Notes under the pieces: model-generated | What the model was told of the DNA's origin: nothing | The model's database searches: none | The model's input: only the letters and a program-made list of their open reading frames with translations | Position numbers and translations under genes: made by a program | Shown: positions 1 through 64,000 of the stretch, piece after piece | Layout: each line of letters begins with the position of its first letter | How positions within the stretch are numbered: position 1 is the first letter of the stretch | Source: Rhodocyclaceae bacterium | GTDB taxonomy: Bacteria; Pseudomonadota; Gammaproteobacteria; Burkholderiales; Rhodocyclaceae | Assembly (NCBI GenBank): GCA_023383815.1 | Contig: JAHDYG010000001.1 | Span: forward strand, 248,001-312,000 | Direction: 5' to 3' | Length of the DNA: 64,000 bases

Positions 1-400
1 GCGCGAGGCGGGCGACGAGATGGCCGAGATCAGGCGCATGTTCTCGCCCGAATTCCGCAACCGGCTCGACGCCTCGATCTCGTTCAAGGCGCTCGACAAT
101 GAGGTCATCATGAAGGTGGTCGAGAAGTTCCTCACCCAGCTCGAAGCCCAGTTGCACGAGAAAAAGGTCGAGGCGCACTTCACCGACGAACTCAAGGCCT
201 GGCTCGCCGCCACCGGATTCGATCCACTGATGGGCGCCCGTCCGATGGCGCGCCTGATTCAGGACACGATCCGTTCGGCGCTCGCCGACGAGTTGCTGTT
301 CGGACGCCTGTCGAACGGCGGCAAGGTCACGATCGACCTCGACGAGAACGATCAGGTGAAGCTCGACTTCGAACATCTCGAACCGGCAACGACCCCCTGA
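1..400 (+). CDS. clpA: ATP-dependent Clp protease ATP-binding subunit ClpA, C-terminal fragment (truncated by window start)
   Basis: Frame open from window start; FSPEFRNRLDASISFKAL...GFDPLMGARPMARLIQDTIRSALADELLFG is the typical Clp/Hsp100 D2-small domain. Confidence 0.93.
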   Translation, partial: REAGDEMAEIRRMFSPEFRNRLDASISFKALDNEVIMKVVEKFLTQLEAQLHEKKVEAHFTDELKAWLAATGFDPLMGARPMARLIQDTIRSALADELLFGRLSNGGKVTIDLDENDQVKLDFEHLEPATTP

Positions 401-424
401 CGCCTCACTGAATCGAAGCATGTG

Positions 425-444
425 GCGGCCTGCGGGCCGCTTTT
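425..444 (+). terminator. Rho-independent terminator after clpA
   Basis: GCGGCC-TGCG-GGCCGC followed by TTTT, 25 nt after the clpA stop. Confidence 0.7.
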
Positions 445-515
445 CATTTGAACCCCTGCACGGCATCATCGGCTGACGCAGGACGCATCATCAATCGAAC
501 AGACCGAGGACATAC

Positions 516-995
516 ATGGACCTACATACTGCTGATCTTTGCGATGCACACGACGAACGGGTCGCCGTCGTCACGCCGATGTTCAGGAGCTACGGAGGAC
601 TCACCTCATTCGGCGGTCCGATCGCCACCCTCAAGGTGCACGAAGACAACTCACTTGTGCGCAGCGCACTCGAGACTCCCGGCCAAGGGCGTGTTCTGGT
701 TGTCGATGGCGGGGGCTCCATGCGCTGCGCGCTCGTCGGCGACCAGCTCGCCGTCCTTGCGGTCAACAATGGCTGGGCAGGGATCGTCGTTTACGGCTGC
801 ATTCGCGATTCACAGGCCATCGGACAATTGCGCATCGGCGTCATGGCCCTCGGCACCCATCCACGCAAGAGCATCAAGAAAGGCGTCGGGGATGCGGATC
901 TTCCGGTCCACTTCGGCGGAGTGAGCTTCGTTCCCGGTCACTATCTGGTTGCCGATGGAGACGGGATCATCATATCGGAGCAGCCACTGGCCTGA
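516..995 (+). CDS. rraA: Ribonuclease E activity regulator RraA
   Basis: 159 aa; [37 protein letters not shown] and [12 protein letters not shown] are RraA family signatures. Confidence 0.93.
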
Positions 996-1165
996 GCGGC
1001 GCGCATCCTGGGCACGCCGCAAGGGACGCGGTGCAGCCCAGACCGCCCGTCTGAAGCTCCTGCGCGGGACGGGTCAGGCTGATCATGCGCCGCAGCAAGC
1101 TGCAATTTCATGAGGTCAAACAAGATCCCACAATACGGAACGCATTCGTTACATCATTGTTTTAT

Positions 1166-1209
1166 CAGCAACATTTATTTTCTTATATCTTATATAAGAC
1201 TTGTTGCTG
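1166..1209. promoter_or_regulatory. AT-rich inverted repeat upstream of aceA (candidate operator/promoter)
   Basis: CAGCAACA (1166-1173) ... TGTTGCTG (1202-1209), with internal palindrome CTTATATAAG (1189-1198) in an otherwise high-GC region. Confidence 0.45.
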
Positions 1210-1363
1210 CAGAGCGAAAACCCCACTATACTTTCGTCACAGTCAGCGCTCGGCAACACGGCGCCTGGCGCATGGGCGGCGCTGCGCTCCAAACGGCATG
1301 ACCCTGATTCGATCGGGTGCCGTCCATGAGACCCTACCACCGACAGTCAGTAAGGAAAATGCA

Positions 1364-2665
1364 ATGAGCATGACGCGCGAACAGCAGATCGCTGCCATCG
1401 AGAAGGATTGGGCCGAAAACCCCCGCTGGAAGGGGATCCGTCGCACATATTCGGCCGCCGACGTGGTGCGGCTGCGCGGCAGCATCCAACCCGAGAGCAC
1501 CCTTGCACGTGCCGGCGCCGAGAAACTGTGGAACCTCGTCAACAATGAACCCTACGTCAACTGCCTCGGCGCGCTGACCGGTGGTCAGGCGATGCAACAG
1601 GTCAAGGCAGGCATCAAGGCGATCTACCTGTCCGGCTGGCAGGTTGCCGCCGACAACAACTCCTATGCCGCGATGTATCCGGACCAGTCCCTGTATCCGG
1701 TGAACTCGGTCCCGACCGTCGTCGAACGCATCAACAACGCGTTCCAGCGCGCCGACCAGATCCAGTGGTCGAAGAACATCAACCCGGGCGACAAGGGCTA
1801 CGTGGACTACTTTGCTCCCATCGTTGCGGACGCCGAAGCCGGTTTCGGCGGCGTGCTGAACGCCTTCGAACTGATGAAGGCAATGATTCGCGCAGGTGCA
1901 GCAGGGGTGCACTGGGAAGATCAACTCGCTTCGGTCAAGAAGTGCGGCCACATGGGTGGCAAGGTTCTCGTGCCGACGGCTGAGGCCGTCCAGAAGCTGA
2001 TCGCGGCACGCCTCGCGGCCGACGTGATGGGCGTCCCGACGCTCGTCATCGCGCGTACCGACGCGGAAGCCGCCGATCTGCTGACCAGCGACTACGATGA
2101 GAACGACAAGCCCTTCCTCACCGGCGAGCGCACCGCCGAAGGCTTCTACAAGACCAAAAAGGGCTTGGAGCAAGCGATTTCGCGCGCAGTGGCCTATGCC
2201 GAGTACGCTGATCTGGTGTGGTGTGAAACGGGCACCCCGGACCTGCAGTTCGCGCGCCGGTTTGCCGAGGCGGTCCATGCGAAGCACCCGGGCAAGATGC
2301 TTGCCTACAACTGCTCGCCGTCCTTCAACTGGAAGAAGAACCTGGACGACGCAACAATCGCCAAGTTCCAGCGCGAACTCGGTGCAATGGGCTACAAGTA
2401 CCAGTTCATCACCCTCGCTGGCATCCACTCCATGTGGTACAACATGTTCGATCTGGCGCAGGACTACGCCAAGCGCGGCATGTCGGCCTACGTCGAGAAG
2501 GTCCAGGAACCGGAGTTCGCCGCACGCGACCGCGGCTACACCTTCGTGTCCCACCAGCAGGAAGTCGGGACCGGATACTTTGACGACGTCACGACGGTGA
2601 TCCAGGGCGGCGCATCGAGCGTGACCGCACTGACCGGCTCGACCGAAGAAGAGCAGTTCCACTGA
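1364..2665 (+). CDS. aceA: Isocitrate lyase
   Basis: [50 protein letters not shown]; start chosen at ATGAGCATGACGCGC after a purine-rich RBS. Confidence 0.96.
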
Positions 2666-2667
2666 TC

Positions 2668-2706
2668 GTTCGAGGACGGAGCCGAGGTCCGGCACCGTCC
2701 TCGAAC
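2668..2706 (+). terminator. 12-bp inverted repeat directly after aceA
   Basis: GTTCGAGGACGG ... CCGTCCTCGAAC, perfect 12-bp arms; no T-tract of its own. Confidence 0.5.
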
Positions 2707-2721
2707 CTGGTGGTACAAAGG

Positions 2722-2756
2722 AACGGGGGGCAATCCGCAAGGATCGCCCCCCGTTT
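2722..2756 (+). terminator. Strong intrinsic terminator after aceA
   Basis: CGGGGGGC-A-ATCC-[GCAA]-GGAT-C-GCCCCCCG followed by TTTT; GNRA-type loop. Confidence 0.85.
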
Positions 2757-2822
2757 TCGCCGGTACTCCCGGCTGCAGGGCCTCGGGCGCTGTGTCCTCC
2801 GACCCGATGGCTCTGTCCGGGC

Positions 2823-3341
2823 TCAGTCGTTCTGCCCGCGTCCGTGCCGCATCATCCCGTGTCTGCCACCGCCATGGCCACGTTCCATTTGCATGAACTC
2901 GGCATCGAAGACGGTCTTCTGAGCATCCGACAGGGTGGCGTAGAACGTCTCGACCGTCTTGCGCGCTGCGGCCAGTTCGGCCTGCTTCGTGCCGGCCCTC
3001 TCCTCCATGCGCTGCATGCGCTCGAGAGCTGTCTGCGGACGGTCCTGTCTTCCTTCCTTCATCTGCGCAGCCATCGTCGAAGCGCGCGCCTGAACATCGT
3101 TCCGGAACGTCTCCCACGCGGGCTTCTGTTCGGGTGTCAAGGCCAACGCAAGCTCCAGACGCGCCAGGGCAAGCTTGCTACGATCGGCCATCCGTTCCTG
3201 CATCTGATCGGCCGACATCCGCCCCCAACCCGCCTTGCTCCCGTAGCCTGCTTCGCAGTCACCGCCCCGGGCGAGCACCGCGCCACCGCCGAGCACCAGT
3301 GCGGCGGCCAGCGCAGTCACGATCATGGTCCTGGATTTCAT
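2823..3341 (-). CDS. Spy/CpxP family (LTxxQ motif) periplasmic protein
   Basis: Signal peptide MKSRTMIVTALAAALVLGGGAVLA; helical, LALTPEQKPAWETFRNDVQ. Confidence 0.75.
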   Translation of the reverse strand: MKSRTMIVTALAAALVLGGGAVLARGGDCEAGYGSKAGWGRMSADQMQERMADRSKLALARLELALALTPEQKPAWETFRNDVQARASTMAAQMKEGRQDRPQTALERMQRMEERAGTKQAELAAARKTVETFYATLSDAQKTVFDAEFMQMERGHGGGRHGMMRHGRGQND

Positions 3342-3541
3342 GCTGGATCTCCTTTCAGGGAATGCCTCCTTTCCGGAGGCGACACCTGTATTGGAGCACT
3401 CGCATGTAGGTCACAGATTTCAGCCCAAGGCCTCTTTTGAATACCCGTGTTTCACGGGCGGGCGCGGATACAGTGCGGTACAAACCGGCGAAGCAATGGC
3501 ACTGCGCCAGCGATGCGGGCTGACGCCCGCTCGGGCCAGTG

Positions 3542-4627
3542 CTACTCCATGCGCGCACCGCGACAGATCCGGCGGTTGCGCACGCCTTCGGCGAGCGCGT
3601 CGAGCACGGTCAGCGTGTCGTCCCAACCGATGCAGGCATCGGTGATGCTCTTGCCGTACTCGAGTTCCTTGCCTGGTGCGAGATCCTGGCGCCCTTCCTT
3701 GAGGTTGGACTCCACCATCACCCCGATGATGCGCTCCTCACCCGCCGCCATCTGGGCCGCAACGTCCTGCGCCACCTCGATCTGGAGTGCGTGCTGCTTG
3801 CGGCTGTTGGCATGCGAACAATCGATCATGACCTTTCCGGGCACCCCATGAGCAACCAGTTCACGGCAGGCCGCATCGACGCTTTCGGCATCGAAATTGG
3901 TCGTCTTGCCGCCACGCAGGATCACGTGACAATCCTCGTTGCCGAGCGTCGACACGATCGCCGAATGCCCGGCCTTGGTAACCGACAGGAAATGGTGGGG
4001 CGATTGGGCCGCCTTGATCGCATCGACCGCGATCCGCACGTTTCCGTCCGTGCCGTTCTTGAATCCGACCGGACACGACAGGCCCGAGGCCAACTCGCGA
4101 TGAACCTGGCTTTCGGTGGTGCGTGCGCCAATCGCGCCCCACGAAATGAGATCGGCAATGTACTGGGGCGTGATCATGTCGAGAAACTCGGTACCCGCCG
4201 GCAGGCCGAGTTCGTTGATCTCCCACAGCAACTTGCGCGCGAGCCGCACCCCTTCGTTGATGCGGAAGCTGTTGTCGAGATACGGATCATTGATCAAGCC
4301 CTTCCAGCCCACGGTCGTTCGGGGTTTTTCGAAATACACCCGCATCACGATCAGCACGTCGTCCTTGAGACGGTCGGCTTCGGTCTTCAGTCGGCGCGCA
4401 TACTCCATGGCAGCCTCGGGATCGTGGATCGAACACGGCCCGACGATCGCGAGCAGACGGTCGTCGGCACCAAACAGGATGCGGTGGATCGCCTGCCGGG
4501 TCGCATACGACACCTCGGCCGCCCGCGGCGTAGCCGGAAACTCGCGCAGCACGTGTGCCGGGGGAATCAGTTCCTTGATTTCCTGGATGCGGACGTCGTC
4601 GATGTGGATTCTTACCGAGGCGGACAT
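3542..4627 (-). CDS. aroG: 3-deoxy-7-phosphoheptulonate synthase (class I DAHP synthase)
   Basis: AIVGPCSIHDPEAAMEYARRL, RVYFEKPRTTVGWKGLINDP, GKVMIDCSHANSRKQ. Confidence 0.93.
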   Translation of the reverse strand: MSASVRIHIDDVRIQEIKELIPPAHVLREFPATPRAAEVSYATRQAIHRILFGADDRLLAIVGPCSIHDPEAAMEYARRLKTEADRLKDDVLIVMRVYFEKPRTTVGWKGLINDPYLDNSFRINEGVRLARKLLWEINELGLPAGTEFLDMITPQYIADLISWGAIGARTTESQVHRELASGLSCPVGFKNGTDGNVRIAVDAIKAAQSPHHFLSVTKAGHSAIVSTLGNEDCHVILRGGKTTNFDAESVDAACRELVAHGVPGKVMIDCSHANSRKQHALQIEVAQDVAAQMAAGEERIIGVMVESNLKEGRQDLAPGKELEYGKSITDACIGWDDTLTVLDALAEGVRNRRICRGARME

Positions 4628-4855
4628 GGTGCGGCTCACAAAAAGGGGATCAATAAACGTACCGGAACCGGGCAGTTTACCGGAATCGGACTAAGGAATC
4701 CCGCAAGCATCCTCCTGATCTTCACTCCCCCCCTTCCGGCAGCGCATAGACGCCTCGGTCGATTCGCTGCCTCTGTCGTCTGCCCGACAGACGCCGCTCC
4801 AGGAACCGGACTATCCTGCCCCTCAGTCTTGTGCTGCAACCTCGGGAGCCTCCTC

Positions 4856-6457
4856 TTGAACGACACCGACATCCTGATCGTCGGCGGCGGAATTGCCGGC
4901 ATCTGTGCCGCGATCGAAGCGCTCGAGGGCGGGCGCCGCGTCACCCTGCTCGACCGCGACAGCCCCGGGCACTTCGGCGGTCTTGCCCGGGAGAGTTTCG
5001 GTGGCATGTTCCTCGTCGACACGCCCGAACAGCGCCGCCACGGCTTCCTAGACAGCCCGGAACGGGCGCTCGCCGACTGGCACTCCTTCGCCGAGTTTGC
5101 ACCCGAGGACCACTGGCCAAGGGCCTGGGCTGAAGCCTACGTGCACCGCTGCCGCGAAGACGTTGGCGGCTGGCTGCGCGCCGGCGGCGTGCGCTACTTT
5201 CCGGTCCCGAACTGGGTCGAGCGGGGGCTGGACGTGCCGGGCAACAGCGTGCCGCGCTTTCACATGGTATGGGGTACGGGTCATGCGCTGGCACTGAACC
5301 TGATCGGACGACTGCACAAGCACCCCCGGAACCGGAATCTCACCCTGCGTTTTCACCACCGCGTCGACAACCTCCTCACGCGTGAAGGACGCATCATCGG
5401 AGTCACAGGTGAAAACGAAGAGGACCGCAGCTCGTTCGAACTGCAGGCTGCGGCGGTGATCGTCGCAACCGGCGGCATCAACGGGTGCATCGAACGGGTC
5501 CGCCAGCACTGGCACAGCGACTGGGGGCAGCCGCCGGAAACGATCCTCAACGGCTCGCACCGCTACGCCGACGGCCGACTGCACGACGCCGTCTCCCGGT
5601 TGGGCGGTGCGGTGACCCATCTCGACCGCATGTGGAACTATGCCGCCGGCGTGCACCACCCGCGCCCGCGAAAGCCCAGCCACGGTCTCTCGCTCGTGCC
5701 GCCGCGTTCGGCACTGTGGCTCAATGCACGTGGCGAACGCATAGGACCTCGCCCACTGGTTACCGGCTTCGATACCCGCGATCTCGTCACGCAGATCGGC
5801 CAGCAGGATGGAGGCCATTCCTGGCAGTTGATGAACCGGCGCATCGCCCTGAAGGAACTTGCGGTTTCCGGCGCGGAGTTCAATCCCTCGATCCGGGAAC
5901 GGCGCCCGCTCGCTTTCCTGCGTGATCTGCTGTTCGGCAATCGCTGGCTTTACAGCCAGATGATCGACGTGTGCGAGGACTTTGTGGTCGCGGAAACCCT
6001 GCCAGAACTCGTCGAACGCATGAACACCCTGAATGGAGAGCGGACCGTCGACCTTTCCGCCGTGCGCGCCGCGGCCGAAGCCTACGACACCGCGATCGAT
6101 CGCGGCGAACCGTTCGCCGACGAGCAGCTGCGGCGCATCGCGCTGCTGCGCCAATGGAAAGGCGATCGCATCCGCACCTGCAAGTTCCAGAAGATCCTCG
6201 ACCCGAAGGCCGGACCGCTGATCGCCGTACGCGAGTTCATCATCAGCCGCAAGAGCCTCGGCGGCATCCAGACCAACCTCGCCGGCCGTGTGCTCGACCG
6301 ATCCGGGCAACCGATCCCGGGCCTCTACGCCGCCGGCGAGGCAGCCGGCTTCGGCGGCGGTGGCATGCACGGGCTGCGCGCACTCGAGGGCACCTTTCTC
6401 GGCAGTTGCGTGCTGGGCGGGCGCATTGCGGGACAGGAAGCCGCCAAGGACACGTAA
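4856..6457 (+). CDS. FAD-binding dehydrogenase (fumarate reductase / ketosteroid-dehydrogenase-like flavoprotein)
   Basis: TTG start after CGGGAG; DILIVGGGIAGICAAIEALEGGRRVTLLDRD Rossmann; C-term GLYAAGEAAGFGGGGMHGLRALEGTFLGSCVLGGRIAG. Confidence 0.85.
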   Translation: MNDTDILIVGGGIAGICAAIEALEGGRRVTLLDRDSPGHFGGLARESFGGMFLVDTPEQRRHGFLDSPERALADWHSFAEFAPEDHWPRAWAEAYVHRCREDVGGWLRAGGVRYFPVPNWVERGLDVPGNSVPRFHMVWGTGHALALNLIGRLHKHPRNRNLTLRFHHRVDNLLTREGRIIGVTGENEEDRSSFELQAAAVIVATGGINGCIERVRQHWHSDWGQPPETILNGSHRYADGRLHDAVSRLGGAVTHLDRMWNYAAGVHHPRPRKPSHGLSLVPPRSALWLNARGERIGPRPLVTGFDTRDLVTQIGQQDGGHSWQLMNRRIALKELAVSGAEFNPSIRERRPLAFLRDLLFGNRWLYSQMIDVCEDFVVAETLPELVERMNTLNGERTVDLSAVRAAAEAYDTAIDRGEPFADEQLRRIALLRQWKGDRIRTCKFQKILDPKAGPLIAVREFIISRKSLGGIQTNLAGRVLDRSGQPIPGLYAAGEAAGFGGGGMHGLRALEGTFLGSCVLGGRIAGQEAAKDT

Positions 6458-6469
6458 GGAGACGACCCC

Positions 6470-8203
6470 ATGAAGAAGACCGGCGCCTGGCTGGCCGTGT
6501 ACGCCCTGGAACAACTCGGCATCCGCTACACCTTCGGCATTCCAGGTGTGCACAACACCGAGCTTTACGACGAACTGAACAACTCGGCGCAGATCACGCC
6601 CATCCTCGTCACGCACGAAGGCGGCGGCGCCTTCATGGCCGATGCCGTCAGCCGCAGTTCGGACCATACCGGCACGCTCGTCATCGTCCCCGCAGCCGGC
6701 GCCACACATGCGGCGAGCGGTATCGGTGAAGCCTTTCTCGATGGCATTCCGATGCTCATCCTCTGCGGCGGCATCCGCACCGATCTCGACAAACGCTACC
6801 AGTTGCACGAGATCGACCAGCACGCCTTCCTCAAACCGCTGACGAAGGCCACCTTCAAGATCGAGCGCCACGCGGACATCGTACCCATGCTGTACGAGGC
6901 GCATCGGATCGCCAACGACGGCGAGCCGGGGCCGGTGTTCGTCGAGCTGCCGGTCAACCTGCAACTCTTCCCCGGCGAAGTCGATGCGCTGCCGGCACCG
7001 CCCGCACCCATACCACCACTGCAGCCCGAGCCGGCCGAAGTGCGCCGCGCCGCGACCCTGCTGCTCGCAGCAGAACGGCCCGGCCTCTTCGTCGGCTGGG
7101 GCGCACGCAAGGCGGAGGCGCAAACACGCGCCATCGCCGAGTTCCTGCAAGCACCGGTGGCGACGACGTTGCAGGGGCTGTCATCCTTTTCCGCCTTGCA
7201 CCCGCTGCACGCAGGCTTCGGCTTCGGCCCGGCAGCGGTGCCGGCCGCACGCAACGCGTTCGCTGGCTGCGATGCGATGCTGGCAGTGGGCACCCGCTTC
7301 GGCGAGATCGCCACCGGCAGCTTCGGCGTCACCGTGCCAGACAATCTCGCTCACATCGACATCAATCCGTCCGTGTTTGACGCCAACTACCCGGCTGCCG
7401 TGCACCTCGCCGGAGACGCCAGCACCGTACTCACGGCCCTGCTCACAGAGCTGCACAGGCAAAGCGCGGCACGGCCCGAAGACCCTGCCCTGCTGGCGCA
7501 ACTGCAGCGCGACAGGAACGCCTACCGTGATGAATGGCTGCGCCATGACAGCCGTGGCCGCGTCAATCCGGCGCGCTTCTTCGCCGCGCTGCGCGAGGCA
7601 ACGCCGGACGATGCGATCACCGTGGTCGACGACGGCAACCACACCTACCTCACCGCAGAACTCTTTCCGATCCACCAGCCCGACTCGGCGATCCTGCCGA
7701 CCGACTTCAACGCGATGGGCTACGCCGTGCCCGCCGCCATCGGCGCCCGGCTCGCCAATCCGGACCGCGAGGTCTTCGCGATCGTCGGCGACGGTGCCTT
7801 CATGATGACCTGCATGGAACTCGCCACCGCCGCACGGCTCGGCCTCGGGCTCGTCTGCTATGTGTTCCATGACGGCGAGCTGTCGCAGATCGCCCAGGCG
7901 CAGGAGATCCCGTACAACCGCAAACCTTGCACAGCGCTCGGCGCGCTTGACTGCGAGGGCGTCGCCCGCGCCGTCGGCGCCGCCTTCGTCACCATCGGCA
8001 ACGACAACGAAGCACCCGCGGGGATCGCACAAGCACGCGCCCTGGCTGGCACGGGGCGCCCAGTGATCGTCGATGTCGCCATCGACTACAGCAAGCGTAC
8101 GGCATTCACGCAGGGGGCGGTGAAGACCAACTTCAAGCGCTTTCCACTCGCGCAGCGACTACGCATGGTCACCCGCGCCGTCAAGCGGCGGATCACCGGA
8201 TGA
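6470..8203 (+). CDS. Thiamine-diphosphate-dependent enzyme (acetolactate synthase / benzoylformate decarboxylase-like)
   Basis: Catalytic-Glu region THEGGGAFMADA; ThDP motif GDGAFMMTCMELATAARLGLGLVCYVFHDGE; 577 aa. Confidence 0.85.
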   Translation: MKKTGAWLAVYALEQLGIRYTFGIPGVHNTELYDELNNSAQITPILVTHEGGGAFMADAVSRSSDHTGTLVIVPAAGATHAASGIGEAFLDGIPMLILCGGIRTDLDKRYQLHEIDQHAFLKPLTKATFKIERHADIVPMLYEAHRIANDGEPGPVFVELPVNLQLFPGEVDALPAPPAPIPPLQPEPAEVRRAATLLLAAERPGLFVGWGARKAEAQTRAIAEFLQAPVATTLQGLSSFSALHPLHAGFGFGPAAVPAARNAFAGCDAMLAVGTRFGEIATGSFGVTVPDNLAHIDINPSVFDANYPAAVHLAGDASTVLTALLTELHRQSAARPEDPALLAQLQRDRNAYRDEWLRHDSRGRVNPARFFAALREATPDDAITVVDDGNHTYLTAELFPIHQPDSAILPTDFNAMGYAVPAAIGARLANPDREVFAIVGDGAFMMTCMELATAARLGLGLVCYVFHDGELSQIAQAQEIPYNRKPCTALGALDCEGVARAVGAAFVTIGNDNEAPAGIAQARALAGTGRPVIVDVAIDYSKRTAFTQGAVKTNFKRFPLAQRLRMVTRAVKRRITG

Positions 8204-9012
8204 CCCTCACGAATGTGCTGGAAGCGAACGCACCGCTGCGTGCCCCCGGGTTCCGGAACCCGGACGATGAAGCGATGCACGGCTTCCTTCATAATCTGGC
8301 CACGGCAACCGCGGAGCTGCCCATGGCCGAACCCGCAACACACTGGCACGAGCAGGTCGCATCGGGGCGCTGGTTTTCGCGCATCGCGCCCGAGTTCGGG
8401 GCCTTTCTCCTCGCCGCGGCGCGCGTGCGACGACTGAGCGCCAACGAGCGACTGTTTACCCGCGGCGACGTCGCCGACGGACTGTACTGTGTGGTGGAAG
8501 GCGCGCTGCGCGTCAGCGGCACCGCGGAATCGGGCAAGGAAGCCTTGCTGATCTACCTGGAGCCGCCAAACTGGTTCGGCGAGATCGCCCTCTTCGACGA
8601 CGGTCCTCGCACCCATGACGCCTGGGCGGTCGAGGACTGCACCGTGCTGCACGTCCCCCGGGGCGCACTGCTTCGGACGCTCGGCGAGCATCCCGTCTAC
8701 TGGCGCGATCTGGCCCTGCTGCTGGCCGACAAGCTCCGCCTGACCTTCATTGCGCTGGAAGCCATGGCGCTGATGCCCGGACCGGCGCGGCTGAAGCAAC
8801 GCCTGGCGATGATGACCGACGGGTATGGTGAAGGCCGCCAGGACGCCGATCGCCTGCGGATCCGCATTCCACAGGAGGAACTCGCCCAGATGGTCGCGCT
8901 TTCGCGCCAGACGACGAACCAGATCCTCAAGGATCTCGAAGCGCAGGGCTCGATCCGGCTCCACCGGGGCTGCATCGAGGTGCTCGATCCGGACGCGCTG
9001 CGGCGTATCTGA
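8200..9012 (+). CDS. Crp/Fnr family transcriptional regulator
   Basis: cNMP-type beta barrel (LFTRGDVADGLYCVVEGALRVSG) and HTH_Crp (IPQEELAQMVALSRQTTNQILKDLEAQGSI); ATGA overlap with upstream gene. Confidence 0.88.
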   Translation: MTLTNVLEANAPLRAPGFRNPDDEAMHGFLHNLATATAELPMAEPATHWHEQVASGRWFSRIAPEFGAFLLAAARVRRLSANERLFTRGDVADGLYCVVEGALRVSGTAESGKEALLIYLEPPNWFGEIALFDDGPRTHDAWAVEDCTVLHVPRGALLRTLGEHPVYWRDLALLLADKLRLTFIALEAMALMPGPARLKQRLAMMTDGYGEGRQDADRLRIRIPQEELAQMVALSRQTTNQILKDLEAQGSIRLHRGCIEVLDPDALRRI

Positions 9013-9067
9013 GGCCGTTCCCGAACCACATCCCCTTCACCCAAACCCGCCGCATACCCTAGCCTGC

Positions 9068-10522
9068 ATGCCTACGGATCCCGTTGCCACACCGCCTCCC
9101 CCGACCGATCTTCAGCAGATCCGGCAGGTGTTCGACCGCCAGCGTGAAACCGCGCTGCGCTGGCGCCAGTCCACCGCCGCCGAGCGCATCAGCCGCATCC
9201 GCAGCCTGTGCAATACGATGATGGCGCACCGCGATGCCCTGCACGAGGCCTTTGCGGCCGATCTCGGCAAGCCGCCGGCAGAGGTCGAGGCCACGGAGTT
9301 CCTGCCCGTCCTCGAAGAGGCGCGCATCGCTTCGGGCAAGCTGCGCGGCTGGATGAAGCCCCGGCGCCCGCAGCCGACCCTGACGATGCTGGGCACCTTC
9401 GCGCGGGTGCAGTACCAGCCGCGCGGAAGAACACTGATCATCGCCCCCTGGAACTACCCGCTGAGCCTGTGCTTCGGGCCGCTGGTGTCGGCACTCGCGG
9501 CCGGGAATCCGGTGATCCTCAAGCCCTCGGAATGGACGCCCGCGGTTTCCGGGCGCATGGCGCAGATCATCGACGAGGCGTTCCCCGACTCCGAGGTCGC
9601 GCTCTTCGAGGGAACAGCCGAGACGGCCATGGCCCTGCTCGACCTCCCCTTCGAGCACATCTTCTTCACCGGCTCGCCGGCGGTCGGAAGCGCCGTAATG
9701 GCATCCGCAGCGACTCATCTGGCCAGCGTCACGCTCGAACTGGGCGGCAAGTCGCCTGCCGTCGTCTGCGAGAGCGCCGACCTTCGACTCGCCGCCGAGA
9801 CCCTGATGTGGGGAAAATTCCTCAACGACGGCCAGACCTGCATCGCACCGGATCACGTCTGGGTGCACGCTTCGGTCAAGGAAGCCTTCATCGAGGAATG
9901 CCGGGTGATCCTGCTTGCCCGCTACGGCTCCGACACCCGGCGCCCGGCGCCCGACCTCGCGCGCATCGTGAACCGGCGCCACACCGAACGCATCGCGCAC
10001 CTGCTCGCCGATGCGCTCGAGCGCGGAGCGCGGCTGCGTCTGGGCGGAACGGTCGATCTCGATCGTCACTTCATCGCACCCACGCTGCTCGACCAGATCC
10101 CGCGGGACGCGGCGATCCTGAACGAGGAGATCTTCGGTCCCGTGCTGCCGATCCTGGAATACACGCAAACCGACGCCGTCATCGACGCCATCAACGCTCG
10201 CCCCAAACCCCTCGCGCTCTACGTCTGGAGCCGCGATCGGCGCGAAACCGCGGCGATCGTGGCGCGCACGAGTTCAGGCGGCGCCTGCATCAATCATTGC
10301 GTGGTGCAGTTCGCCCACAGCAACCTGCCCTTCGGGGGCGTCAACGGATCCGGTCTCGGCAGCGCCCATGGCTTCCATGGCTTCAAGACCTTCTCGCACG
10401 AACGAGCGATCCTGCGCTCTTCGCCGATCATGCTGAGTCGGATGTTCCATCCCCCCTACACGAAATCACGGCTGCGTCTGGTCCGCGCGGTCGTCGACCT
10501 GCTGCACCGGCTCGGAAGATGA
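9068..10522 (+). CDS. Aldehyde dehydrogenase, coniferyl-aldehyde-dehydrogenase-like
   Basis: IIAPWNYPLSLCFGPLVSALAAGNPVILKPSE, FTGSPAVGSAV, VTLELGGKSPAVV, NDGQTCIAPDHV. Confidence 0.88.
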   Translation: MPTDPVATPPPPTDLQQIRQVFDRQRETALRWRQSTAAERISRIRSLCNTMMAHRDALHEAFAADLGKPPAEVEATEFLPVLEEARIASGKLRGWMKPRRPQPTLTMLGTFARVQYQPRGRTLIIAPWNYPLSLCFGPLVSALAAGNPVILKPSEWTPAVSGRMAQIIDEAFPDSEVALFEGTAETAMALLDLPFEHIFFTGSPAVGSAVMASAATHLASVTLELGGKSPAVVCESADLRLAAETLMWGKFLNDGQTCIAPDHVWVHASVKEAFIEECRVILLARYGSDTRRPAPDLARIVNRRHTERIAHLLADALERGARLRLGGTVDLDRHFIAPTLLDQIPRDAAILNEEIFGPVLPILEYTQTDAVIDAINARPKPLALYVWSRDRRETAAIVARTSSGGACINHCVVQFAHSNLPFGGVNGSGLGSAHGFHGFKTFSHERAILRSSPIMLSRMFHPPYTKSRLRLVRAVVDLLHRLGR

Positions 10523-10540
10523 ACACGGCCCCTTTCGCAA

Positions 10541-11080
10541 TCAGGACACAGCCAGGCGCCACACTCCGGCAGGCGGGATGTTGCGCCAGACCCGCGCATG
10601 GCGGTACCACCGGAGCCCCTGCGGTGGCGCAAAGGGTTCGCGCGGCTGGTAGGTGAATTGCACCAGTTCGCGTCCGGGCGCGTGGGCCAGGAACCGGCAG
10701 ATGCTATCGATCGTCTCCGCTCTCGCGGGCGCCGGAAGGGATCGAAACGGCAGGCTGGAAACGAGCATGATCTTGCCCGGATGCGCAATCAGCGCATCGA
10801 CGACGTCCCGGGCTGGACTCGCACGGACCTCGACGTTCGGGAAGCGCGCCGCCAGATTCCTCGCAAGGGATTCCTGCAGTTCGACCGCGATCAGCGGCAC
10901 ATCCGGCAGGCTCGTCAGCAGCGCCTGCGTCACCGCTCCGGTGCCGGCCCCCAGTTCCACGACGAGATCGGCCCCCTGCGCAGCATCGGCCATGACGCTC
11001 GCGAGCGTTGGCGACGACGGAAGCAGGGTCCCGGTGGTGGCGGGGTTGCGCAGCAGCGCCAGAATCAGTTCGGCCGACAT
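10541..11080 (-). CDS. SAM-dependent methyltransferase (KsgA/PmtA-like phospholipid methyltransferase family)
   Basis: VVELGAGTGAVTQALL motif I; ~179 aa; LVSSLPFRSLP. Confidence 0.7.
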   Translation of the reverse strand: MSAELILALLRNPATTGTLLPSSPTLASVMADAAQGADLVVELGAGTGAVTQALLTSLPDVPLIAVELQESLARNLAARFPNVEVRASPARDVVDALIAHPGKIMLVSSLPFRSLPAPARAETIDSICRFLAHAPGRELVQFTYQPREPFAPPQGLRWYRHARVWRNIPPAGVWRLAVS

Positions 11081-11297
11081 GATGGAACGGCTTGGCTCCG
11101 TTGGTTGGTGATGTGCCGCATCCTGGTATCCGGACAAGGGTAACCGGTGCACCTGCAGTCGCATGCACATCCTGCAGTTTGAACGAAAGACCTTTTGCAG
11201 GGTCGCTTGTACTACTTTCCCGGCGTGAAGGAAATAGCACCGCTGCGCGCGACTGCGCAGGCATGCGATCCGAACGTCCTGCTTCCGACTGCACCCC

Positions 11298-12026
11298 ATG
11301 TCTTCCGAGAAGAACTCCGTGCCCCCGATGATCCGACTCGACCGACTCAGCATGCACTACACCCTGGGCACTTCGCGTATAGACATCCTGCGCGATGTGG
11401 ACCTCTCCATAGCGGCCGGGGAAAGGGTGGCCATTGCCGGACCCTCGGGCACGGGGAAGACCTCGCTGCTGCTCCTGCTGGCCGGCCTGGAACGGCCAAC
11501 CGCGGGTTCCGTGGTCTTCGACGGGCGTGCACTCGAATCACTGAATCGCGACCAGCTCGCAGACCTGCGCCGCGACCACATGGGGATCGTCTTCCAGTCC
11601 TTTCACCTGGTGCCAAGCCTGAGCGCACTGGACAACGCAGCGCTGCCGCTGGAGATTGCCGGCAGACGCGACGCGCGCGAGCGCGCCCGGGCCATGCTCG
11701 ATCGCGTGGGACTGGGGGCGCGGCTGGATCACTTTCCGGGCCAGCTCTCGGGCGGCGAACAGCAGCGGGTGGCGATTGCCCGCGCGCTGGTGCATGAGCC
11801 GAAGCTGGTCCTGGCAGACGAGCCCACCGGAAATCTGGACGACCGCACGGGTTCGGCGATCGGCGAATTGCTCCTGCACCTCAACGCCCAGGCCCGTACG
11901 ACCCTGGTACTGGTCACCCACGACATGGGCTTTGCCGCGCGCTGCGACCGCGTGTTGCGCCTGTCCGGAGGGCGACTCGGCGACCCCGACACTCTGGCAA
12001 AGGCGTGCGATGGCGAGCCTGCTTAG
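11298..12026 (+). CDS. ABC transporter ATP-binding protein (YbbA/LolD type)
   Basis: Walker A GPSGTGKTS, signature LSGGEQQRVAIARAL, Walker B LVLADEPTG. Confidence 0.9.
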   Translation: MSSEKNSVPPMIRLDRLSMHYTLGTSRIDILRDVDLSIAAGERVAIAGPSGTGKTSLLLLLAGLERPTAGSVVFDGRALESLNRDQLADLRRDHMGIVFQSFHLVPSLSALDNAALPLEIAGRRDARERARAMLDRVGLGARLDHFPGQLSGGEQQRVAIARALVHEPKLVLADEPTGNLDDRTGSAIGELLLHLNAQARTTLVLVTHDMGFAARCDRVLRLSGGRLGDPDTLAKACDGEPA

Positions 12027-14523
12027 ACTTGCCTGGCGCGACCTGCGCGGCAGCGGGCGCGCGCTGTGGGTGTTCTGCACCTGCCTGGCGCTGGGTGTGG
12101 CGTTGATCGCGGCCAGCGGCGGACTGTATCGGCAGATCGGCGCCGCGCTGCTCACCGACACCCGTGTGCTGTTCGGCGGCGACCTGGAGGTACGCACGCG
12201 TGCGCCACTGCCGGAAAACATGCTTGCCTGGATGCACGAGCGCGGCGCAGTGTCGCGCCTCATCGAATTTCGCACCATGCTGATGAGCGAGACCGGCGAC
12301 GCGCATCTGGTCGAACTGCAAAGCACCGACGAGGCGTATCCGCTGTACGGTGCGGTCGATCTGCTGCCCGCGCAGCCGTTGGCCGACGCGCTGGCCATGC
12401 GCGACGGTGAGCATGGTGTCGCCATCGACCGCGTGCTCGCCGAACGCCTCGCCTTGCAGCCAGGCGAACGCATCGGACTGGGCGCCGCAAGCCTGATCGT
12501 GCGCGCAGTCATCGCCCGTCAGCCCGACCGCAGCCTGCGCGCCGACTGGAGCGGCCCACCCGTACTGATCTCGGCGCAGGCGCTGGCTCAGACCGGACTG
12601 CTGCAGCCCGGCAGCCGCCCCGAATACCGCTACCGGGTACGGAGCGCACTCGCACCCGACGACTGGCGCACGGATTTCATGAGTGCCTTCCCGGACAGCG
12701 AGTCGGAAGTGCGCACCTTCCTCGAACGCACTGCCCGTCTCGGAGAAGTGCTCGGCCAGATCGGTTCCGGCGTGCTGCTGATCGGCTTCAGCGCACTGTT
12801 CATCGGCGGGCTCGGGGTATTCAACAGCGTCGAGGCCTACCTCCAGGGCAAGCTCGGCACGCTCGCGACACTGCGCGCCATAGGCCTGCGCGATGCGCGG
12901 CTGGCTGCGGTGTACTTGCTGCAGGTCCTGATCCTCGCAGGCGCATCCGCCCTGGTCGGAGTGGCGCTCGGCGGCTTGCTGGCCCTGATCGGTGGCCGCA
13001 TCATCGCCGAGCGCCTGCCCCTGGCCAGCGACTGGGCGGTACTGGCCGCACCGCTTGCGGCAGCCTGGCTCTTCGGGGTGCTGATCGCCCTGCTCTTCGC
13101 ACTTCCAGCGCTCGGCCGTGCCCTCACGGTCAACCCCGCAGCGCTGTTCCGCGGAACACCCGGGTCATCCACCCGAACACCGACCCGCACGTGGTGGCTT
13201 ACCGCCGGCTGCGCTGCGTTGGCCGCGATCCTGCTGCTTGCCGCAATGCCCGATCCGCGCTTCGGCCTTGCCTTCATCGCCGCACTGCTGCTCGTCCTCA
13301 CGCTGCTCGAAGCACTCGTGCGCCTGCTGCGCACCGGCGCCCGCCGCCTGGCCGAACACCCGCGGCTCATCGGACGCGTCGTGCTGCGGATAGCGTTGTC
13401 CGGCCTCTACCGGCCCGATTCGCCACTGCGCCCGACGCTGCTCTCGCTCGGTGCCGCCCTGACCCTGCTGGTCGCCTCCACTCAGGTGGTGCTCGCGCTG
13501 TTGTCGACGATCGAGGAGACCGTGCCTGAACGTGCGCCGGCACTGGTGTTCTACGACATCGGTGCGGCACAGAAACGCGACTTCGAGGCCTTGGTCCGTC
13601 AGGCTCCGTCGCTCAGCCAGCTCGATCTCGCCCCGCTGGTGCTCGGCCGCCTGGTTGCGGTCCGCGGCGATACGCTGCGCGACAGTGACGATCCGCAGCG
13701 ACGGCTGGAGGCGCGCGATGAGCACAAGATGAGCACATTGCAGGACAATTTCGACCAGGTAGTGGTCACCCGCGGGGCCTGGTGGCCACCGGATCACCGT
13801 GGCCCGGCACGGGTGGCGATGGAGGACCGCGAGGCCGAACAGCTCGGCCTGCAGATCGGCGACACCCTGTCATTCGAGATCCTCGGCAAGCGAATCAGCG
13901 CGGAACTGGTCGCCATCTACGCGCAGAAACGCTTCCAGTCACGCCTCTGGCTGGAAGCCATCTTTTCGGACGGAGTGCTCGACCCCTTCATCAGCCGCTA
14001 TGTCGGCCTGGCCTACATGGACGGGAGTGACGCGCTCGCCACCCAGAACCGTATCGCTGCAGCCCAGCCCAATGTGGTCACGGTACGCACCGACCAGCTG
14101 CTCGACGAGGCTCGCGCGGTTCTCATGCGCGCGGGCGCCGGACTGAGCGCCATCGCGATGGTGACCCTCGCCGCCAGCCTGCTCGTGCTGGTGAGCGTGA
14201 TCGCCGCCAGCCGCGCCCGCCAGATCTATCTCGCGACGTTGCTGCACACATTGGGTGCGCGGGTGGAAGTGATCCGCAGATCCCTGCACCTGGAATACCT
14301 GCTGCTCGCACTATTGACCACCGTCTTCGCGAGTGCGGTCGGAGGTCTGCTGGCCATGTTGCTGCTGCACGTCCGGCTGGAGCTGGATGCGCCCCTGGGC
14401 TGGTGGGCGGGCGCAACGGTGGCCGCTGCGGCAAGCATGGGACCGCTGAGCCTCGGCGCACATTACCTGGTTCGCCAGCTGCGCCTGGGGCCGGCCGTGC
14501 TGCTGCGGGATTTCGGCACCTGA
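12010..14523 (+). CDS. ABC transporter permease, FtsX/YbbP family
   Basis: ATG overlapping 3' end of the ATPase gene; ~837 aa with multiple TM segments and FtsX-type repeats. Confidence 0.85.
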   Translation: MASLLRLAWRDLRGSGRALWVFCTCLALGVALIAASGGLYRQIGAALLTDTRVLFGGDLEVRTRAPLPENMLAWMHERGAVSRLIEFRTMLMSETGDAHLVELQSTDEAYPLYGAVDLLPAQPLADALAMRDGEHGVAIDRVLAERLALQPGERIGLGAASLIVRAVIARQPDRSLRADWSGPPVLISAQALAQTGLLQPGSRPEYRYRVRSALAPDDWRTDFMSAFPDSESEVRTFLERTARLGEVLGQIGSGVLLIGFSALFIGGLGVFNSVEAYLQGKLGTLATLRAIGLRDARLAAVYLLQVLILAGASALVGVALGGLLALIGGRIIAERLPLASDWAVLAAPLAAAWLFGVLIALLFALPALGRALTVNPAALFRGTPGSSTRTPTRTWWLTAGCAALAAILLLAAMPDPRFGLAFIAALLLVLTLLEALVRLLRTGARRLAEHPRLIGRVVLRIALSGLYRPDSPLRPTLLSLGAALTLLVASTQVVLALLSTIEETVPERAPALVFYDIGAAQKRDFEALVRQAPSLSQLDLAPLVLGRLVAVRGDTLRDSDDPQRRLEARDEHKMSTLQDNFDQVVVTRGAWWPPDHRGPARVAMEDREAEQLGLQIGDTLSFEILGKRISAELVAIYAQKRFQSRLWLEAIFSDGVLDPFISRYVGLAYMDGSDALATQNRIAAAQPNVVTVRTDQLLDEARAVLMRAGAGLSAIAMVTLAASLLVLVSVIAASRARQIYLATLLHTLGARVEVIRRSLHLEYLLLALLTTVFASAVGGLLAMLLLHVRLELDAPLGWWAGATVAAAASMGPLSLGAHYLVRQLRLGPAVLLRDFGT

Positions 14524-14567
14524 ACGCCCGAGTGAACCACCGGGGTCGGACGCGCCCGTGAACGCGT

Positions 14568-15158
14568 TCAGCCTGCGGCCGGCCTTTGCGCGCTCCTGGG
14601 CCGGAACGCCTGGATCACACTCGAATCGGTTTCGATGTACGGCCCGCCGATCAGATCGATGCAGTAGGGAACGGCGGCGAAGATACCCACATGGACGACA
14701 TGCCCGTCCGGATCGCGCACGCCTTCGAGCGTCTCACGGATCGACTTGGGCTGACCCGGGAGGTTGACGATGAGGCTGCGGCCGCGCACCACTGCAACCT
14801 GCCGCGACAGGATCGCGGTCGGGACGAAGTTGAGCGAGATCCGCCGCATCTCCTCGCCGAAGCCTGGCATTTCCTTGTCCCCCACCGCAAGCGTCGCCTC
14901 CGGTGTGACATCGCGCGGAGCCGGCCCGGTACCACCGGTCGTCAGGATCAGGCAGCAATCTTCTTGGTCCGCAAGTTCGACGAGCGCCTGCTCGATCCGT
15001 ACCCGCTCATCCGGGATCAGCCGCGTGCGCGCCTCCCACGGTGTCACCAGTGCGCCATCGAGCCAGCCCTTCAGTGCCGGGATCCCCTGATCCTCGTAAC
15101 GCCCGTCCGAAGCGCGGTCACTGATCGAAACGAGTCCGATCCGAACTTCGTGGTTCAT
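14568..15158 (-). CDS. mogA: Molybdopterin adenylyltransferase
   Basis: IGLVSISDRASDGRYEDQGIPAL, LILTTGGTGPAPRDVTPEAT, INLPGQPKSIRETLE. Confidence 0.93.
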   Translation of the reverse strand: MNHEVRIGLVSISDRASDGRYEDQGIPALKGWLDGALVTPWEARTRLIPDERVRIEQALVELADQEDCCLILTTGGTGPAPRDVTPEATLAVGDKEMPGFGEEMRRISLNFVPTAILSRQVAVVRGRSLIVNLPGQPKSIRETLEGVRDPDGHVVHVGIFAAVPYCIDLIGGPYIETDSSVIQAFRPRSAQRPAAG

Positions 15159-15748
15159 GTGCGATCCTCGTCTTCATCGATGTCGATGTCGGTTTCGTCG
15201 CGAGCGGATCCGTCTGCACCGCCTTCCTGCAATGCCCGCAGCACGCGAAACAGCTCGCGATAAGCGCGCGGAGGTTTGCTCAAGGACCGCTCGCGCAGCG
15301 CATTGCGCCGCAACACGCGCAACTGCTGCAGGTCTGCATCCGGCCAGATTTCGTGGATCGCGCCGATCGTCTTCTCGTCGTCGAGAAACTCGTCACGCAG
15401 CCGTTCGAGCTGGTGCTGACGCGCCACTTCCGCCCTGGAAACCCCGTTGAAGGCATCGAGGCGCGCCTGGATCGGTTCGGGATCGACGTTGCGCATCAGC
15501 TTGCCGATGTACTGCATCTGGCGACGGCGCGCCTCGTGCTTGGTGAATCGCCGGGCGTCGAGCACGGCCTGCCGCAGCGCATCTGGCAGCGGAACCTTGC
15601 CCAGCCGCTCGGCCGACAAGGCTACGAGCTGCTCGCCCAGGGCCTGCAGGGCATGCATCTCCCGTTTGCGACTGCTCTTGCTGGGAGGTTCAGGCGCGTC
15701 GGTCTGGTCCGGACCTCGTGCGTCGCTCGGATTTTCGATCATGTTCAC
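15155..15748 (-). CDS. darP: Ribosome-associated protein DarP/YjgA (DUF615)
   Basis: SKSSRKREMHALQALGEQLVALSAERLGKVPLPDALRQAVLDARRFTKHEARRRQMQYIGKLMRN. Confidence 0.92.
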   Translation of the reverse strand: MNMIENPSDARGPDQTDAPEPPSKSSRKREMHALQALGEQLVALSAERLGKVPLPDALRQAVLDARRFTKHEARRRQMQYIGKLMRNVDPEPIQARLDAFNGVSRAEVARQHQLERLRDEFLDDEKTIGAIHEIWPDADLQQLRVLRRNALRERSLSKPPRAYRELFRVLRALQEGGADGSARDETDIDIDEDEDRT

Positions 15749-15912
15749 AGTTCGCGTGGATCATCGGGGCAGAAATCCGGTCGGCTTCGGCCAGGCACAC
15801 CGTCCTGCTGCCCATGCCCGATCTCGTGACCGAAGCACCGGATGTGCCGGTCAAGCCAACCACTGGGGCGCCTTACGGGCTAAGATTATACCCTCTGTCC
15901 GGAACCCCCCTC

Positions 15913-17253
15913 ATGTCAGATCCAGGCTTTTCCTTTTCGCAAGACCGTCTCCGCGACATCGCGACCGAGGTACTCGATCACGCCCGCCTTCACGGCGCCA
16001 GTGCATGCGAAACCGACGTTTCGGAAGGGTTCGGCCAGACGGCCACCGTGCGCAAGGGCGAAGTCGACACCATCGAGTACCACCGCGACAAGGGGGTCGG
16101 TGTCACGGTCTATCTGGGACAGCGGCGCGGCCACGCCAGCACCTCGGATTTCTCCTCACAGGCATTGCGGGCGACCGTCGACGCGGCCCTGTCGATCGCG
16201 CGCTTCACCGCACCCGATCCCTGTGCGGGGCTCGCGGAGGCCGATCGGTTCGCCCGCGAAATTCCCGACCTCGATCTTCACCACCCCTGGGCGCTGTCCG
16301 TCGACGAAGCGATCGGCCTCGCCCGCGAGTGCGAGGAGGCCGCGTTCGCCGCCAGCCCGGAAATCACGAACTCCGAAGGGGCCAGCGTATCAAGCCATGA
16401 GTCGCACTTCGTCTCGGCCAACAGCGCCGGTTTTCTCGGCGGCTATGCGAGCTCGCGCCACGGGATCTCGTGTTCGGTCATTGCCGGGACGGCAGACACG
16501 ATGCAACGGGAGTACTGGTACGACTCCCGCCGCAAGGCATCCGACCTTCTCGCGGCGGACGCGATCGGCGCGATCGCCGGCCGGCGCGCAGCGGCGCGTC
16601 TGGGCGCCCGCAAAGTCGGCACCTGTGAGGTGCCCGTGCTGTTCGAGGCTCCGGTGGCGTTGTCGCTGCTCGGCAACTTCGTCCACGCCGTGAGCGGTGG
16701 CAGCCTGTATCGCAGATCGTCGTTCCTGCTCGACAGCCTCGGTCAGCAGGTGTTCTCCCCGTTCATCAACATCCTCGAACGGCCGCATGTTCCCAATACA
16801 TTCGGCGCCAGTCCGTTCGACGGTGACGGCGTTGCAACGCACGACCGGGACATCGTCACGAACGGCATCCTGCAAGGCTATTTCCTGTCCACATACTCCG
16901 CACGCAAGCTCGGGATGTCCACCACCGGCAATGCCGGCGGTGCGCACCGACTGATCGTCCAGTCAGGCGAGCACGATCTCGCCGGCCTCGTGCGCAGCAT
17001 GCGGCGCGGACTGCTCGTGACCGAACTGCTCGGCCAGGGTGTCAACTACGTGACCGGCGATTATTCGCGCGGTGCGGCGGGCTTCTGGGTCGAGAACGGA
17101 GAGATCCAGCATCCGGTCGAGGAGGTCACGATCGCCGGCAATCTGCGCGACATGTTCCGCGGCATCGAGGCGGTCGGGACCGACGCACTGCCGCGAAGCG
17201 CAAAGCAATGCGGGTCGATCCTGATCGGCCGCATGACGGTCGCCGGCAACTGA
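15913..17253 (+). CDS. pmbA: Metalloprotease PmbA/TldE
   Basis: SEGFGQTATVRKGEVDTIEYHRDKGVGVTVYLGQRRGHASTSDF; GFWVENGEIQHPVEEVTIAGNL. Confidence 0.93.
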   Translation: MSDPGFSFSQDRLRDIATEVLDHARLHGASACETDVSEGFGQTATVRKGEVDTIEYHRDKGVGVTVYLGQRRGHASTSDFSSQALRATVDAALSIARFTAPDPCAGLAEADRFAREIPDLDLHHPWALSVDEAIGLARECEEAAFAASPEITNSEGASVSSHESHFVSANSAGFLGGYASSRHGISCSVIAGTADTMQREYWYDSRRKASDLLAADAIGAIAGRRAAARLGARKVGTCEVPVLFEAPVALSLLGNFVHAVSGGSLYRRSSFLLDSLGQQVFSPFINILERPHVPNTFGASPFDGDGVATHDRDIVTNGILQGYFLSTYSARKLGMSTTGNAGGAHRLIVQSGEHDLAGLVRSMRRGLLVTELLGQGVNYVTGDYSRGAAGFWVENGEIQHPVEEVTIAGNLRDMFRGIEAVGTDALPRSAKQCGSILIGRMTVAGN

Positions 17254-17290
17254 CCGGAAACACGGCTTTTCCGAACCTGAGCACGCCCTT

Positions 17291-17349
17291 GCGTAGAACT
17301 ACGCGTTAGGGTTTTCCGCGGTTTTCAGCGGTGACGCAAAGCCTATAAT
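17291..17349 (+). promoter_or_regulatory. TRAP operon promoter: inverted repeat GCGTAG-AA-CTACGC plus -10 TATAAT
   Basis: IR 17291-17304; consensus -10 at 17344-17349; no good -35, suggesting activator dependence. Confidence 0.5.
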
Positions 17350-17389
17350 CGGCGGCGCATCACGTCACCCATTACCAAAGGAGAGAGTC

Positions 17390-18532
17390 GTGGAACGTCG
17401 CAAGTTTCTATTGAAGGCTGGAGTCGGCGCTGCAGCGGTCGGCCTCGCAGCGTGCGGACAGAAAGAAGAACCTAAGCCACCCATGGCGCCAGCAGCACCA
17501 GCCCCCGCGGCCCCCGCTGTTCATACTGGCGGACAGGAGATTCGGTGGCGACTTGCTTCCAGCTTTCCGAAGGCTCTCGATACGATTTACGGCGCTGCGG
17601 AGACGTTTTCGAAGAATGTTTCTGAGGCCACGGGGGGCAGATTCACGATTTCCGTGCATGCGGGAGGGGAGCTCATGCCCGCATTTGGCGTCGTCGACGG
17701 TGTTCAGCAGGGTACTGTCGAGTGCGCGCACACAGCCCCCTACTATTTCTTCGGGAAAAACGAAGCGTTCGCTTTCGACTGCGCAATCCCGTTCGGCATG
17801 AACTCGCGCCAGCTCACCGCATGGATGTATGAAGGCAACGGCATGCAACTCATGCGCGAGTTCTACGCCCAGTACAGTATCATCAACTTCCCGATGGGCA
17901 ACACCGGCGCGCAGATGGGTGGCTGGTATCGCAAGGAGATCACTTCGGTCGCCGACCTCAATGGCCTGAAGATGCGCATTGGCGGCTTCGGCGGCCGCGT
18001 GCTCAGCAAACTCGGCGGCGTGCCGCAGAACATTCCCGGCGGCGAGATCTACCAGTCGCTCGAGAAGGGCACGATCGACGCCACCGAGTGGGTCGGCCCG
18101 TACGACGACCTGAAGCTCGGCTTCCACAAGGTCGCGCCGTTCTACTACTACCCCGGCTGGTGGGAAGGGGGCGCCCAGCTCTCCCTGTACGTCAATGACA
18201 AGGCCTTCAACGGACTGTCGAACGAGTACAAGTCGATTCTCCGCCAGGCTGCCTCCGACGCCCACGTCGTGATGCAGGCCAAGTACGATGCCCGCAATCC
18301 GACCGCACTCAAGCAGCTGATCGCCGAGGGCGCGAAGCTCGCCCGCTTCCCGCGCGAGGTAATGGATGCCGCGTTCAAGGCCCGCAACGAGGTCTATGCC
18401 GAGCTGAACGACAAGAACCCGAACTGGAAGAAGATCTACGCAGACTACTCGCGCTTCCTGGCCGATCAGTACCAGTGGGCACCGATCGCCGAAGGCAGCT
18501 TCGACCAGTACATGGCCGCCCAGAAGCTCTGA
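17390..18532 (+). CDS. TRAP transporter substrate-binding protein, TakP (alpha-keto acid)-like; probable Tat-exported lipoprotein
   Basis: RRKFLLKAGVGAAAVGLAAC (twin-Arg plus lipobox); NTGAQMGGWYRKEI, LKMRIGGFGG, GTIDATEWVGPYDDLKLGF. Confidence 0.88.
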   Translation: MERRKFLLKAGVGAAAVGLAACGQKEEPKPPMAPAAPAPAAPAVHTGGQEIRWRLASSFPKALDTIYGAAETFSKNVSEATGGRFTISVHAGGELMPAFGVVDGVQQGTVECAHTAPYYFFGKNEAFAFDCAIPFGMNSRQLTAWMYEGNGMQLMREFYAQYSIINFPMGNTGAQMGGWYRKEITSVADLNGLKMRIGGFGGRVLSKLGGVPQNIPGGEIYQSLEKGTIDATEWVGPYDDLKLGFHKVAPFYYYPGWWEGGAQLSLYVNDKAFNGLSNEYKSILRQAASDAHVVMQAKYDARNPTALKQLIAEGAKLARFPREVMDAAFKARNEVYAELNDKNPNWKKIYADYSRFLADQYQWAPIAEGSFDQYMAAQKL

Positions 18533-18673
18533 CGCCAGACCCTCCTGCCCCGGCCCGGAGCACCGACCCGGTGGGTCCGGGGCAGGCGTTACATCGTTTT
18601 CCCGAACAGTCAATCACGCAGTGCGCGGCGGGGAAGTCCCGCAGCGTGCAGCGTTCAGGGGCACGCAAGACTG

Positions 18674-19291
18674 ATGGATTCGTTATTGAAACTCTCCCGC
18701 GCCATCGACGGATTCAGCCGGCTCGTCGGCAAGGGCATCATCTGGCTGATCCTGGCGGCCACCCTGATCAGCGCGATCAATGCCATCCTGCGCAAGGCAT
18801 TCAGCATCGGCTCGAACGCCTTTCTCGAGATCCAGTGGTACCTCTTTGCTGCCGTCTTCCTGCTCGGCGCCGGCCAGGCCTTCATGCAGAACGCCCATGT
18901 GCGCATCGACGTGCTCGCGAACAAGCTGAGCCGGCGGGCGCGCACCGTGATCGACCTCGCTGGCATCCTCGTCTTTCTCTTTCCGCTGTGCTACCTGATG
19001 ATCCACCTGTCGTGGCCGGTCGTCCTGGCCGCCTATGAATCCGGCGAGATGTCGTCGAACGCGGGCGGCCTGATCCGCTGGCCCGTCTACGCACTCGTTC
19101 CAGCCGGGTTCGCCCTGCTCGGCCTGCAGGCCGTCTCCGAGTTCATCAAGCGGATCGGCTATCTGGCCGGCAAGGCCCCCGATCCGCTCCTGGTCGGTGG
19201 CCATGAGCCCGACCAGCATCCGGATGCGCATCCCGGTCATCATCCCTCCGAACCGAACCCATCGACCAAGGCCGAAGAGGCTGGCAAATGA
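18674..19291 (+). CDS. TRAP transporter small permease subunit (DctQ-type)
   Basis: 4 TM; NAFLEIQWYLFAAVFLLGAGQAFMQNAHVRIDVLA; adjacent to SBP and DctM. Confidence 0.88.
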   Translation: MDSLLKLSRAIDGFSRLVGKGIIWLILAATLISAINAILRKAFSIGSNAFLEIQWYLFAAVFLLGAGQAFMQNAHVRIDVLANKLSRRARTVIDLAGILVFLFPLCYLMIHLSWPVVLAAYESGEMSSNAGGLIRWPVYALVPAGFALLGLQAVSEFIKRIGYLAGKAPDPLLVGGHEPDQHPDAHPGHHPSEPNPSTKAEEAGK

Positions 19292-20973
19292 TCGAATTCC
19301 TCTCGACCAACCTCGCGCCGATCATGTTCGGCGCGGTCGTCTTCTTCCTGCTGTCGGGCTTTCCGGTCGCCTTCGCACTGGCCGCCTGCGGCCTGTTCTT
19401 CGGATTCATCGGGATCGAACTCGACCTGCTGCCGACGACCCTGCTGCAGGCGATCCCGCTGCGGGTATTCGGGATCATGCAGAACGATACCCTGCTCGCG
19501 ATCCCGTTCTTCACGCTGATGGGGCTGATCCTCGAGCGCAGCGGAATGGCCGAGGACCTGCTCGATACGGTCGGACAAGTGTTCGGGCCGGTGCGGGGCG
19601 GACTCGCACTCGCGGTAATTTTCGTCGGCGCCTTGCTCGCCGCGACAACCGGCGTGGTCGCCGCCTCGGTGATCTCGATGGGACTCATCTCGCTGCCAAT
19701 CATGATGCGCTACGGCTACAGCCGGACCGTGGCCTGCGGCGCCATCACCGCTTCGGGCACGCTCGCCCAGGCGATCCCGCCCTCGATCGTCCTGATCGTA
19801 ATGGCAGACCAGCTCGGGCGCAGTGTCGGAGACATGTACCGCGGCGCCTTCGTGCCAGCCTTCATGCTGGTTGCGATGTACGCTCTCTACGTCATCGCCC
19901 TCGCAATCTTTCGCCCGAAGACGGTCCCCGGCCTTCCGCCCGAAGCGATCTCGTTCCGCGAACCGAACGGCAGCTCCGGGCACCGGTCGCTGCTCCTGTT
20001 CTTCATCGCGATCACGGCGATTGCCACGGGGTTCGGCACGATTTACACCGATGTGCTGGGCGCTCTGAAAGGCACTGAAGTGACCGCTGCCCGAGACGAG
20101 ATCATCGTCGTCTCGCTCACGTTCGGTGCGGCGATTGCCCTCGCACTGGCAACCGCGAACCGGATCTTCAGGCTCGGACTGCTCTCCCGCATGACCGAAC
20201 AGGTCACGTTCGTCCTGATTCCTCCGCTGGCGCTGATCTTCCTCGTGCTCGGCACCATCTTCCTCGGCATCGCGACCCCGACCGAGGGCGGTGCAATGGG
20301 TGCGCTCGGCGCGATGATCATGGCACTCGTGCGTCGCCGGCTGGATCTCAAGACCCTGGTCCAGGCGCTCGAATCCACGACCAAGCTGTCGGTGTTCGTG
20401 CTGTTCATCCTGATCGGCTCGACCGTGTTCAGTTTCACGTTCAATGCCGTCGATGGACACATCTGGGTCGAGCACCTGTTCGACAAGCTGCCCGGCGGCG
20501 AACTGGGGTTCCTGATCTTCGTGAACACGGTGATCTTCTTCCTCGGATTCTTCCTCGATTTCTTCGAGATCGCCTTCATCCTGGTGCCGATGCTCGCCCC
20601 GGTCGCGGAGAAGATGGGCATCGACCTGATCTGGTTCGGAATCATCCTCGCGCTGAACCTGCAGACCTCCTTCCTGACCCCGCCGTTCGGCTTCGCACTG
20701 TTCTACCTCAGGAGCGTCGCTCCGGTCAGCGGCTACATCGACCGGATCTCGAAGCGCCGCATCGAAGGCATCAAGACGACCGACATCTACCGCGGCTCCA
20801 TTCCCTTCATCGTGATCCAGGTTGTGCTGATCATCCTGCTGATCGCGTTCCCGCAACTGATCACGGGCAGTCTGGACAAGAAGGTCGAGATCGACCTCGA
20901 CACGATCCAGATCGCACCTCCGCCAAGCGACGGCGGCTGGGGAGAGGAAGGCGGCAAGGGCGCGTGGGATTGA
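19288..20973 (+). CDS. TRAP transporter large permease subunit (DctM-type)
   Basis: Multi-TM; IPFFTLMGLILERSGMAEDLL, SGTLAQAIPPSIVLIVMADQ, ATPTEGGAMGALGA. Confidence 0.92.
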   Translation: MIEFLSTNLAPIMFGAVVFFLLSGFPVAFALAACGLFFGFIGIELDLLPTTLLQAIPLRVFGIMQNDTLLAIPFFTLMGLILERSGMAEDLLDTVGQVFGPVRGGLALAVIFVGALLAATTGVVAASVISMGLISLPIMMRYGYSRTVACGAITASGTLAQAIPPSIVLIVMADQLGRSVGDMYRGAFVPAFMLVAMYALYVIALAIFRPKTVPGLPPEAISFREPNGSSGHRSLLLFFIAITAIATGFGTIYTDVLGALKGTEVTAARDEIIVVSLTFGAAIALALATANRIFRLGLLSRMTEQVTFVLIPPLALIFLVLGTIFLGIATPTEGGAMGALGAMIMALVRRRLDLKTLVQALESTTKLSVFVLFILIGSTVFSFTFNAVDGHIWVEHLFDKLPGGELGFLIFVNTVIFFLGFFLDFFEIAFILVPMLAPVAEKMGIDLIWFGIILALNLQTSFLTPPFGFALFYLRSVAPVSGYIDRISKRRIEGIKTTDIYRGSIPFIVIQVVLIILLIAFPQLITGSLDKKVEIDLDTIQIAPPPSDGGWGEEGGKGAWD

Positions 20974-20975
20974 GC

Positions 20976-21608
20976 ATGGCGTGCACCCTGTGCCTGATCC
21001 GGCACGGGGAGACGAGCTGGAACGTCGAGCGTCGGCTGCAGGGCCACCTCGACGTCCCGCTCAATGAAGCGGGCCGCAGGCAGGCCTGCCTGAGCGCAGC
21101 GGCGCTTGCAGGCCAGTCATTTTCGGCGTTGTACTGCAGCGATCTCGGGCGCGCACATGAAACCGCACGCTGGATCGCCGAAGCGCTCGGGCTCGATCCG
21201 GTCCCGCTAGAATCCCTGCGTGAGCGACACTATGGTGCCTTTCAGGGGCTGACCTACGATGAGGCGCGCACCCGGTTTCCCGAAGACTATGCCCGCTTCG
21301 CCGCGCGTGAGATCACGACGGCGCTTCCGGGTGGAGGCGAATCGCTGGCCGCCTTCGCGACGCGCATTCGCAGGGCGCTCGAAGCACTCACGCAACGCCA
21401 TCACGGCGAACGGATCCTGGTCGTGACTCATGGGGGCGTTCTGGATATCGCCCATCGCATGGCGCGCCCGATGCATCTCGATGCACCACGCGATTTCGAG
21501 ATTCCGAATGCTGCGCTGAACTGGATCCGGGGCTCCGGATCGGGCTGGCAACTCCTCGGCTGGGCCGACCGGACGCATCTCGCAGCAGCGCTCGACGAAC
21601 TGCGCTGA
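20976..21608 (+). CDS. Histidine phosphatase family protein (phosphoglycerate mutase-like)
   Basis: LIRHGETSWNVERRLQGHLDVPLNEAGRRQA; ILVVTHGGVLDIAHR. Confidence 0.85.
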   Translation: MACTLCLIRHGETSWNVERRLQGHLDVPLNEAGRRQACLSAAALAGQSFSALYCSDLGRAHETARWIAEALGLDPVPLESLRERHYGAFQGLTYDEARTRFPEDYARFAAREITTALPGGGESLAAFATRIRRALEALTQRHHGERILVVTHGGVLDIAHRMARPMHLDAPRDFEIPNAALNWIRGSGSGWQLLGWADRTHLAAALDELR

Positions 21609-21721
21609 GCGTGATCCCACCCCGGTACCCTGCGACCCCCTCGGCATCGCCACACGCCACCGGACGCGCTGCATCCCCATGGTAGTATTCGCGTTTTCCA
21701 TCCTCGCCCCGAGTCTGCATC

Positions 21722-22972
21722 ATGTTCTCTTCGAAAGACACCCTCGCCCGCATCGACCCTGAACTCTGGTCTGCAATCCAGGCCGAGAACAAGCGCCAGG
21801 AAGACCACATCGAGCTCATCGCATCGGAGAATTACGTGTCGCATGCAGTCATGCAGGCACAGGGCTCGCAACTCACCAACAAGTACGCCGAAGGCTACCC
21901 GGGCAAGCGCTACTACGGTGGGTGCGAACACGTCGATGTCGCCGAGCAGCTCGCAATCGACCGGCTGAAGAGGCTCTTCGGCGCGGAAGCGGCGAACGTT
22001 CAGCCCAATTCCGGCTCGCAGGCGAACCAGGCGGTGCTGATGGCGTTCGCCAAGCCGGGTGACACGATCATGGGCATGAGTCTGGCCGAAGGCGGGCACC
22101 TGACGCACGGCATGCCCCTCAACATGTCCGGCAAGTGGTTCAACGTCGTCGCCTACGGCCTCGACGCGAAGGAGGAGATCGACTACGAAGCGATGGAGGC
22201 GCTCGCACGCGAGCACAAACCCCGCATCATCGTCGCGGGCGCATCGGCCTACTCCCTGCGCATCGATTTTGAACGCTTCGCGAAGATCGCCCGCGAGATC
22301 GAGGCCATTTTCTGGGTGGACATGGCGCACTATGCCGGTCTGATCGCCGCAGGCTACTACCCCAATCCGGTGCCTCACGCCGACGTCGTGACCTCGACCA
22401 CCCACAAGACCCTGCGCGGCCCACGCGGGGGCATCATCCTGATGAAGGCCGAGCACGAGAAGGCGATCAACTCGGCGATCTTCCCGGGACTTCAGGGGGG
22501 GCCGCTGATGCACGTGATCGCTGCCAAGGCCGTCGCCTTCAAGGAGGCGGCCAGCCCGCAGTTCCGCGACTATCAGGAACAGGTCATCGCCAATGCGCGA
22601 GTGATGGCGCGCGTGCTGTCCGAGGAAAGGGGGCTGCGCATCGTGTCGGGCAGGACCGAAAGCCACGTGTTCCTCGTCGACCTGAGGCCCAAGAACATCA
22701 CCGGCAAGGAAGCCGAGGCGATCCTTGGATCAGTCCACATCACCGTGAACAAGAACTCGATTCCCAAGGACCCCGAGCGTCCGATGGTGACCTCCGGGAT
22801 CCGCATAGGCTCTCCCGCCATCACCACGCGTGGTTTCTCCGAGATCGAGGCCGAGCAGGTCGCGCACATGATCGCTGACGTTCTCGACGCCCCAAGCGAT
22901 GCAGGCGTGCTCGAACGAACGAAGGCCGCGGTGGCAGACCTGTGCGGCCGCTTCCCGGTGTACGGCGCCTGA
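21722..22972 (+). CDS. glyA: Serine hydroxymethyltransferase
   Basis: [57 protein letters not shown]. Confidence 0.97.
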
Positions 22973-23030
22973 CCGGAACGGACCTGGCGATCGTGCAGCA
23001 CAGCATCGTGGATCTTCGGGACGAAGACCG

Positions 23031-23543
23031 ATGAAATGCCCGTTCTGTGGCGACCCGAACACCCAGGTCACCGATACACGCGAGAACGAAGAGGGCGACG
23101 TCGTTCGACGTCGCCGCCGATGCATCCGCTGCGACAAGCGCTTCACGACGTACGAGCGGATCGATCTGAAGATGCCTCACGTCGTCAAACGCAACGGAAA
23201 TCGCTCGGAATTCGACCATGACAAGCTGGTCGCGAGCATGACCCTCGCGTTGCGCAAGCGGCCGGTCACGGTCGAGGCTGTAGATGCCGCGATCGACCGC
23301 ATCGAGGCTCGCCTGCTTTCGCTCGGCGAATCCGAGATCCGCAGCGAGAAGATCGGTGAACTGGTCATGCGCGAACTGAAGAAACTCGACAAGGTTGCCT
23401 ACATCCGGTTCGCCTCCGTCTATCGGAATTTCGCCGATGTGGACGAGTTCTCGGAGGTCATCCGCGAAGTGCAGGCCAGACCGAGACGCAGATCGGGCAA
23501 GCCCGGCGGCGCCGGTTCCGAGAATGATCTATTCGGCGACTGA
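23031..23543 (+). CDS. nrdR: Transcriptional repressor NrdR
   Basis: [44 protein letters not shown] zinc ribbon plus ATP-cone. Confidence 0.97.
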
Positions 23544-24618
23544 CCATGCCGCAATGGCGCGCGCGCTCGAACTTGCCGAGCGCGGGCTCTTTTCCACGAC
23601 GCCCAACCCCAGGGTGGGCTGCGTCATCGTTCGTGACGGGCGTACCGTAGGCGAAGGATGGCATGAACGTGCGGGCACCCCGCACGCCGAGATCGTTGCA
23701 CTGCAGCGCGCCGGAGCCGCTGCTCAGGGCGCGACCGCCTATGTCACCCTCGAGCCCTGCTCGCACTTCGGACGCACGCCACCGTGCGCGGATGCCCTGA
23801 TCGATGCCGGCATCGAACGGGTCGTCGCTGCCATGGAAGATCCCAACCCGCTCGTATCCGGGCGCGGTCTCGCACGCCTGCGTGCCAACGGGATCCGGAC
23901 CGAGAGCGGACTCATGCGGGAGGCAGCAACCGAACTCAATCCTGGTTTCATCTCCCGAATGACGCGGGGTCGGCCGTGGCTGCGCCTCAAGAGCGCGGCC
24001 AGCCTGGATGGAAAGGTCGCTTTGCGGAACGGCCTCAGCCAGTGGATCACCGGTGCGGAAGCACGCGTGGACGGTCACCGCTGGCGCGCGCGGGCCTGCG
24101 CAATCCTCACCGGAATCGGCACCGTACTGAAGGACGACCCCGCCCTCACCGTGCGCGGAATCACCTGCGAGCGCCAGCCGCTGCGCGTGCTCGTCGACAC
24201 CCGACTGGATATCCCCGAGTCAGCAAGGCTGCTGCATGGGGGAAACTGCCTGGTCGTGTGCGCAGAACCAAGACCTGCATCCGCAGGTCGTCTGGAAGCG
24301 CTCGGAGTCGAGGTCCTGTGCATGCCGACCCGGAACGGCTCGGTCGATCTCGTGGCGCTGATGCACGAGCTCGCCCGGCGCGGTTGCAACGAGCTGCACG
24401 TCGAGGGCGGACCCCGACTCAATGGCGCGCTTCTGCAGACAGGACTCGCGGACGAACTCCTGATCTACCTCGCCCCTCGACTCATCGGCGATCTGGCCCA
24501 GGGGATGTTCTCGGTACCGGAACTGACAGATCTCGGACAAGCGATCAGCTTGTCGATCCTGGACGTACGCACGGTCGGCCGGGATCTGAGGGTGATCGCG
24601 AGACCCACGGGGGGCTGA
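23524..24618 (+). CDS. ribD: Bifunctional diaminohydroxyphosphoribosylaminopyrimidine deaminase / uracil reductase
   Basis: [46 protein letters not shown]; reductase domain follows. Confidence 0.95.
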
Positions 24619-24660
24619 GGCCAGCGGAGCGCGCGGACGGCAGAGCCGAACCAGGTTCGC

Positions 24661-25419
24661 TCAACCGCCGCTGCGCCCTCCACAGACGGAACATCCGGGA
24701 TCGCGAGCCAGCGCAATGCTACGCCACGCCATGTCGAGCCCGTCGAGCAGCAGCAGCCGCCCGTCGAGCGAGTTGCCGCAGCCGGCGACCAGTTTCAGGG
24801 CCTCTGCTGCCTGGGTTGCCCCAATGATTCCGGTCAGAGGGGCAAAGACTCCCATCACGGCGCAGCGAATCTCCTCGACCTCGTGTCCCTCTGGAAACAG
24901 GCAGTGGTAGCAGGCGCTGTCCTCGTTCCGAAGATCGAACACCGAAACCTGTCCGTCAAAGCGGATCGCTGCGCCCGAAACGAGCGGCTTGCGATGACGC
25001 ACGCAGGCCCGGTTGATGGCGTGCCGGGTGGCGAAATTGTCGGAACAGTCCAGCACCACGTCGGCACGGTCCACCTGTTCATCAAGGGCTTGATGCTCAA
25101 GGCGCAACTGCAAGGCCTCGACCTGGATGTGGGGATTGAGACGCAGCAACGTCTCACGACCGGATTCGACCTTCGGCCGCCCGACGCCGTCTTCGGTGTG
25201 GAGGATCTGTCGCTGCAGGTTCGTGAGGTCGACGGTATCCCCATCGCAAAGCACCAACGTACCGACGCCGGCAGCCGCAAGATACAGGGCCGCGGGGGAA
25301 CCGAGCCCGCCAGCGCCAACCACGAGCATGCGCGAGCCGAGGATCGCATCCTGCCCTTCGACCCCGATCTCCGGAAGCAGGATATGGCGACTGTAGCGCA
25401 GCAGTTGCTCGTCATTCAT
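24661..25419 (-). CDS. HesA/MoeB/ThiF family adenylyltransferase
   Basis: RYSRHILLPEIGVEGQDAILGSRMLVVGAGGLGSPAALYLAAAGVG; CxxC near the C-terminus. Confidence 0.9.
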   Translation of the reverse strand: MNDEQLLRYSRHILLPEIGVEGQDAILGSRMLVVGAGGLGSPAALYLAAAGVGTLVLCDGDTVDLTNLQRQILHTEDGVGRPKVESGRETLLRLNPHIQVEALQLRLEHQALDEQVDRADVVLDCSDNFATRHAINRACVRHRKPLVSGAAIRFDGQVSVFDLRNEDSACYHCLFPEGHEVEEIRCAVMGVFAPLTGIIGATQAAEALKLVAGCGNSLDGRLLLLDGLDMAWRSIALARDPGCSVCGGRSGG

Positions 25420-25498
25420 CGTTCAGCTCGAACCGGGACTTGAGGCGCACCGATCCGCCCGGACGCGCCCGTGAGACAGCATCCGTAGACTGCTCTTC

Positions 25499-25948
25499 CT
25501 ACTTGTACTCGCGCAGCTCGACGGGCGTATCGTCATGATCACCGTGCGGATGCTGATCATAGACGTTGATATAGACTTCATTCGATTTCTTGATCAGGCG
25601 CTCCGGGGAAACCAGATTGTGACGCTGCGTTTCCTCACAGAAGTAGACCAGCGCACGCACCAGCTTGGACATCAGCGAATTGTCGAGATGATAGCCGGCA
25701 TCACGAAGGGCATCTTCCAGGGACTCGAGTGTGTAGTCGAGCACCGAATAGCGCACGTGCACGCCGCGCGGATGTGCTGACTCACTGACGACCAGCCCCC
25801 TGAGCATGCGCAGCGCCTGCAACGCCCGCTCCCTCTGCCCGGGCGGCAGGGCGGTAAAGCGGATCTCCCTTTCCTTCTCGAGACCGGAACCCGCGACAGG
25901 GTGCTCGTGATTTCTTCCGGCCAGCTTGTAAGCCGTTTCACGACGCAT
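25499..25948 (-). CDS. Conserved hypothetical protein (~149 aa)
   Basis: Clean ORF 15 nt to 24 nt after ctpA on the same strand; no recognisable domain. Confidence 0.6.
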   Translation of the reverse strand: MRRETAYKLAGRNHEHPVAGSGLEKEREIRFTALPPGQRERALQALRMLRGLVVSESAHPRGVHVRYSVLDYTLESLEDALRDAGYHLDNSLMSKLVRALVYFCEETQRHNLVSPERLIKKSNEVYINVYDQHPHGDHDDTPVELREYK

Positions 25949-25972
25949 CAGTTCCACCCCTTTCGTAACGCT

Positions 25973-27358
25973 TCATGTCGCATTCTCGGCGAACTTCTCT
26001 CCCTTGAGAAGCCCGATCGCGCGCTTGAGCTGGTAGTCGTTCTCGCCACCGAACTCCACCCGCGGAAGCTGCTGCTGCGGGACATCCTGCTCATCCGGGA
26101 CGGAACCTTCGCCCGGTTGCTCCTTCGGCTCCGGCGTCGAAGCATCTTCCTTTCCATCGGACAGATGCCCCTGCAGGTCCGCCTCACGCAACCTTCGCGC
26201 AGATCCGTTCTCCGTCTCCTCGACGACGATGTCAGGCTCGATACCCTTGGCCTGGATCGAGCGCCCGCTCGGAGTATAGTAGCGCGCCGTCGTGAGCTTG
26301 ATTGCGGTGTTGTTGTTGAGCGGCAGAATCGTCTGCACCGAGCCCTTGCCGAACGTCTTGACGCCCATCACCGTCGCGCGCTTGTGGTCCTGCAAGGCGC
26401 CCGCAACGATCTCGCTCGCGGATGCCGATCCGGCATTGACAAGCACGACCATTGGAATCTCGCGTGCATAGCCGGGCAACTTGCGCAGGAAGTCGCTGCG
26501 CTGGCCACGCAGGTAGTCCTCTGGCGCCGCCCGGAACTCGCGCCGGGCATCCGGAGTACGCCCGTCCGTCGACACCACGAGCGCATCGGCCGGCAGGAAA
26601 GCCGCGGCCACACCGACTGCCCCATGCAACAGCCCGCCGGGGTCGTTGCGCAGATCGAGTACCAATCCCTTGAGCGGCTCCTGCGCCACCAGCCGGTTCA
26701 GATGCTCGATGACCGACTCGGCGGTCTTCTCCTGGAACTGCGCGACGCGCAGGTATCCGTAACCGGGCTCGATCACCTTGGATTTCACACTCTGGACGCG
26801 GATCACCTCGCGCGTGATCCGGATCACGATCGGCGCGCTCTCACCCTTGCGCATGATCGTGAGCGTGATGCTCGTGCTCGGTTTTCCACGCATGCGCTTG
26901 ACCGCGTCGGCAAGCGTCATGCCCTTGACCGGAGTCTCGTCGAGCTTGACGATGAGGTCTCCCGCCAGGATTCCGGCCCGATAGGCCGGGGTATCTTCGA
27001 TCGGTGACACCACCTTCACGAAACCGTCCTCCATCCCGACCTCGATTCCGAGTCCTCCGAACTCGCCCTGCGTCCCTTCGCGCAGTTCCTTGTAGGCCTC
27101 TCCGTCGAGATAGGCCGAATGCGGGTCGAGCCCGCTCAACATGCCACTGATGGCATGGTTGATCAGCTTTCGATCCTCTACCGGCTCGACATAGCCTTGC
27201 TTGATTGCGTTGAAGACGTCGGCAAAGGCGCGCAACTCCTCGACCGGCAAGGGCGCCTGCAGGGTGCGGTCCGCACTGGCCGAGAAATTCAGGCTGACCA
27301 GCACGCCGGCAACCATGCCGGTCAGGATCAGCCCCAGTTTTTGCAGCTTGTTGCGCAT
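25973..27358 (-). CDS. S41 family carboxy-terminal processing peptidase
   Basis: Signal/TM, PDZ (GILAGDLIVKLDETPVKGMTLADAVKRMRGKPST), LRNDPGGLLHGAV, NAGSASASEIVAGALQDHKRA. Confidence 0.94.
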   Translation of the reverse strand: MRNKLQKLGLILTGMVAGVLVSLNFSASADRTLQAPLPVEELRAFADVFNAIKQGYVEPVEDRKLINHAISGMLSGLDPHSAYLDGEAYKELREGTQGEFGGLGIEVGMEDGFVKVVSPIEDTPAYRAGILAGDLIVKLDETPVKGMTLADAVKRMRGKPSTSITLTIMRKGESAPIVIRITREVIRVQSVKSKVIEPGYGYLRVAQFQEKTAESVIEHLNRLVAQEPLKGLVLDLRNDPGGLLHGAVGVAAAFLPADALVVSTDGRTPDARREFRAAPEDYLRGQRSDFLRKLPGYAREIPMVVLVNAGSASASEIVAGALQDHKRATVMGVKTFGKGSVQTILPLNNNTAIKLTTARYYTPSGRSIQAKGIEPDIVVEETENGSARRLREADLQGHLSDGKEDASTPEPKEQPGEGSVPDEQDVPQQQLPRVEFGGENDYQLKRAIGLLKGEKFAENAT

Positions 27359-27416
27359 GACATCTCCACGATAACAACTCTCCGGCGAGCCCCGTTGCCC
27401 GACCGCTTGCGCCGGC

Positions 27417-28664
27417 TCAACGGGTCACAACCCAGCGCAGCGGATCGACTGGCTCGCCCTGATGGCGCACTTCGAAGTATAAACCCGATCGCGACGCCCC
27501 CCCGCTCGCCCCAACGGTCGCAATCGCAGCCCCCGCGGGGATTCTATCGCCGACCAGGCCAAAGAGGCTGTCATTGTTTCCATACACCGTCAGGTAGTCG
27601 TCTCCGTGGTCGAGGATGACCAGATTGCCGTATCCCCGGAGCCAGTCCGAAAAGACCACCTCGCCGGCGGCAACGGCGCGCACGTCCTGACCACCGTCCG
27701 CACCGATGAAGATCCCGCGCCAGCGTGTGCCCCCTTCAGCCCTTGGAGCACCGAACCGTCCGATCAGTTCTCCCTGCACGGGGAGCGGCATTTTTCCCTG
27801 CAGGTCTGCAAAGCGCACGCCAGTCGTCAGCTCGCCCGCGCCTTCGGACCCTGCACGCGCCTGCTGGCCCTGCGGACGGTCACTGGTTGCTTGCTCGGCC
27901 TGTCTTCTGGCCGCCGCCTGGCGGATCAGTGCGTCGACGACCCGCCCAAGCTGCCGTTCGTTGTGCCGCAAGGCATCCAACTCCTCTTGCTGAGCCTGCA
28001 GCCGGCGCTCGAGCCCGGCAAGAATCCTGCCCCGCTCGGCCTTCGCCTTTTCGAGTTCTGCGCTTTGCCGGCGCTGCTCAGCCGTCAGACGGAGCAGCTG
28101 GTCCCGACGGGTTGCAACCTCGTGCACGACCCGCTCCCGCTCGCGCAGGTCCTCACGCAGCGACTCAATCAGCATCAGGCGAGCGCGACCCAGTCGTTCC
28201 AGATAGTGCGCATCCCGCGCAAGCTGGTTCGGATCACGCGCAAGCAGAAACGGTGCGACATCGCTGGCACCATACATGTAGTGGCGCTTGAGCCAGCTGG
28301 ACAGTTCGGTCTGGCGCGACGCGATCCGGGCCTCGACCTCGGACTGCTCGGCCTGTCTTGTGGCAAGGGCCTCACCGGCGGCTTTCAGATCACCGGTGAG
28401 CTTGCGCAGCTTCCTGTGCGCCGTCGAGACGGCCCGCTCGGCCTGCGCAAGCCGCTTTGCGGCATCGGAGCGGGTCGCTTCGATTTCCGCAATGATCTGC
28501 TCGACCTCACGAATACGCTGCCGGGTGTCCGAAAGTTCGGACTGGCTGCGCTCGATGTCGGCCAGATCCTGGGAATATGCCGGGGCATGGGCCGTGGCAA
28601 GGATCGCACCCGCGGCGAGCAACACCGCGTGCAGCGTCCGCTGGATCACGCGAAAACCCGTCAT
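27417..28664 (-). CDS. Murein hydrolase activator EnvC / M23 peptidase family
   Basis: Signal peptide, long coiled coil, C-terminal LytM-type domain (GNNDSLFGLVGDRIPAGAAIATVGASGGASRSGLYFEVRHQGEPVDPLRW). Confidence 0.9.
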   Translation of the reverse strand: MTGFRVIQRTLHAVLLAAGAILATAHAPAYSQDLADIERSQSELSDTRQRIREVEQIIAEIEATRSDAAKRLAQAERAVSTAHRKLRKLTGDLKAAGEALATRQAEQSEVEARIASRQTELSSWLKRHYMYGASDVAPFLLARDPNQLARDAHYLERLGRARLMLIESLREDLRERERVVHEVATRRDQLLRLTAEQRRQSAELEKAKAERGRILAGLERRLQAQQEELDALRHNERQLGRVVDALIRQAAARRQAEQATSDRPQGQQARAGSEGAGELTTGVRFADLQGKMPLPVQGELIGRFGAPRAEGGTRWRGIFIGADGGQDVRAVAAGEVVFSDWLRGYGNLVILDHGDDYLTVYGNNDSLFGLVGDRIPAGAAIATVGASGGASRSGLYFEVRHQGEPVDPLRWVVTR

Positions 28665-28677
28665 GGGGCTGTGCCGG

Positions 28678-29427
28678 TCAGCCCCTTGCGCGGCCCTGCC
28701 CCGCCACCGCCGCCTGCGCTGCGCGGATGGTGTCCTCATCGGCGAGATAGTAGCTGCGCGAGGGCCTCAGGTCGCGATCAAGCTCATAGACGAGCGGTTG
28801 CGCCGTCGGGATGTTCAAGCCAACGATGTCCTGATCGGAAACCTTGTCGAGATACTTGATCAGTGCTCGCAGGCTGTTTCCGTGCGCCGCGATCAGGATT
28901 CGCCTGCCGTCGAGAATCCGCGGCACGATCACGGTTTCCCAATACGGAACGAAACGCTCGACGGTATCCTTCAGGCATTCCGTGCGCGGAAAGCGCGCGG
29001 CCGGCAAGGATGCGTACCGTGGATCATCGAACGCCAGACGCTCGTCGCCTTCTTCCAGCGCCGGCGGCGGTACGTCGTACGAACGCCGCCAGGCGAGTAC
29101 CTGTTCATCCCCGTAGCGCGCAGCCGTTTCCGCCTTGTTCAGCCCCTGCAGCGCTCCGTAGTGCCGCTCGTTCAGGCGCCACGAGTGCTCGACCGGCAAC
29201 CACAGCGCGTCGAGTTCGTCGAGGACGATGTTGAGCGTCTTGTTCGCACGCTTGAGCACGGAGGTAAAGGCGAGATCGAACGCAAAGCCACTCTTGCGCA
29301 GCAAACGCCCCGCGGCCCGGGCCTCCTCGACCCCCTGCTCGGTAAGATCTACGTCGGTCCAGCCGGTGAACCGGTTGTCCTTGTTCCAGGTGGATTCGCC
29401 ATGGCGCAGCAGCACGATCTTGTACAT
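28678..29427 (-). CDS. gpmA: 2,3-bisphosphoglycerate-dependent phosphoglycerate mutase
   Basis: [51 protein letters not shown]. Confidence 0.96.
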
Positions 29428-29622
29428 GATCTCTCGGAATGGAAGGGTAGACGCCGCGCTGACCCGAGCGGCAGGAAGGGTGCCGGCGCAAGGAGGTCAG
29501 GGACCGCACCGGAGCACAGATTGCAGCCGGCCTGCATCGAACACACCAAACTCGCGCTGGACTGGGCCGCAATATTTTATACTACTCGCCCCGCTTCGAC
29601 CTCCCGACCACACCGAGCCAAC

Positions 29623-29958
29623 GTGGACAACAACGCAATCATCGATCTCATCGACAAGCACGAGCACATCGAAACCGCAGCGCGAGCGCTGAAGGCGATC
29701 GCTCATCCGCTTCGGCTCAAGATCCTGTGCGTGCTCGGAGACGGAGAGGTCTGCGTGCAGGACATCGTCGAAGCGGTTGGCACCTCGCAGAGCAACATCT
29801 CCCAACATCTCGCAATCCTGCGCGACAAGGGGGTGCTGCAAACGCGCAAGGACGCAAATCGTGTCTATTACCGGGTGTGCGATCAACGCACGTTGCAGTT
29901 GATCGTCCTGATGCGCGAAGTGTTCTGCGGCATCCCCGCCGACCCGGGCCATCATTGA
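29623..29958 (+). CDS. ArsR/SmtB-type winged-helix transcriptional regulator
   Basis: GTG start; LKAIAHPLRLKILCVLGDGEVCVQDIVEAVGTSQSNISQHLAILRDKGVLQTRKDANRVYYRV. Confidence 0.82.
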   Translation: MDNNAIIDLIDKHEHIETAARALKAIAHPLRLKILCVLGDGEVCVQDIVEAVGTSQSNISQHLAILRDKGVLQTRKDANRVYYRVCDQRTLQLIVLMREVFCGIPADPGHH

Positions 29959-30010
29959 CGACACGCGTCGTCCGACAGCTTTTTCAACGTAACGCACGGA
30001 GCACCGTTCA

Positions 30011-30433
30011 GTGGAATTCTTGCAGCAAAACTGGTTTTGGGCCGCCATGGCGGGAATCAGCGGTGGATTCCTGCTTCTGGATTTCGTACTTGCAAAGGGC
30101 GACAAGGCCCAGCTGACGCCGGTCGAGGCGACCATGCTGATCAACCGCGAGGATGCACTGGTCATCGACGTGCGCGACCAGGCGGAGTACGCACGCGGCC
30201 ACGTGCCGAATGCGCGCCACATCCCGCTCGCGGAGCTTGGCAAGCGTACGGCGGAGCTCGACAAGTTCCGATCACAGCCGCTGATCCTGTGCTGCGCGAC
30301 GGGAACCCGCTCGCACTCGGCGATTTCCGCCTTGCGCAAGGCCGGCTTCGAGAAGCTCTTCCATTTGCGCGGCGGCATCCAGGAATGGGAAAAGGCCGGA
30401 CAACCTCTCACTTCCAGGAAGAAGGGCAAATGA
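30011..30433 (+). CDS. Membrane-anchored rhodanese-like domain protein
   Basis: N-term TM; VIDVRDQAEYARGHVPNARHIPLAEL; active-site loop CCATGTRS. Confidence 0.88.
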   Translation: MEFLQQNWFWAAMAGISGGFLLLDFVLAKGDKAQLTPVEATMLINREDALVIDVRDQAEYARGHVPNARHIPLAELGKRTAELDKFRSQPLILCCATGTRSHSAISALRKAGFEKLFHLRGGIQEWEKAGQPLTSRKKGK

Positions 30434-30699
30434 GCGCCCATGTCAGGATGTACGCAACGGGCGTATGCCCGTACTGTGTTCGCGCCGAGCAGTTGCTCAA
30501 CCGCAAGGGCGTCCTCGCCATCGAGAAGGTCCGGATCGATCTCGATCCGGACAAGCGCGATGAAATGATGAAGCTCACGGGTCGCCGCACGGTTCCCCAG
30601 ATCTTCATCGACGACTACCATGTCGGAGGATGTGACGACCTCTATGCACTCGACCGGGAAGGGAAGCTCGATCCGCTGCTTGCGGCGACGCACTCCTGA
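30430..30699 (+). CDS. grxC: Glutaredoxin 3
   Basis: CPYC active site; GRRTVPQIFIDDYHVGGCDDLYAL. Confidence 0.93.
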   Translation: MSAHVRMYATGVCPYCVRAEQLLNRKGVLAIEKVRIDLDPDKRDEMMKLTGRRTVPQIFIDDYHVGGCDDLYALDREGKLDPLLAATHS

Positions 30700-30765
30700 C
30701 CTGATTTCATCCAGTACGCCGCAGGCGTTCCGCACTTTTCAACCGTTCCACACAGGCATTCACTC

Positions 30766-31233
30766 ATGACCGACCAAGCACAACCCGTCTTCTCGATCGA
30801 AAAGCTCTACGTCAAGGATCTCTCGATCGAAGTCCCCAACAGTCCGCAGATCTTCCTGGAGCGTGAAGCCCCGCAGGTGAATGTCCAACTGCGTACCGAG
30901 GGCAACCCCGTCGACGACGGCGTGTTCGACGTGACCCTGACCGTCACGGTGTCGGCGAAGCTTCCGGGTGACAAGACGATGTTCCTGATCGAGGTTGCTC
31001 AGGCGGGCGTGTTCCAGATCCGCAACATCCCTGAAGGAGAACTGGAACCCGTGATGATGATCGGGTGCCCGAACATCCTTTTCCCGTACGCGCGGGAAGC
31101 GGTTTCGGACGCAGTGACGCGCGCGGGTTTCCAGCCAGTGATTCTTGCTCCGGTGAACTTCGAAGCGCTCTATCAGGCACAGCGCCAGCAACAAGAAGGC
31201 GCCTCGAGCGTCAGCGAGACCACGGTACAGTAG
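30766..31233 (+). CDS. secB: Protein-export chaperone SecB
   Basis: QPVFSIEKLYVKDLSIEVPNSPQIFL; FPYAREAVSDAVTRAGFQPVILAPVNFEALY. Confidence 0.97.
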   Translation: MTDQAQPVFSIEKLYVKDLSIEVPNSPQIFLEREAPQVNVQLRTEGNPVDDGVFDVTLTVTVSAKLPGDKTMFLIEVAQAGVFQIRNIPEGELEPVMMIGCPNILFPYAREAVSDAVTRAGFQPVILAPVNFEALYQAQRQQQEGASSVSETTVQ

Positions 31234-31243
31234 TCTCAGAGCC

Positions 31244-31687
31244 ATGCACACGCTCCTTCGCCCCCTGCTCGTCACGATCCTTGCGCTGACGGCCGGCCTC
31301 ACCCATGCGATCGACTACCGGTCGGTCGGTGAACCGGCAGTCCTCTTCGACACCCCCTCCGACAAGGGACGACCGTTGTTCATCGTCTCCACGGGCACCC
31401 CCGTCGAGGTCGTCGTCGTGCTCGACAAGTGGGTGAAGGTCCGCGACCCGGGCGGCGCGATCTCGTGGATCGAATCCGCTTCGCTGAGCCCGCAGCGCAC
31501 CCTCATGGTCACCGCACCGAATGCCATCGTTCGCCGTGCCCCCGACCCCGGTTCCGAGCCGGTGTTCGAAGCCGTCAAGGACGTCGTTCTCGAACTGGCC
31601 GCACCACCCGCCGCGGGTTGGGTGCAGGTTCGTCACCGGGACGGCCTGGCGGGCTTCGTACGGGTGACGGAAGTCTGGGGGCTTTGA
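31244..31687 (+). CDS. SH3-domain (SH3b) exported protein
   Basis: Signal peptide; two SH3b-like repeats (KWVKVRDPGGAISWIE; GWVQVRHRDGLAGFVRVTEVWGL). Confidence 0.78.
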   Translation: MHTLLRPLLVTILALTAGLTHAIDYRSVGEPAVLFDTPSDKGRPLFIVSTGTPVEVVVVLDKWVKVRDPGGAISWIESASLSPQRTLMVTAPNAIVRRAPDPGSEPVFEAVKDVVLELAAPPAAGWVQVRHRDGLAGFVRVTEVWGL

Positions 31688-31705
31688 CTCGGCGGGGTCT
31701 CAGGC

Positions 31706-32692
31706 ATGCGAATCGCAATCTTCGGGGCCGGCGCGTGGGGTACCGCACTCGCCAGCGCCTTTGGCCGAATCCATCCGGTCGTGCTCTGGGCGCGCGACCA
31801 CCGACTGGCCGAAGCACTCAGTGCGTCGCATCAGAACGAACGCTATCTGGCCGGCGTATCGCTGCCGGAGTCGCTCGAAGTCACCTCCGATTTCGCCGCT
31901 GCCGCTGCACGCGCTGAGCTACATCTGGTGGCAACCCCGCTCACGGGTTTGCGCGAGACGGTCAGGGCCCTTCACAGACTCCGGCCTGGCATTCCGCTGA
32001 TCTGGGCCTGCAAGGGCCTGGAAGCCGGAACGGGAAGGCTTCCGCATGAGATCGTTGCCGAGGAACTTGGTGAGGGTGCCGCCTGTGGCGTGCTCACCGG
32101 CCCAAGCTTTGCGGCCGAAGTCGGCGCCGGCCTGCCCACCGCGATCACCCTGGCCTCCGCCGACCGGCACTTCGCCCGCGAGTTCGGCGAAGCGCTCCAT
32201 CAGCCGCGCTTGCGCATCTACGCGAACACCGATGTCATCGGAGCCGAGATCGGGGGCGGACTCAAGAACGTCATCGCGATCGCCTCGGGCGTCTCCGACG
32301 GCATGGGCTACGGGATGAATGCCCGCGCAGCCCTGATCACTCGAGGCCTCGCGGAGATCGTGCGACTCGGACGCGTCCTGGGCGCCCGATCCGAAACCAT
32401 GATGGGGCTCGCCGGAATGGGAGATCTCATCCTGACCTGCACCGGAGATCTGTCGCGCAACCGCCGGGTCGGTCTTGCGCTTGCGCGGGGGTTGAAGCTA
32501 CCCCAGATCCTTCAGGAACTGGGGCATGTCGCCGAAGGCGTCCCGACCGCAGGCGAAGCCGTCCGGCTTGCGGCGAAGCATCATGTCGAAATGCCGATCA
32601 GCGAGGCCGTGCACGCCCTCCTGCACGAGCCATCGATGCCAACGGGGCAGATCGTCGAGCGGCTGCTCGCACGGGATCCGAAGCACGAATGA
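31706..32692 (+). CDS. gpsA: Glycerol-3-phosphate dehydrogenase [NAD(P)+]
   Basis: IFGAGAWGTALASAFG; GPSFAAEVGAGLPTAITLAS; GMNARAALITRGLAE. Confidence 0.95.
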   Translation: MRIAIFGAGAWGTALASAFGRIHPVVLWARDHRLAEALSASHQNERYLAGVSLPESLEVTSDFAAAAARAELHLVATPLTGLRETVRALHRLRPGIPLIWACKGLEAGTGRLPHEIVAEELGEGAACGVLTGPSFAAEVGAGLPTAITLASADRHFAREFGEALHQPRLRIYANTDVIGAEIGGGLKNVIAIASGVSDGMGYGMNARAALITRGLAEIVRLGRVLGARSETMMGLAGMGDLILTCTGDLSRNRRVGLALARGLKLPQILQELGHVAEGVPTAGEAVRLAAKHHVEMPISEAVHALLHEPSMPTGQIVERLLARDPKHE

Positions 32693-32709
32693 TCGGAGCC
32701 GGGGCGCGC

Positions 32710-33174
32710 TCACGCGCTTCCGGCGAACCCCTGCTGGCGCCAGGCCTCGAACACGACGACGGCGACTGCGTTCGAGAGGTTCAGGCTGCGATTGCCCGGA
32801 CGCATCGGCAACCGCAGGACATGATCATGCGCGCAGGCCGAGAGCCATTCCATCGGCAGCCCGCGAGACTCCGGCCCGAACACAAACGCATCGCCCGGTT
32901 CGAAGTGCACTTCGTCATAGCGCCGGGCGCCGCTCGTACTGAACGCAAAGATGCGCGCACCGGCGAGAACATCACGACAATGCCCCCAGCTTTCGTGCAC
33001 GCGGACATCGGCCAGGTCGTGGTAGTCGAGCCCTGCGCGCGCAAGCTGGCGATGTTCCAGCGAAAAGCCGAGCGGCTTGATCAGGTGCAGGGACGCACCA
33101 GCGTTGGCGGCGAGCCGGATGACGTTGCCCGCATTGGGAGGGATTTCCGGCTCGAACAGGACGATATGGAACAT
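32710..33174 (-). CDS. trmL: tRNA (cytidine(34)-2'-O)-methyltransferase
   Basis: MFHIVLFEPEIPPNAGNVIRLAANAGASLHLIKPLGF; FGPESRGLP; NLSNAVAVVVFEAWRQ. Confidence 0.93.
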   Translation of the reverse strand: MFHIVLFEPEIPPNAGNVIRLAANAGASLHLIKPLGFSLEHRQLARAGLDYHDLADVRVHESWGHCRDVLAGARIFAFSTSGARRYDEVHFEPGDAFVFGPESRGLPMEWLSACAHDHVLRLPMRPGNRSLNLSNAVAVVVFEAWRQQGFAGSA

Positions 33175-33175
33175 T

Positions 33176-33910
33176 TCATTCGCTACGCGGCGTCCGCGCG
33201 ATCAGGAGATTCTCGATTCTTGCAGCACCCGCCTCGCGCAGCGCCTGGGCGAGCGCCTGCAGACTGGCGCCGGTCGTCATCACATCGTCGACGACCAGCA
33301 CGCGACAGCCATCGAGACGCATGTCACAACAAAACGCGCCGCGCATGTTGGCACTGCGCGCCTTCCACGGCAAGCTCACCTGCGCGGGGGTCGCAAGCAC
33401 TCGCTCAACCCCTGCGAGTGCGAGCGGAATCCCTCGACGCCGGGCCAGCAGCCGCGACACCTCGACTGCCTGGTTGAAGCCTCTTTCGCGCAGACGCTCT
33501 GGATGCAGCGGCATCGGAACGATCAGGTCGAACTCGCGTTCAGGACAGACATCGACCAGCGCACGACTAAAATGGAGAGCAAGAGCGAACCGCTGCTGGT
33601 ACTTCAGCGCCTGCACCATCCGGTCGATCGGGAAACGATACGGATACACTGCGGTCGTTGCGTCATAGGCCGGCGGTTCGCGCAAACAACGTCCACAGAC
33701 CCGATCCGGCGCCCCAGGCTCGGCGCAGACGGGGCAGGCGGGCGGCAATCGTGGCAGTTCCTGAGCACATTCATCGCATAACGGCCCTTCACAGCCACCT
33801 GATCCGCACAGGAAGCAGTTCTGCGGCAACAGTGCGCGCAATGCAGCGTATCGGCCGCGACGAACGGCACCTCCCAGGTTGGAGAGCAGGTTTGACAAGG
33901 CGGGGAGCAT
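33176..33910 (-). CDS. ComF family phosphoribosyltransferase-like protein
   Basis: [34 protein letters not shown] zinc-finger; [25 protein letters not shown] motif. Confidence 0.92.
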
Positions 33911-33972
33911 TGAAGGAAGATGCGCGGTTCGCGCATCGGCAAGGGGTAATCCGGGTGAAAGGAAGTCTGGCA

Positions 33973-34947
33973 ATGGAGACTATCGAAAAAGGCGTCGCAG
34001 GCCAAACGCTGCAGGCGAAGAAATGGCAGGTCGCGGAGATCGAGACCTTGTTTGAACGTCCGCTGCTCGATCTGGTGTTCGAGGCGCAACGGATTCACCG
34101 CCTTCACTTCGAACCGAACGAAATCCAGCGCTCGACCCTGCTTTCGATCAAGACCGGAGGCTGCTCCGAGGACTGCGGCTATTGCTCGCAATCGGCCCGT
34201 CACGATACCGGACTGAAGCGCGAGCGGCTGATGCCGCTCGAGGAAGTGCTAGACAAGGCGCGCGCCGCAAAGGCGAAGGGAGCATCGCGCTTCTGCATGG
34301 GTGCAGCCTGGCGTGGCCCGAAGGAGCAGGATCTCGAACCGGTCGTGGAGATGGTGCGCGAAGTCAAGAAACTGGGGCTGGAGACCTGCGTGACGCTGGG
34401 CATGCTCAAGGATGAGCAGGCGCGCGCGCTCAAGGAAGCCGGTCTCGACTACTACAACCACAACATCGATACGGCACCGGAGTTCTACGGCCAGGTGATC
34501 ACCACGCACACGATGCAGGACCGGCTCGATACCATCGAACGCGTTCGCGATGCCGGCATCAACGTCTGCTGTGGCGGGATCATCGGAATGGGGGAAGGCC
34601 GTCGCGGGCGCGCATCGATGATCGCACAGCTGGCGAACCTGTCTCCCCCGCCTGATTCCGTGCCGATCAACCAGCTCGTGGCGGTACCCGGCACGCCGAT
34701 GGAACATTCGGAAGCGGTCGACCCGCTGGAGTTCGTGCGGACCATCGCCGTCGCGCGCATCACGATGCCAGCCAGCGTCGTGCGCCTGTCCGCCGGTCGC
34801 CAGCAGATGAGCGACGAATTGCAGACGCTGTGCTTCATGGCCGGTGCCAATTCGATCTTCTACGGCGAGCGCTTGCTCACCACCGACAACCCGGATGCCG
34901 ACCGGGACGAACACCTGTTTTCCCGCCTCGGACTAAGAGCGATCTGA
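33973..34947 (+). CDS. bioB: Biotin synthase
   Basis: [67 protein letters not shown]. Confidence 0.97.
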
Positions 34948-34955
34948 CCCCGGCG

Positions 34956-35852
34956 ATGCCTGAAAGCTGGGCGGCCTCCGAACTGGACGAGCGACTGGTC
35001 AGGCGACGCTTCGATCGCGCCGCACGGATCGGCACAGCAGCCGATCCGCTGTCGCGCGAAGTAGCGCGAAGGATGCATGAGCGCCTGGATTATCTGCGCA
35101 TCGATCCGGGGCGCGTCCTCGACCTCGGCTGTGGAACCGGGCCGGACTTTGCCGCGCTCCACGAACGCTTCCCGCGTGCGCAGATCGTGGGCGTCGACTT
35201 CTCCCTAGCGTCGCTGACGCAGCTTGCCTCACCCGCCGGTAGCTGGTTCCACAGGTGGATGGCCACTCCGCGCAGGCGCGTTGGTCGGGTCTGTGCCTCG
35301 GCCAGACGCCTTCCGCTCCCGGACGGTAGCATCGGGCTCGCGTGGTCCAATCTGATGCTGAACTGGCTGGGCGACCCCCTGCCCGCGCTGAAGGAGATCC
35401 ATCGCGTCATGGACACCGGTGGCGCGCTCCTGTTCTCGTGCTTCGGCCCCGACACCTTGCGCGAACTGCGCACCGCGTTGACCACCACCTCTGGTGAGCG
35501 TGTGCATCGCTTTCCTGACATGCATGATGTCGGTGACGCACTGATCGGCGCAGGTTTTTCTGATCCGGTGATGGACATGGAACTCCTGACGGTCACTTAC
35601 CCGGACCTCGACACGCTGCTGTCGGACCTCAAGGGCGGTGGATGCACCAACGCCAGCCGCACCCGGCCGCGGGGGCTGTCAGGCCGTTCGGCGTGGACGT
35701 CCGCGCGCAGGCAGATCGAGTCGCAGATGCGCGACGGACGTCTTCCGGTCAGCTTCGAAGTCGTGCAAGGTCATGCCTGGAAGGAGGCTCCGCGTCAGAA
35801 CTCCGATGGCGGTGCGATCGTCCGCTTCCACCCCCGGCGGGCGCGCGACTGA
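34956..35852 (+). CDS. bioC: Malonyl-[ACP] O-methyltransferase
   Basis: VLDLGCGTGPDFAAL; SNLMLNWLGDPLPALKEIHRVMDTGGALLFSCFGPDTLRELR; next to bioB. Confidence 0.92.
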   Translation: MPESWAASELDERLVRRRFDRAARIGTAADPLSREVARRMHERLDYLRIDPGRVLDLGCGTGPDFAALHERFPRAQIVGVDFSLASLTQLASPAGSWFHRWMATPRRRVGRVCASARRLPLPDGSIGLAWSNLMLNWLGDPLPALKEIHRVMDTGGALLFSCFGPDTLRELRTALTTTSGERVHRFPDMHDVGDALIGAGFSDPVMDMELLTVTYPDLDTLLSDLKGGGCTNASRTRPRGLSGRSAWTSARRQIESQMRDGRLPVSFEVVQGHAWKEAPRQNSDGGAIVRFHPRRARD

Positions 35853-35857
35853 ACGGG

Positions 35858-36505
35858 ATGAGCTCGCGCGCGGTCTGGCTCCTCGATCTCGACAACACGC
35901 TCCACAACGCGAGCGCACACATCTTTCCGCACATCAACCGCAGCATGACCGCGTATCTGGTCCGGCATCTTGCGATCGGTCCCGGCGAAGCGGATGCACT
36001 GCGACTTCACTACTGGCGACGTTACGGCGCCACCCTGCTGGGGCTGATGCGCCACCACGGAACCGATCCGGGGCACTTTCTCGAACACACCCATCATTTC
36101 GAATCCATCGAACCCCTGATGGTCTTCGATCGCGCACTTCGTGCCATGCTGCGCCGCCTGCCCGGGCGCCGGATCGTGTTCTCGAACGGGCCTCGCGCCT
36201 ACGTACGCACGGTCGTCGATGCCATGGGCATCGCTCACCTGTTCGACGAACTGTACGGCATCGAACAAATGCGCTTTCACCCGAAGCCTGGGGTGCAGGC
36301 CTACCGCCACCTGCTGCGCGACCACCGGCTGAATCCGCACGACTGCATCCTCGTCGAGGACTCGATCGAGAACCTGCGCACGGCGAAGCGGCTCGGGATG
36401 AAGACCGTGCTGGTTGGCAGCAGTCTGCGGGTGCCGCCCTATGTCGACCTGCGGATTGCGTCGATCCTCAAACTTCGTCGTGCGGCTGCCCACCTGCTAT
36501 GCTGA
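35858..36505 (+). CDS. HAD-family pyrimidine 5'-nucleotidase
   Basis: WLLDLDNTLHNASAHIFPHINRSMTAYL; IVFSNGPRAYV; CILVEDSIENLRTAKRLGMKTVLV. Confidence 0.9.
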   Translation: MSSRAVWLLDLDNTLHNASAHIFPHINRSMTAYLVRHLAIGPGEADALRLHYWRRYGATLLGLMRHHGTDPGHFLEHTHHFESIEPLMVFDRALRAMLRRLPGRRIVFSNGPRAYVRTVVDAMGIAHLFDELYGIEQMRFHPKPGVQAYRHLLRDHRLNPHDCILVEDSIENLRTAKRLGMKTVLVGSSLRVPPYVDLRIASILKLRRAAAHLLC

Positions 36506-36590
36506 GCCAGCGATACGCCACGCAGTTTGTACACCCTGCTCAGATCGCTGCGTCCGCACTGATCCGACCACCTTCGAGGAGCGTTGGGAC

Positions 36591-37271
36591 ATGATCATTG
36601 CCCGGTTCGCCCCGGTTTCTCCCGTTACCCGGGAACGCCTCAGGCTGCTGTCGATCTTCATCGCGTGCCTGACCGTCGCAGCCAGTGTGCTGCTGGTATA
36701 CGCCGCCTTGCAGGGGGCATCGATCGCCGCCGAGCGGCTCCAGGCACAAGCCGAAGAACTCGCGGGAAGCATCGCGGTCCTGAGCCGCTCCGAGGTTGCC
36801 TCGAACGACCGGATTGCGCTGGCGCGACGGCTGGAATCCTTCAACGAGTTCAGCGGGATCCGGACCATGGTGATCACCGATCGGCTCGGCGAGCCACTCG
36901 CTGCCGTACGCCGCAATGCCGCAGGAAACCTCAGTGCGGCCCCCGGCCGGGAGGTTTCGTTTTCCTGGAGCCCGGGTGGGATCGCACCCCGGCGCAGCCG
37001 CGTCGACCCTGACCAGAGTGTGCGGACCGTGTGGACCGCCATCGGCCAGATCGCCCCGATCGGATGGATCTATCTCGAGTACGACGGGCACCTCATCAAT
37101 GCTGCGCGCGACCATATCCTGTCCCGCGGCCTGCTCTGGCTCATCCCTGTCCTGATCGTCTCGGCAGCCATCTTCGCCTGGGCGATTCGTGTGGCAACCG
37201 GGGCCGGCCGGCGCGAGACCGCCCTTGCGCGCCTCGCGGACCCGTCGAGGCCGGAAGAAGAAATCACCTGA
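36591..37271 (+). CDS. Two-TM membrane protein with periplasmic sensor-like domain and no output domain
   Basis: TM1 LLSIFIACLTVAASVLLVYAAL; extracytoplasmic ~140 aa; TM2 GLLWLIPVLIVSAAIFAWAI; ends ~30 aa later. Confidence 0.65.
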   Translation: MIIARFAPVSPVTRERLRLLSIFIACLTVAASVLLVYAALQGASIAAERLQAQAEELAGSIAVLSRSEVASNDRIALARRLESFNEFSGIRTMVITDRLGEPLAAVRRNAAGNLSAAPGREVSFSWSPGGIAPRRSRVDPDQSVRTVWTAIGQIAPIGWIYLEYDGHLINAARDHILSRGLLWLIPVLIVSAAIFAWAIRVATGAGRRETALARLADPSRPEEEIT

Positions 37272-37300
37272 AACGCAGCCACCCGTCCCGCAAGGACTCT

Positions 37301-37804
37301 TCAATCTCCGAGATTGGGATTGCCGACGTCAGGCGCCCCGGGCACCAGGAGCATGCCGGGCGTGTGCTTCGCCTTGCACGGGGCCAGCCGCCGTCCGTCC
37401 ATCTTCAGCGCAAGCCTCGAGACCCCTTCGAGCGGCGGTTCGTAGCGTACCGTGAGATCGCCTTGGTAGTTGTACTGGAAGTCGCCTGTGTACGTCCCGA
37501 TCACCTCCACCGCAACTTCGCCGATCCGACAACGTGCCTGATAGCGAACGCGCTGCGAACCTTCCCGCAGCCACGTCCCCTGAGGACAGATCCGCACGGC
37601 ACCTTCCGGCTGTGCCATCAGATCGTCATGCGACCGATTCACGCAGACGTGAAAGCTCGAAGCCTTTCCCGTCCCGACCTGCCCCGTGTTCATCAGCCAT
37701 AGCCCCGGCATGCGCTCCGGTGCCCCATCGGATGCTGCTGACACGGCCATGGGTGTCAGTCCGGCCAGCAATCCTGCAACGAGTTTCACAACCGCCCGGT
37801 TCAT
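37301..37804 (-). CDS. DUF3617-like exported protein
   Basis: Signal peptide; MPGLWLMNTGQ...YQARCRIGEVAVEVIGTYTGDFQYNYQGDLTVRY. Confidence 0.7.
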   Translation of the reverse strand: MNRAVVKLVAGLLAGLTPMAVSAASDGAPERMPGLWLMNTGQVGTGKASSFHVCVNRSHDDLMAQPEGAVRICPQGTWLREGSQRVRYQARCRIGEVAVEVIGTYTGDFQYNYQGDLTVRYEPPLEGVSRLALKMDGRRLAPCKAKHTPGMLLVPGAPDVGNPNLGD

Positions 37805-37872
37805 GTTTCCAGCTCCTGCCCTGATTTCGATTCACTTTTCCCGACCAGACCGCTGCTGGTGCTGGCGGCCAC

Positions 37873-38256
37873 TCAGCTGCGCTCGATCAGTTCGATCCGG
37901 TATCCGTCAGGATCCTCGACAAACGCAATGACGGTTTTTCCGTGCTTCATCGGGCCAGCCTCCCGAACGACTCGCCCGCCACGCGAGCGAATCCCCTCGC
38001 AGGCCGCTGCGGCATCTGGAACGGCAATGGCCAGATGACCGAAGGCATTTCCATGATCATAGGCAACCACATCCCAGTTCCACGTCAGTTCGATGACCGC
38101 CCCATCGTGCTCTTCCTGGTAGCCGACGAAGGCCAGCGTAAACCGGCCCTCCGGGTAATCCTGCCGACGCAGCAGACGCATCCCCAGCACTTCGGTATAG
38201 AAGGCGATCGATCGCTCCAGATCGACGACGCGGAGCATGGTGTGCAGAAAACGCAT
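37873..38256 (-). CDS. gloA: Lactoylglutathione lyase (glyoxalase I)
   Basis: [60 protein letters not shown]. Confidence 0.95.
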
Positions 38257-38268
38257 GGTTCTTATCCT

Positions 38269-39039
38269 TTAGATCGCATGGGACGGAAGACCACCGGGCC
38301 GACACCCGAGTTCCGGCAGTCCGGACGAGGCCGCGCGCAAGGCCTGGCGCGCCTGTCTCCAATCCGGGTAGAGCGTCTCGACCGTCGCCCAGAAACGCGA
38401 CGAGTGGTCCATGTGCCTCAAGTGCGCGACTTCGTGGGCAACGACGTAGTCGCCCAGCCTGGCAGGCAGGTGGATCAGCCTCCAGTGGAGCCGGATTCCG
38501 CTCGTCGCGCTGCAGCTTCCCCAGCGCGTTCGGGCGGAAGTCAGCGATACGCGAGGCGGCACGGTACCGAGCCTGAGGCAGAATTCCTCCACACGCCCCG
38601 AAAACCAGTTCAGCGCACGCGCCTTGAGGCAGCGTTCGAGCGCGGAGAGGGGATCCCCGAGCGCCCCCAGAGTCAGTTCCTCGACTCCATCCGCCGCGCT
38701 CGCCCATCGAGGGCGTCGTCTCCCGGGCTGGAGGCGCAGGCGGACATGCTGGCCCAACAGCGGGACCATCGCGCCGTCTTCGATCCACACCCGGTTGCGT
38801 CCGATGCGCGCTTCGTGCCTGCGAAGCCTGTCCAGCAACCAGTCTCCGTGTCCGACGACGAAACGCTCGACCTCCTCGTCCCGAGTGCTCAAGGGTACAC
38901 TCACGCGGACGCCTGCCGCATCCACGTGAAGCGCGAGCGTCCTTCTGCCGGTTCGGCTCAGGCGATAGACCAGTTCGCGCGCGCCGATGAGGATCCGGCG
39001 CTCGTCGTGCGCATGCGCGCCACTCGTCCCCCTCCTCAT
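38269..39039 (-). CDS. YgjP/SprT-like zinc metallopeptidase (M48/DUF45 family)
   Basis: TRWGSCSATSGIRLHWRLIHLPARLGDYVVAHEVAHLRHMDHSSRFW (HExxH-like HEVAH). Confidence 0.88.
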   Translation of the reverse strand: MRRGTSGAHAHDERRILIGARELVYRLSRTGRRTLALHVDAAGVRVSVPLSTRDEEVERFVVGHGDWLLDRLRRHEARIGRNRVWIEDGAMVPLLGQHVRLRLQPGRRRPRWASAADGVEELTLGALGDPLSALERCLKARALNWFSGRVEEFCLRLGTVPPRVSLTSARTRWGSCSATSGIRLHWRLIHLPARLGDYVVAHEVAHLRHMDHSSRFWATVETLYPDWRQARQALRAASSGLPELGCRPGGLPSHAI

Positions 39040-39785
39040 TCGAGCGTTTGCCATTCGAACCCGCGTGCGCCGACCTCGGCCTGGATCAGGGTCATCGCTG
39101 CATCGGTTACCTGACGCGCGCCCTTGACGCCCAGTTCCAGCACACGACGCTCCCCCTCGACCGCAACGGTCGGGAGACTGAACAGCGTCACCAAGGGAAA
39201 GTCCGACTCGACACGCTCCATCAGCTCGATCAACTGCCCCTCGTTGGCGTCGTGGATCACGATCGATCGCTCGACGTAGTCCTCGGCATGATGGAGGTGC
39301 CCGTACCGGGTGTCGAGCACCCATTCGACCATTGGCCAGGCCATCACAGGAAAGCCCGGCACGAAGTAATGCTCCCGGACCGAAAACCCCGGGATCTGGT
39401 TGTAGGGATTCGGGATGATCTCGCTGCCCGATGGAAAGACGCCCATCTGCAGTCGATGCGGCGTGACCGCATTGCCGAATCGCCCGCGAATCGCCGCCTC
39501 GGCCTCGGGATGCAGCGCCAGCTCGACACCCAGAGCCCGCGCCGCCGCCTGCCGCGTATGATCATCCGGCGTCGCTCCGATGCCGCCGAAACTGAACACG
39601 ACGTCCCCGCTGTGAAAACTTTCGCGCAAACATTCGACCAGGCGGCCCGGTTCATCACCGACATAGCGCGCCCCGGATAGCTTGAGTCCACGCGAGCGCA
39701 GCAGTTCGATCAACTTCACGAGGTGCCGGTCGGCGCGACGCCCCGAAAGAATCTCATCACCGATGATGAGCGCGGAAAACGGCAT
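39036..39785 (-). CDS. Competence/damage-inducible CinA-like molybdopterin-binding domain protein
   Basis: ALIIGDEILSGRRADRHLVKLIELLRSRGLKLSGARYVGDE; VFSFGGIGATPDDHTRQAAARALG. Confidence 0.9.
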   Translation of the reverse strand: MPFSALIIGDEILSGRRADRHLVKLIELLRSRGLKLSGARYVGDEPGRLVECLRESFHSGDVVFSFGGIGATPDDHTRQAAARALGVELALHPEAEAAIRGRFGNAVTPHRLQMGVFPSGSEIIPNPYNQIPGFSVREHYFVPGFPVMAWPMVEWVLDTRYGHLHHAEDYVERSIVIHDANEGQLIELMERVESDFPLVTLFSLPTVAVEGERRVLELGVKGARQVTDAAMTLIQAEVGARGFEWQTLE

Positions 39786-39797
39786 GGTCGTCTCCCT

Positions 39798-40541
39798 TCA
39801 TGGGTGCGCAGGGAAGGCTCGGCCGGCGCCCTCCGGAAGCCCCGACCGCTCCTTGCGTAGCGATTCGAGCATCAGATGCGCGAAGGACAAGCCGCAAAAT
39901 GCCGGCGCAAGCAAGTTGAGAAAAGGTACGTAGGCGAGCATCGCGCCCGCGACCCCGAGCACCAGCATCGGCATGCGTCGGTCCCGCGGCAATGCGCGCA
40001 ACTCCTCGCGATCGGCGTGCAGCATCAGGGCGTCATAGGAAAACGCCTTCTGATTGAGCCATGCGGTGAGCCCGATGGAGATGAGCATTCCCGCACCCGG
40101 AATCAACCATAACGGCAGGCTGACAAGCAGTCCGACCATGAACAAAAGACCCGCAAACAAGGTATTGACAAGGCTGCCAGCATTGTTGCCACCGCGTCGC
40201 ATCTCCAGATCCCGGTACTCTCTCCTCGCCAGCCGGTCGAGCATCATCGGCATCGCAAAGACCGAGACGAGCAGCGCCGCCGTCACGTAGACCAGGGGCA
40301 GCACGGCCAGGGCAAGCGCGATCTTCAGCACTACGAGCAACGTGGCCGCCCCTGCCTCCGATCCGCCAAACCATCCTCCGACCCACGAATCGGAAACCTG
40401 TGCCAGAAGATACCCGACCAGCGCAGTCCACGAATAAACGATTCCGACCGTCCACAAGACAGCCGCCGCCAGCGCTGGCCACAGCAGATGCCAGACCATG
40501 CCCGGCTCACGCATGCTGCACAGGCCGCGCCACAACGCGAC
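39798..40541 (-). CDS. EI24 / CysZ-like membrane protein
   Basis: Multi-TM; LPLWLIPGAGMLISIGLTAWLNQKAFSYDALMLHADREELRALPRDRRM; exact start uncertain. Confidence 0.75.
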   Translation of the reverse strand, partial: VALWRGLCSMREPGMVWHLLWPALAAAVLWTVGIVYSWTALVGYLLAQVSDSWVGGWFGGSEAGAATLLVVLKIALALAVLPLVYVTAALLVSVFAMPMMLDRLARREYRDLEMRRGGNNAGSLVNTLFAGLLFMVGLLVSLPLWLIPGAGMLISIGLTAWLNQKAFSYDALMLHADREELRALPRDRRMPMLVLGVAGAMLAYVPFLNLLAPAFCGLSFAHLMLESLRKERSGLPEGAGRAFPAHP

Positions 40542-40593
40542 GGAGACCTCTCCGACGATACCGATCCGGGCCTGGGATCTCAAACCCAGCCCC

Positions 40594-41952
40594 TCAGCGC
40601 GGCAAGCCCGCAAACATGCCCTTCATGCTTCGCATCATCTTCTGCATGCCGCCTTTCGAGAACTGCTTCATCATCTTCTGGGTCTGCTCGAACTGCTTGA
40701 GCAGCCGATTCACTTCCTGAACCGGCACCCCTGAGCCGGCAGCGATCCGGCGTTTGCGGCTGGCCTTGATGATCTCAGGCCGCGCCCGCTCGGCCGGCGT
40801 CATCGAGTTGATGATGCCCTCGATCCGTCCGATCGACTTTTCCTCGGCCCCCCCCTGGAGCTGACCGGCTGCCTGCGAGAGCTGGGCAGGCAGCTTTTCA
40901 AGCATTGACGACAGCCCTCCCATCCTGCGCATCTGGCCGATCTGCTCCTTGAAGTCGTTCAGATCGAACCCCTTGCCGGTCTTCAGCTTGCGTGCGAAGT
41001 CGCGCGCCTTTTCCTCATCGACGTTGCGTCGTGCCTCTTCGACCAGACCAAGGATGTCGCCCATCCCGAGGATCCGGCTCGCCATGCGTTCCGGATGAAA
41101 CTCCTCCAGTCCGCTCAGCTTCTCGCCGACGCCGGCGAACTTGAGCGGTTTGCCCGTCACGTGCCGGACGGACAGTGCAGCCCCGCCCCTGGAATCGCCA
41201 TCGAGCTTGGTCAGGATCACGCCTGTGAGGGGCAGGGCGTCGTTGAAGGCACGCGCCGTGTTGACAGCATCCTGACCCAGCATCGCATCAACGATGAAGA
41301 GCGTCTCGACGGGCCTGACGGCGGCGTGCAGGTCCTTGATCTCGGCCATCATCGCTTCGTCGATCGCCAGTCGGCCGGCCGTATCGAGCAGCACGACATC
41401 GTAGTAATGGCGGCGCGCATGGTCGAGTGCCGCGCGCGCGATGTCGACCGGCTTCTGGTCTGGGCTGGAAGGGAAGAAATCGATTCCCGCCTGGGCGGAG
41501 ACCGACTTGAGCTGATCGATGGCGGCCGGCCGATAGACGTCGGCCGAAACCGCCAGTACCTTCTTCTTCATCCGCTCGCGCAGCAGCTTGCCAAGCTTGC
41601 CGGTGGTCGTGGTCTTTCCCGCGCCCTGCAGGCCCGCCATCAGTATGACCGCAGGCGGTTGCGTGGAAAGATCGAGCCCGGCGTGAGTGCCGCCCATCAG
41701 CGCCTTGAGCTCGTCGTGGACCACACCGACGAGCGCCTGTCCCGGCGTGAGCGATCCAATCACCTCCTGACCGACCGCCTTCTCGCGCACCCTCGAGATC
41801 AGATCCTTGACGACCGGTAGCGCCACGTCCGCTTCAAGGAGCGCCATGCGCACCTCGCGCATGGCCTCCTGGATGTTCTCCTCCGTCAGGCGCGCCTGCC
41901 CGCGCAGGGTCTTGACGACTTTCGACAAGCGTTGGGTGAGATTGTCTAGCAT
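40594..41952 (-). CDS. ffh: Signal recognition particle protein Ffh
   Basis: GLQGAGKTTTTGKLGKLL, LLDTAGRLAIDEAMM, ILTKLDGDSRGGAALS; Met-rich M domain at C-term. Confidence 0.97.
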   Translation of the reverse strand: MLDNLTQRLSKVVKTLRGQARLTEENIQEAMREVRMALLEADVALPVVKDLISRVREKAVGQEVIGSLTPGQALVGVVHDELKALMGGTHAGLDLSTQPPAVILMAGLQGAGKTTTTGKLGKLLRERMKKKVLAVSADVYRPAAIDQLKSVSAQAGIDFFPSSPDQKPVDIARAALDHARRHYYDVVLLDTAGRLAIDEAMMAEIKDLHAAVRPVETLFIVDAMLGQDAVNTARAFNDALPLTGVILTKLDGDSRGGAALSVRHVTGKPLKFAGVGEKLSGLEEFHPERMASRILGMGDILGLVEEARRNVDEEKARDFARKLKTGKGFDLNDFKEQIGQMRRMGGLSSMLEKLPAQLSQAAGQLQGGAEEKSIGRIEGIINSMTPAERARPEIIKASRKRRIAAGSGVPVQEVNRLLKQFEQTQKMMKQFSKGGMQKMMRSMKGMFAGLPR

Positions 41953-42125
41953 GGAGATGGAAACCCGGGTTCGGTGGAACGGATCACGGACCATATTCAA
42001 GCAGCCCGTGAATGATTGGCTGGTCCGCTCGGGTGTGTTGCCTGCAAGTACCGACTCCCTGTCGAAACCGACCGTCCCGGCAGGGCTTGGAGTACACTAG
42101 CGAATGGCGAAAACACGCGGACGAT

Positions 42126-42953
42126 ATGGCTTCCATTCTACTTCATCTGCTCGCAGCACTGCTCTATGCGGCCCTCGGGCTGCTGTTCTGGCGCACGGCA
42201 ACAGGGGCGAGCGGATTGCCCGGCAGAAAGGGGATGTCCGCACTCGTGCGCTATGCACTGCTTGCCGCCCTCGTCTGCCATGGGCTCGCGCTGCACACGG
42301 CAATGTTCCCGGGCGACGGCATGCGCTTCGGCTTCGGCGTGGCCGTCTCACTGATGCTGTGGCTGGCAGTCTGTTTCTACTGGATCGAGACCTTCTATGC
42401 GAAGCTCGACGGACTGCACGCAATGGTCCTGCCCGCAGGACTCGCGGGAAGTCTCCTGCCGCTGATCTTTCCGGGCCAGCACTTGCTCGCGAACGCCGGC
42501 TCGCCGGCCTTCAGGGCACACTTCATCGTTGCGATGCTCGCGTACAGCCTGTTCACGCTTGCCGCCCTGCATGCCATGCTGATGGCCGTTACCGAGCGGC
42601 AACTTCACTCCGGGCGCCTGAGCCGGACCATTGCCTCGCTTCCGCCGCTGCTCACGATGGAAGCGCTGCTGTTCCGCCTGATCGGGATCGCCTTCGTACT
42701 GCTCACCCTGACGCTCGCCTCGGGCATCGTGTTTTCCGAGACGCTCTTCGGCCAGGCCTTCCGGTTCGACCACAAGACCGTTTTCGCAATCCTGTCGTGG
42801 CTGATCTTCGGCGCCCTGCTGTTTGGGCGGCATGCATGGGGATGGCGCGGACGGGTTGCACTCCGATGGACACTGGCCGGATTTCTTGCGCTGGTTCTCG
42901 CCTACGTCGGAAGCCGGTTCGTGATCGAGATCGTCCTGGGCCGGACGGTCTGA
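42126..42953 (+). CDS. Cytochrome c assembly protein CcsA/YpjD-like
   Basis: 8 TM; HFIVAMLAYSLFTLAALHAMLMAVTERQL; FDHKTVFAILSWLIFGALLFGRHAWGWRGRVALRWTLAGF. Confidence 0.88.
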   Translation: MASILLHLLAALLYAALGLLFWRTATGASGLPGRKGMSALVRYALLAALVCHGLALHTAMFPGDGMRFGFGVAVSLMLWLAVCFYWIETFYAKLDGLHAMVLPAGLAGSLLPLIFPGQHLLANAGSPAFRAHFIVAMLAYSLFTLAALHAMLMAVTERQLHSGRLSRTIASLPPLLTMEALLFRLIGIAFVLLTLTLASGIVFSETLFGQAFRFDHKTVFAILSWLIFGALLFGRHAWGWRGRVALRWTLAGFLALVLAYVGSRFVIEIVLGRTV

Positions 42954-43027
42954 GTTTTCGAGCCGCTTCGTTGACAATGCAACAGGCGGCCGGAATACTC
43001 GCCCCAAGTTCATCCTGACCCTCTTCA

Positions 43028-44323
43028 GTGGAAGAATTCTCCCTCGGCACGCAGTTCTGGGCACTCGCGATTCTGCTGTTTCTGTCCGCCCTGTTTTCGA
43101 TGACCGAAACGGTCATGATGGCGTCCAACCGCCACCGGCTGCGTGCGCTGGCATCGGGTGGTCACCGCGGCGCCCAACTCGCGGTGAACCTGCTGAATCA
43201 GACCGACCGCCTGCTCGGGGTGGTCCTGCTCTTCAATAACCTTGTCAATGTCGGCGCCGCCACGCTTGCCAGCGTGATCACCATCCACCTGTTCGGCGAA
43301 GAAAGCTGGGCGCTGGCCACCGGCACCGTCGTACTGACCTTCCTGATCCTGGTGTTCTCCGAGATCACCCCAAAAGTCATCGGTGCGCACCACGCCGACC
43401 GGCTGGCCCTGATCGTCAGCTATCCGCTGACCGCCTTGTTGCGCATCTCCTATCCAGCCGTATGGTTCATCAACCTCTTCGTTTCCAGCATGCTGTGGGT
43501 GCTGCGTCTGCGTCCGTCAGAAGGCGGGGCGGCCAGCAGCATGTCGGTCGAGGAGGTACGATCGATGGTGCTCGAGTCCGGGATGTACATCCCTCAGAAG
43601 AATCGCGACATCCTCGTGAACCTGTTCGAACTGGAGCACATCACGGTCGAGGATGTCATGACGCCGCGCGGCGCGATCGAGCATGTCGACCTGCGCCTGC
43701 CGGAAGAAGAACTGCGACAACGGATCGCGACCAGCTATCACACGCGGCTGCCCGTCGTCGACGGGGACGACGAGCGCGTCATCGGCGTCCTGCACCTGCG
43801 CCGACTGCTCGGACGCACCCTCGAATCGGGGTTTTCGGCTGAATCCCTGCGCGAGCTGGCTGCCAGACCCTACTTCATTCCGGCCGACACTCCGCTCTAT
43901 TCGCAACTGCAGTTCTTCCAGGAAAACCAGCAGCGCCTCGCGCTGGTCGTCGACGAGTATGGCGAGTTGATGGGTCTTCTGACACTCGAAGACATCATCG
44001 AGGAGCTGATCGGGAAATTCACATCCTCCGTACCGGATGCGGGCGACCGGCTGGCGTGGGGCGAAGACGATACGGTGCTGGTCGACGGCGGACAGAACCT
44101 GCGGGAGCTCAATCGCAAGCTCGGCCTCGATCTACCAGTCGAAGGCCCGAAGACCCTCAACGGCCTGATCCTGGACCATCTGCAGGACATTCCGGAGACC
44201 GATCTTTCCATCCGCATCCGTGGCGTACCCATCGAGGTGATCCAGACCGAAGACAAGATGGTCCGCATGGCGCGACTGTTTCGTCCGAAGACCGGGCATG
44301 ACAAGCAAGGATCCCCGGAGTAG
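43028..44323 (+). CDS. HlyC/CorC (CNNM, DUF21) family transporter
   Basis: FLSALFSMTETVMMASNRHRLRALASGG; CBS pair; C-terminal CorC_HlyC domain. Confidence 0.92.
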   Translation: MEEFSLGTQFWALAILLFLSALFSMTETVMMASNRHRLRALASGGHRGAQLAVNLLNQTDRLLGVVLLFNNLVNVGAATLASVITIHLFGEESWALATGTVVLTFLILVFSEITPKVIGAHHADRLALIVSYPLTALLRISYPAVWFINLFVSSMLWVLRLRPSEGGAASSMSVEEVRSMVLESGMYIPQKNRDILVNLFELEHITVEDVMTPRGAIEHVDLRLPEEELRQRIATSYHTRLPVVDGDDERVIGVLHLRRLLGRTLESGFSAESLRELAARPYFIPADTPLYSQLQFFQENQQRLALVVDEYGELMGLLTLEDIIEELIGKFTSSVPDAGDRLAWGEDDTVLVDGGQNLRELNRKLGLDLPVEGPKTLNGLILDHLQDIPETDLSIRIRGVPIEVIQTEDKMVRMARLFRPKTGHDKQGSPE

Positions 44324-44356
44324 GGCGAAAGCCGCGCAAGTGCAGCATTTGCGCTC

Positions 44357-44385
44357 TTTACAATGAGGGTCCTGGCGTGCAATAT
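44357..44385 (+). promoter_or_regulatory. Candidate sigma70 promoter for the pil operon
   Basis: TTTACA (44357-44362) - 17 nt - CAATAT (44380-44385), 26 nt before pilB ATG. Confidence 0.45.
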
Positions 44386-44411
44386 GAAATGTCAGCCAAC
44401 TACGAGCAACC

Positions 44412-46127
44412 ATGGCGGCAAACCCACAATCCCCTCTGAGCGGACTTGCGCGAGCCCTGATCCAGCAGGGCCGGCTCTCCGAAGCCGATGCCTCCGCCTG
44501 TACGGCGGCCGCCGGCTCTGCTCCGAACAGCTTCATCCACGAGCTCGTGCAGCGCAAGCTGATGAACTATTCGGACATCGCCCACTTCGCCGCCGAAACC
44601 TTCGGCTACCCGCTGTTTGACATCGGAGCCCTCGACCAGGCAACCATCCAGAAGGACGCCATCGACCGCAAGCTGATGAGCAAGCATCAGGTCGTGCCGC
44701 TCGCCAAGCGGCAGAATCGCCTGATCATCGCCGCAGCCGACCCCGCGAACATGCGGGTACTGGACGAGATCCGGTTCCAGAGCGGGCTTCAGGTCGACAT
44801 CGTGGTTGCCGAAGCCGACAAGCTGGGACAGTGCGTGGAGCGCCTCGCCGAATCTGCAGACAAGGCGCTTGCGGACCTGACCGGAGAGGACCTCGAGATC
44901 GATCTGCTCGATCAGGACGCGCCAAGCGAAAAGGAGGCTGCCGACGCTGCGCAGGAAGTCGAAGACGCGCCCGTCGTCAAGTTCATCCAGAAGATCCTGA
45001 TCGACGCGATCAACGAAGGCGCCTCAGATATCCATTTCGAACCCTACGAGAAGTACTACCGCATCCGCGTTCGAACGGACGGCATCCTGCGCGAGGTGGC
45101 GCAACCACCCCTGGTCCTGAAGGACAAGATTGCGTCACGGATCAAGGTCATCTCACGCCTCGACATCTCCGAGAAGCGCCTGCCCCAGGACGGGCGCATG
45201 AAACTCGTCCTGTCGAAGAACAAGGCGATCGACTTTCGCGTCTCCTCGCTCCCCACCCTGCACGGCGAAAAGATCGTGATGCGGATCCTCGATCCATCAT
45301 CGGCCATGCTCGGAATCGATGCGCTCGGGTATGAACCGGAACAGCGTGAAGCCCTGCTCGCCGCAGTCCAGCGCCCCTACGGGATGGTTCTCGTCACGGG
45401 CCCGACCGGCTCCGGCAAGACCGTTTCGCTCTATACCTGCCTGAACATCCTGAATACGGCCGGCGTGAATATTTCCACCGCGGAGGACCCTGCCGAAATC
45501 AACCTGCCCGGCATCAACCAGGTCAATGTCAACGAGAAGGCCGGTCTGACCTTCGCGGCGGCGCTTCGCTCTTTCCTGCGCCAGGATCCGGACGTGATCA
45601 TGGTCGGCGAAATCCGTGATCTGGAAACCGCCGAGATTTCGGTCAAGGCCGCGCAAACAGGCCACCTCGTTCTCTCGACGCTGCACACCAACGACGCCCC
45701 GACGACCCTGGAGCGCCTGCGAAACATGGGAGTTCCCGCATTCAACATCGCATCCTCGGTCATTCTCATCACCGCGCAACGACTGGCCAGAAGGCTATGC
45801 ACCTGCAAACAGCCGGTCGAAATTCCGGTCGAAGCCATGCTGGAAGCGGGCTTTGATGCAGAAGAGCTCGACGGCAGCTGGCAGACCTACGGCCCGGTTG
45901 GCTGCGAACGCTGCAAGGGCAGCGGCTACAAGGGTCGCGTCGGGATCTATCAGGTGATGCCCGTCACCGAGGAGATTGCCCATATAATCATGACAAATGG
46001 CAATTCCATGGACATTGCGGAACAGGCCCGAAGGGAAGGCGTGAAGGATCTGCGCCAGTCCGGGTTGCTGAAGGTTCGCCAGGGGGTGACCTCGCTCGAG
46101 GAAGTCCTGGCAACCACCAACGAATAA
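44412..46127 (+). CDS. pilB: Type IV-A pilus assembly ATPase PilB
   Basis: GPTGSGKTVSLYTCLNILN Walker A; tetracysteine region CTCKQPVE...GCERCKGSGYKGRVGIYQVMPV. Confidence 0.96.
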   Translation: MAANPQSPLSGLARALIQQGRLSEADASACTAAAGSAPNSFIHELVQRKLMNYSDIAHFAAETFGYPLFDIGALDQATIQKDAIDRKLMSKHQVVPLAKRQNRLIIAAADPANMRVLDEIRFQSGLQVDIVVAEADKLGQCVERLAESADKALADLTGEDLEIDLLDQDAPSEKEAADAAQEVEDAPVVKFIQKILIDAINEGASDIHFEPYEKYYRIRVRTDGILREVAQPPLVLKDKIASRIKVISRLDISEKRLPQDGRMKLVLSKNKAIDFRVSSLPTLHGEKIVMRILDPSSAMLGIDALGYEPEQREALLAAVQRPYGMVLVTGPTGSGKTVSLYTCLNILNTAGVNISTAEDPAEINLPGINQVNVNEKAGLTFAAALRSFLRQDPDVIMVGEIRDLETAEISVKAAQTGHLVLSTLHTNDAPTTLERLRNMGVPAFNIASSVILITAQRLARRLCTCKQPVEIPVEAMLEAGFDAEELDGSWQTYGPVGCERCKGSGYKGRVGIYQVMPVTEEIAHIIMTNGNSMDIAEQARREGVKDLRQSGLLKVRQGVTSLEEVLATTNE

Positions 46128-46143
46128 CACGATCGAGACTGCT

Positions 46144-47379
46144 ATGGCGACCACGACCCAGAACCGCCGCAAGACCGCCACCGGCCCCAAGGACAGCATG
46201 TATCACTGGGAGGGCAAGGACAAGACCGGCAAGATCATACGCGGCGAAATGCGCGCCGCCGGCGAAGCCGTCGTCCAGGCGACGCTGCGACGTCAGGGCG
46301 TGTTCTCGCCAAAGATCAAGAAGCAGAAGATGTCCCGCGGTCACAAGATCACCGAGAAGGACATCGCGCTCTTCACGCGTCAGCTCGCGACGATGATGAA
46401 ATCCGGCGTTCCCCTGCTCCAGGCATTCGACATCGGCATCAAGGGCTCGTCCAATCCAAGTCTGGCAAGACTTCTCAACGAGGTGCGCAGCGACGTCGAA
46501 ACCGGATCGAACCTGTCACAGGCCTTCGCCAAGCACCCCCTCCACTTCGACCGGCTCTTCTGCAACCTGGTCGCGGCAGGCGAACAGGCCGGCATCCTCG
46601 ACAACATCCTCGATCGGCTGGCCCTGTACAAGGAGAAGATGCTCGCGATCAAGAGCAAGATCAAGGGTGCGCTCTTCTATCCGATCGCGGTGATCACCGT
46701 CGCGTTCATCGTCATCGCCGTGATCATGCTGTTCGTGGTCCCAGCGTTCAAGGATGTCTTCGCAAACTTCGGTGCCGACCTGCCAGGGCCCACACTGGTC
46801 GTGATCGCCATGTCGGATTTCTTCGTCGAGTGGTGGTACCTGATCTTCGGCATCATCGGCGGAACGATCTTTACGGTCGCAGCACTCTACAAGCGATCTC
46901 CAGCAATGCAGAACGCGGTGGATCGAGGCGTTCTGAAGCTCCCGGTCGTCGGAGACATTGTCCGCAAGGCAACCATCGCGCGCTGGGCTCGCACCCTGTC
47001 AACAATGTTCGCAGCGGGCGTCCCGCTGGTCGAAGCACTCGACTCCGTCGGCGGCGCCGCCGGCAATCACGTCTACCTGACGGCAACCCGGCAGATCCAG
47101 ACCGAGGTCAGCACGGGTACGAGCCTGACCGTTTCGATGCAGAATACGAACGTGTTCCCGACCATGGTCATCCAGATGGCCGCCATCGGCGAAGAGTCCG
47201 GGCAGCTCGACTCGATGCTCGGAAAGATTGCCGATTTCTTCGAACAGGAGGTCGACGACGCCGTCGCGGCGCTCTCGACACTGCTCGAACCGTTGATCAT
47301 GGTCTTCCTGGGCGTGGTCATCGGCGGACTGGTGGTCGCCATGTATCTGCCGATCTTCAAGCTGGGCGCCGTGGTCTGA
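46144..47379 (+). CDS. pilC: Type IV pilus inner-membrane platform protein PilC
   Basis: FTRQLATMMKSGVPLLQAFDIG; FPTMVIQMAAIGEESGQLDSMLGKIADFFEQEVDDAV. Confidence 0.96.
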   Translation: MATTTQNRRKTATGPKDSMYHWEGKDKTGKIIRGEMRAAGEAVVQATLRRQGVFSPKIKKQKMSRGHKITEKDIALFTRQLATMMKSGVPLLQAFDIGIKGSSNPSLARLLNEVRSDVETGSNLSQAFAKHPLHFDRLFCNLVAAGEQAGILDNILDRLALYKEKMLAIKSKIKGALFYPIAVITVAFIVIAVIMLFVVPAFKDVFANFGADLPGPTLVVIAMSDFFVEWWYLIFGIIGGTIFTVAALYKRSPAMQNAVDRGVLKLPVVGDIVRKATIARWARTLSTMFAAGVPLVEALDSVGGAAGNHVYLTATRQIQTEVSTGTSLTVSMQNTNVFPTMVIQMAAIGEESGQLDSMLGKIADFFEQEVDDAVAALSTLLEPLIMVFLGVVIGGLVVAMYLPIFKLGAVV

Positions 47380-47542
47380 CGTTTCGTCTCATCCGCTGAT
47401 CGATGTTCTATCTTACAGGCGTCGGGCCGCGATCGAATTCCGGACAGTGCGGTCGTACCGAAATTTGGCCTGAACGCCCGACAACAGCAATGGCTCGGCC
47501 ACGTGCCGGAGTGGTTGCTCGATCTTTTTTCGCGTGATCTGA

Positions 47543-48394
47543 ATGATCGACTTGTTGCAGGAGCCTCTCGCGCTCGCACTCCTTGCCGCGCTTCTCGGAC
47601 TTTTCGTCGGGAGCTTCCTCAATGTCGTCATCCACAGGCTCCCGCTGATGATGGAAAGGGAGTGGCATGTTCAAGCCGCCGAGCTGCGCGGGGAGGAGGC
47701 GCCCGACATGCCGAGGCTGAACCTCGCAGCGCCCCGCTCCCGCTGCCCCCACTGCGGCCACCTCATCAGCGCCCTCGAGAACATTCCGCTCGTCAGCTAT
47801 CTGATCCTGCGAGGCCGCTGCAGACACTGCAAGGCCCCAATCAGCCCCCGTTACCCCGCAGTCGAAGCGCTCACCGCACTGCTTTCCGGCTACGCGGCAT
47901 GGCACTTCGGATTCACGTTCGCAGCCCTCGGAGCGCTGGTGTTCATCTGGGCACTGATCGCCCTGAGTTTCATTGATCTCGATACACAACTGCTTCCCGA
48001 CAGCCTGACCCTGCCACTGTTGTGGCTCGGTCTCGCGCTGAATCTTGGAGAGACCTACGCCGCGCTGCCCGTAGCCGTGATCGGTGCCATGGCGGGGTAC
48101 CTGTCTCTCTGGTCTGTTTACTGGCTCTTCAAACTCATGACCGGAAAGGAAGGCATGGGGTACGGAGACTTCAAGCTGCTCGCCGCGATCGGTGCCTGGC
48201 TCGGCTGGAAGGTACTTCCATTCACGATTCTGGCCTCCTCGGCGGTTGGTGCGGTCGTGGGGATCGTGCTGATCGTCGCAGCCAGGCACGGCCGGAACGT
48301 ACCCATTCCGTTCGGTCCCTATCTCGCCGCAGCCGGAGTCATCGCGCTGTTCTGGGGCGATGCAATCACCGCCCGTTACCTCTCCAGTTTCTGA
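47543..48394 (+). CDS. pilD: Prepilin leader peptidase/N-methyltransferase
   Basis: LFVGSFLNVVIHRLPLMMEREW; CPHCGH...CRHCKAPIS; FIDLDTQLLPDSLTLPLLW; GKEGMGYGDFKLLAAIGAWLGW. Confidence 0.96.
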   Translation: MIDLLQEPLALALLAALLGLFVGSFLNVVIHRLPLMMEREWHVQAAELRGEEAPDMPRLNLAAPRSRCPHCGHLISALENIPLVSYLILRGRCRHCKAPISPRYPAVEALTALLSGYAAWHFGFTFAALGALVFIWALIALSFIDLDTQLLPDSLTLPLLWLGLALNLGETYAALPVAVIGAMAGYLSLWSVYWLFKLMTGKEGMGYGDFKLLAAIGAWLGWKVLPFTILASSAVGAVVGIVLIVAARHGRNVPIPFGPYLAAAGVIALFWGDAITARYLSSF

Positions 48395-48583
48395 ACGGCC
48401 GGTATCGGGCTCGCCGTCGGGAAGATCCCCGAAGCCGGTGCTTGAAAATTCGAACTCCAATCCCCATTCAAGCGCCTGAAACAGGGGTGCAACCATGCGG
48501 GATCGTCGGACCGTCGGACCTGTGCGCTTCCAGACATTGGTGCGTTGCGCTAGACTTATCAGCTTGCCTTTGCGGAGGTCATG

Positions 48584-48868
48584 ATGCCTATCTACGAATA
48601 TCGGTGCAGTACCTGCGGATTCCAGAAGGAACATATCCAGAAGATGAGCGCGGCTCCGCTCACGACCTGCCCGTCCTGCAGTGCGGAGTCCTATTCAAAG
48701 CTGCTCTCGGCCGCCGGATTTCAACTCAAGGGATCAGGCTGGTACGCGACCGACTTCAAGGACAAGGGCTCATCAAGATCTTCGGGCAAGACCACCGACA
48801 CATCCCCCGAAGCCAGTCCGGGCCAGGGCGGCGGCTGCGGCGGCGGATGCGCCTGCCATTCGGCCTGA
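48584..48868 (+). CDS. FmdB family zinc-ribbon protein
   Basis: [32 protein letters not shown]; Gly/Cys-rich tail. Confidence 0.93.
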
Positions 48869-48929
48869 TCCGCCCCATCGTCATTCATCAAGCGGCCTTG
48901 CGCCGTATTTCAGCACCGGAAGCGAACTC

Positions 48930-50732
48930 ATGCGAACCCATTACTGTGGCGTGGTTTCAGACGCCGATCTGGACAAGACTGTCAGCCTGTGCGGCTGGGT
49001 TCACCGTCGGCGCGACCATGGCGGCGTGATCTTCATCGATCTGCGGGATCGCGAAGGCCTCGTGCAGGTCGTGTGCGACCCGGACCGGCCGGAGATGTTC
49101 CGAACTGCCGAGTCGGTTCGCAACGAGTTCGTAATCCGGATTTCCGGCCGTGTGAGGCGGCGGCCGTCCGGCACGGAAAACCCAAACCTGATCTCCGGAC
49201 AGGTCGAGGTCCTGTGCCTGGACATCGAAGTCCTTAACCCGTCGGCCACACCGCCGTTCCAGCTCGACGAGGACAACCTGTCCGAGAACGTTCGTCTGAC
49301 CCATCGGGTCATCGACCTGCGTCGCCCGCAGATGCAGAAGAATCTCCGGCTTCGCTACCGCGTCGCAATGGCCTTTCGCCGCTTTCTCGACAGCCAGGGT
49401 TTCATCGACATTGAAACACCGATGCTGACGAAGAGCACCCCTGAGGGTGCGCGCGACTATCTGGTTCCCTCGCGCGTGCATCCAGGACAGTTCTTCGCGC
49501 TTCCACAATCTCCTCAGCTCTTCAAGCAGCTGCTGATGGTTGCCGGATTCGACCGCTACTATCAGATCACGAAGTGCTTCCGCGACGAAGATCTGCGCGC
49601 GGACCGTCAGCCCGAGTTCACCCAGATCGATCTCGAGACCTCGTTTCTGAACGAAGGTGAGATCACTGCCCTGGTCGAGGAGATGGTTCGTTCCGTCTTC
49701 CGCGAGTCCATCCAGACGGAACTTCCTGAACCGTTTCCGCGCATGAGCTACGCCGAAGCCATGCGCCGGTATGGTTCGGACAAACCGGACCTGCGCGTCA
49801 CGATCGAACTGACCGAGGTCACGGACCTCGTACAGGATGTGGCGTTCAAGGTATTCAGCGGGCCAGCGACCAGCGGCGGCAGGGTTGCGGCAATGCGAAT
49901 CCCTGGCGGCGCCAGCCTCACTCGAGGCGAAATCGACGACTACACCCGCTTCGTTGGGATCTACGGAGCGAAAGGCCTCGCCTACATCAAGGTCAACGAT
50001 CGTGACCAGCCCAATGAGAGCGGCTTGCAGTCGCCGATCGTCAAGAATCTTCATGAACAGGCCTTGCGTGCAATCCTCGAGCGGACCGGTGCCGAGAACG
50101 GCGACCTGATCTTCTTCGGTGCGGACAAGGCCAAGGTGGTCAATGACGCCCTCGGCGCCCTGCGCGTGAAGATCGGTCACGAGAAGGGCTATCTTACGGG
50201 CGCGCCCTGGGCACCCGTGTGGATCATGGACTTCCCGATGTTCGAGTACGACGAGGAAGACAAGCGCTGGACCGCCTGCCACCATCCGTTTACCTCACCG
50301 AAAGACGAGCACATCGACCTGCTCGAATCCGATCCGGGCGCCTGCCTTGCCAAAGCCTACGACCTGGCACTCAATGGCTGGGAAATTGGCGGGGGATCGG
50401 TCCGGATCCATCGCGCAGACATGCAGAGCAAGGTTTTCAGGGCGCTGAACATCGGCGAGGAAGAAGCGCGTACGAAGTTTGGCTTCCTGCTCGACGCATT
50501 GCAGTATGGAGCACCTCCGCACGGAGGACTCGCGTTTGGTCTGGATCGTATCGTGACCCTGATGACAGGCGCCGAATCGATCCGCGACGTCATTGCGTTC
50601 CCGAAGACTCAGCGCGCCCAGTGCCTTCTGACCGATGCGCCGGGTGAAGTCGACGAAAGGCAGCTTCGCGAACTGCATATCCGGCTGCGCCAGAAAGTCG
50701 AAACCAAGGTAGAGGTCGAGCGGAGCAACTGA
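48930..50732 (+). CDS. aspS: Aspartate--tRNA(Asp/Asn) ligase
   Basis: [43 protein letters not shown]; class II motifs [29 protein letters not shown]. Confidence 0.97.
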
Positions 50733-50892
50733 ACCTGCCGGATACGATGCGTCCGTCGCCGCGCATCGTGTTCAGCCTTCTTCGCCGACCTCGTCGACTG
50801 CTCCCGAACGAACGCGTGAGCAACGTTGCTGCTTTCTGGTAGGCTGACAGCAGCACACGTGATCGTGCGCGAGCCACGCGGACCGAATCGAC

Positions 50893-52575
50893 ATGCCCGA
50901 CCTGCAAGACATCGACGTACTGGTCATTGAAGCACATCCGGCCATGCGCGCGCAGCTGCGCTCGATGCTCAATGGAATCCGGGTCACGCGAGTGACGTTC
51001 GTCGCCTCGGCGCTCTCGGCCGTCGAGAAACTGCAGACTCGACAGTTTGATCTCATCCTCTGCGAGTACGCGCTCGGTCCCGGGCAGGACGGGCAGCACC
51101 TGCTCGAGGACCTGCGCACGAGACGGATCATCCCGCTCGACACGGTGTTCATCATGATCTCGGGCGAGCGCAACTACGAGCGCGTGATCGGGGCGGCCGA
51201 ACTTGCACCGAACGACTACATTCTCAAGCCCCTCACGCCCGGTACGCTGCACGAACGGATCGAACGTGCGATGCACAAACGCGATACGCTGCAACCCGTT
51301 TATCGCCTGATCGAATCTGGAGCATATCGCGAGGCAATCGAGTACTGCGAGCGCGGACAGGACGAGTTACCGCGCTATCGAACCGACTTCATGCGCCTGC
51401 GCGCCGAATTGCTCGGCGAACGCGGCCTTCATGCCAAGGCCGAGGATGCGTATCGCGAGATTCTCAGGACCCGCCACGCTCCCTGGGCGAGGCTCGGGCT
51501 TGCCAAGATGCTGTTCGCCCGCAAACAGTACGAAGATGCCGAGATGATCCTGGAAAGCCTGGTCGCCGAAAGCCGGGATTACCTGGACGCGTACGACTGG
51601 CTTGCGAAAACCCGCGAGGCGGCGGGGCGACTGCGCGAAGCGCAGGACATCCTGCTGACCGCGGTCGAGCGTTCGCCTCATCGTCTCGGTCGACTGCGCC
51701 ATCTGGGTGAAGTTGCGCAGGCCAGCGGCGATCACGCGACGGCAGAGCGCGCGTTTTCCGAAGTCGTACGCAAGGGCAAGCAGTCTGCCTTCCGCGACCC
51801 CGAAGATCACGTCCGCCTGATCAAGGCACAGCTTGAGCAGGGACACACGGCCGACGCGGCCGAAAGCCTTCGCGATCTCGAGCAATCGATGTCCGACCAG
51901 CCAGCGGGCGCCGTATGCAGCGCGTACGCCCATGCACTGCTCTGCGCAGCGAGTGGTGATCGCAAGGGGGCACGGGAAGCAATGCTGCTCGCCGCGCGCA
52001 GGCGCAGCCTGGAGGCTGACCTCTCATTGCCGCTTCAGCGCGAGATGGCCGAGACCTGTCTGGACAACCTGCTCGAAGACGAGGGCAGCGAACTGATCAC
52101 GGATCTGCTGCGACGGGCGACCGATGCGACGATGGTCGATTCCGTCCGTGAAAGCTTGCGCGCACGCGGACGCGAAGACCTCTCGATCCGCATCGAAGAG
52201 CGCCTCCACAACGAGGTCAAGGCCTACATCGCATCCGGGGCCGCGAAGGCCCATGCTGGCGACTATGATGGCGCCGTACGCGAGATGATGCAGGCCGTCC
52301 GGAAGATGCCGGGCAATCCGCACGTCACGTTCAACGCCGCCCTGGCCCTTCTTCGCCATATCGAGGAAAACGGCTGGAACGAGCGCTTTGCGACCCGCGC
52401 ACGGATGCTGATCGAACGCTACCGCATGCTCGATCCGCTGAACTCGAGGCTGGATGCGATCAATGGCCTGCTTCAGAGCCTGATGCAGCGCTATGGCATC
52501 GACCCCACCGCAATTGCAGCCACTGCAGCCTCGCGCCCGGCGTCCAGACAGATCCTTGACGGCCTGCCCGAATAG
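50893..52575 (+). CDS. TPR-containing protein with N-terminal (pseudo)receiver domain
   Basis: CheY-like fold VLVIEAHPAMRAQL...FDLILCEYALGPGQDGQHLLEDLR...YILKPLTP; tandem TPR helices thereafter. Confidence 0.88.
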   Translation: MPDLQDIDVLVIEAHPAMRAQLRSMLNGIRVTRVTFVASALSAVEKLQTRQFDLILCEYALGPGQDGQHLLEDLRTRRIIPLDTVFIMISGERNYERVIGAAELAPNDYILKPLTPGTLHERIERAMHKRDTLQPVYRLIESGAYREAIEYCERGQDELPRYRTDFMRLRAELLGERGLHAKAEDAYREILRTRHAPWARLGLAKMLFARKQYEDAEMILESLVAESRDYLDAYDWLAKTREAAGRLREAQDILLTAVERSPHRLGRLRHLGEVAQASGDHATAERAFSEVVRKGKQSAFRDPEDHVRLIKAQLEQGHTADAAESLRDLEQSMSDQPAGAVCSAYAHALLCAASGDRKGAREAMLLAARRRSLEADLSLPLQREMAETCLDNLLEDEGSELITDLLRRATDATMVDSVRESLRARGREDLSIRIEERLHNEVKAYIASGAAKAHAGDYDGAVREMMQAVRKMPGNPHVTFNAALALLRHIEENGWNERFATRARMLIERYRMLDPLNSRLDAINGLLQSLMQRYGIDPTAIAATAASRPASRQILDGLPE

Positions 52576-52578
52576 CCC

Positions 52579-52995
52579 ATGAAGCCGCACCGTACCGGCT
52601 GGCTCGCCCCGCTGTGCTTCGCCGCCGCGCTCCTGTGCGGCGACGTGTGGGCAGAGCAAGCGCAGCAGCACATCCCCGAGAACCCCTCGCACATCGTGCT
52701 GGCCGAGCGCGAGGCGACATCCGGACTGTCCGTCCCCCCGGAAGCCCTTGAAACACTGCAACTCATCAAGCGCGGCGGCCCCTTCCCCTACCGGAAGGAC
52801 GGCAGCGTGTTCCACAACCGCGAACGCCTGCTTCCGATCCGTCCAAACGCGTATTACCGCGAGTACACCGTCCGGACCCCGGGAGCACAGAACCGCGGCG
52901 CCCGACGATTGGTAGTCGGTGGCAGACCTCCGGAAGTGTTCTACTACACGGGCGATCACTACCGCAGTTTCACGCTGCTCGAAGGCTCCCCATGA
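52579..52995 (+). CDS. Secreted guanyl-specific ribonuclease (RNase Sa / barnase / N1-T1 superfamily)
   Basis: Signal peptide ending DVWA; PPEALETLQLIKRGGPFPYRKDGSVFHNRERLLP...YYREYTVRTPGAQNRGARRLV...YYTGDHYRSF resembles RNase Sa with the catalytic E, R and H present. Confidence 0.93.
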   Translation: MKPHRTGWLAPLCFAAALLCGDVWAEQAQQHIPENPSHIVLAEREATSGLSVPPEALETLQLIKRGGPFPYRKDGSVFHNRERLLPIRPNAYYREYTVRTPGAQNRGARRLVVGGRPPEVFYYTGDHYRSFTLLEGSP

Positions 52996-53420
52996 GGATG
53001 GACTCCGATCTGGCGGCGTGGCTGAAAACCATCGAGCGGTGTGGCCTGTACCGCGCTCCGGAGCAGATCATGCTGCGGCTTTCGGACGCGGCTCGCACGG
53101 CCGGCCTGAAATACTACGCCGTGGAGCTCACCGGCTGCCCGGACAAGCGCTCAGTACTTGCAGCGCTCGCCCGGGATCTGCAGCTCCCGGAATGGTTCGG
53201 GTTCAACTGGGACGCTCTCGAAGAGGTGCTCGCCGACCTCGAACCCTGCGTCATCGTCCTTCACGGCCTCGAAGACCTTGGCCGGAAGAGTCCGTGCGAC
53301 CTCGCACTCGCTCTCGATCTGTTCCGTTCGGTCGTCGACGAACAGCGGCAGTCCGGCCGTTCGATGTGGGTCTTCGTCGGGATGCAGGCCGACCCCTCGA
53401 TTCCCGCCTGCTCCGAATGA
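52992..53420 (+). CDS. Barstar-family RNase inhibitor
   Basis: LTGCPDKRSVLAALARDLQLPEWFGFNWDALEEVLADL barstar fold signature; ATGA overlap with RNase gene. Confidence 0.93.
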   Translation: MRMDSDLAAWLKTIERCGLYRAPEQIMLRLSDAARTAGLKYYAVELTGCPDKRSVLAALARDLQLPEWFGFNWDALEEVLADLEPCVIVLHGLEDLGRKSPCDLALALDLFRSVVDEQRQSGRSMWVFVGMQADPSIPACSE

Positions 53421-53854
53421 ACGCGCAGATGGCGTTCAAGCGACCGGAATCGGTCCTGGTTGTCGTCCACACCGTCGACAGGCAGGTACTGCTGCTTGAA
53501 CGGGTCCACCCACCCGGTTTCTGGCAGTCCGTCACCGGGAGCCTGGAGCCCGGGGAAACACCACTGGATGCTGCCTTGCGCGAACTCGAAGAGGAAACCG
53601 GTTTGCACGCGTGCCCTCCGGAACTTCGCGACTGGCAGCGCAGCAACCGGTTCGAGATCCGGCCCGAGTGGCGTGGACGCTACGAGCCCGACGTCACCCA
53701 CAACATCGAGCATGTGTTCAGCCTGTGCCTGCCGACCACGCAGGCCGTCCGCCTAGCCCCAGCCGAGCACCTCGATCACGCCTGGCTGCCACGCGAAGAG
53801 GCTGCTCGGCGCGTGTTCTCGTGGACCAACCGGGCCGCAATCCTCGATCTCTGA
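53417..53854 (+). CDS. nudB: Dihydroneopterin triphosphate diphosphatase
   Basis: Nudix box GSLEPGETPLDAALRELEEETGL; NudB-like N/C termini; ATGA overlap with barstar gene. Confidence 0.9.
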   Translation: MNAQMAFKRPESVLVVVHTVDRQVLLLERVHPPGFWQSVTGSLEPGETPLDAALRELEEETGLHACPPELRDWQRSNRFEIRPEWRGRYEPDVTHNIEHVFSLCLPTTQAVRLAPAEHLDHAWLPREEAARRVFSWTNRAAILDL

Positions 53855-53879
53855 CCCGCATCTCCCGCTCTGCTCAGGC

Positions 53880-55115
53880 TCAGCCCCCCGCCCACATCGC
53901 ATCCAGATCGGCGAAGTTCCACTTCTCGCGCGGCTCCACGGCGATGATGCGATCCTTGCAGCTTCGATGCGCCAGATCGATCGTCTCCGTCGGAATCCTG
54001 CTTCCAGAGCGCAGGGCATAAAAGGCCTTCACGCGCGGTGCGAGCGACGCACCTGCGTTCTGTTCCGTAACGACTGCAATCCGCTCCGAGGCGAGACGCA
54101 CGAGGCTGCCCACCGGATAGATGCCCACGCATTTCACGAAGGCATGGAACACGGCGCGATCGAGGTGCCCACGCGTCCACTCCTCCATCCGACGCAAGGA
54201 CATCGAGGGATCCCATCCTGACTTGTAGGGGCGGTTGGACGTGATCGCATCATAGATATCGCACACCGCCCCCATGCGGGCAAACAGACTCAGCGTGTTT
54301 CCGTCCAGCGCGTCCGGGTACCCGGTGCCGTCGAGCTTCTCGTGGTGATGCAGGCAGACATCCACGGTCACCGGGTCGCAGTCCGATGCACGACGGACGA
54401 TCTCGGCACCGGCACGCGGGTGACGCCGGATGACCGCGAACTCGGCGTCGGTCAGCTTGCCCGGCTTGTTGAGAATCTCCAGCGGCACCATGGCCTTGCC
54501 CATGTCGTGCAACAGTCCGGCCACGCCCGCCTGCCGGACGGCAGGCTCATCAAAGCGGAGTTCCCGCGCAAGGGCAACCATCAACGAACACACCGACACC
54601 GAGTGCAGGTACGTGTATTCATCCGCCGTTTTCAGCCGGGCGAGGCTGATCAGCGAAGTGGCATTGCGAGCGATCGAGGCCGTGATGCTCTCGACCAGGT
54701 CATGGACCGCGTCCATCTCGACCACGCGTCCCAGGCGGGACTCCTGGAACATCGACTCCACCACGGCCTTGCCCGCCTTCAGGACGCGTCGGGCGCGCGC
54801 GCATTCCTCGGCGAACCCGGCCTGCCCGGACTCCCGCACCTCCACCCCGCGCAATGCGGCCGGTGCCTGATCTGCCTCGGCCACATTGGTATCCGCAACC
54901 GCGTCCTCGTCGGCAAGCGACCCCGCCACGTCGAGTCCGCGATCCGTGTCGATCAACAGCTCGCGGATCGCACTGACCCGGATCGCCGCAAGATCGACCG
55001 GATCATCAAGCGCGAAACGGCTTCGCCAGAAGGGATGCTCGAGCCATGACCCGCAGAACTCATGAATGAACATGCCGATCCGAACGTCGGCCACGACAAT
55101 ACGCTTGATCATCAA
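53880..55115 (-). CDS. HD-GYP domain c-di-GMP phosphodiesterase (with DUF3391-type N-terminus)
   Basis: GLLHDMGKAMVPLEILNKPGKL ... HHEKLDGTGYP. Confidence 0.9.
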   Translation of the reverse strand: MMIKRIVVADVRIGMFIHEFCGSWLEHPFWRSRFALDDPVDLAAIRVSAIRELLIDTDRGLDVAGSLADEDAVADTNVAEADQAPAALRGVEVRESGQAGFAEECARARRVLKAGKAVVESMFQESRLGRVVEMDAVHDLVESITASIARNATSLISLARLKTADEYTYLHSVSVCSLMVALARELRFDEPAVRQAGVAGLLHDMGKAMVPLEILNKPGKLTDAEFAVIRRHPRAGAEIVRRASDCDPVTVDVCLHHHEKLDGTGYPDALDGNTLSLFARMGAVCDIYDAITSNRPYKSGWDPSMSLRRMEEWTRGHLDRAVFHAFVKCVGIYPVGSLVRLASERIAVVTEQNAGASLAPRVKAFYALRSGSRIPTETIDLAHRSCKDRIIAVEPREKWNFADLDAMWAGG

Positions 55116-55250
55116 CTCTTCGCCGGAACACCGTTCGTTTCGATCGAACCGTATCCTTCACGCTCACGGGTGCCTCATCAGCGATCGATTATACATGCTC
55201 GAATGGATCCAGAATCTGGAATTGGTCGCGCAATCCGGCAGTCGCTCCCA

Positions 55251-55469
55251 TCATTCGATCCGCGAGGCGGAACGCATCAGCCGCAGCGCAATCCCGACTC
55301 CAAGCAGTCCATTGGCCAGCGCGAATCCGGCCAGCACGGCCTGGACTCCGAAGGGCCACTCGCGGGCATGGAGGACAAATGCGATCCCCGAAGAGAGCAC
55401 GTTGAGTATGATCATGATCCAGAAGAGCGGATTGCGCGGTTGAAAGAGCCTGGCAATCTTCATGTTCAT
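55251..55469 (-). CDS. Small two-TM membrane protein
   Basis: MNMKIARLFQPRNPLFWIMIILNVLSSGIAFVLHAREWPFGVQAVLAGFALANGLLGVGIALRLMR. Confidence 0.55.
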   Translation of the reverse strand: MNMKIARLFQPRNPLFWIMIILNVLSSGIAFVLHAREWPFGVQAVLAGFALANGLLGVGIALRLMRSASRIE

Positions 55470-55497
55470 TCGTTCCGTCTCGTCCGGGATTCGTTCG

Positions 55498-56313
55498 ATG
55501 CCGAGATTCTGCGCCAACCTTAGCATGCTGTTCACCGAGCACGCATGGCTCGACCGCTTCCAGGCCGCAGCCGATGCGGGCTTCAAGGCGGTCGAGATCC
55601 AGTTTCCGTATGACTGGCCACCCGAAGTCCTGGCGCAACGATGCCACCAGGCCGGCCTCCAGCTCGTGCTCCACAACCTTCCAGCCGGAAACTGGGAAGC
55701 GGGAGATCGTGGCATTGCCTGCGATCCCGCACGCAGGGCGGAATTCGAACTGGGCGTCGAACAGGCCATTCGCTACGCGCTTGCGCTCGGCTGCACGCAG
55801 CTGAACTGCCTTTCCGGAATTCCTCCTCCCACAGTACCCGAGCGCGTCGCCCAGGAGACATTCGTCGCGAATCTCCGGCTGGCAGCCCGGGCACTGCACC
55901 CGGCAGGAATCCGCCTCCTGATCGAGCCCATCAACCGCCGTGACGTTCCCGGCTTCTTTCTGGAGCGCATCGGACAGGCCGCCCGCATCGCCGACGCCGT
56001 TGCAGCCGAGAATCTGTTCATCCAGCTCGACGTCTACCATGCCCAGCGCACCGAAGGAGAATTGACTGCGACACTCGCCGAACATCTGTCCAGGATCGCC
56101 CACATCCAGGTCGCCGACAACCCCGGACGCCACGAACCCGGAAGCGGCGAGATCAACTACCGCTACCTGTTCGAACAGATCGACCGCCTGGGCTACAGCG
56201 GCTGGATCGGCTGCGAGTACCGTCCGCTCGGCGCGACGCGAGCCGGACTCGGCTGGATCGAGCAACTGGCCCGCGCGTCAGACGTTCACAGCCGGCCGGG
56301 AGCGCGCCCGTGA
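55498..56313 (+). CDS. hyi: Hydroxypyruvate isomerase family (TIM-barrel)
   Basis: MPRFCANLSMLFTEHAWLDRFQAAADAGFKAVEIQFPYDW; LLIEPINRRDVPGFFL. Confidence 0.9.
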   Translation: MPRFCANLSMLFTEHAWLDRFQAAADAGFKAVEIQFPYDWPPEVLAQRCHQAGLQLVLHNLPAGNWEAGDRGIACDPARRAEFELGVEQAIRYALALGCTQLNCLSGIPPPTVPERVAQETFVANLRLAARALHPAGIRLLIEPINRRDVPGFFLERIGQAARIADAVAAENLFIQLDVYHAQRTEGELTATLAEHLSRIAHIQVADNPGRHEPGSGEINYRYLFEQIDRLGYSGWIGCEYRPLGATRAGLGWIEQLARASDVHSRPGARP

Positions 56314-57587
56314 CCTCCCTGCGCGCCACACTCGAGCCACGCGAACTGTTGCGCCGTATGTTCGATGCTGCTATCGACAGCGCTCGCCCCGACCGCTGTC
56401 TTCCTGCGTGGCTTCCCGAGCCCCCCAACGGACGCACCATCGTGGTGGGCGCCGGCAAGGCCTCCGCCGCCATGGCCAGAACGCTGGAAGCCCATTGGCG
56501 TGGTCCACTTTCGGGTCTCGTGGTGACGCGTTATGGTCATGCGGTCGACTGCCGCCACATCGAGGTCGTCGAAGCGGCCCACCCGGTCCCGAACCAGGCT
56601 GGAATGAGTGCCGCGCAGCGCATGCTGCACATGGTCAGTGGCTTGAACGCACATGATCTGGTGATCGCGCTCGTCTCGGGCGGAGGATCCGCGCTGCTCC
56701 CTCTGCCCGCGCGCGGCATCGCACTTTCCGACAAGCAGGCCCTGAGCAGGGAACTGCTGCGTTGCGGAGCCACGATTCGCGAGATCAATTGCGTGCGGCG
56801 CCACCTTTCTGCGATCAAGGGGGGAAGACTTGCAGCCGCTGCGCATCCCGCACGGGTAGTAACCCTCCTGATTTCCGACGTTGCGGGTGACGATCCCGTC
56901 GACATCGCCTCGGGACCGACCGTCGGCGATCCAAGCACCTGCCGCGACGCGCTCGACATCCTTGCGCGCCATGCAATCGCAGTCTCGCCAGTGGTGCGCC
57001 ACCATCTCGAGTCAGGCGCCGGGGAAACGGTCAAGCCCGATGATCCGAGGCTTGCGCACAGTGAGAGCCGACTCGTCGCGACCCCGATGCTCGCCCTGGA
57101 AGCCGCAGCCACGGCGGCCCGGGTCTGTGGCGTCCACCCCCTGATCCTCAGCGACGCGATCGAGGGTGAAGCGCGCGAAGTCGGAACGGTCCTTGCCGCC
57201 CTCGCACGCCACTCGTCACGGCACGGACAGCCCGCGGCAGCGCCCTGCGTCCTGCTGTCCGGTGGCGAGACGACGGTAACCGTGCGCAACCAGGGCCGCG
57301 GCGGGCGCAATGTCGAGTTCCTGCTGTCACTTGCAGTCGGACTCGACGGACTCCAGGGGGTCTGGGCGCTTGCGGGCGACACCGATGGCGTTGACGGTAC
57401 GGAAGCAACCGCGGGCGCCATCGTCACTCCCGACACCCTTGCACGTGCCCGGGTTCGCGAAATGAGGCCCCTCGATTTTCTCGACCGCAACGACGCACAC
57501 TCCTTTTTTTCTGCACTGGGCGACGAGATTGTGACCGGTCCCACCCTCACGAACGTCAACGACTTCCGCGCGATTCTGGTCGTCTGA
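56310..57587 (+). CDS. Glycerate 2-kinase (type II / TtuD family)
   Basis: GTG start overlapping hyi stop; VVGAGKASAAMARTLE, EAAHPVPNQAGMSAAQRML, LVSGGGSALLPLPA. Confidence 0.92.
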   Translation: MTSLRATLEPRELLRRMFDAAIDSARPDRCLPAWLPEPPNGRTIVVGAGKASAAMARTLEAHWRGPLSGLVVTRYGHAVDCRHIEVVEAAHPVPNQAGMSAAQRMLHMVSGLNAHDLVIALVSGGGSALLPLPARGIALSDKQALSRELLRCGATIREINCVRRHLSAIKGGRLAAAAHPARVVTLLISDVAGDDPVDIASGPTVGDPSTCRDALDILARHAIAVSPVVRHHLESGAGETVKPDDPRLAHSESRLVATPMLALEAAATAARVCGVHPLILSDAIEGEAREVGTVLAALARHSSRHGQPAAAPCVLLSGGETTVTVRNQGRGGRNVEFLLSLAVGLDGLQGVWALAGDTDGVDGTEATAGAIVTPDTLARARVREMRPLDFLDRNDAHSFFSALGDEIVTGPTLTNVNDFRAILVV

Positions 57588-57724
57588 CCCCTCGATGATC
57601 ACCCCGCGCTCGGCCTTCGGGCGCCGGCCGGGTTCAAGCGCGTCCGCGGCACCTTCGGCGGCACGCGGAACCGGATGGGACCGTTCGGCGTCCTATTCGC
57701 AGCACCTGGCGAGAGGAGCCTCAG

Positions 57725-58873
57725 ATGGATGCACGCCCGGAACGTCCAGTCACGGACGCCGCCTTCGAGGAAACCGCCGAACGCTTCGTCGCCTCGCGCC
57801 TTCCCGAGATCCTCGCCGAGATCACGACAACCCTACGAAGCGTCCGACGCGGTATCACGCGCTGCGGACTTCTCGTGTGCAGCGCCGACGGGACGCACGT
57901 GCGAAGCTGGTCGGACAGCAACGGGCAGGTAATCGAATGCCCACCCGCCCATTGCACCATCGAACCGGGGAGCGTGCTCGCACGTGCCCGTCAGGAGCCA
58001 GACCAAGGCGTGCATCCAAGCACTCGCGACAGATTCCTCGAGTGGTGTTCGGGCGACGCTCATCGCACCCTGCTGGTTCTCTCGGTGCGCGGAGCAAACG
58101 AGTACTACGGCTATCTCGTGATCGAAACCGGATCAGCGGATCGATCCCGGAAGGCACACGACGCACTGCAGTCAGCGGCCTTGCCAGCGTGGGCCAGGCT
58201 GGCTGCGAACGCCGTAGGCGGTGCAATCCGGACAATACGGATGCTGGTCGGTGCGGTACGCTTTGCCCGTGACTTCACGCTGATGCGCGACCGGGAGACC
58301 GGCGAACATCAGCTGCGCCTGGGTGCCTATCTCCAGGTGCTGGCCGACGAAATGCGCTCTGCCCGCGATCTGTCCGAAGGCCTTGCGCGCGAGCTCACCC
58401 TGTTCGGCCCGCTTCACGACATCGGCAAGATCGGGATCGCCGACGACGTACTGCTCAAGCCTGGCCGCTTCGACGAAGCCGAATGGATTGCGATGAAGCG
58501 TCACGTCGACAAGGGCCGCGCCCTCGTCCGCCACATGAGCCAGGATCTGTCACTGGAGGGCATGCCTGGCTTGGAGACACTCGCTTCGGTCGTGGCGCAT
58601 CATCACGAGTACCTCGATGGAAGCGGGTATCCGGAAGGTTTGCGTGCATCGGACATCCCGCTGGCGTCACGGATGGTCACGGTCGTCGACATCTTCGACG
58701 CGCTGACCTGCATCCGCCCATACAAGCGTTCCTGGCAGATCGACGAAGCCTTTGCGCACCTGGAAGGGCTCTCGGGCGACAAGATCGACCGCGACTGCTT
58801 TCGCGCAATGCACGCTGCGCGCACCCGATTTGGCGAAATCTGGCGGTCGTTTCACCCGCACCCGGCCACTTAG
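57725..58873 (+). CDS. HD-GYP domain phosphodiesterase with N-terminal GAF-like region
   Basis: FGPLHDIGKIGIADDVLLKPGRF ... HHHEYLDGSGYPEGL. Confidence 0.9.
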   Translation: MDARPERPVTDAAFEETAERFVASRLPEILAEITTTLRSVRRGITRCGLLVCSADGTHVRSWSDSNGQVIECPPAHCTIEPGSVLARARQEPDQGVHPSTRDRFLEWCSGDAHRTLLVLSVRGANEYYGYLVIETGSADRSRKAHDALQSAALPAWARLAANAVGGAIRTIRMLVGAVRFARDFTLMRDRETGEHQLRLGAYLQVLADEMRSARDLSEGLARELTLFGPLHDIGKIGIADDVLLKPGRFDEAEWIAMKRHVDKGRALVRHMSQDLSLEGMPGLETLASVVAHHHEYLDGSGYPEGLRASDIPLASRMVTVVDIFDALTCIRPYKRSWQIDEAFAHLEGLSGDKIDRDCFRAMHAARTRFGEIWRSFHPHPAT

Positions 58874-58916
58874 GCAGGTCGGGCCGCCCTCCGCAGCCGA
58901 TCCGGCCCAATCGCCT

Positions 58917-60026
58917 TCATAGCTCATCTGCGGGAATCGGCCTGCCGGTCAGAAATCCCTGAATCAGCTTGAATCCCATCGTCCGGCACAGCTCTGCCTC
59001 GGGCTCCTGCTCGACGCCTTCGGCCAGCGGCACCGAACCGACCTCCAGCACCATCTTCACGAGGTCCGCGAGCAGGTGTTGCTTACGATCATTGGCAAGA
59101 TGGATGCCATGCACGAGTCCGATATCGAATTTCACGAAATCCGGCGGCGAATCACCCAGCTCGCTCAATCTGGCCTGCCCGGCGCCGAAGTCGTCAAACG
59201 CAAAACGTACGCCGATCTCATGCAGCGCAGTGGTCAACTCAGCAAGCCTTGATGTTTCCGTGATCGCCGTTTCATGAATCTCCACGATCAGATCGAGATC
59301 GGGCATCTGCTTGCGCACGACCGCCAACGAGCGGAAGAACTCCTGATCGAAGGTCTCCTTCGGATGCGTGTTCACGAACAGCGGATAGCCATGCAGGCGC
59401 GGTGCGATCGAACAGATCCCGTACTTGCGGAATGCCGCGCTGAGATCGACCTCGCGATCGAGCGCACCGGCCAGCTCGAACAACCGCATCGGCATCTCAG
59501 GCAACAGCGGGTGATTGGCCCGCCCAAGCAACTCATAGGCAAAGATCGATCGATCATGTGCATGCACGATCGGCTGGGCAGCTCCGGTCAATCCATGCCC
59601 GTCGAGCAGATCCAGGAACTCGGCCTCGTTCGGCACGAAAAGCTCGGACAGGGTCATATCGGAAGGCATCAGCACGGTACGCAGGGAATCATCCGGCTGA
59701 AACCGGAACTGCTCCGACTGGTGGCGACGCAAGCGGAACTCGGCAGTCCCGAAATGCAGAATGTCGTTGTCCGCAAGCAGACACGAACCGACGAGTTGCG
59801 TGCGGTTCACGAAACTTCCGTTCGTGCTGTTGAGATCCGTAAGACGCAGGCGTCCACTGATGTCGGGCGTCAGCATCGCGTGGTGCCGGCTCAATCCCCG
59901 GGTTGCAAGCACCAGATCGTTGTCGGGATCCCGCCCGATGCGAAACGGCATCTGGCCGATAGGGTGGGCGACGCGTGAGCCATCAGCGGCGACCGACTCG
60001 AGAAACCACAGTCTTTCCACACGCAT
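58917..60026 (-). CDS. FHA domain-EAL domain protein (c-di-GMP phosphodiesterase)
   Basis: FHA: FRIGRDPDNDLVLATRGLSRHHAML...LTDLNSTNGSFVN; EAL: YELLGR, EIHETAIT, FAFDDFGAG, VKFDI, LAEGVE, IQGFLTGRP. Confidence 0.9.
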   Translation of the reverse strand: MRVERLWFLESVAADGSRVAHPIGQMPFRIGRDPDNDLVLATRGLSRHHAMLTPDISGRLRLTDLNSTNGSFVNRTQLVGSCLLADNDILHFGTAEFRLRRHQSEQFRFQPDDSLRTVLMPSDMTLSELFVPNEAEFLDLLDGHGLTGAAQPIVHAHDRSIFAYELLGRANHPLLPEMPMRLFELAGALDREVDLSAAFRKYGICSIAPRLHGYPLFVNTHPKETFDQEFFRSLAVVRKQMPDLDLIVEIHETAITETSRLAELTTALHEIGVRFAFDDFGAGQARLSELGDSPPDFVKFDIGLVHGIHLANDRKQHLLADLVKMVLEVGSVPLAEGVEQEPEAELCRTMGFKLIQGFLTGRPIPADEL

Positions 60027-60227
60027 CTCCCGCAGGCTTCGGTCAAGCGGTGGAACATCCCTTGAACAAGGGGCGCCAGCACCAACCAGAGTATGACAAA
60101 TCCCGCTTCCGGCGTGGAGCGTTCACAGGTCTTTTCCACACCGCCACCGATTATCCGACAATGACAAGTCACAGGGCAACCAGACGCTGGATCGCGATGC
60201 CATGCACAGCCTGACACCAGGGTTTAC

Positions 60228-60251
60228 ATTCTATTTATCTAGTTTTATAGT
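60228..60251 (+). promoter_or_regulatory. AT-rich element 1, candidate ArsR operator
   Basis: ATTCTATTTATCTAGTTTTATAGT just upstream of the ArsR start; 20/24 identical to element 2. Confidence 0.55.
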
Positions 60252-60257
60252 TATTCT

Positions 60258-60563
60258 ATGAAACCGCCACTATCAAACGAAACTGCTGCTGCAATGCTTG
60301 CCGCGCTGGGCAGCACCACTCGCCTTTTCATCTTCAAGACCCTCATCCGCGCAGGAGACCCGGGAATCAATGTCAGTACATTGCGGCACAGGGTCGGGAT
60401 GCCCGCTTCGACACTCGGGCACCATCTTTCCCTGCTCGTCGAAGCCGGCCTGGTCGCACAGACGCGGGTCGGAAGAGAACTGATCTGCACGGTGCGCTTC
60501 GAGACGGTGCGTTCACTGGGCACCTACCTGATGTCGGAGTGCTGCACGGAAACCTCCTCTTGA
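60258..60563 (+). CDS. ArsR family transcriptional regulator
   Basis: MLAALGSTTRLFIFKTLIRAGDPGINVSTLRHRVGMPASTLGHHLSLLVEAGLVAQTRVGRELICTV; C-terminal SECC. Confidence 0.88.
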   Translation: MKPPLSNETAAAMLAALGSTTRLFIFKTLIRAGDPGINVSTLRHRVGMPASTLGHHLSLLVEAGLVAQTRVGRELICTVRFETVRSLGTYLMSECCTETSS

Positions 60564-60606
60564 GTCTTGCTGCAATCGTTTGATTCATCTGGTCTTCGCC
60601 CATTAT

Positions 60607-60630
60607 TTTCTATTTTTCTAGGTTTTTAGT
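60607..60630 (+). promoter_or_regulatory. AT-rich element 2, candidate ArsR operator overlapping the permease RBS region
   Basis: TTTCTATTTTTCTAGGTTTTTAGT; ends 1 nt before the permease ATG. Confidence 0.55.
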
Positions 60631-60631
60631 C

Positions 60632-61672
60632 ATGGAAACCACGCCTCGAGCATGTCCTTCTCCGGCACTTCCACTGTGGAAGCGCCTCGACCCTCCCACC
60701 GCGGCCATCGCGATCCTTGCCATCGCCCTCGCACTCTGGGCCCCGGAACACCTCGGTAGCAGCGCCGGGTTCGTCGTCCGTGCCGGACTTGGCGTACTGC
60801 CATTTCTCCTCGCTGCGATCCTGGCGGCCGCCTGGATCGAGGCAGCAGGAGCCACGCACCTCGTCGCCAAGGCATTCACCGGCCATCCCATCCGAATGAT
60901 CGTTGCCGGCACCTTGATCGGAGCCCTCTCACCATTCTGTTCCTGCGGAGTCATCCCGATCATCGTCGCCTTGCTCGCGAGTGGCGTACCGCTCGCCCCG
61001 GTCATGGCTTTCTGGCTCGCGTCACCGATCATGGACCCAGCACTGTTCCTGGTCACCGCCGGCACCCTCGGGCTGGAGTTCGCAATCGCAAAAACCCTTG
61101 CCGCAATCGCAATCGGCCTGTTCGGCGGAATCGGCGCCTGGGCGCTGGCACACATCGGCCGGATCGGTACGCCGCTGCGTCCAGACCTGTCCCGCTGCGG
61201 CTGCAACGCACACCCGTCTCCAGGACAAGCGACCGTGAGATGGACATTCTGGCGGGAGGCTCCCCGGATCGACGTGTTTCGCACAACACTGGCGTCAATG
61301 GCGTGGTTCCTCGGTCGCTGGATGACGCTCGCCTTTCTCCTCGAAAGCCTGATGGTCAGCCATGTTCCGGCTGAGCTCGTCGCCGACATGGCTGGCGGCA
61401 CCGGAGCGCTTTCGATACTCAACGCAACGCTGATCGGAATCCCTGCCTACCTGAATGGATATGCCGCCCTGCCGCTGGTCGCAGGCTTGATGACACAGGG
61501 GATGTCCGCGCCGGCAGCGATGGGCTTCCTGCTCGGCGGAGGCGTCACCAGCATCCCGGCAGCCCTCGCAGTCTGGGCCGCGACCCGCCCCCAGGTGTTC
61601 GGGATCTACCTGCTGTTCGCACTCACCGGATCGATCATGTCGGCATTCGTGTTCGGACTCTGGAGCCGCTGA
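60632..61672 (+). CDS. Permease, DUF318/ArsP-like
   Basis: Multi-TM; ALSPFCSCGVIPIIVALLASGVPLAPVMAFWLASPIMDPALF. Confidence 0.85.
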   Translation: METTPRACPSPALPLWKRLDPPTAAIAILAIALALWAPEHLGSSAGFVVRAGLGVLPFLLAAILAAAWIEAAGATHLVAKAFTGHPIRMIVAGTLIGALSPFCSCGVIPIIVALLASGVPLAPVMAFWLASPIMDPALFLVTAGTLGLEFAIAKTLAAIAIGLFGGIGAWALAHIGRIGTPLRPDLSRCGCNAHPSPGQATVRWTFWREAPRIDVFRTTLASMAWFLGRWMTLAFLLESLMVSHVPAELVADMAGGTGALSILNATLIGIPAYLNGYAALPLVAGLMTQGMSAPAAMGFLLGGGVTSIPAALAVWAATRPQVFGIYLLFALTGSIMSAFVFGLWSR

Positions 61673-61715
61673 CTGCACAGATGCTCCCGCTCGAAGTTGC
61701 AGTCGGCCGGGCACA

Positions 61716-61748
61716 CAAAAAAACAGGGGCTCCATTCCTGGAGCCCCC
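61716..61748 (-). terminator. Intrinsic terminator downstream of tRNA-Ser (minus strand)
   Basis: Minus strand reads GGGGCTCCAGGAATGGAGCCCCTGTTTTTTTGT. Confidence 0.9.
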
Positions 61749-61759
61749 GGTTTCAGCGT

Positions 61760-61854
<95 letters not shown>

Positions 61855-62043
61855 GGACCCGGCACAGCAACCGGGAGCGCGAATTATACGCACAAGCTTC
61901 GGTCGCAGCAATGCGTTCGCAACGCTCGGGATCGATCCACACGGCGCATGCCACCCCCATCGGCGAACCTTCGCCCTCGTCGCCGGAGCATGGCACAAGC
62001 GATTGCCCGAACCGGGTTGCTCACGCACAATCCGGAAGGTTCG

Positions 62044-64000
<1,957 letters not shown>

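Follow-up and report, generated by a model that had tools for sequence, protein, structure and literature searches.

The window, the 64,000-nucleotide stretch of Rhodocyclaceae DNA analysed here, encodes a predicted guanyl-specific ribonuclease of the RNase Sa type, a member of the RNase Sa/barnase superfamily, and the gene of a barstar-family inhibitor lies directly 3' of it (Table 1). The best reading, to which we give a probability of about 0.85, is that of an exported RNase with a coupled cytoplasmic barstar for self-protection. A Sec-type signal peptide would direct the RNase out of the cytoplasm. The overlapping next gene, which is probably translationally coupled, would yield an acidic barstar that is kept in the cytoplasm. 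The barstar would plug the active site of any RNase molecule that reaches its fold ahead of export or comes back into the cell. That the barstar binds the RNase, that the enzyme is active and exported, and what it does once outside are predictions from the sequences. A secreted RNase with a barstar inhibitor had been proposed in an earlier sequence-only reading, and the comparisons with relatives point to the same arrangement.

Table 1. The RNase–barstar pair and its neighbouring genes in the window
Feature	Position	Strand	Length	Assignment
aspS, aspartyl-tRNA synthetase	48930..50732	+		upstream host gene; neighbours 66-89% identical in relatives
Receiver-TPR protein gene	50893..52575	+		receiver and TPR domains (Pfam)
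RNase Sa-type ribonuclease, predicted guanyl-specific, N-terminal putative signal peptide	52579..52995	+	138 aa	PF00545; RNase Sa match
Barstar-family inhibitor	52992..53420	+	142 aa	PF01337 and fold model; pI about 4.7
nudB, dihydroneopterin triphosphate diphosphatase	53417..53854	+	145 aa	NF006961 equivalog, 195 bits (NCBIfam)

The RNase and its inhibitor

The RNase matches PF00545 with 77.9 bits (curated Pfam cut-off 24, E 9e-22). The nearest solved structure is that of RNase Sa (1uci), with an E value of 9e-28 and a colinear alignment over residues 51-135, whereas barnase is a marginal match among the solved structures (E about 0.04-0.08). Thus, the label 'RNase Sa type' is correct. This assignment had been made from the letters of the sequence together with the catalytic Glu (YREYTV), Arg (GARRL) and His (GDHYRSF), and the PF00545 and 1uci matches agree with it. 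The second Arg of GARRL corresponds to the catalytic Arg69 of RNase Sa, and the enzyme carries the equivalents of Glu54, Arg65, Arg69 and His85. The active-site Glu, Arg and His are invariant in an alignment with 62 relatives. Among 192 distinct RNase rows drawn from all fetched loci, the Glu54/Arg65/Arg69/His85 set is complete in 188. The four exceptions are the copy G119:C33, the two halves of a frameshifted gene in G209, and one sequence with Pro at the position of Arg65.

A signal-like hydrophobic N-terminal stretch is present in 70 of 74 RNases, including that of the window, according to a hydropathy test rather than a trained signal-peptide predictor. In the two other frames of the same genes, such a stretch occurs in 8/74 and 2/74 cases, which supports the putative signal peptide noticed in the sequence-only reading. 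Cleavage is likely after VWA at residue 25, leaving a mature chain of 113 aa with a pI of about 9.5. None of the 74 barstar N-terminal extensions has a signal-like hydrophobic stretch.

The barstar matches PF01337 with 68.8 bits (cut-off 23.4, E 4e-19). Against the classical barstar as the sole comparison, phmmer gave a weak match (E about 0.4). The AlphaFold2 model has a pLDDT of 92.9, and the top 20 Foldseek matches of the model are all barstar, with TM of about 0.8 on the target. In the model, an ordered helix–strand–helix extension (residues 2-36) precedes the barstar domain. In the RNase-binding motif, the equivalents of Asn33 and Asp35 are kept, the latter as Asp74. The position of Asp39 is occupied by Glu78, so that the DxxxD inhibitor motif reads DALEE. 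Glu is found at this position in 13 paired copies in all, and the window barstar is among the more diverged copies.

Within the order, the median length of barstars with an RNase Sa-like partner is 144 residues (n=69) versus 90 residues with a barnase-like partner (n=5); single lengths are approximate because start codons were set by rule. The inhibitor had been described as longer than the classical barstar. The difference is real (142 versus about 90 aa), but the length is not unusual; it is typical for partners of RNase Sa-type enzymes. The folded N-terminal extension of barstars with an RNase Sa-type partner, together with the conserved coupling to aspS and nudB, might have an extra role, such as holding the RNase precursor unfolded, handing it to the export machinery, or tying RNase output to translation capacity. 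We consider such a role improbable.

The window's genome contains one PF00545 match and one PF01337 match. NCBIfam has no model for the RNase or for the barstar, and neither protein was matched by PADLOC.

Gene order around the pair

The RNase and barstar genes overlap by 4 nt (ATGA), as do the barstar and nudB genes (ATGA), and the RNase start lies 3 nt after the stop of the receiver-TPR gene. These spacings had been noticed from the sequence; the coordinates match, and the arrangement is not due to chance. Promoter and terminator scans around the operon gave nothing above shuffled sequences.

AspS, RNase, barstar and NudB are all encoded within the fetched stretch at 26 loci of the order, including the window. 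In these loci, fmdB usually precedes aspS, and so does a DUF502 gene where this was checked. A check of neighbourhood conservation had been suggested earlier. Of 30 loci in the window's family, 29 have nudB directly 3' of the pair; aspS is directly 5' in 20 of the 30 and the receiver-TPR gene in 8. The aspS–RNase–barstar–nudB order is ancestral and is conserved in many families of the order. nudB is a host operon gene outside the RNase–barstar module, and the receiver-TPR gene is a lineage-specific insertion between aspS and the RNase gene. The linkage of the pair to the receiver-TPR protein and nudB, formerly called unexplained, is thus largely explained by this conserved order and the insertion. 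The receiver-TPR gene was considered as a part of the module and ruled out, as it outlasts the loss of the pair and most loci with the pair lack it.

The distances of RNase, barstar, AspS and NudB correlate with each other (r 0.46-0.70). This correlation is consistent with mostly vertical descent of the pair. The mean identity is 64% for the RNase, 61% for NudB and 35% for the barstar.

Two further features of the surroundings were observed. In relatives, a DUF502 (PF04367) gene is located between fmdB and aspS (e.g. L088:4456-5088). It is missing at 48868-48930 of the window and also in G234, a genome of the same genus; the sole DUF502 relative elsewhere in the window's genome is 22% identical (G000:C51). 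An HD-GYP (DUF3391) gene at window positions 53880-55115 is convergent with nudB, and the same layout is found in G234.

Pairing, loss and decay in relatives

A survey of 200 genomes from the order yielded 77 RNase loci, spread over 76 genomes, and the barstar gene lies directly 3' on the same strand at 75 of these loci. A barstar is encoded somewhere in the genome in 76/76 RNase-bearing genomes, versus 31/124 of the others (Fisher p 3e-30, an indicative value which ignores kinship). In the window's family, the RNase is present in 34 of 41 genomes, every one with a barstar; one further genome has the barstar alone, and none has the RNase alone. The PF00545 survey missed several barnase-like RNases. 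According to the A1 profile, a barnase-like RNase is encoded just upstream of 7 of the 19 fetched 'orphan' barstars, so that the orphan-barstar counts of the survey are too high.

One of the two unpaired RNases is G119:C33 (L137:6778-7248), a copy of the RNase Sa type without an adjacent barstar. It is probably catalytically dead because the catalytic Glu is replaced by Ala and the His by Tyr. An AraC/GyrI-like regulator is encoded just 5' of this copy, and the G119 genome also has an intact RNase–barstar pair. The second unpaired RNase, in G053, is barnase-like and keeps its catalytic residues, and barstars are encoded elsewhere in the genome. An RNase Sa-type enzyme with an intact active site and no adjacent inhibitor was not seen in the survey of the order.

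Several stages of loss were found. In G209:C1 (L290:6380-7080), the RNase gene is broken by a single frameshift and the overlapping barstar gene is intact. A barstar without an RNase lies between aspS and nudB in G144 and G219, and directly after aspS in G143. In these three barstars the RNase-contact motif is altered (GGDWDALDE, GAHLDDLAE and SADWSAFAG). In G234, the site reads aspS–TPR–nudB and is clean, without RNase and barstar. The motif equivalent to Gly31/Asn33/Asp35/Asp39 is complete in 179/183 paired versus 4/14 unpaired barstars, a comparison which ignores kinship and in which a few of the 14 may belong to other subfamilies. In addition, a barstar without an adjacent RNase and with an altered contact motif is encoded at L226 and L227 (G031 and G076, small genomes of 1.7-1.9 Mb).

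The decay is one-way: the inhibitor often survives RNase loss, and then its contact motif drifts, whereas the survey has no RNase Sa-type enzyme that keeps its active site and stands without an adjacent inhibitor. This is the pattern expected of an enzyme that endangers its maker. The co-occurrence of the two genes and the erosion of the motif lend indirect support to the predicted binding and inhibition of the RNase by its barstar.

Alternative readings, known systems and meaning

Outside the cytoplasm, the exported enzyme would most likely degrade RNA rather than kill rivals. Scavenging is favoured by the fixed operon position, the vertical descent, the lack of delivery domains, and the conservation of the RNase, which is close to that of NudB. 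Antagonism keeps some weight because of the patchy loss and the faster-diverging barstar; this divergence would also fit an arms race. In an antibacterial toxin–immunity system, the RNase would be released to harm neighbours, and the barstar would shield the producer and its kin. Such a role is compatible with the core mechanism, and we regard it as possible but unlikely. The gene order fits such systems, simple barnase–barstar pairs have been viewed as an incipient toxin–immunity order (PMC3482391), the pair is present in only 34 of the 41 family genomes, and the barstar retained in RNase-less genomes could serve as immunity. However, polymorphic toxins are fused to delivery or repeat regions, and the 138-aa RNase has neither; it consists only of the RNase domain behind a signal-like N-terminus. 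The single conserved operon site, the distances tracking those of AspS and NudB, and the absence of RNase polymorphism also argue against this role. The erosion of the contact motif in RNase-less barstars is unexpected if these still guard against the RNases of neighbours.

An intracellular toxin–antitoxin or growth-control system, in which the RNase turns on cellular RNA once the barstar level drops, would agree with the tight coupling of the genes and with the presence of the inhibitor wherever the RNase occurs. It is highly improbable, since nearly all related RNases have a signal-like N-terminus, the toxin gene comes first, the inhibitor has no DNA-binding domain, and PADLOC recognizes neither protein. 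The growth-control module suggested in the sequence-only reading is therefore not supported for an RNase with a putative export signal. A joint function of the pair with the receiver-TPR protein and nudB, under control of the receiver and tied to folate metabolism, is very improbable. The very tight spacing (3, -4 and -4 nt) would fit it, and an orthologue of the receiver-TPR gene adjoins the pair in Aromatoleum, Zoogloea and Niveibacterium. In most relatives, however, no TPR gene accompanies the pair; Xanthomonas, Stenotrophomonas and Acidovorax, among others, carry the pair in other contexts, away from aspS and nudB; and G234 keeps the TPR gene and nudB after loss of the pair.

An RNase predicted to be exported, together with its barstar inhibitor, belongs to a well-known kind of gene pair. 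The RNase has the Glu/Arg/Arg/His set and the small size of RNase Sa of Streptomyces aureofaciens (PDB 1ay7/1uci; PF00545), and it would be exported like that enzyme. Unlike RNase Sa, it has an inhibitor gene directly 3'; no barstar match was found within about 8 kb in the Streptomyces, Kribbella and Kibdelosporangium RNase loci examined. With barnase–barstar of Bacillus amyloliquefaciens, the pair shares an RNase predicted to be exported and an acidic inhibitor that would stay in the cytoplasm and has the same fold, with the Asp35 equivalent kept. The RNase is, however, nearer to RNase Sa than to barnase, and the inhibitor differs from the Bacillus barstar in a folded extension of almost 40 residues at its N-terminus and in Glu at the Asp39 position. 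Simple barnase–barstar pairs are widely distributed, beta- and gammaproteobacteria included (Zhang et al., 2012; PMC3482391). The systems and the Imm-Barstar family described there have the same two families, the RNase-first order and the DxxxD motif; the window pair lacks polymorphic-toxin delivery domains, and its fixed aspS–nudB site is an added detail. The search, which was confined to the open-access literature, found no proteobacterial RNase Sa-type/barstar pair that had been studied experimentally. The aspS–nudB site, the length gap between the inhibitor classes and the decay series were likewise not found in the literature searched.

According to these results, RNase Sa–barstar pairs are an operon feature passed on mostly by vertical descent in many betaproteobacterial families. 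The frameshifted RNase, the RNase loss, the dead RNase without an inhibitor and the clean loss of both genes are natural 'experiments', and they support the view that in Gram-negative bacteria the RNase depends on its inhibitor. The physiological role of these exported RNases has been little studied, and it becomes testable in the culturable Aromatoleum and Zoogloea.
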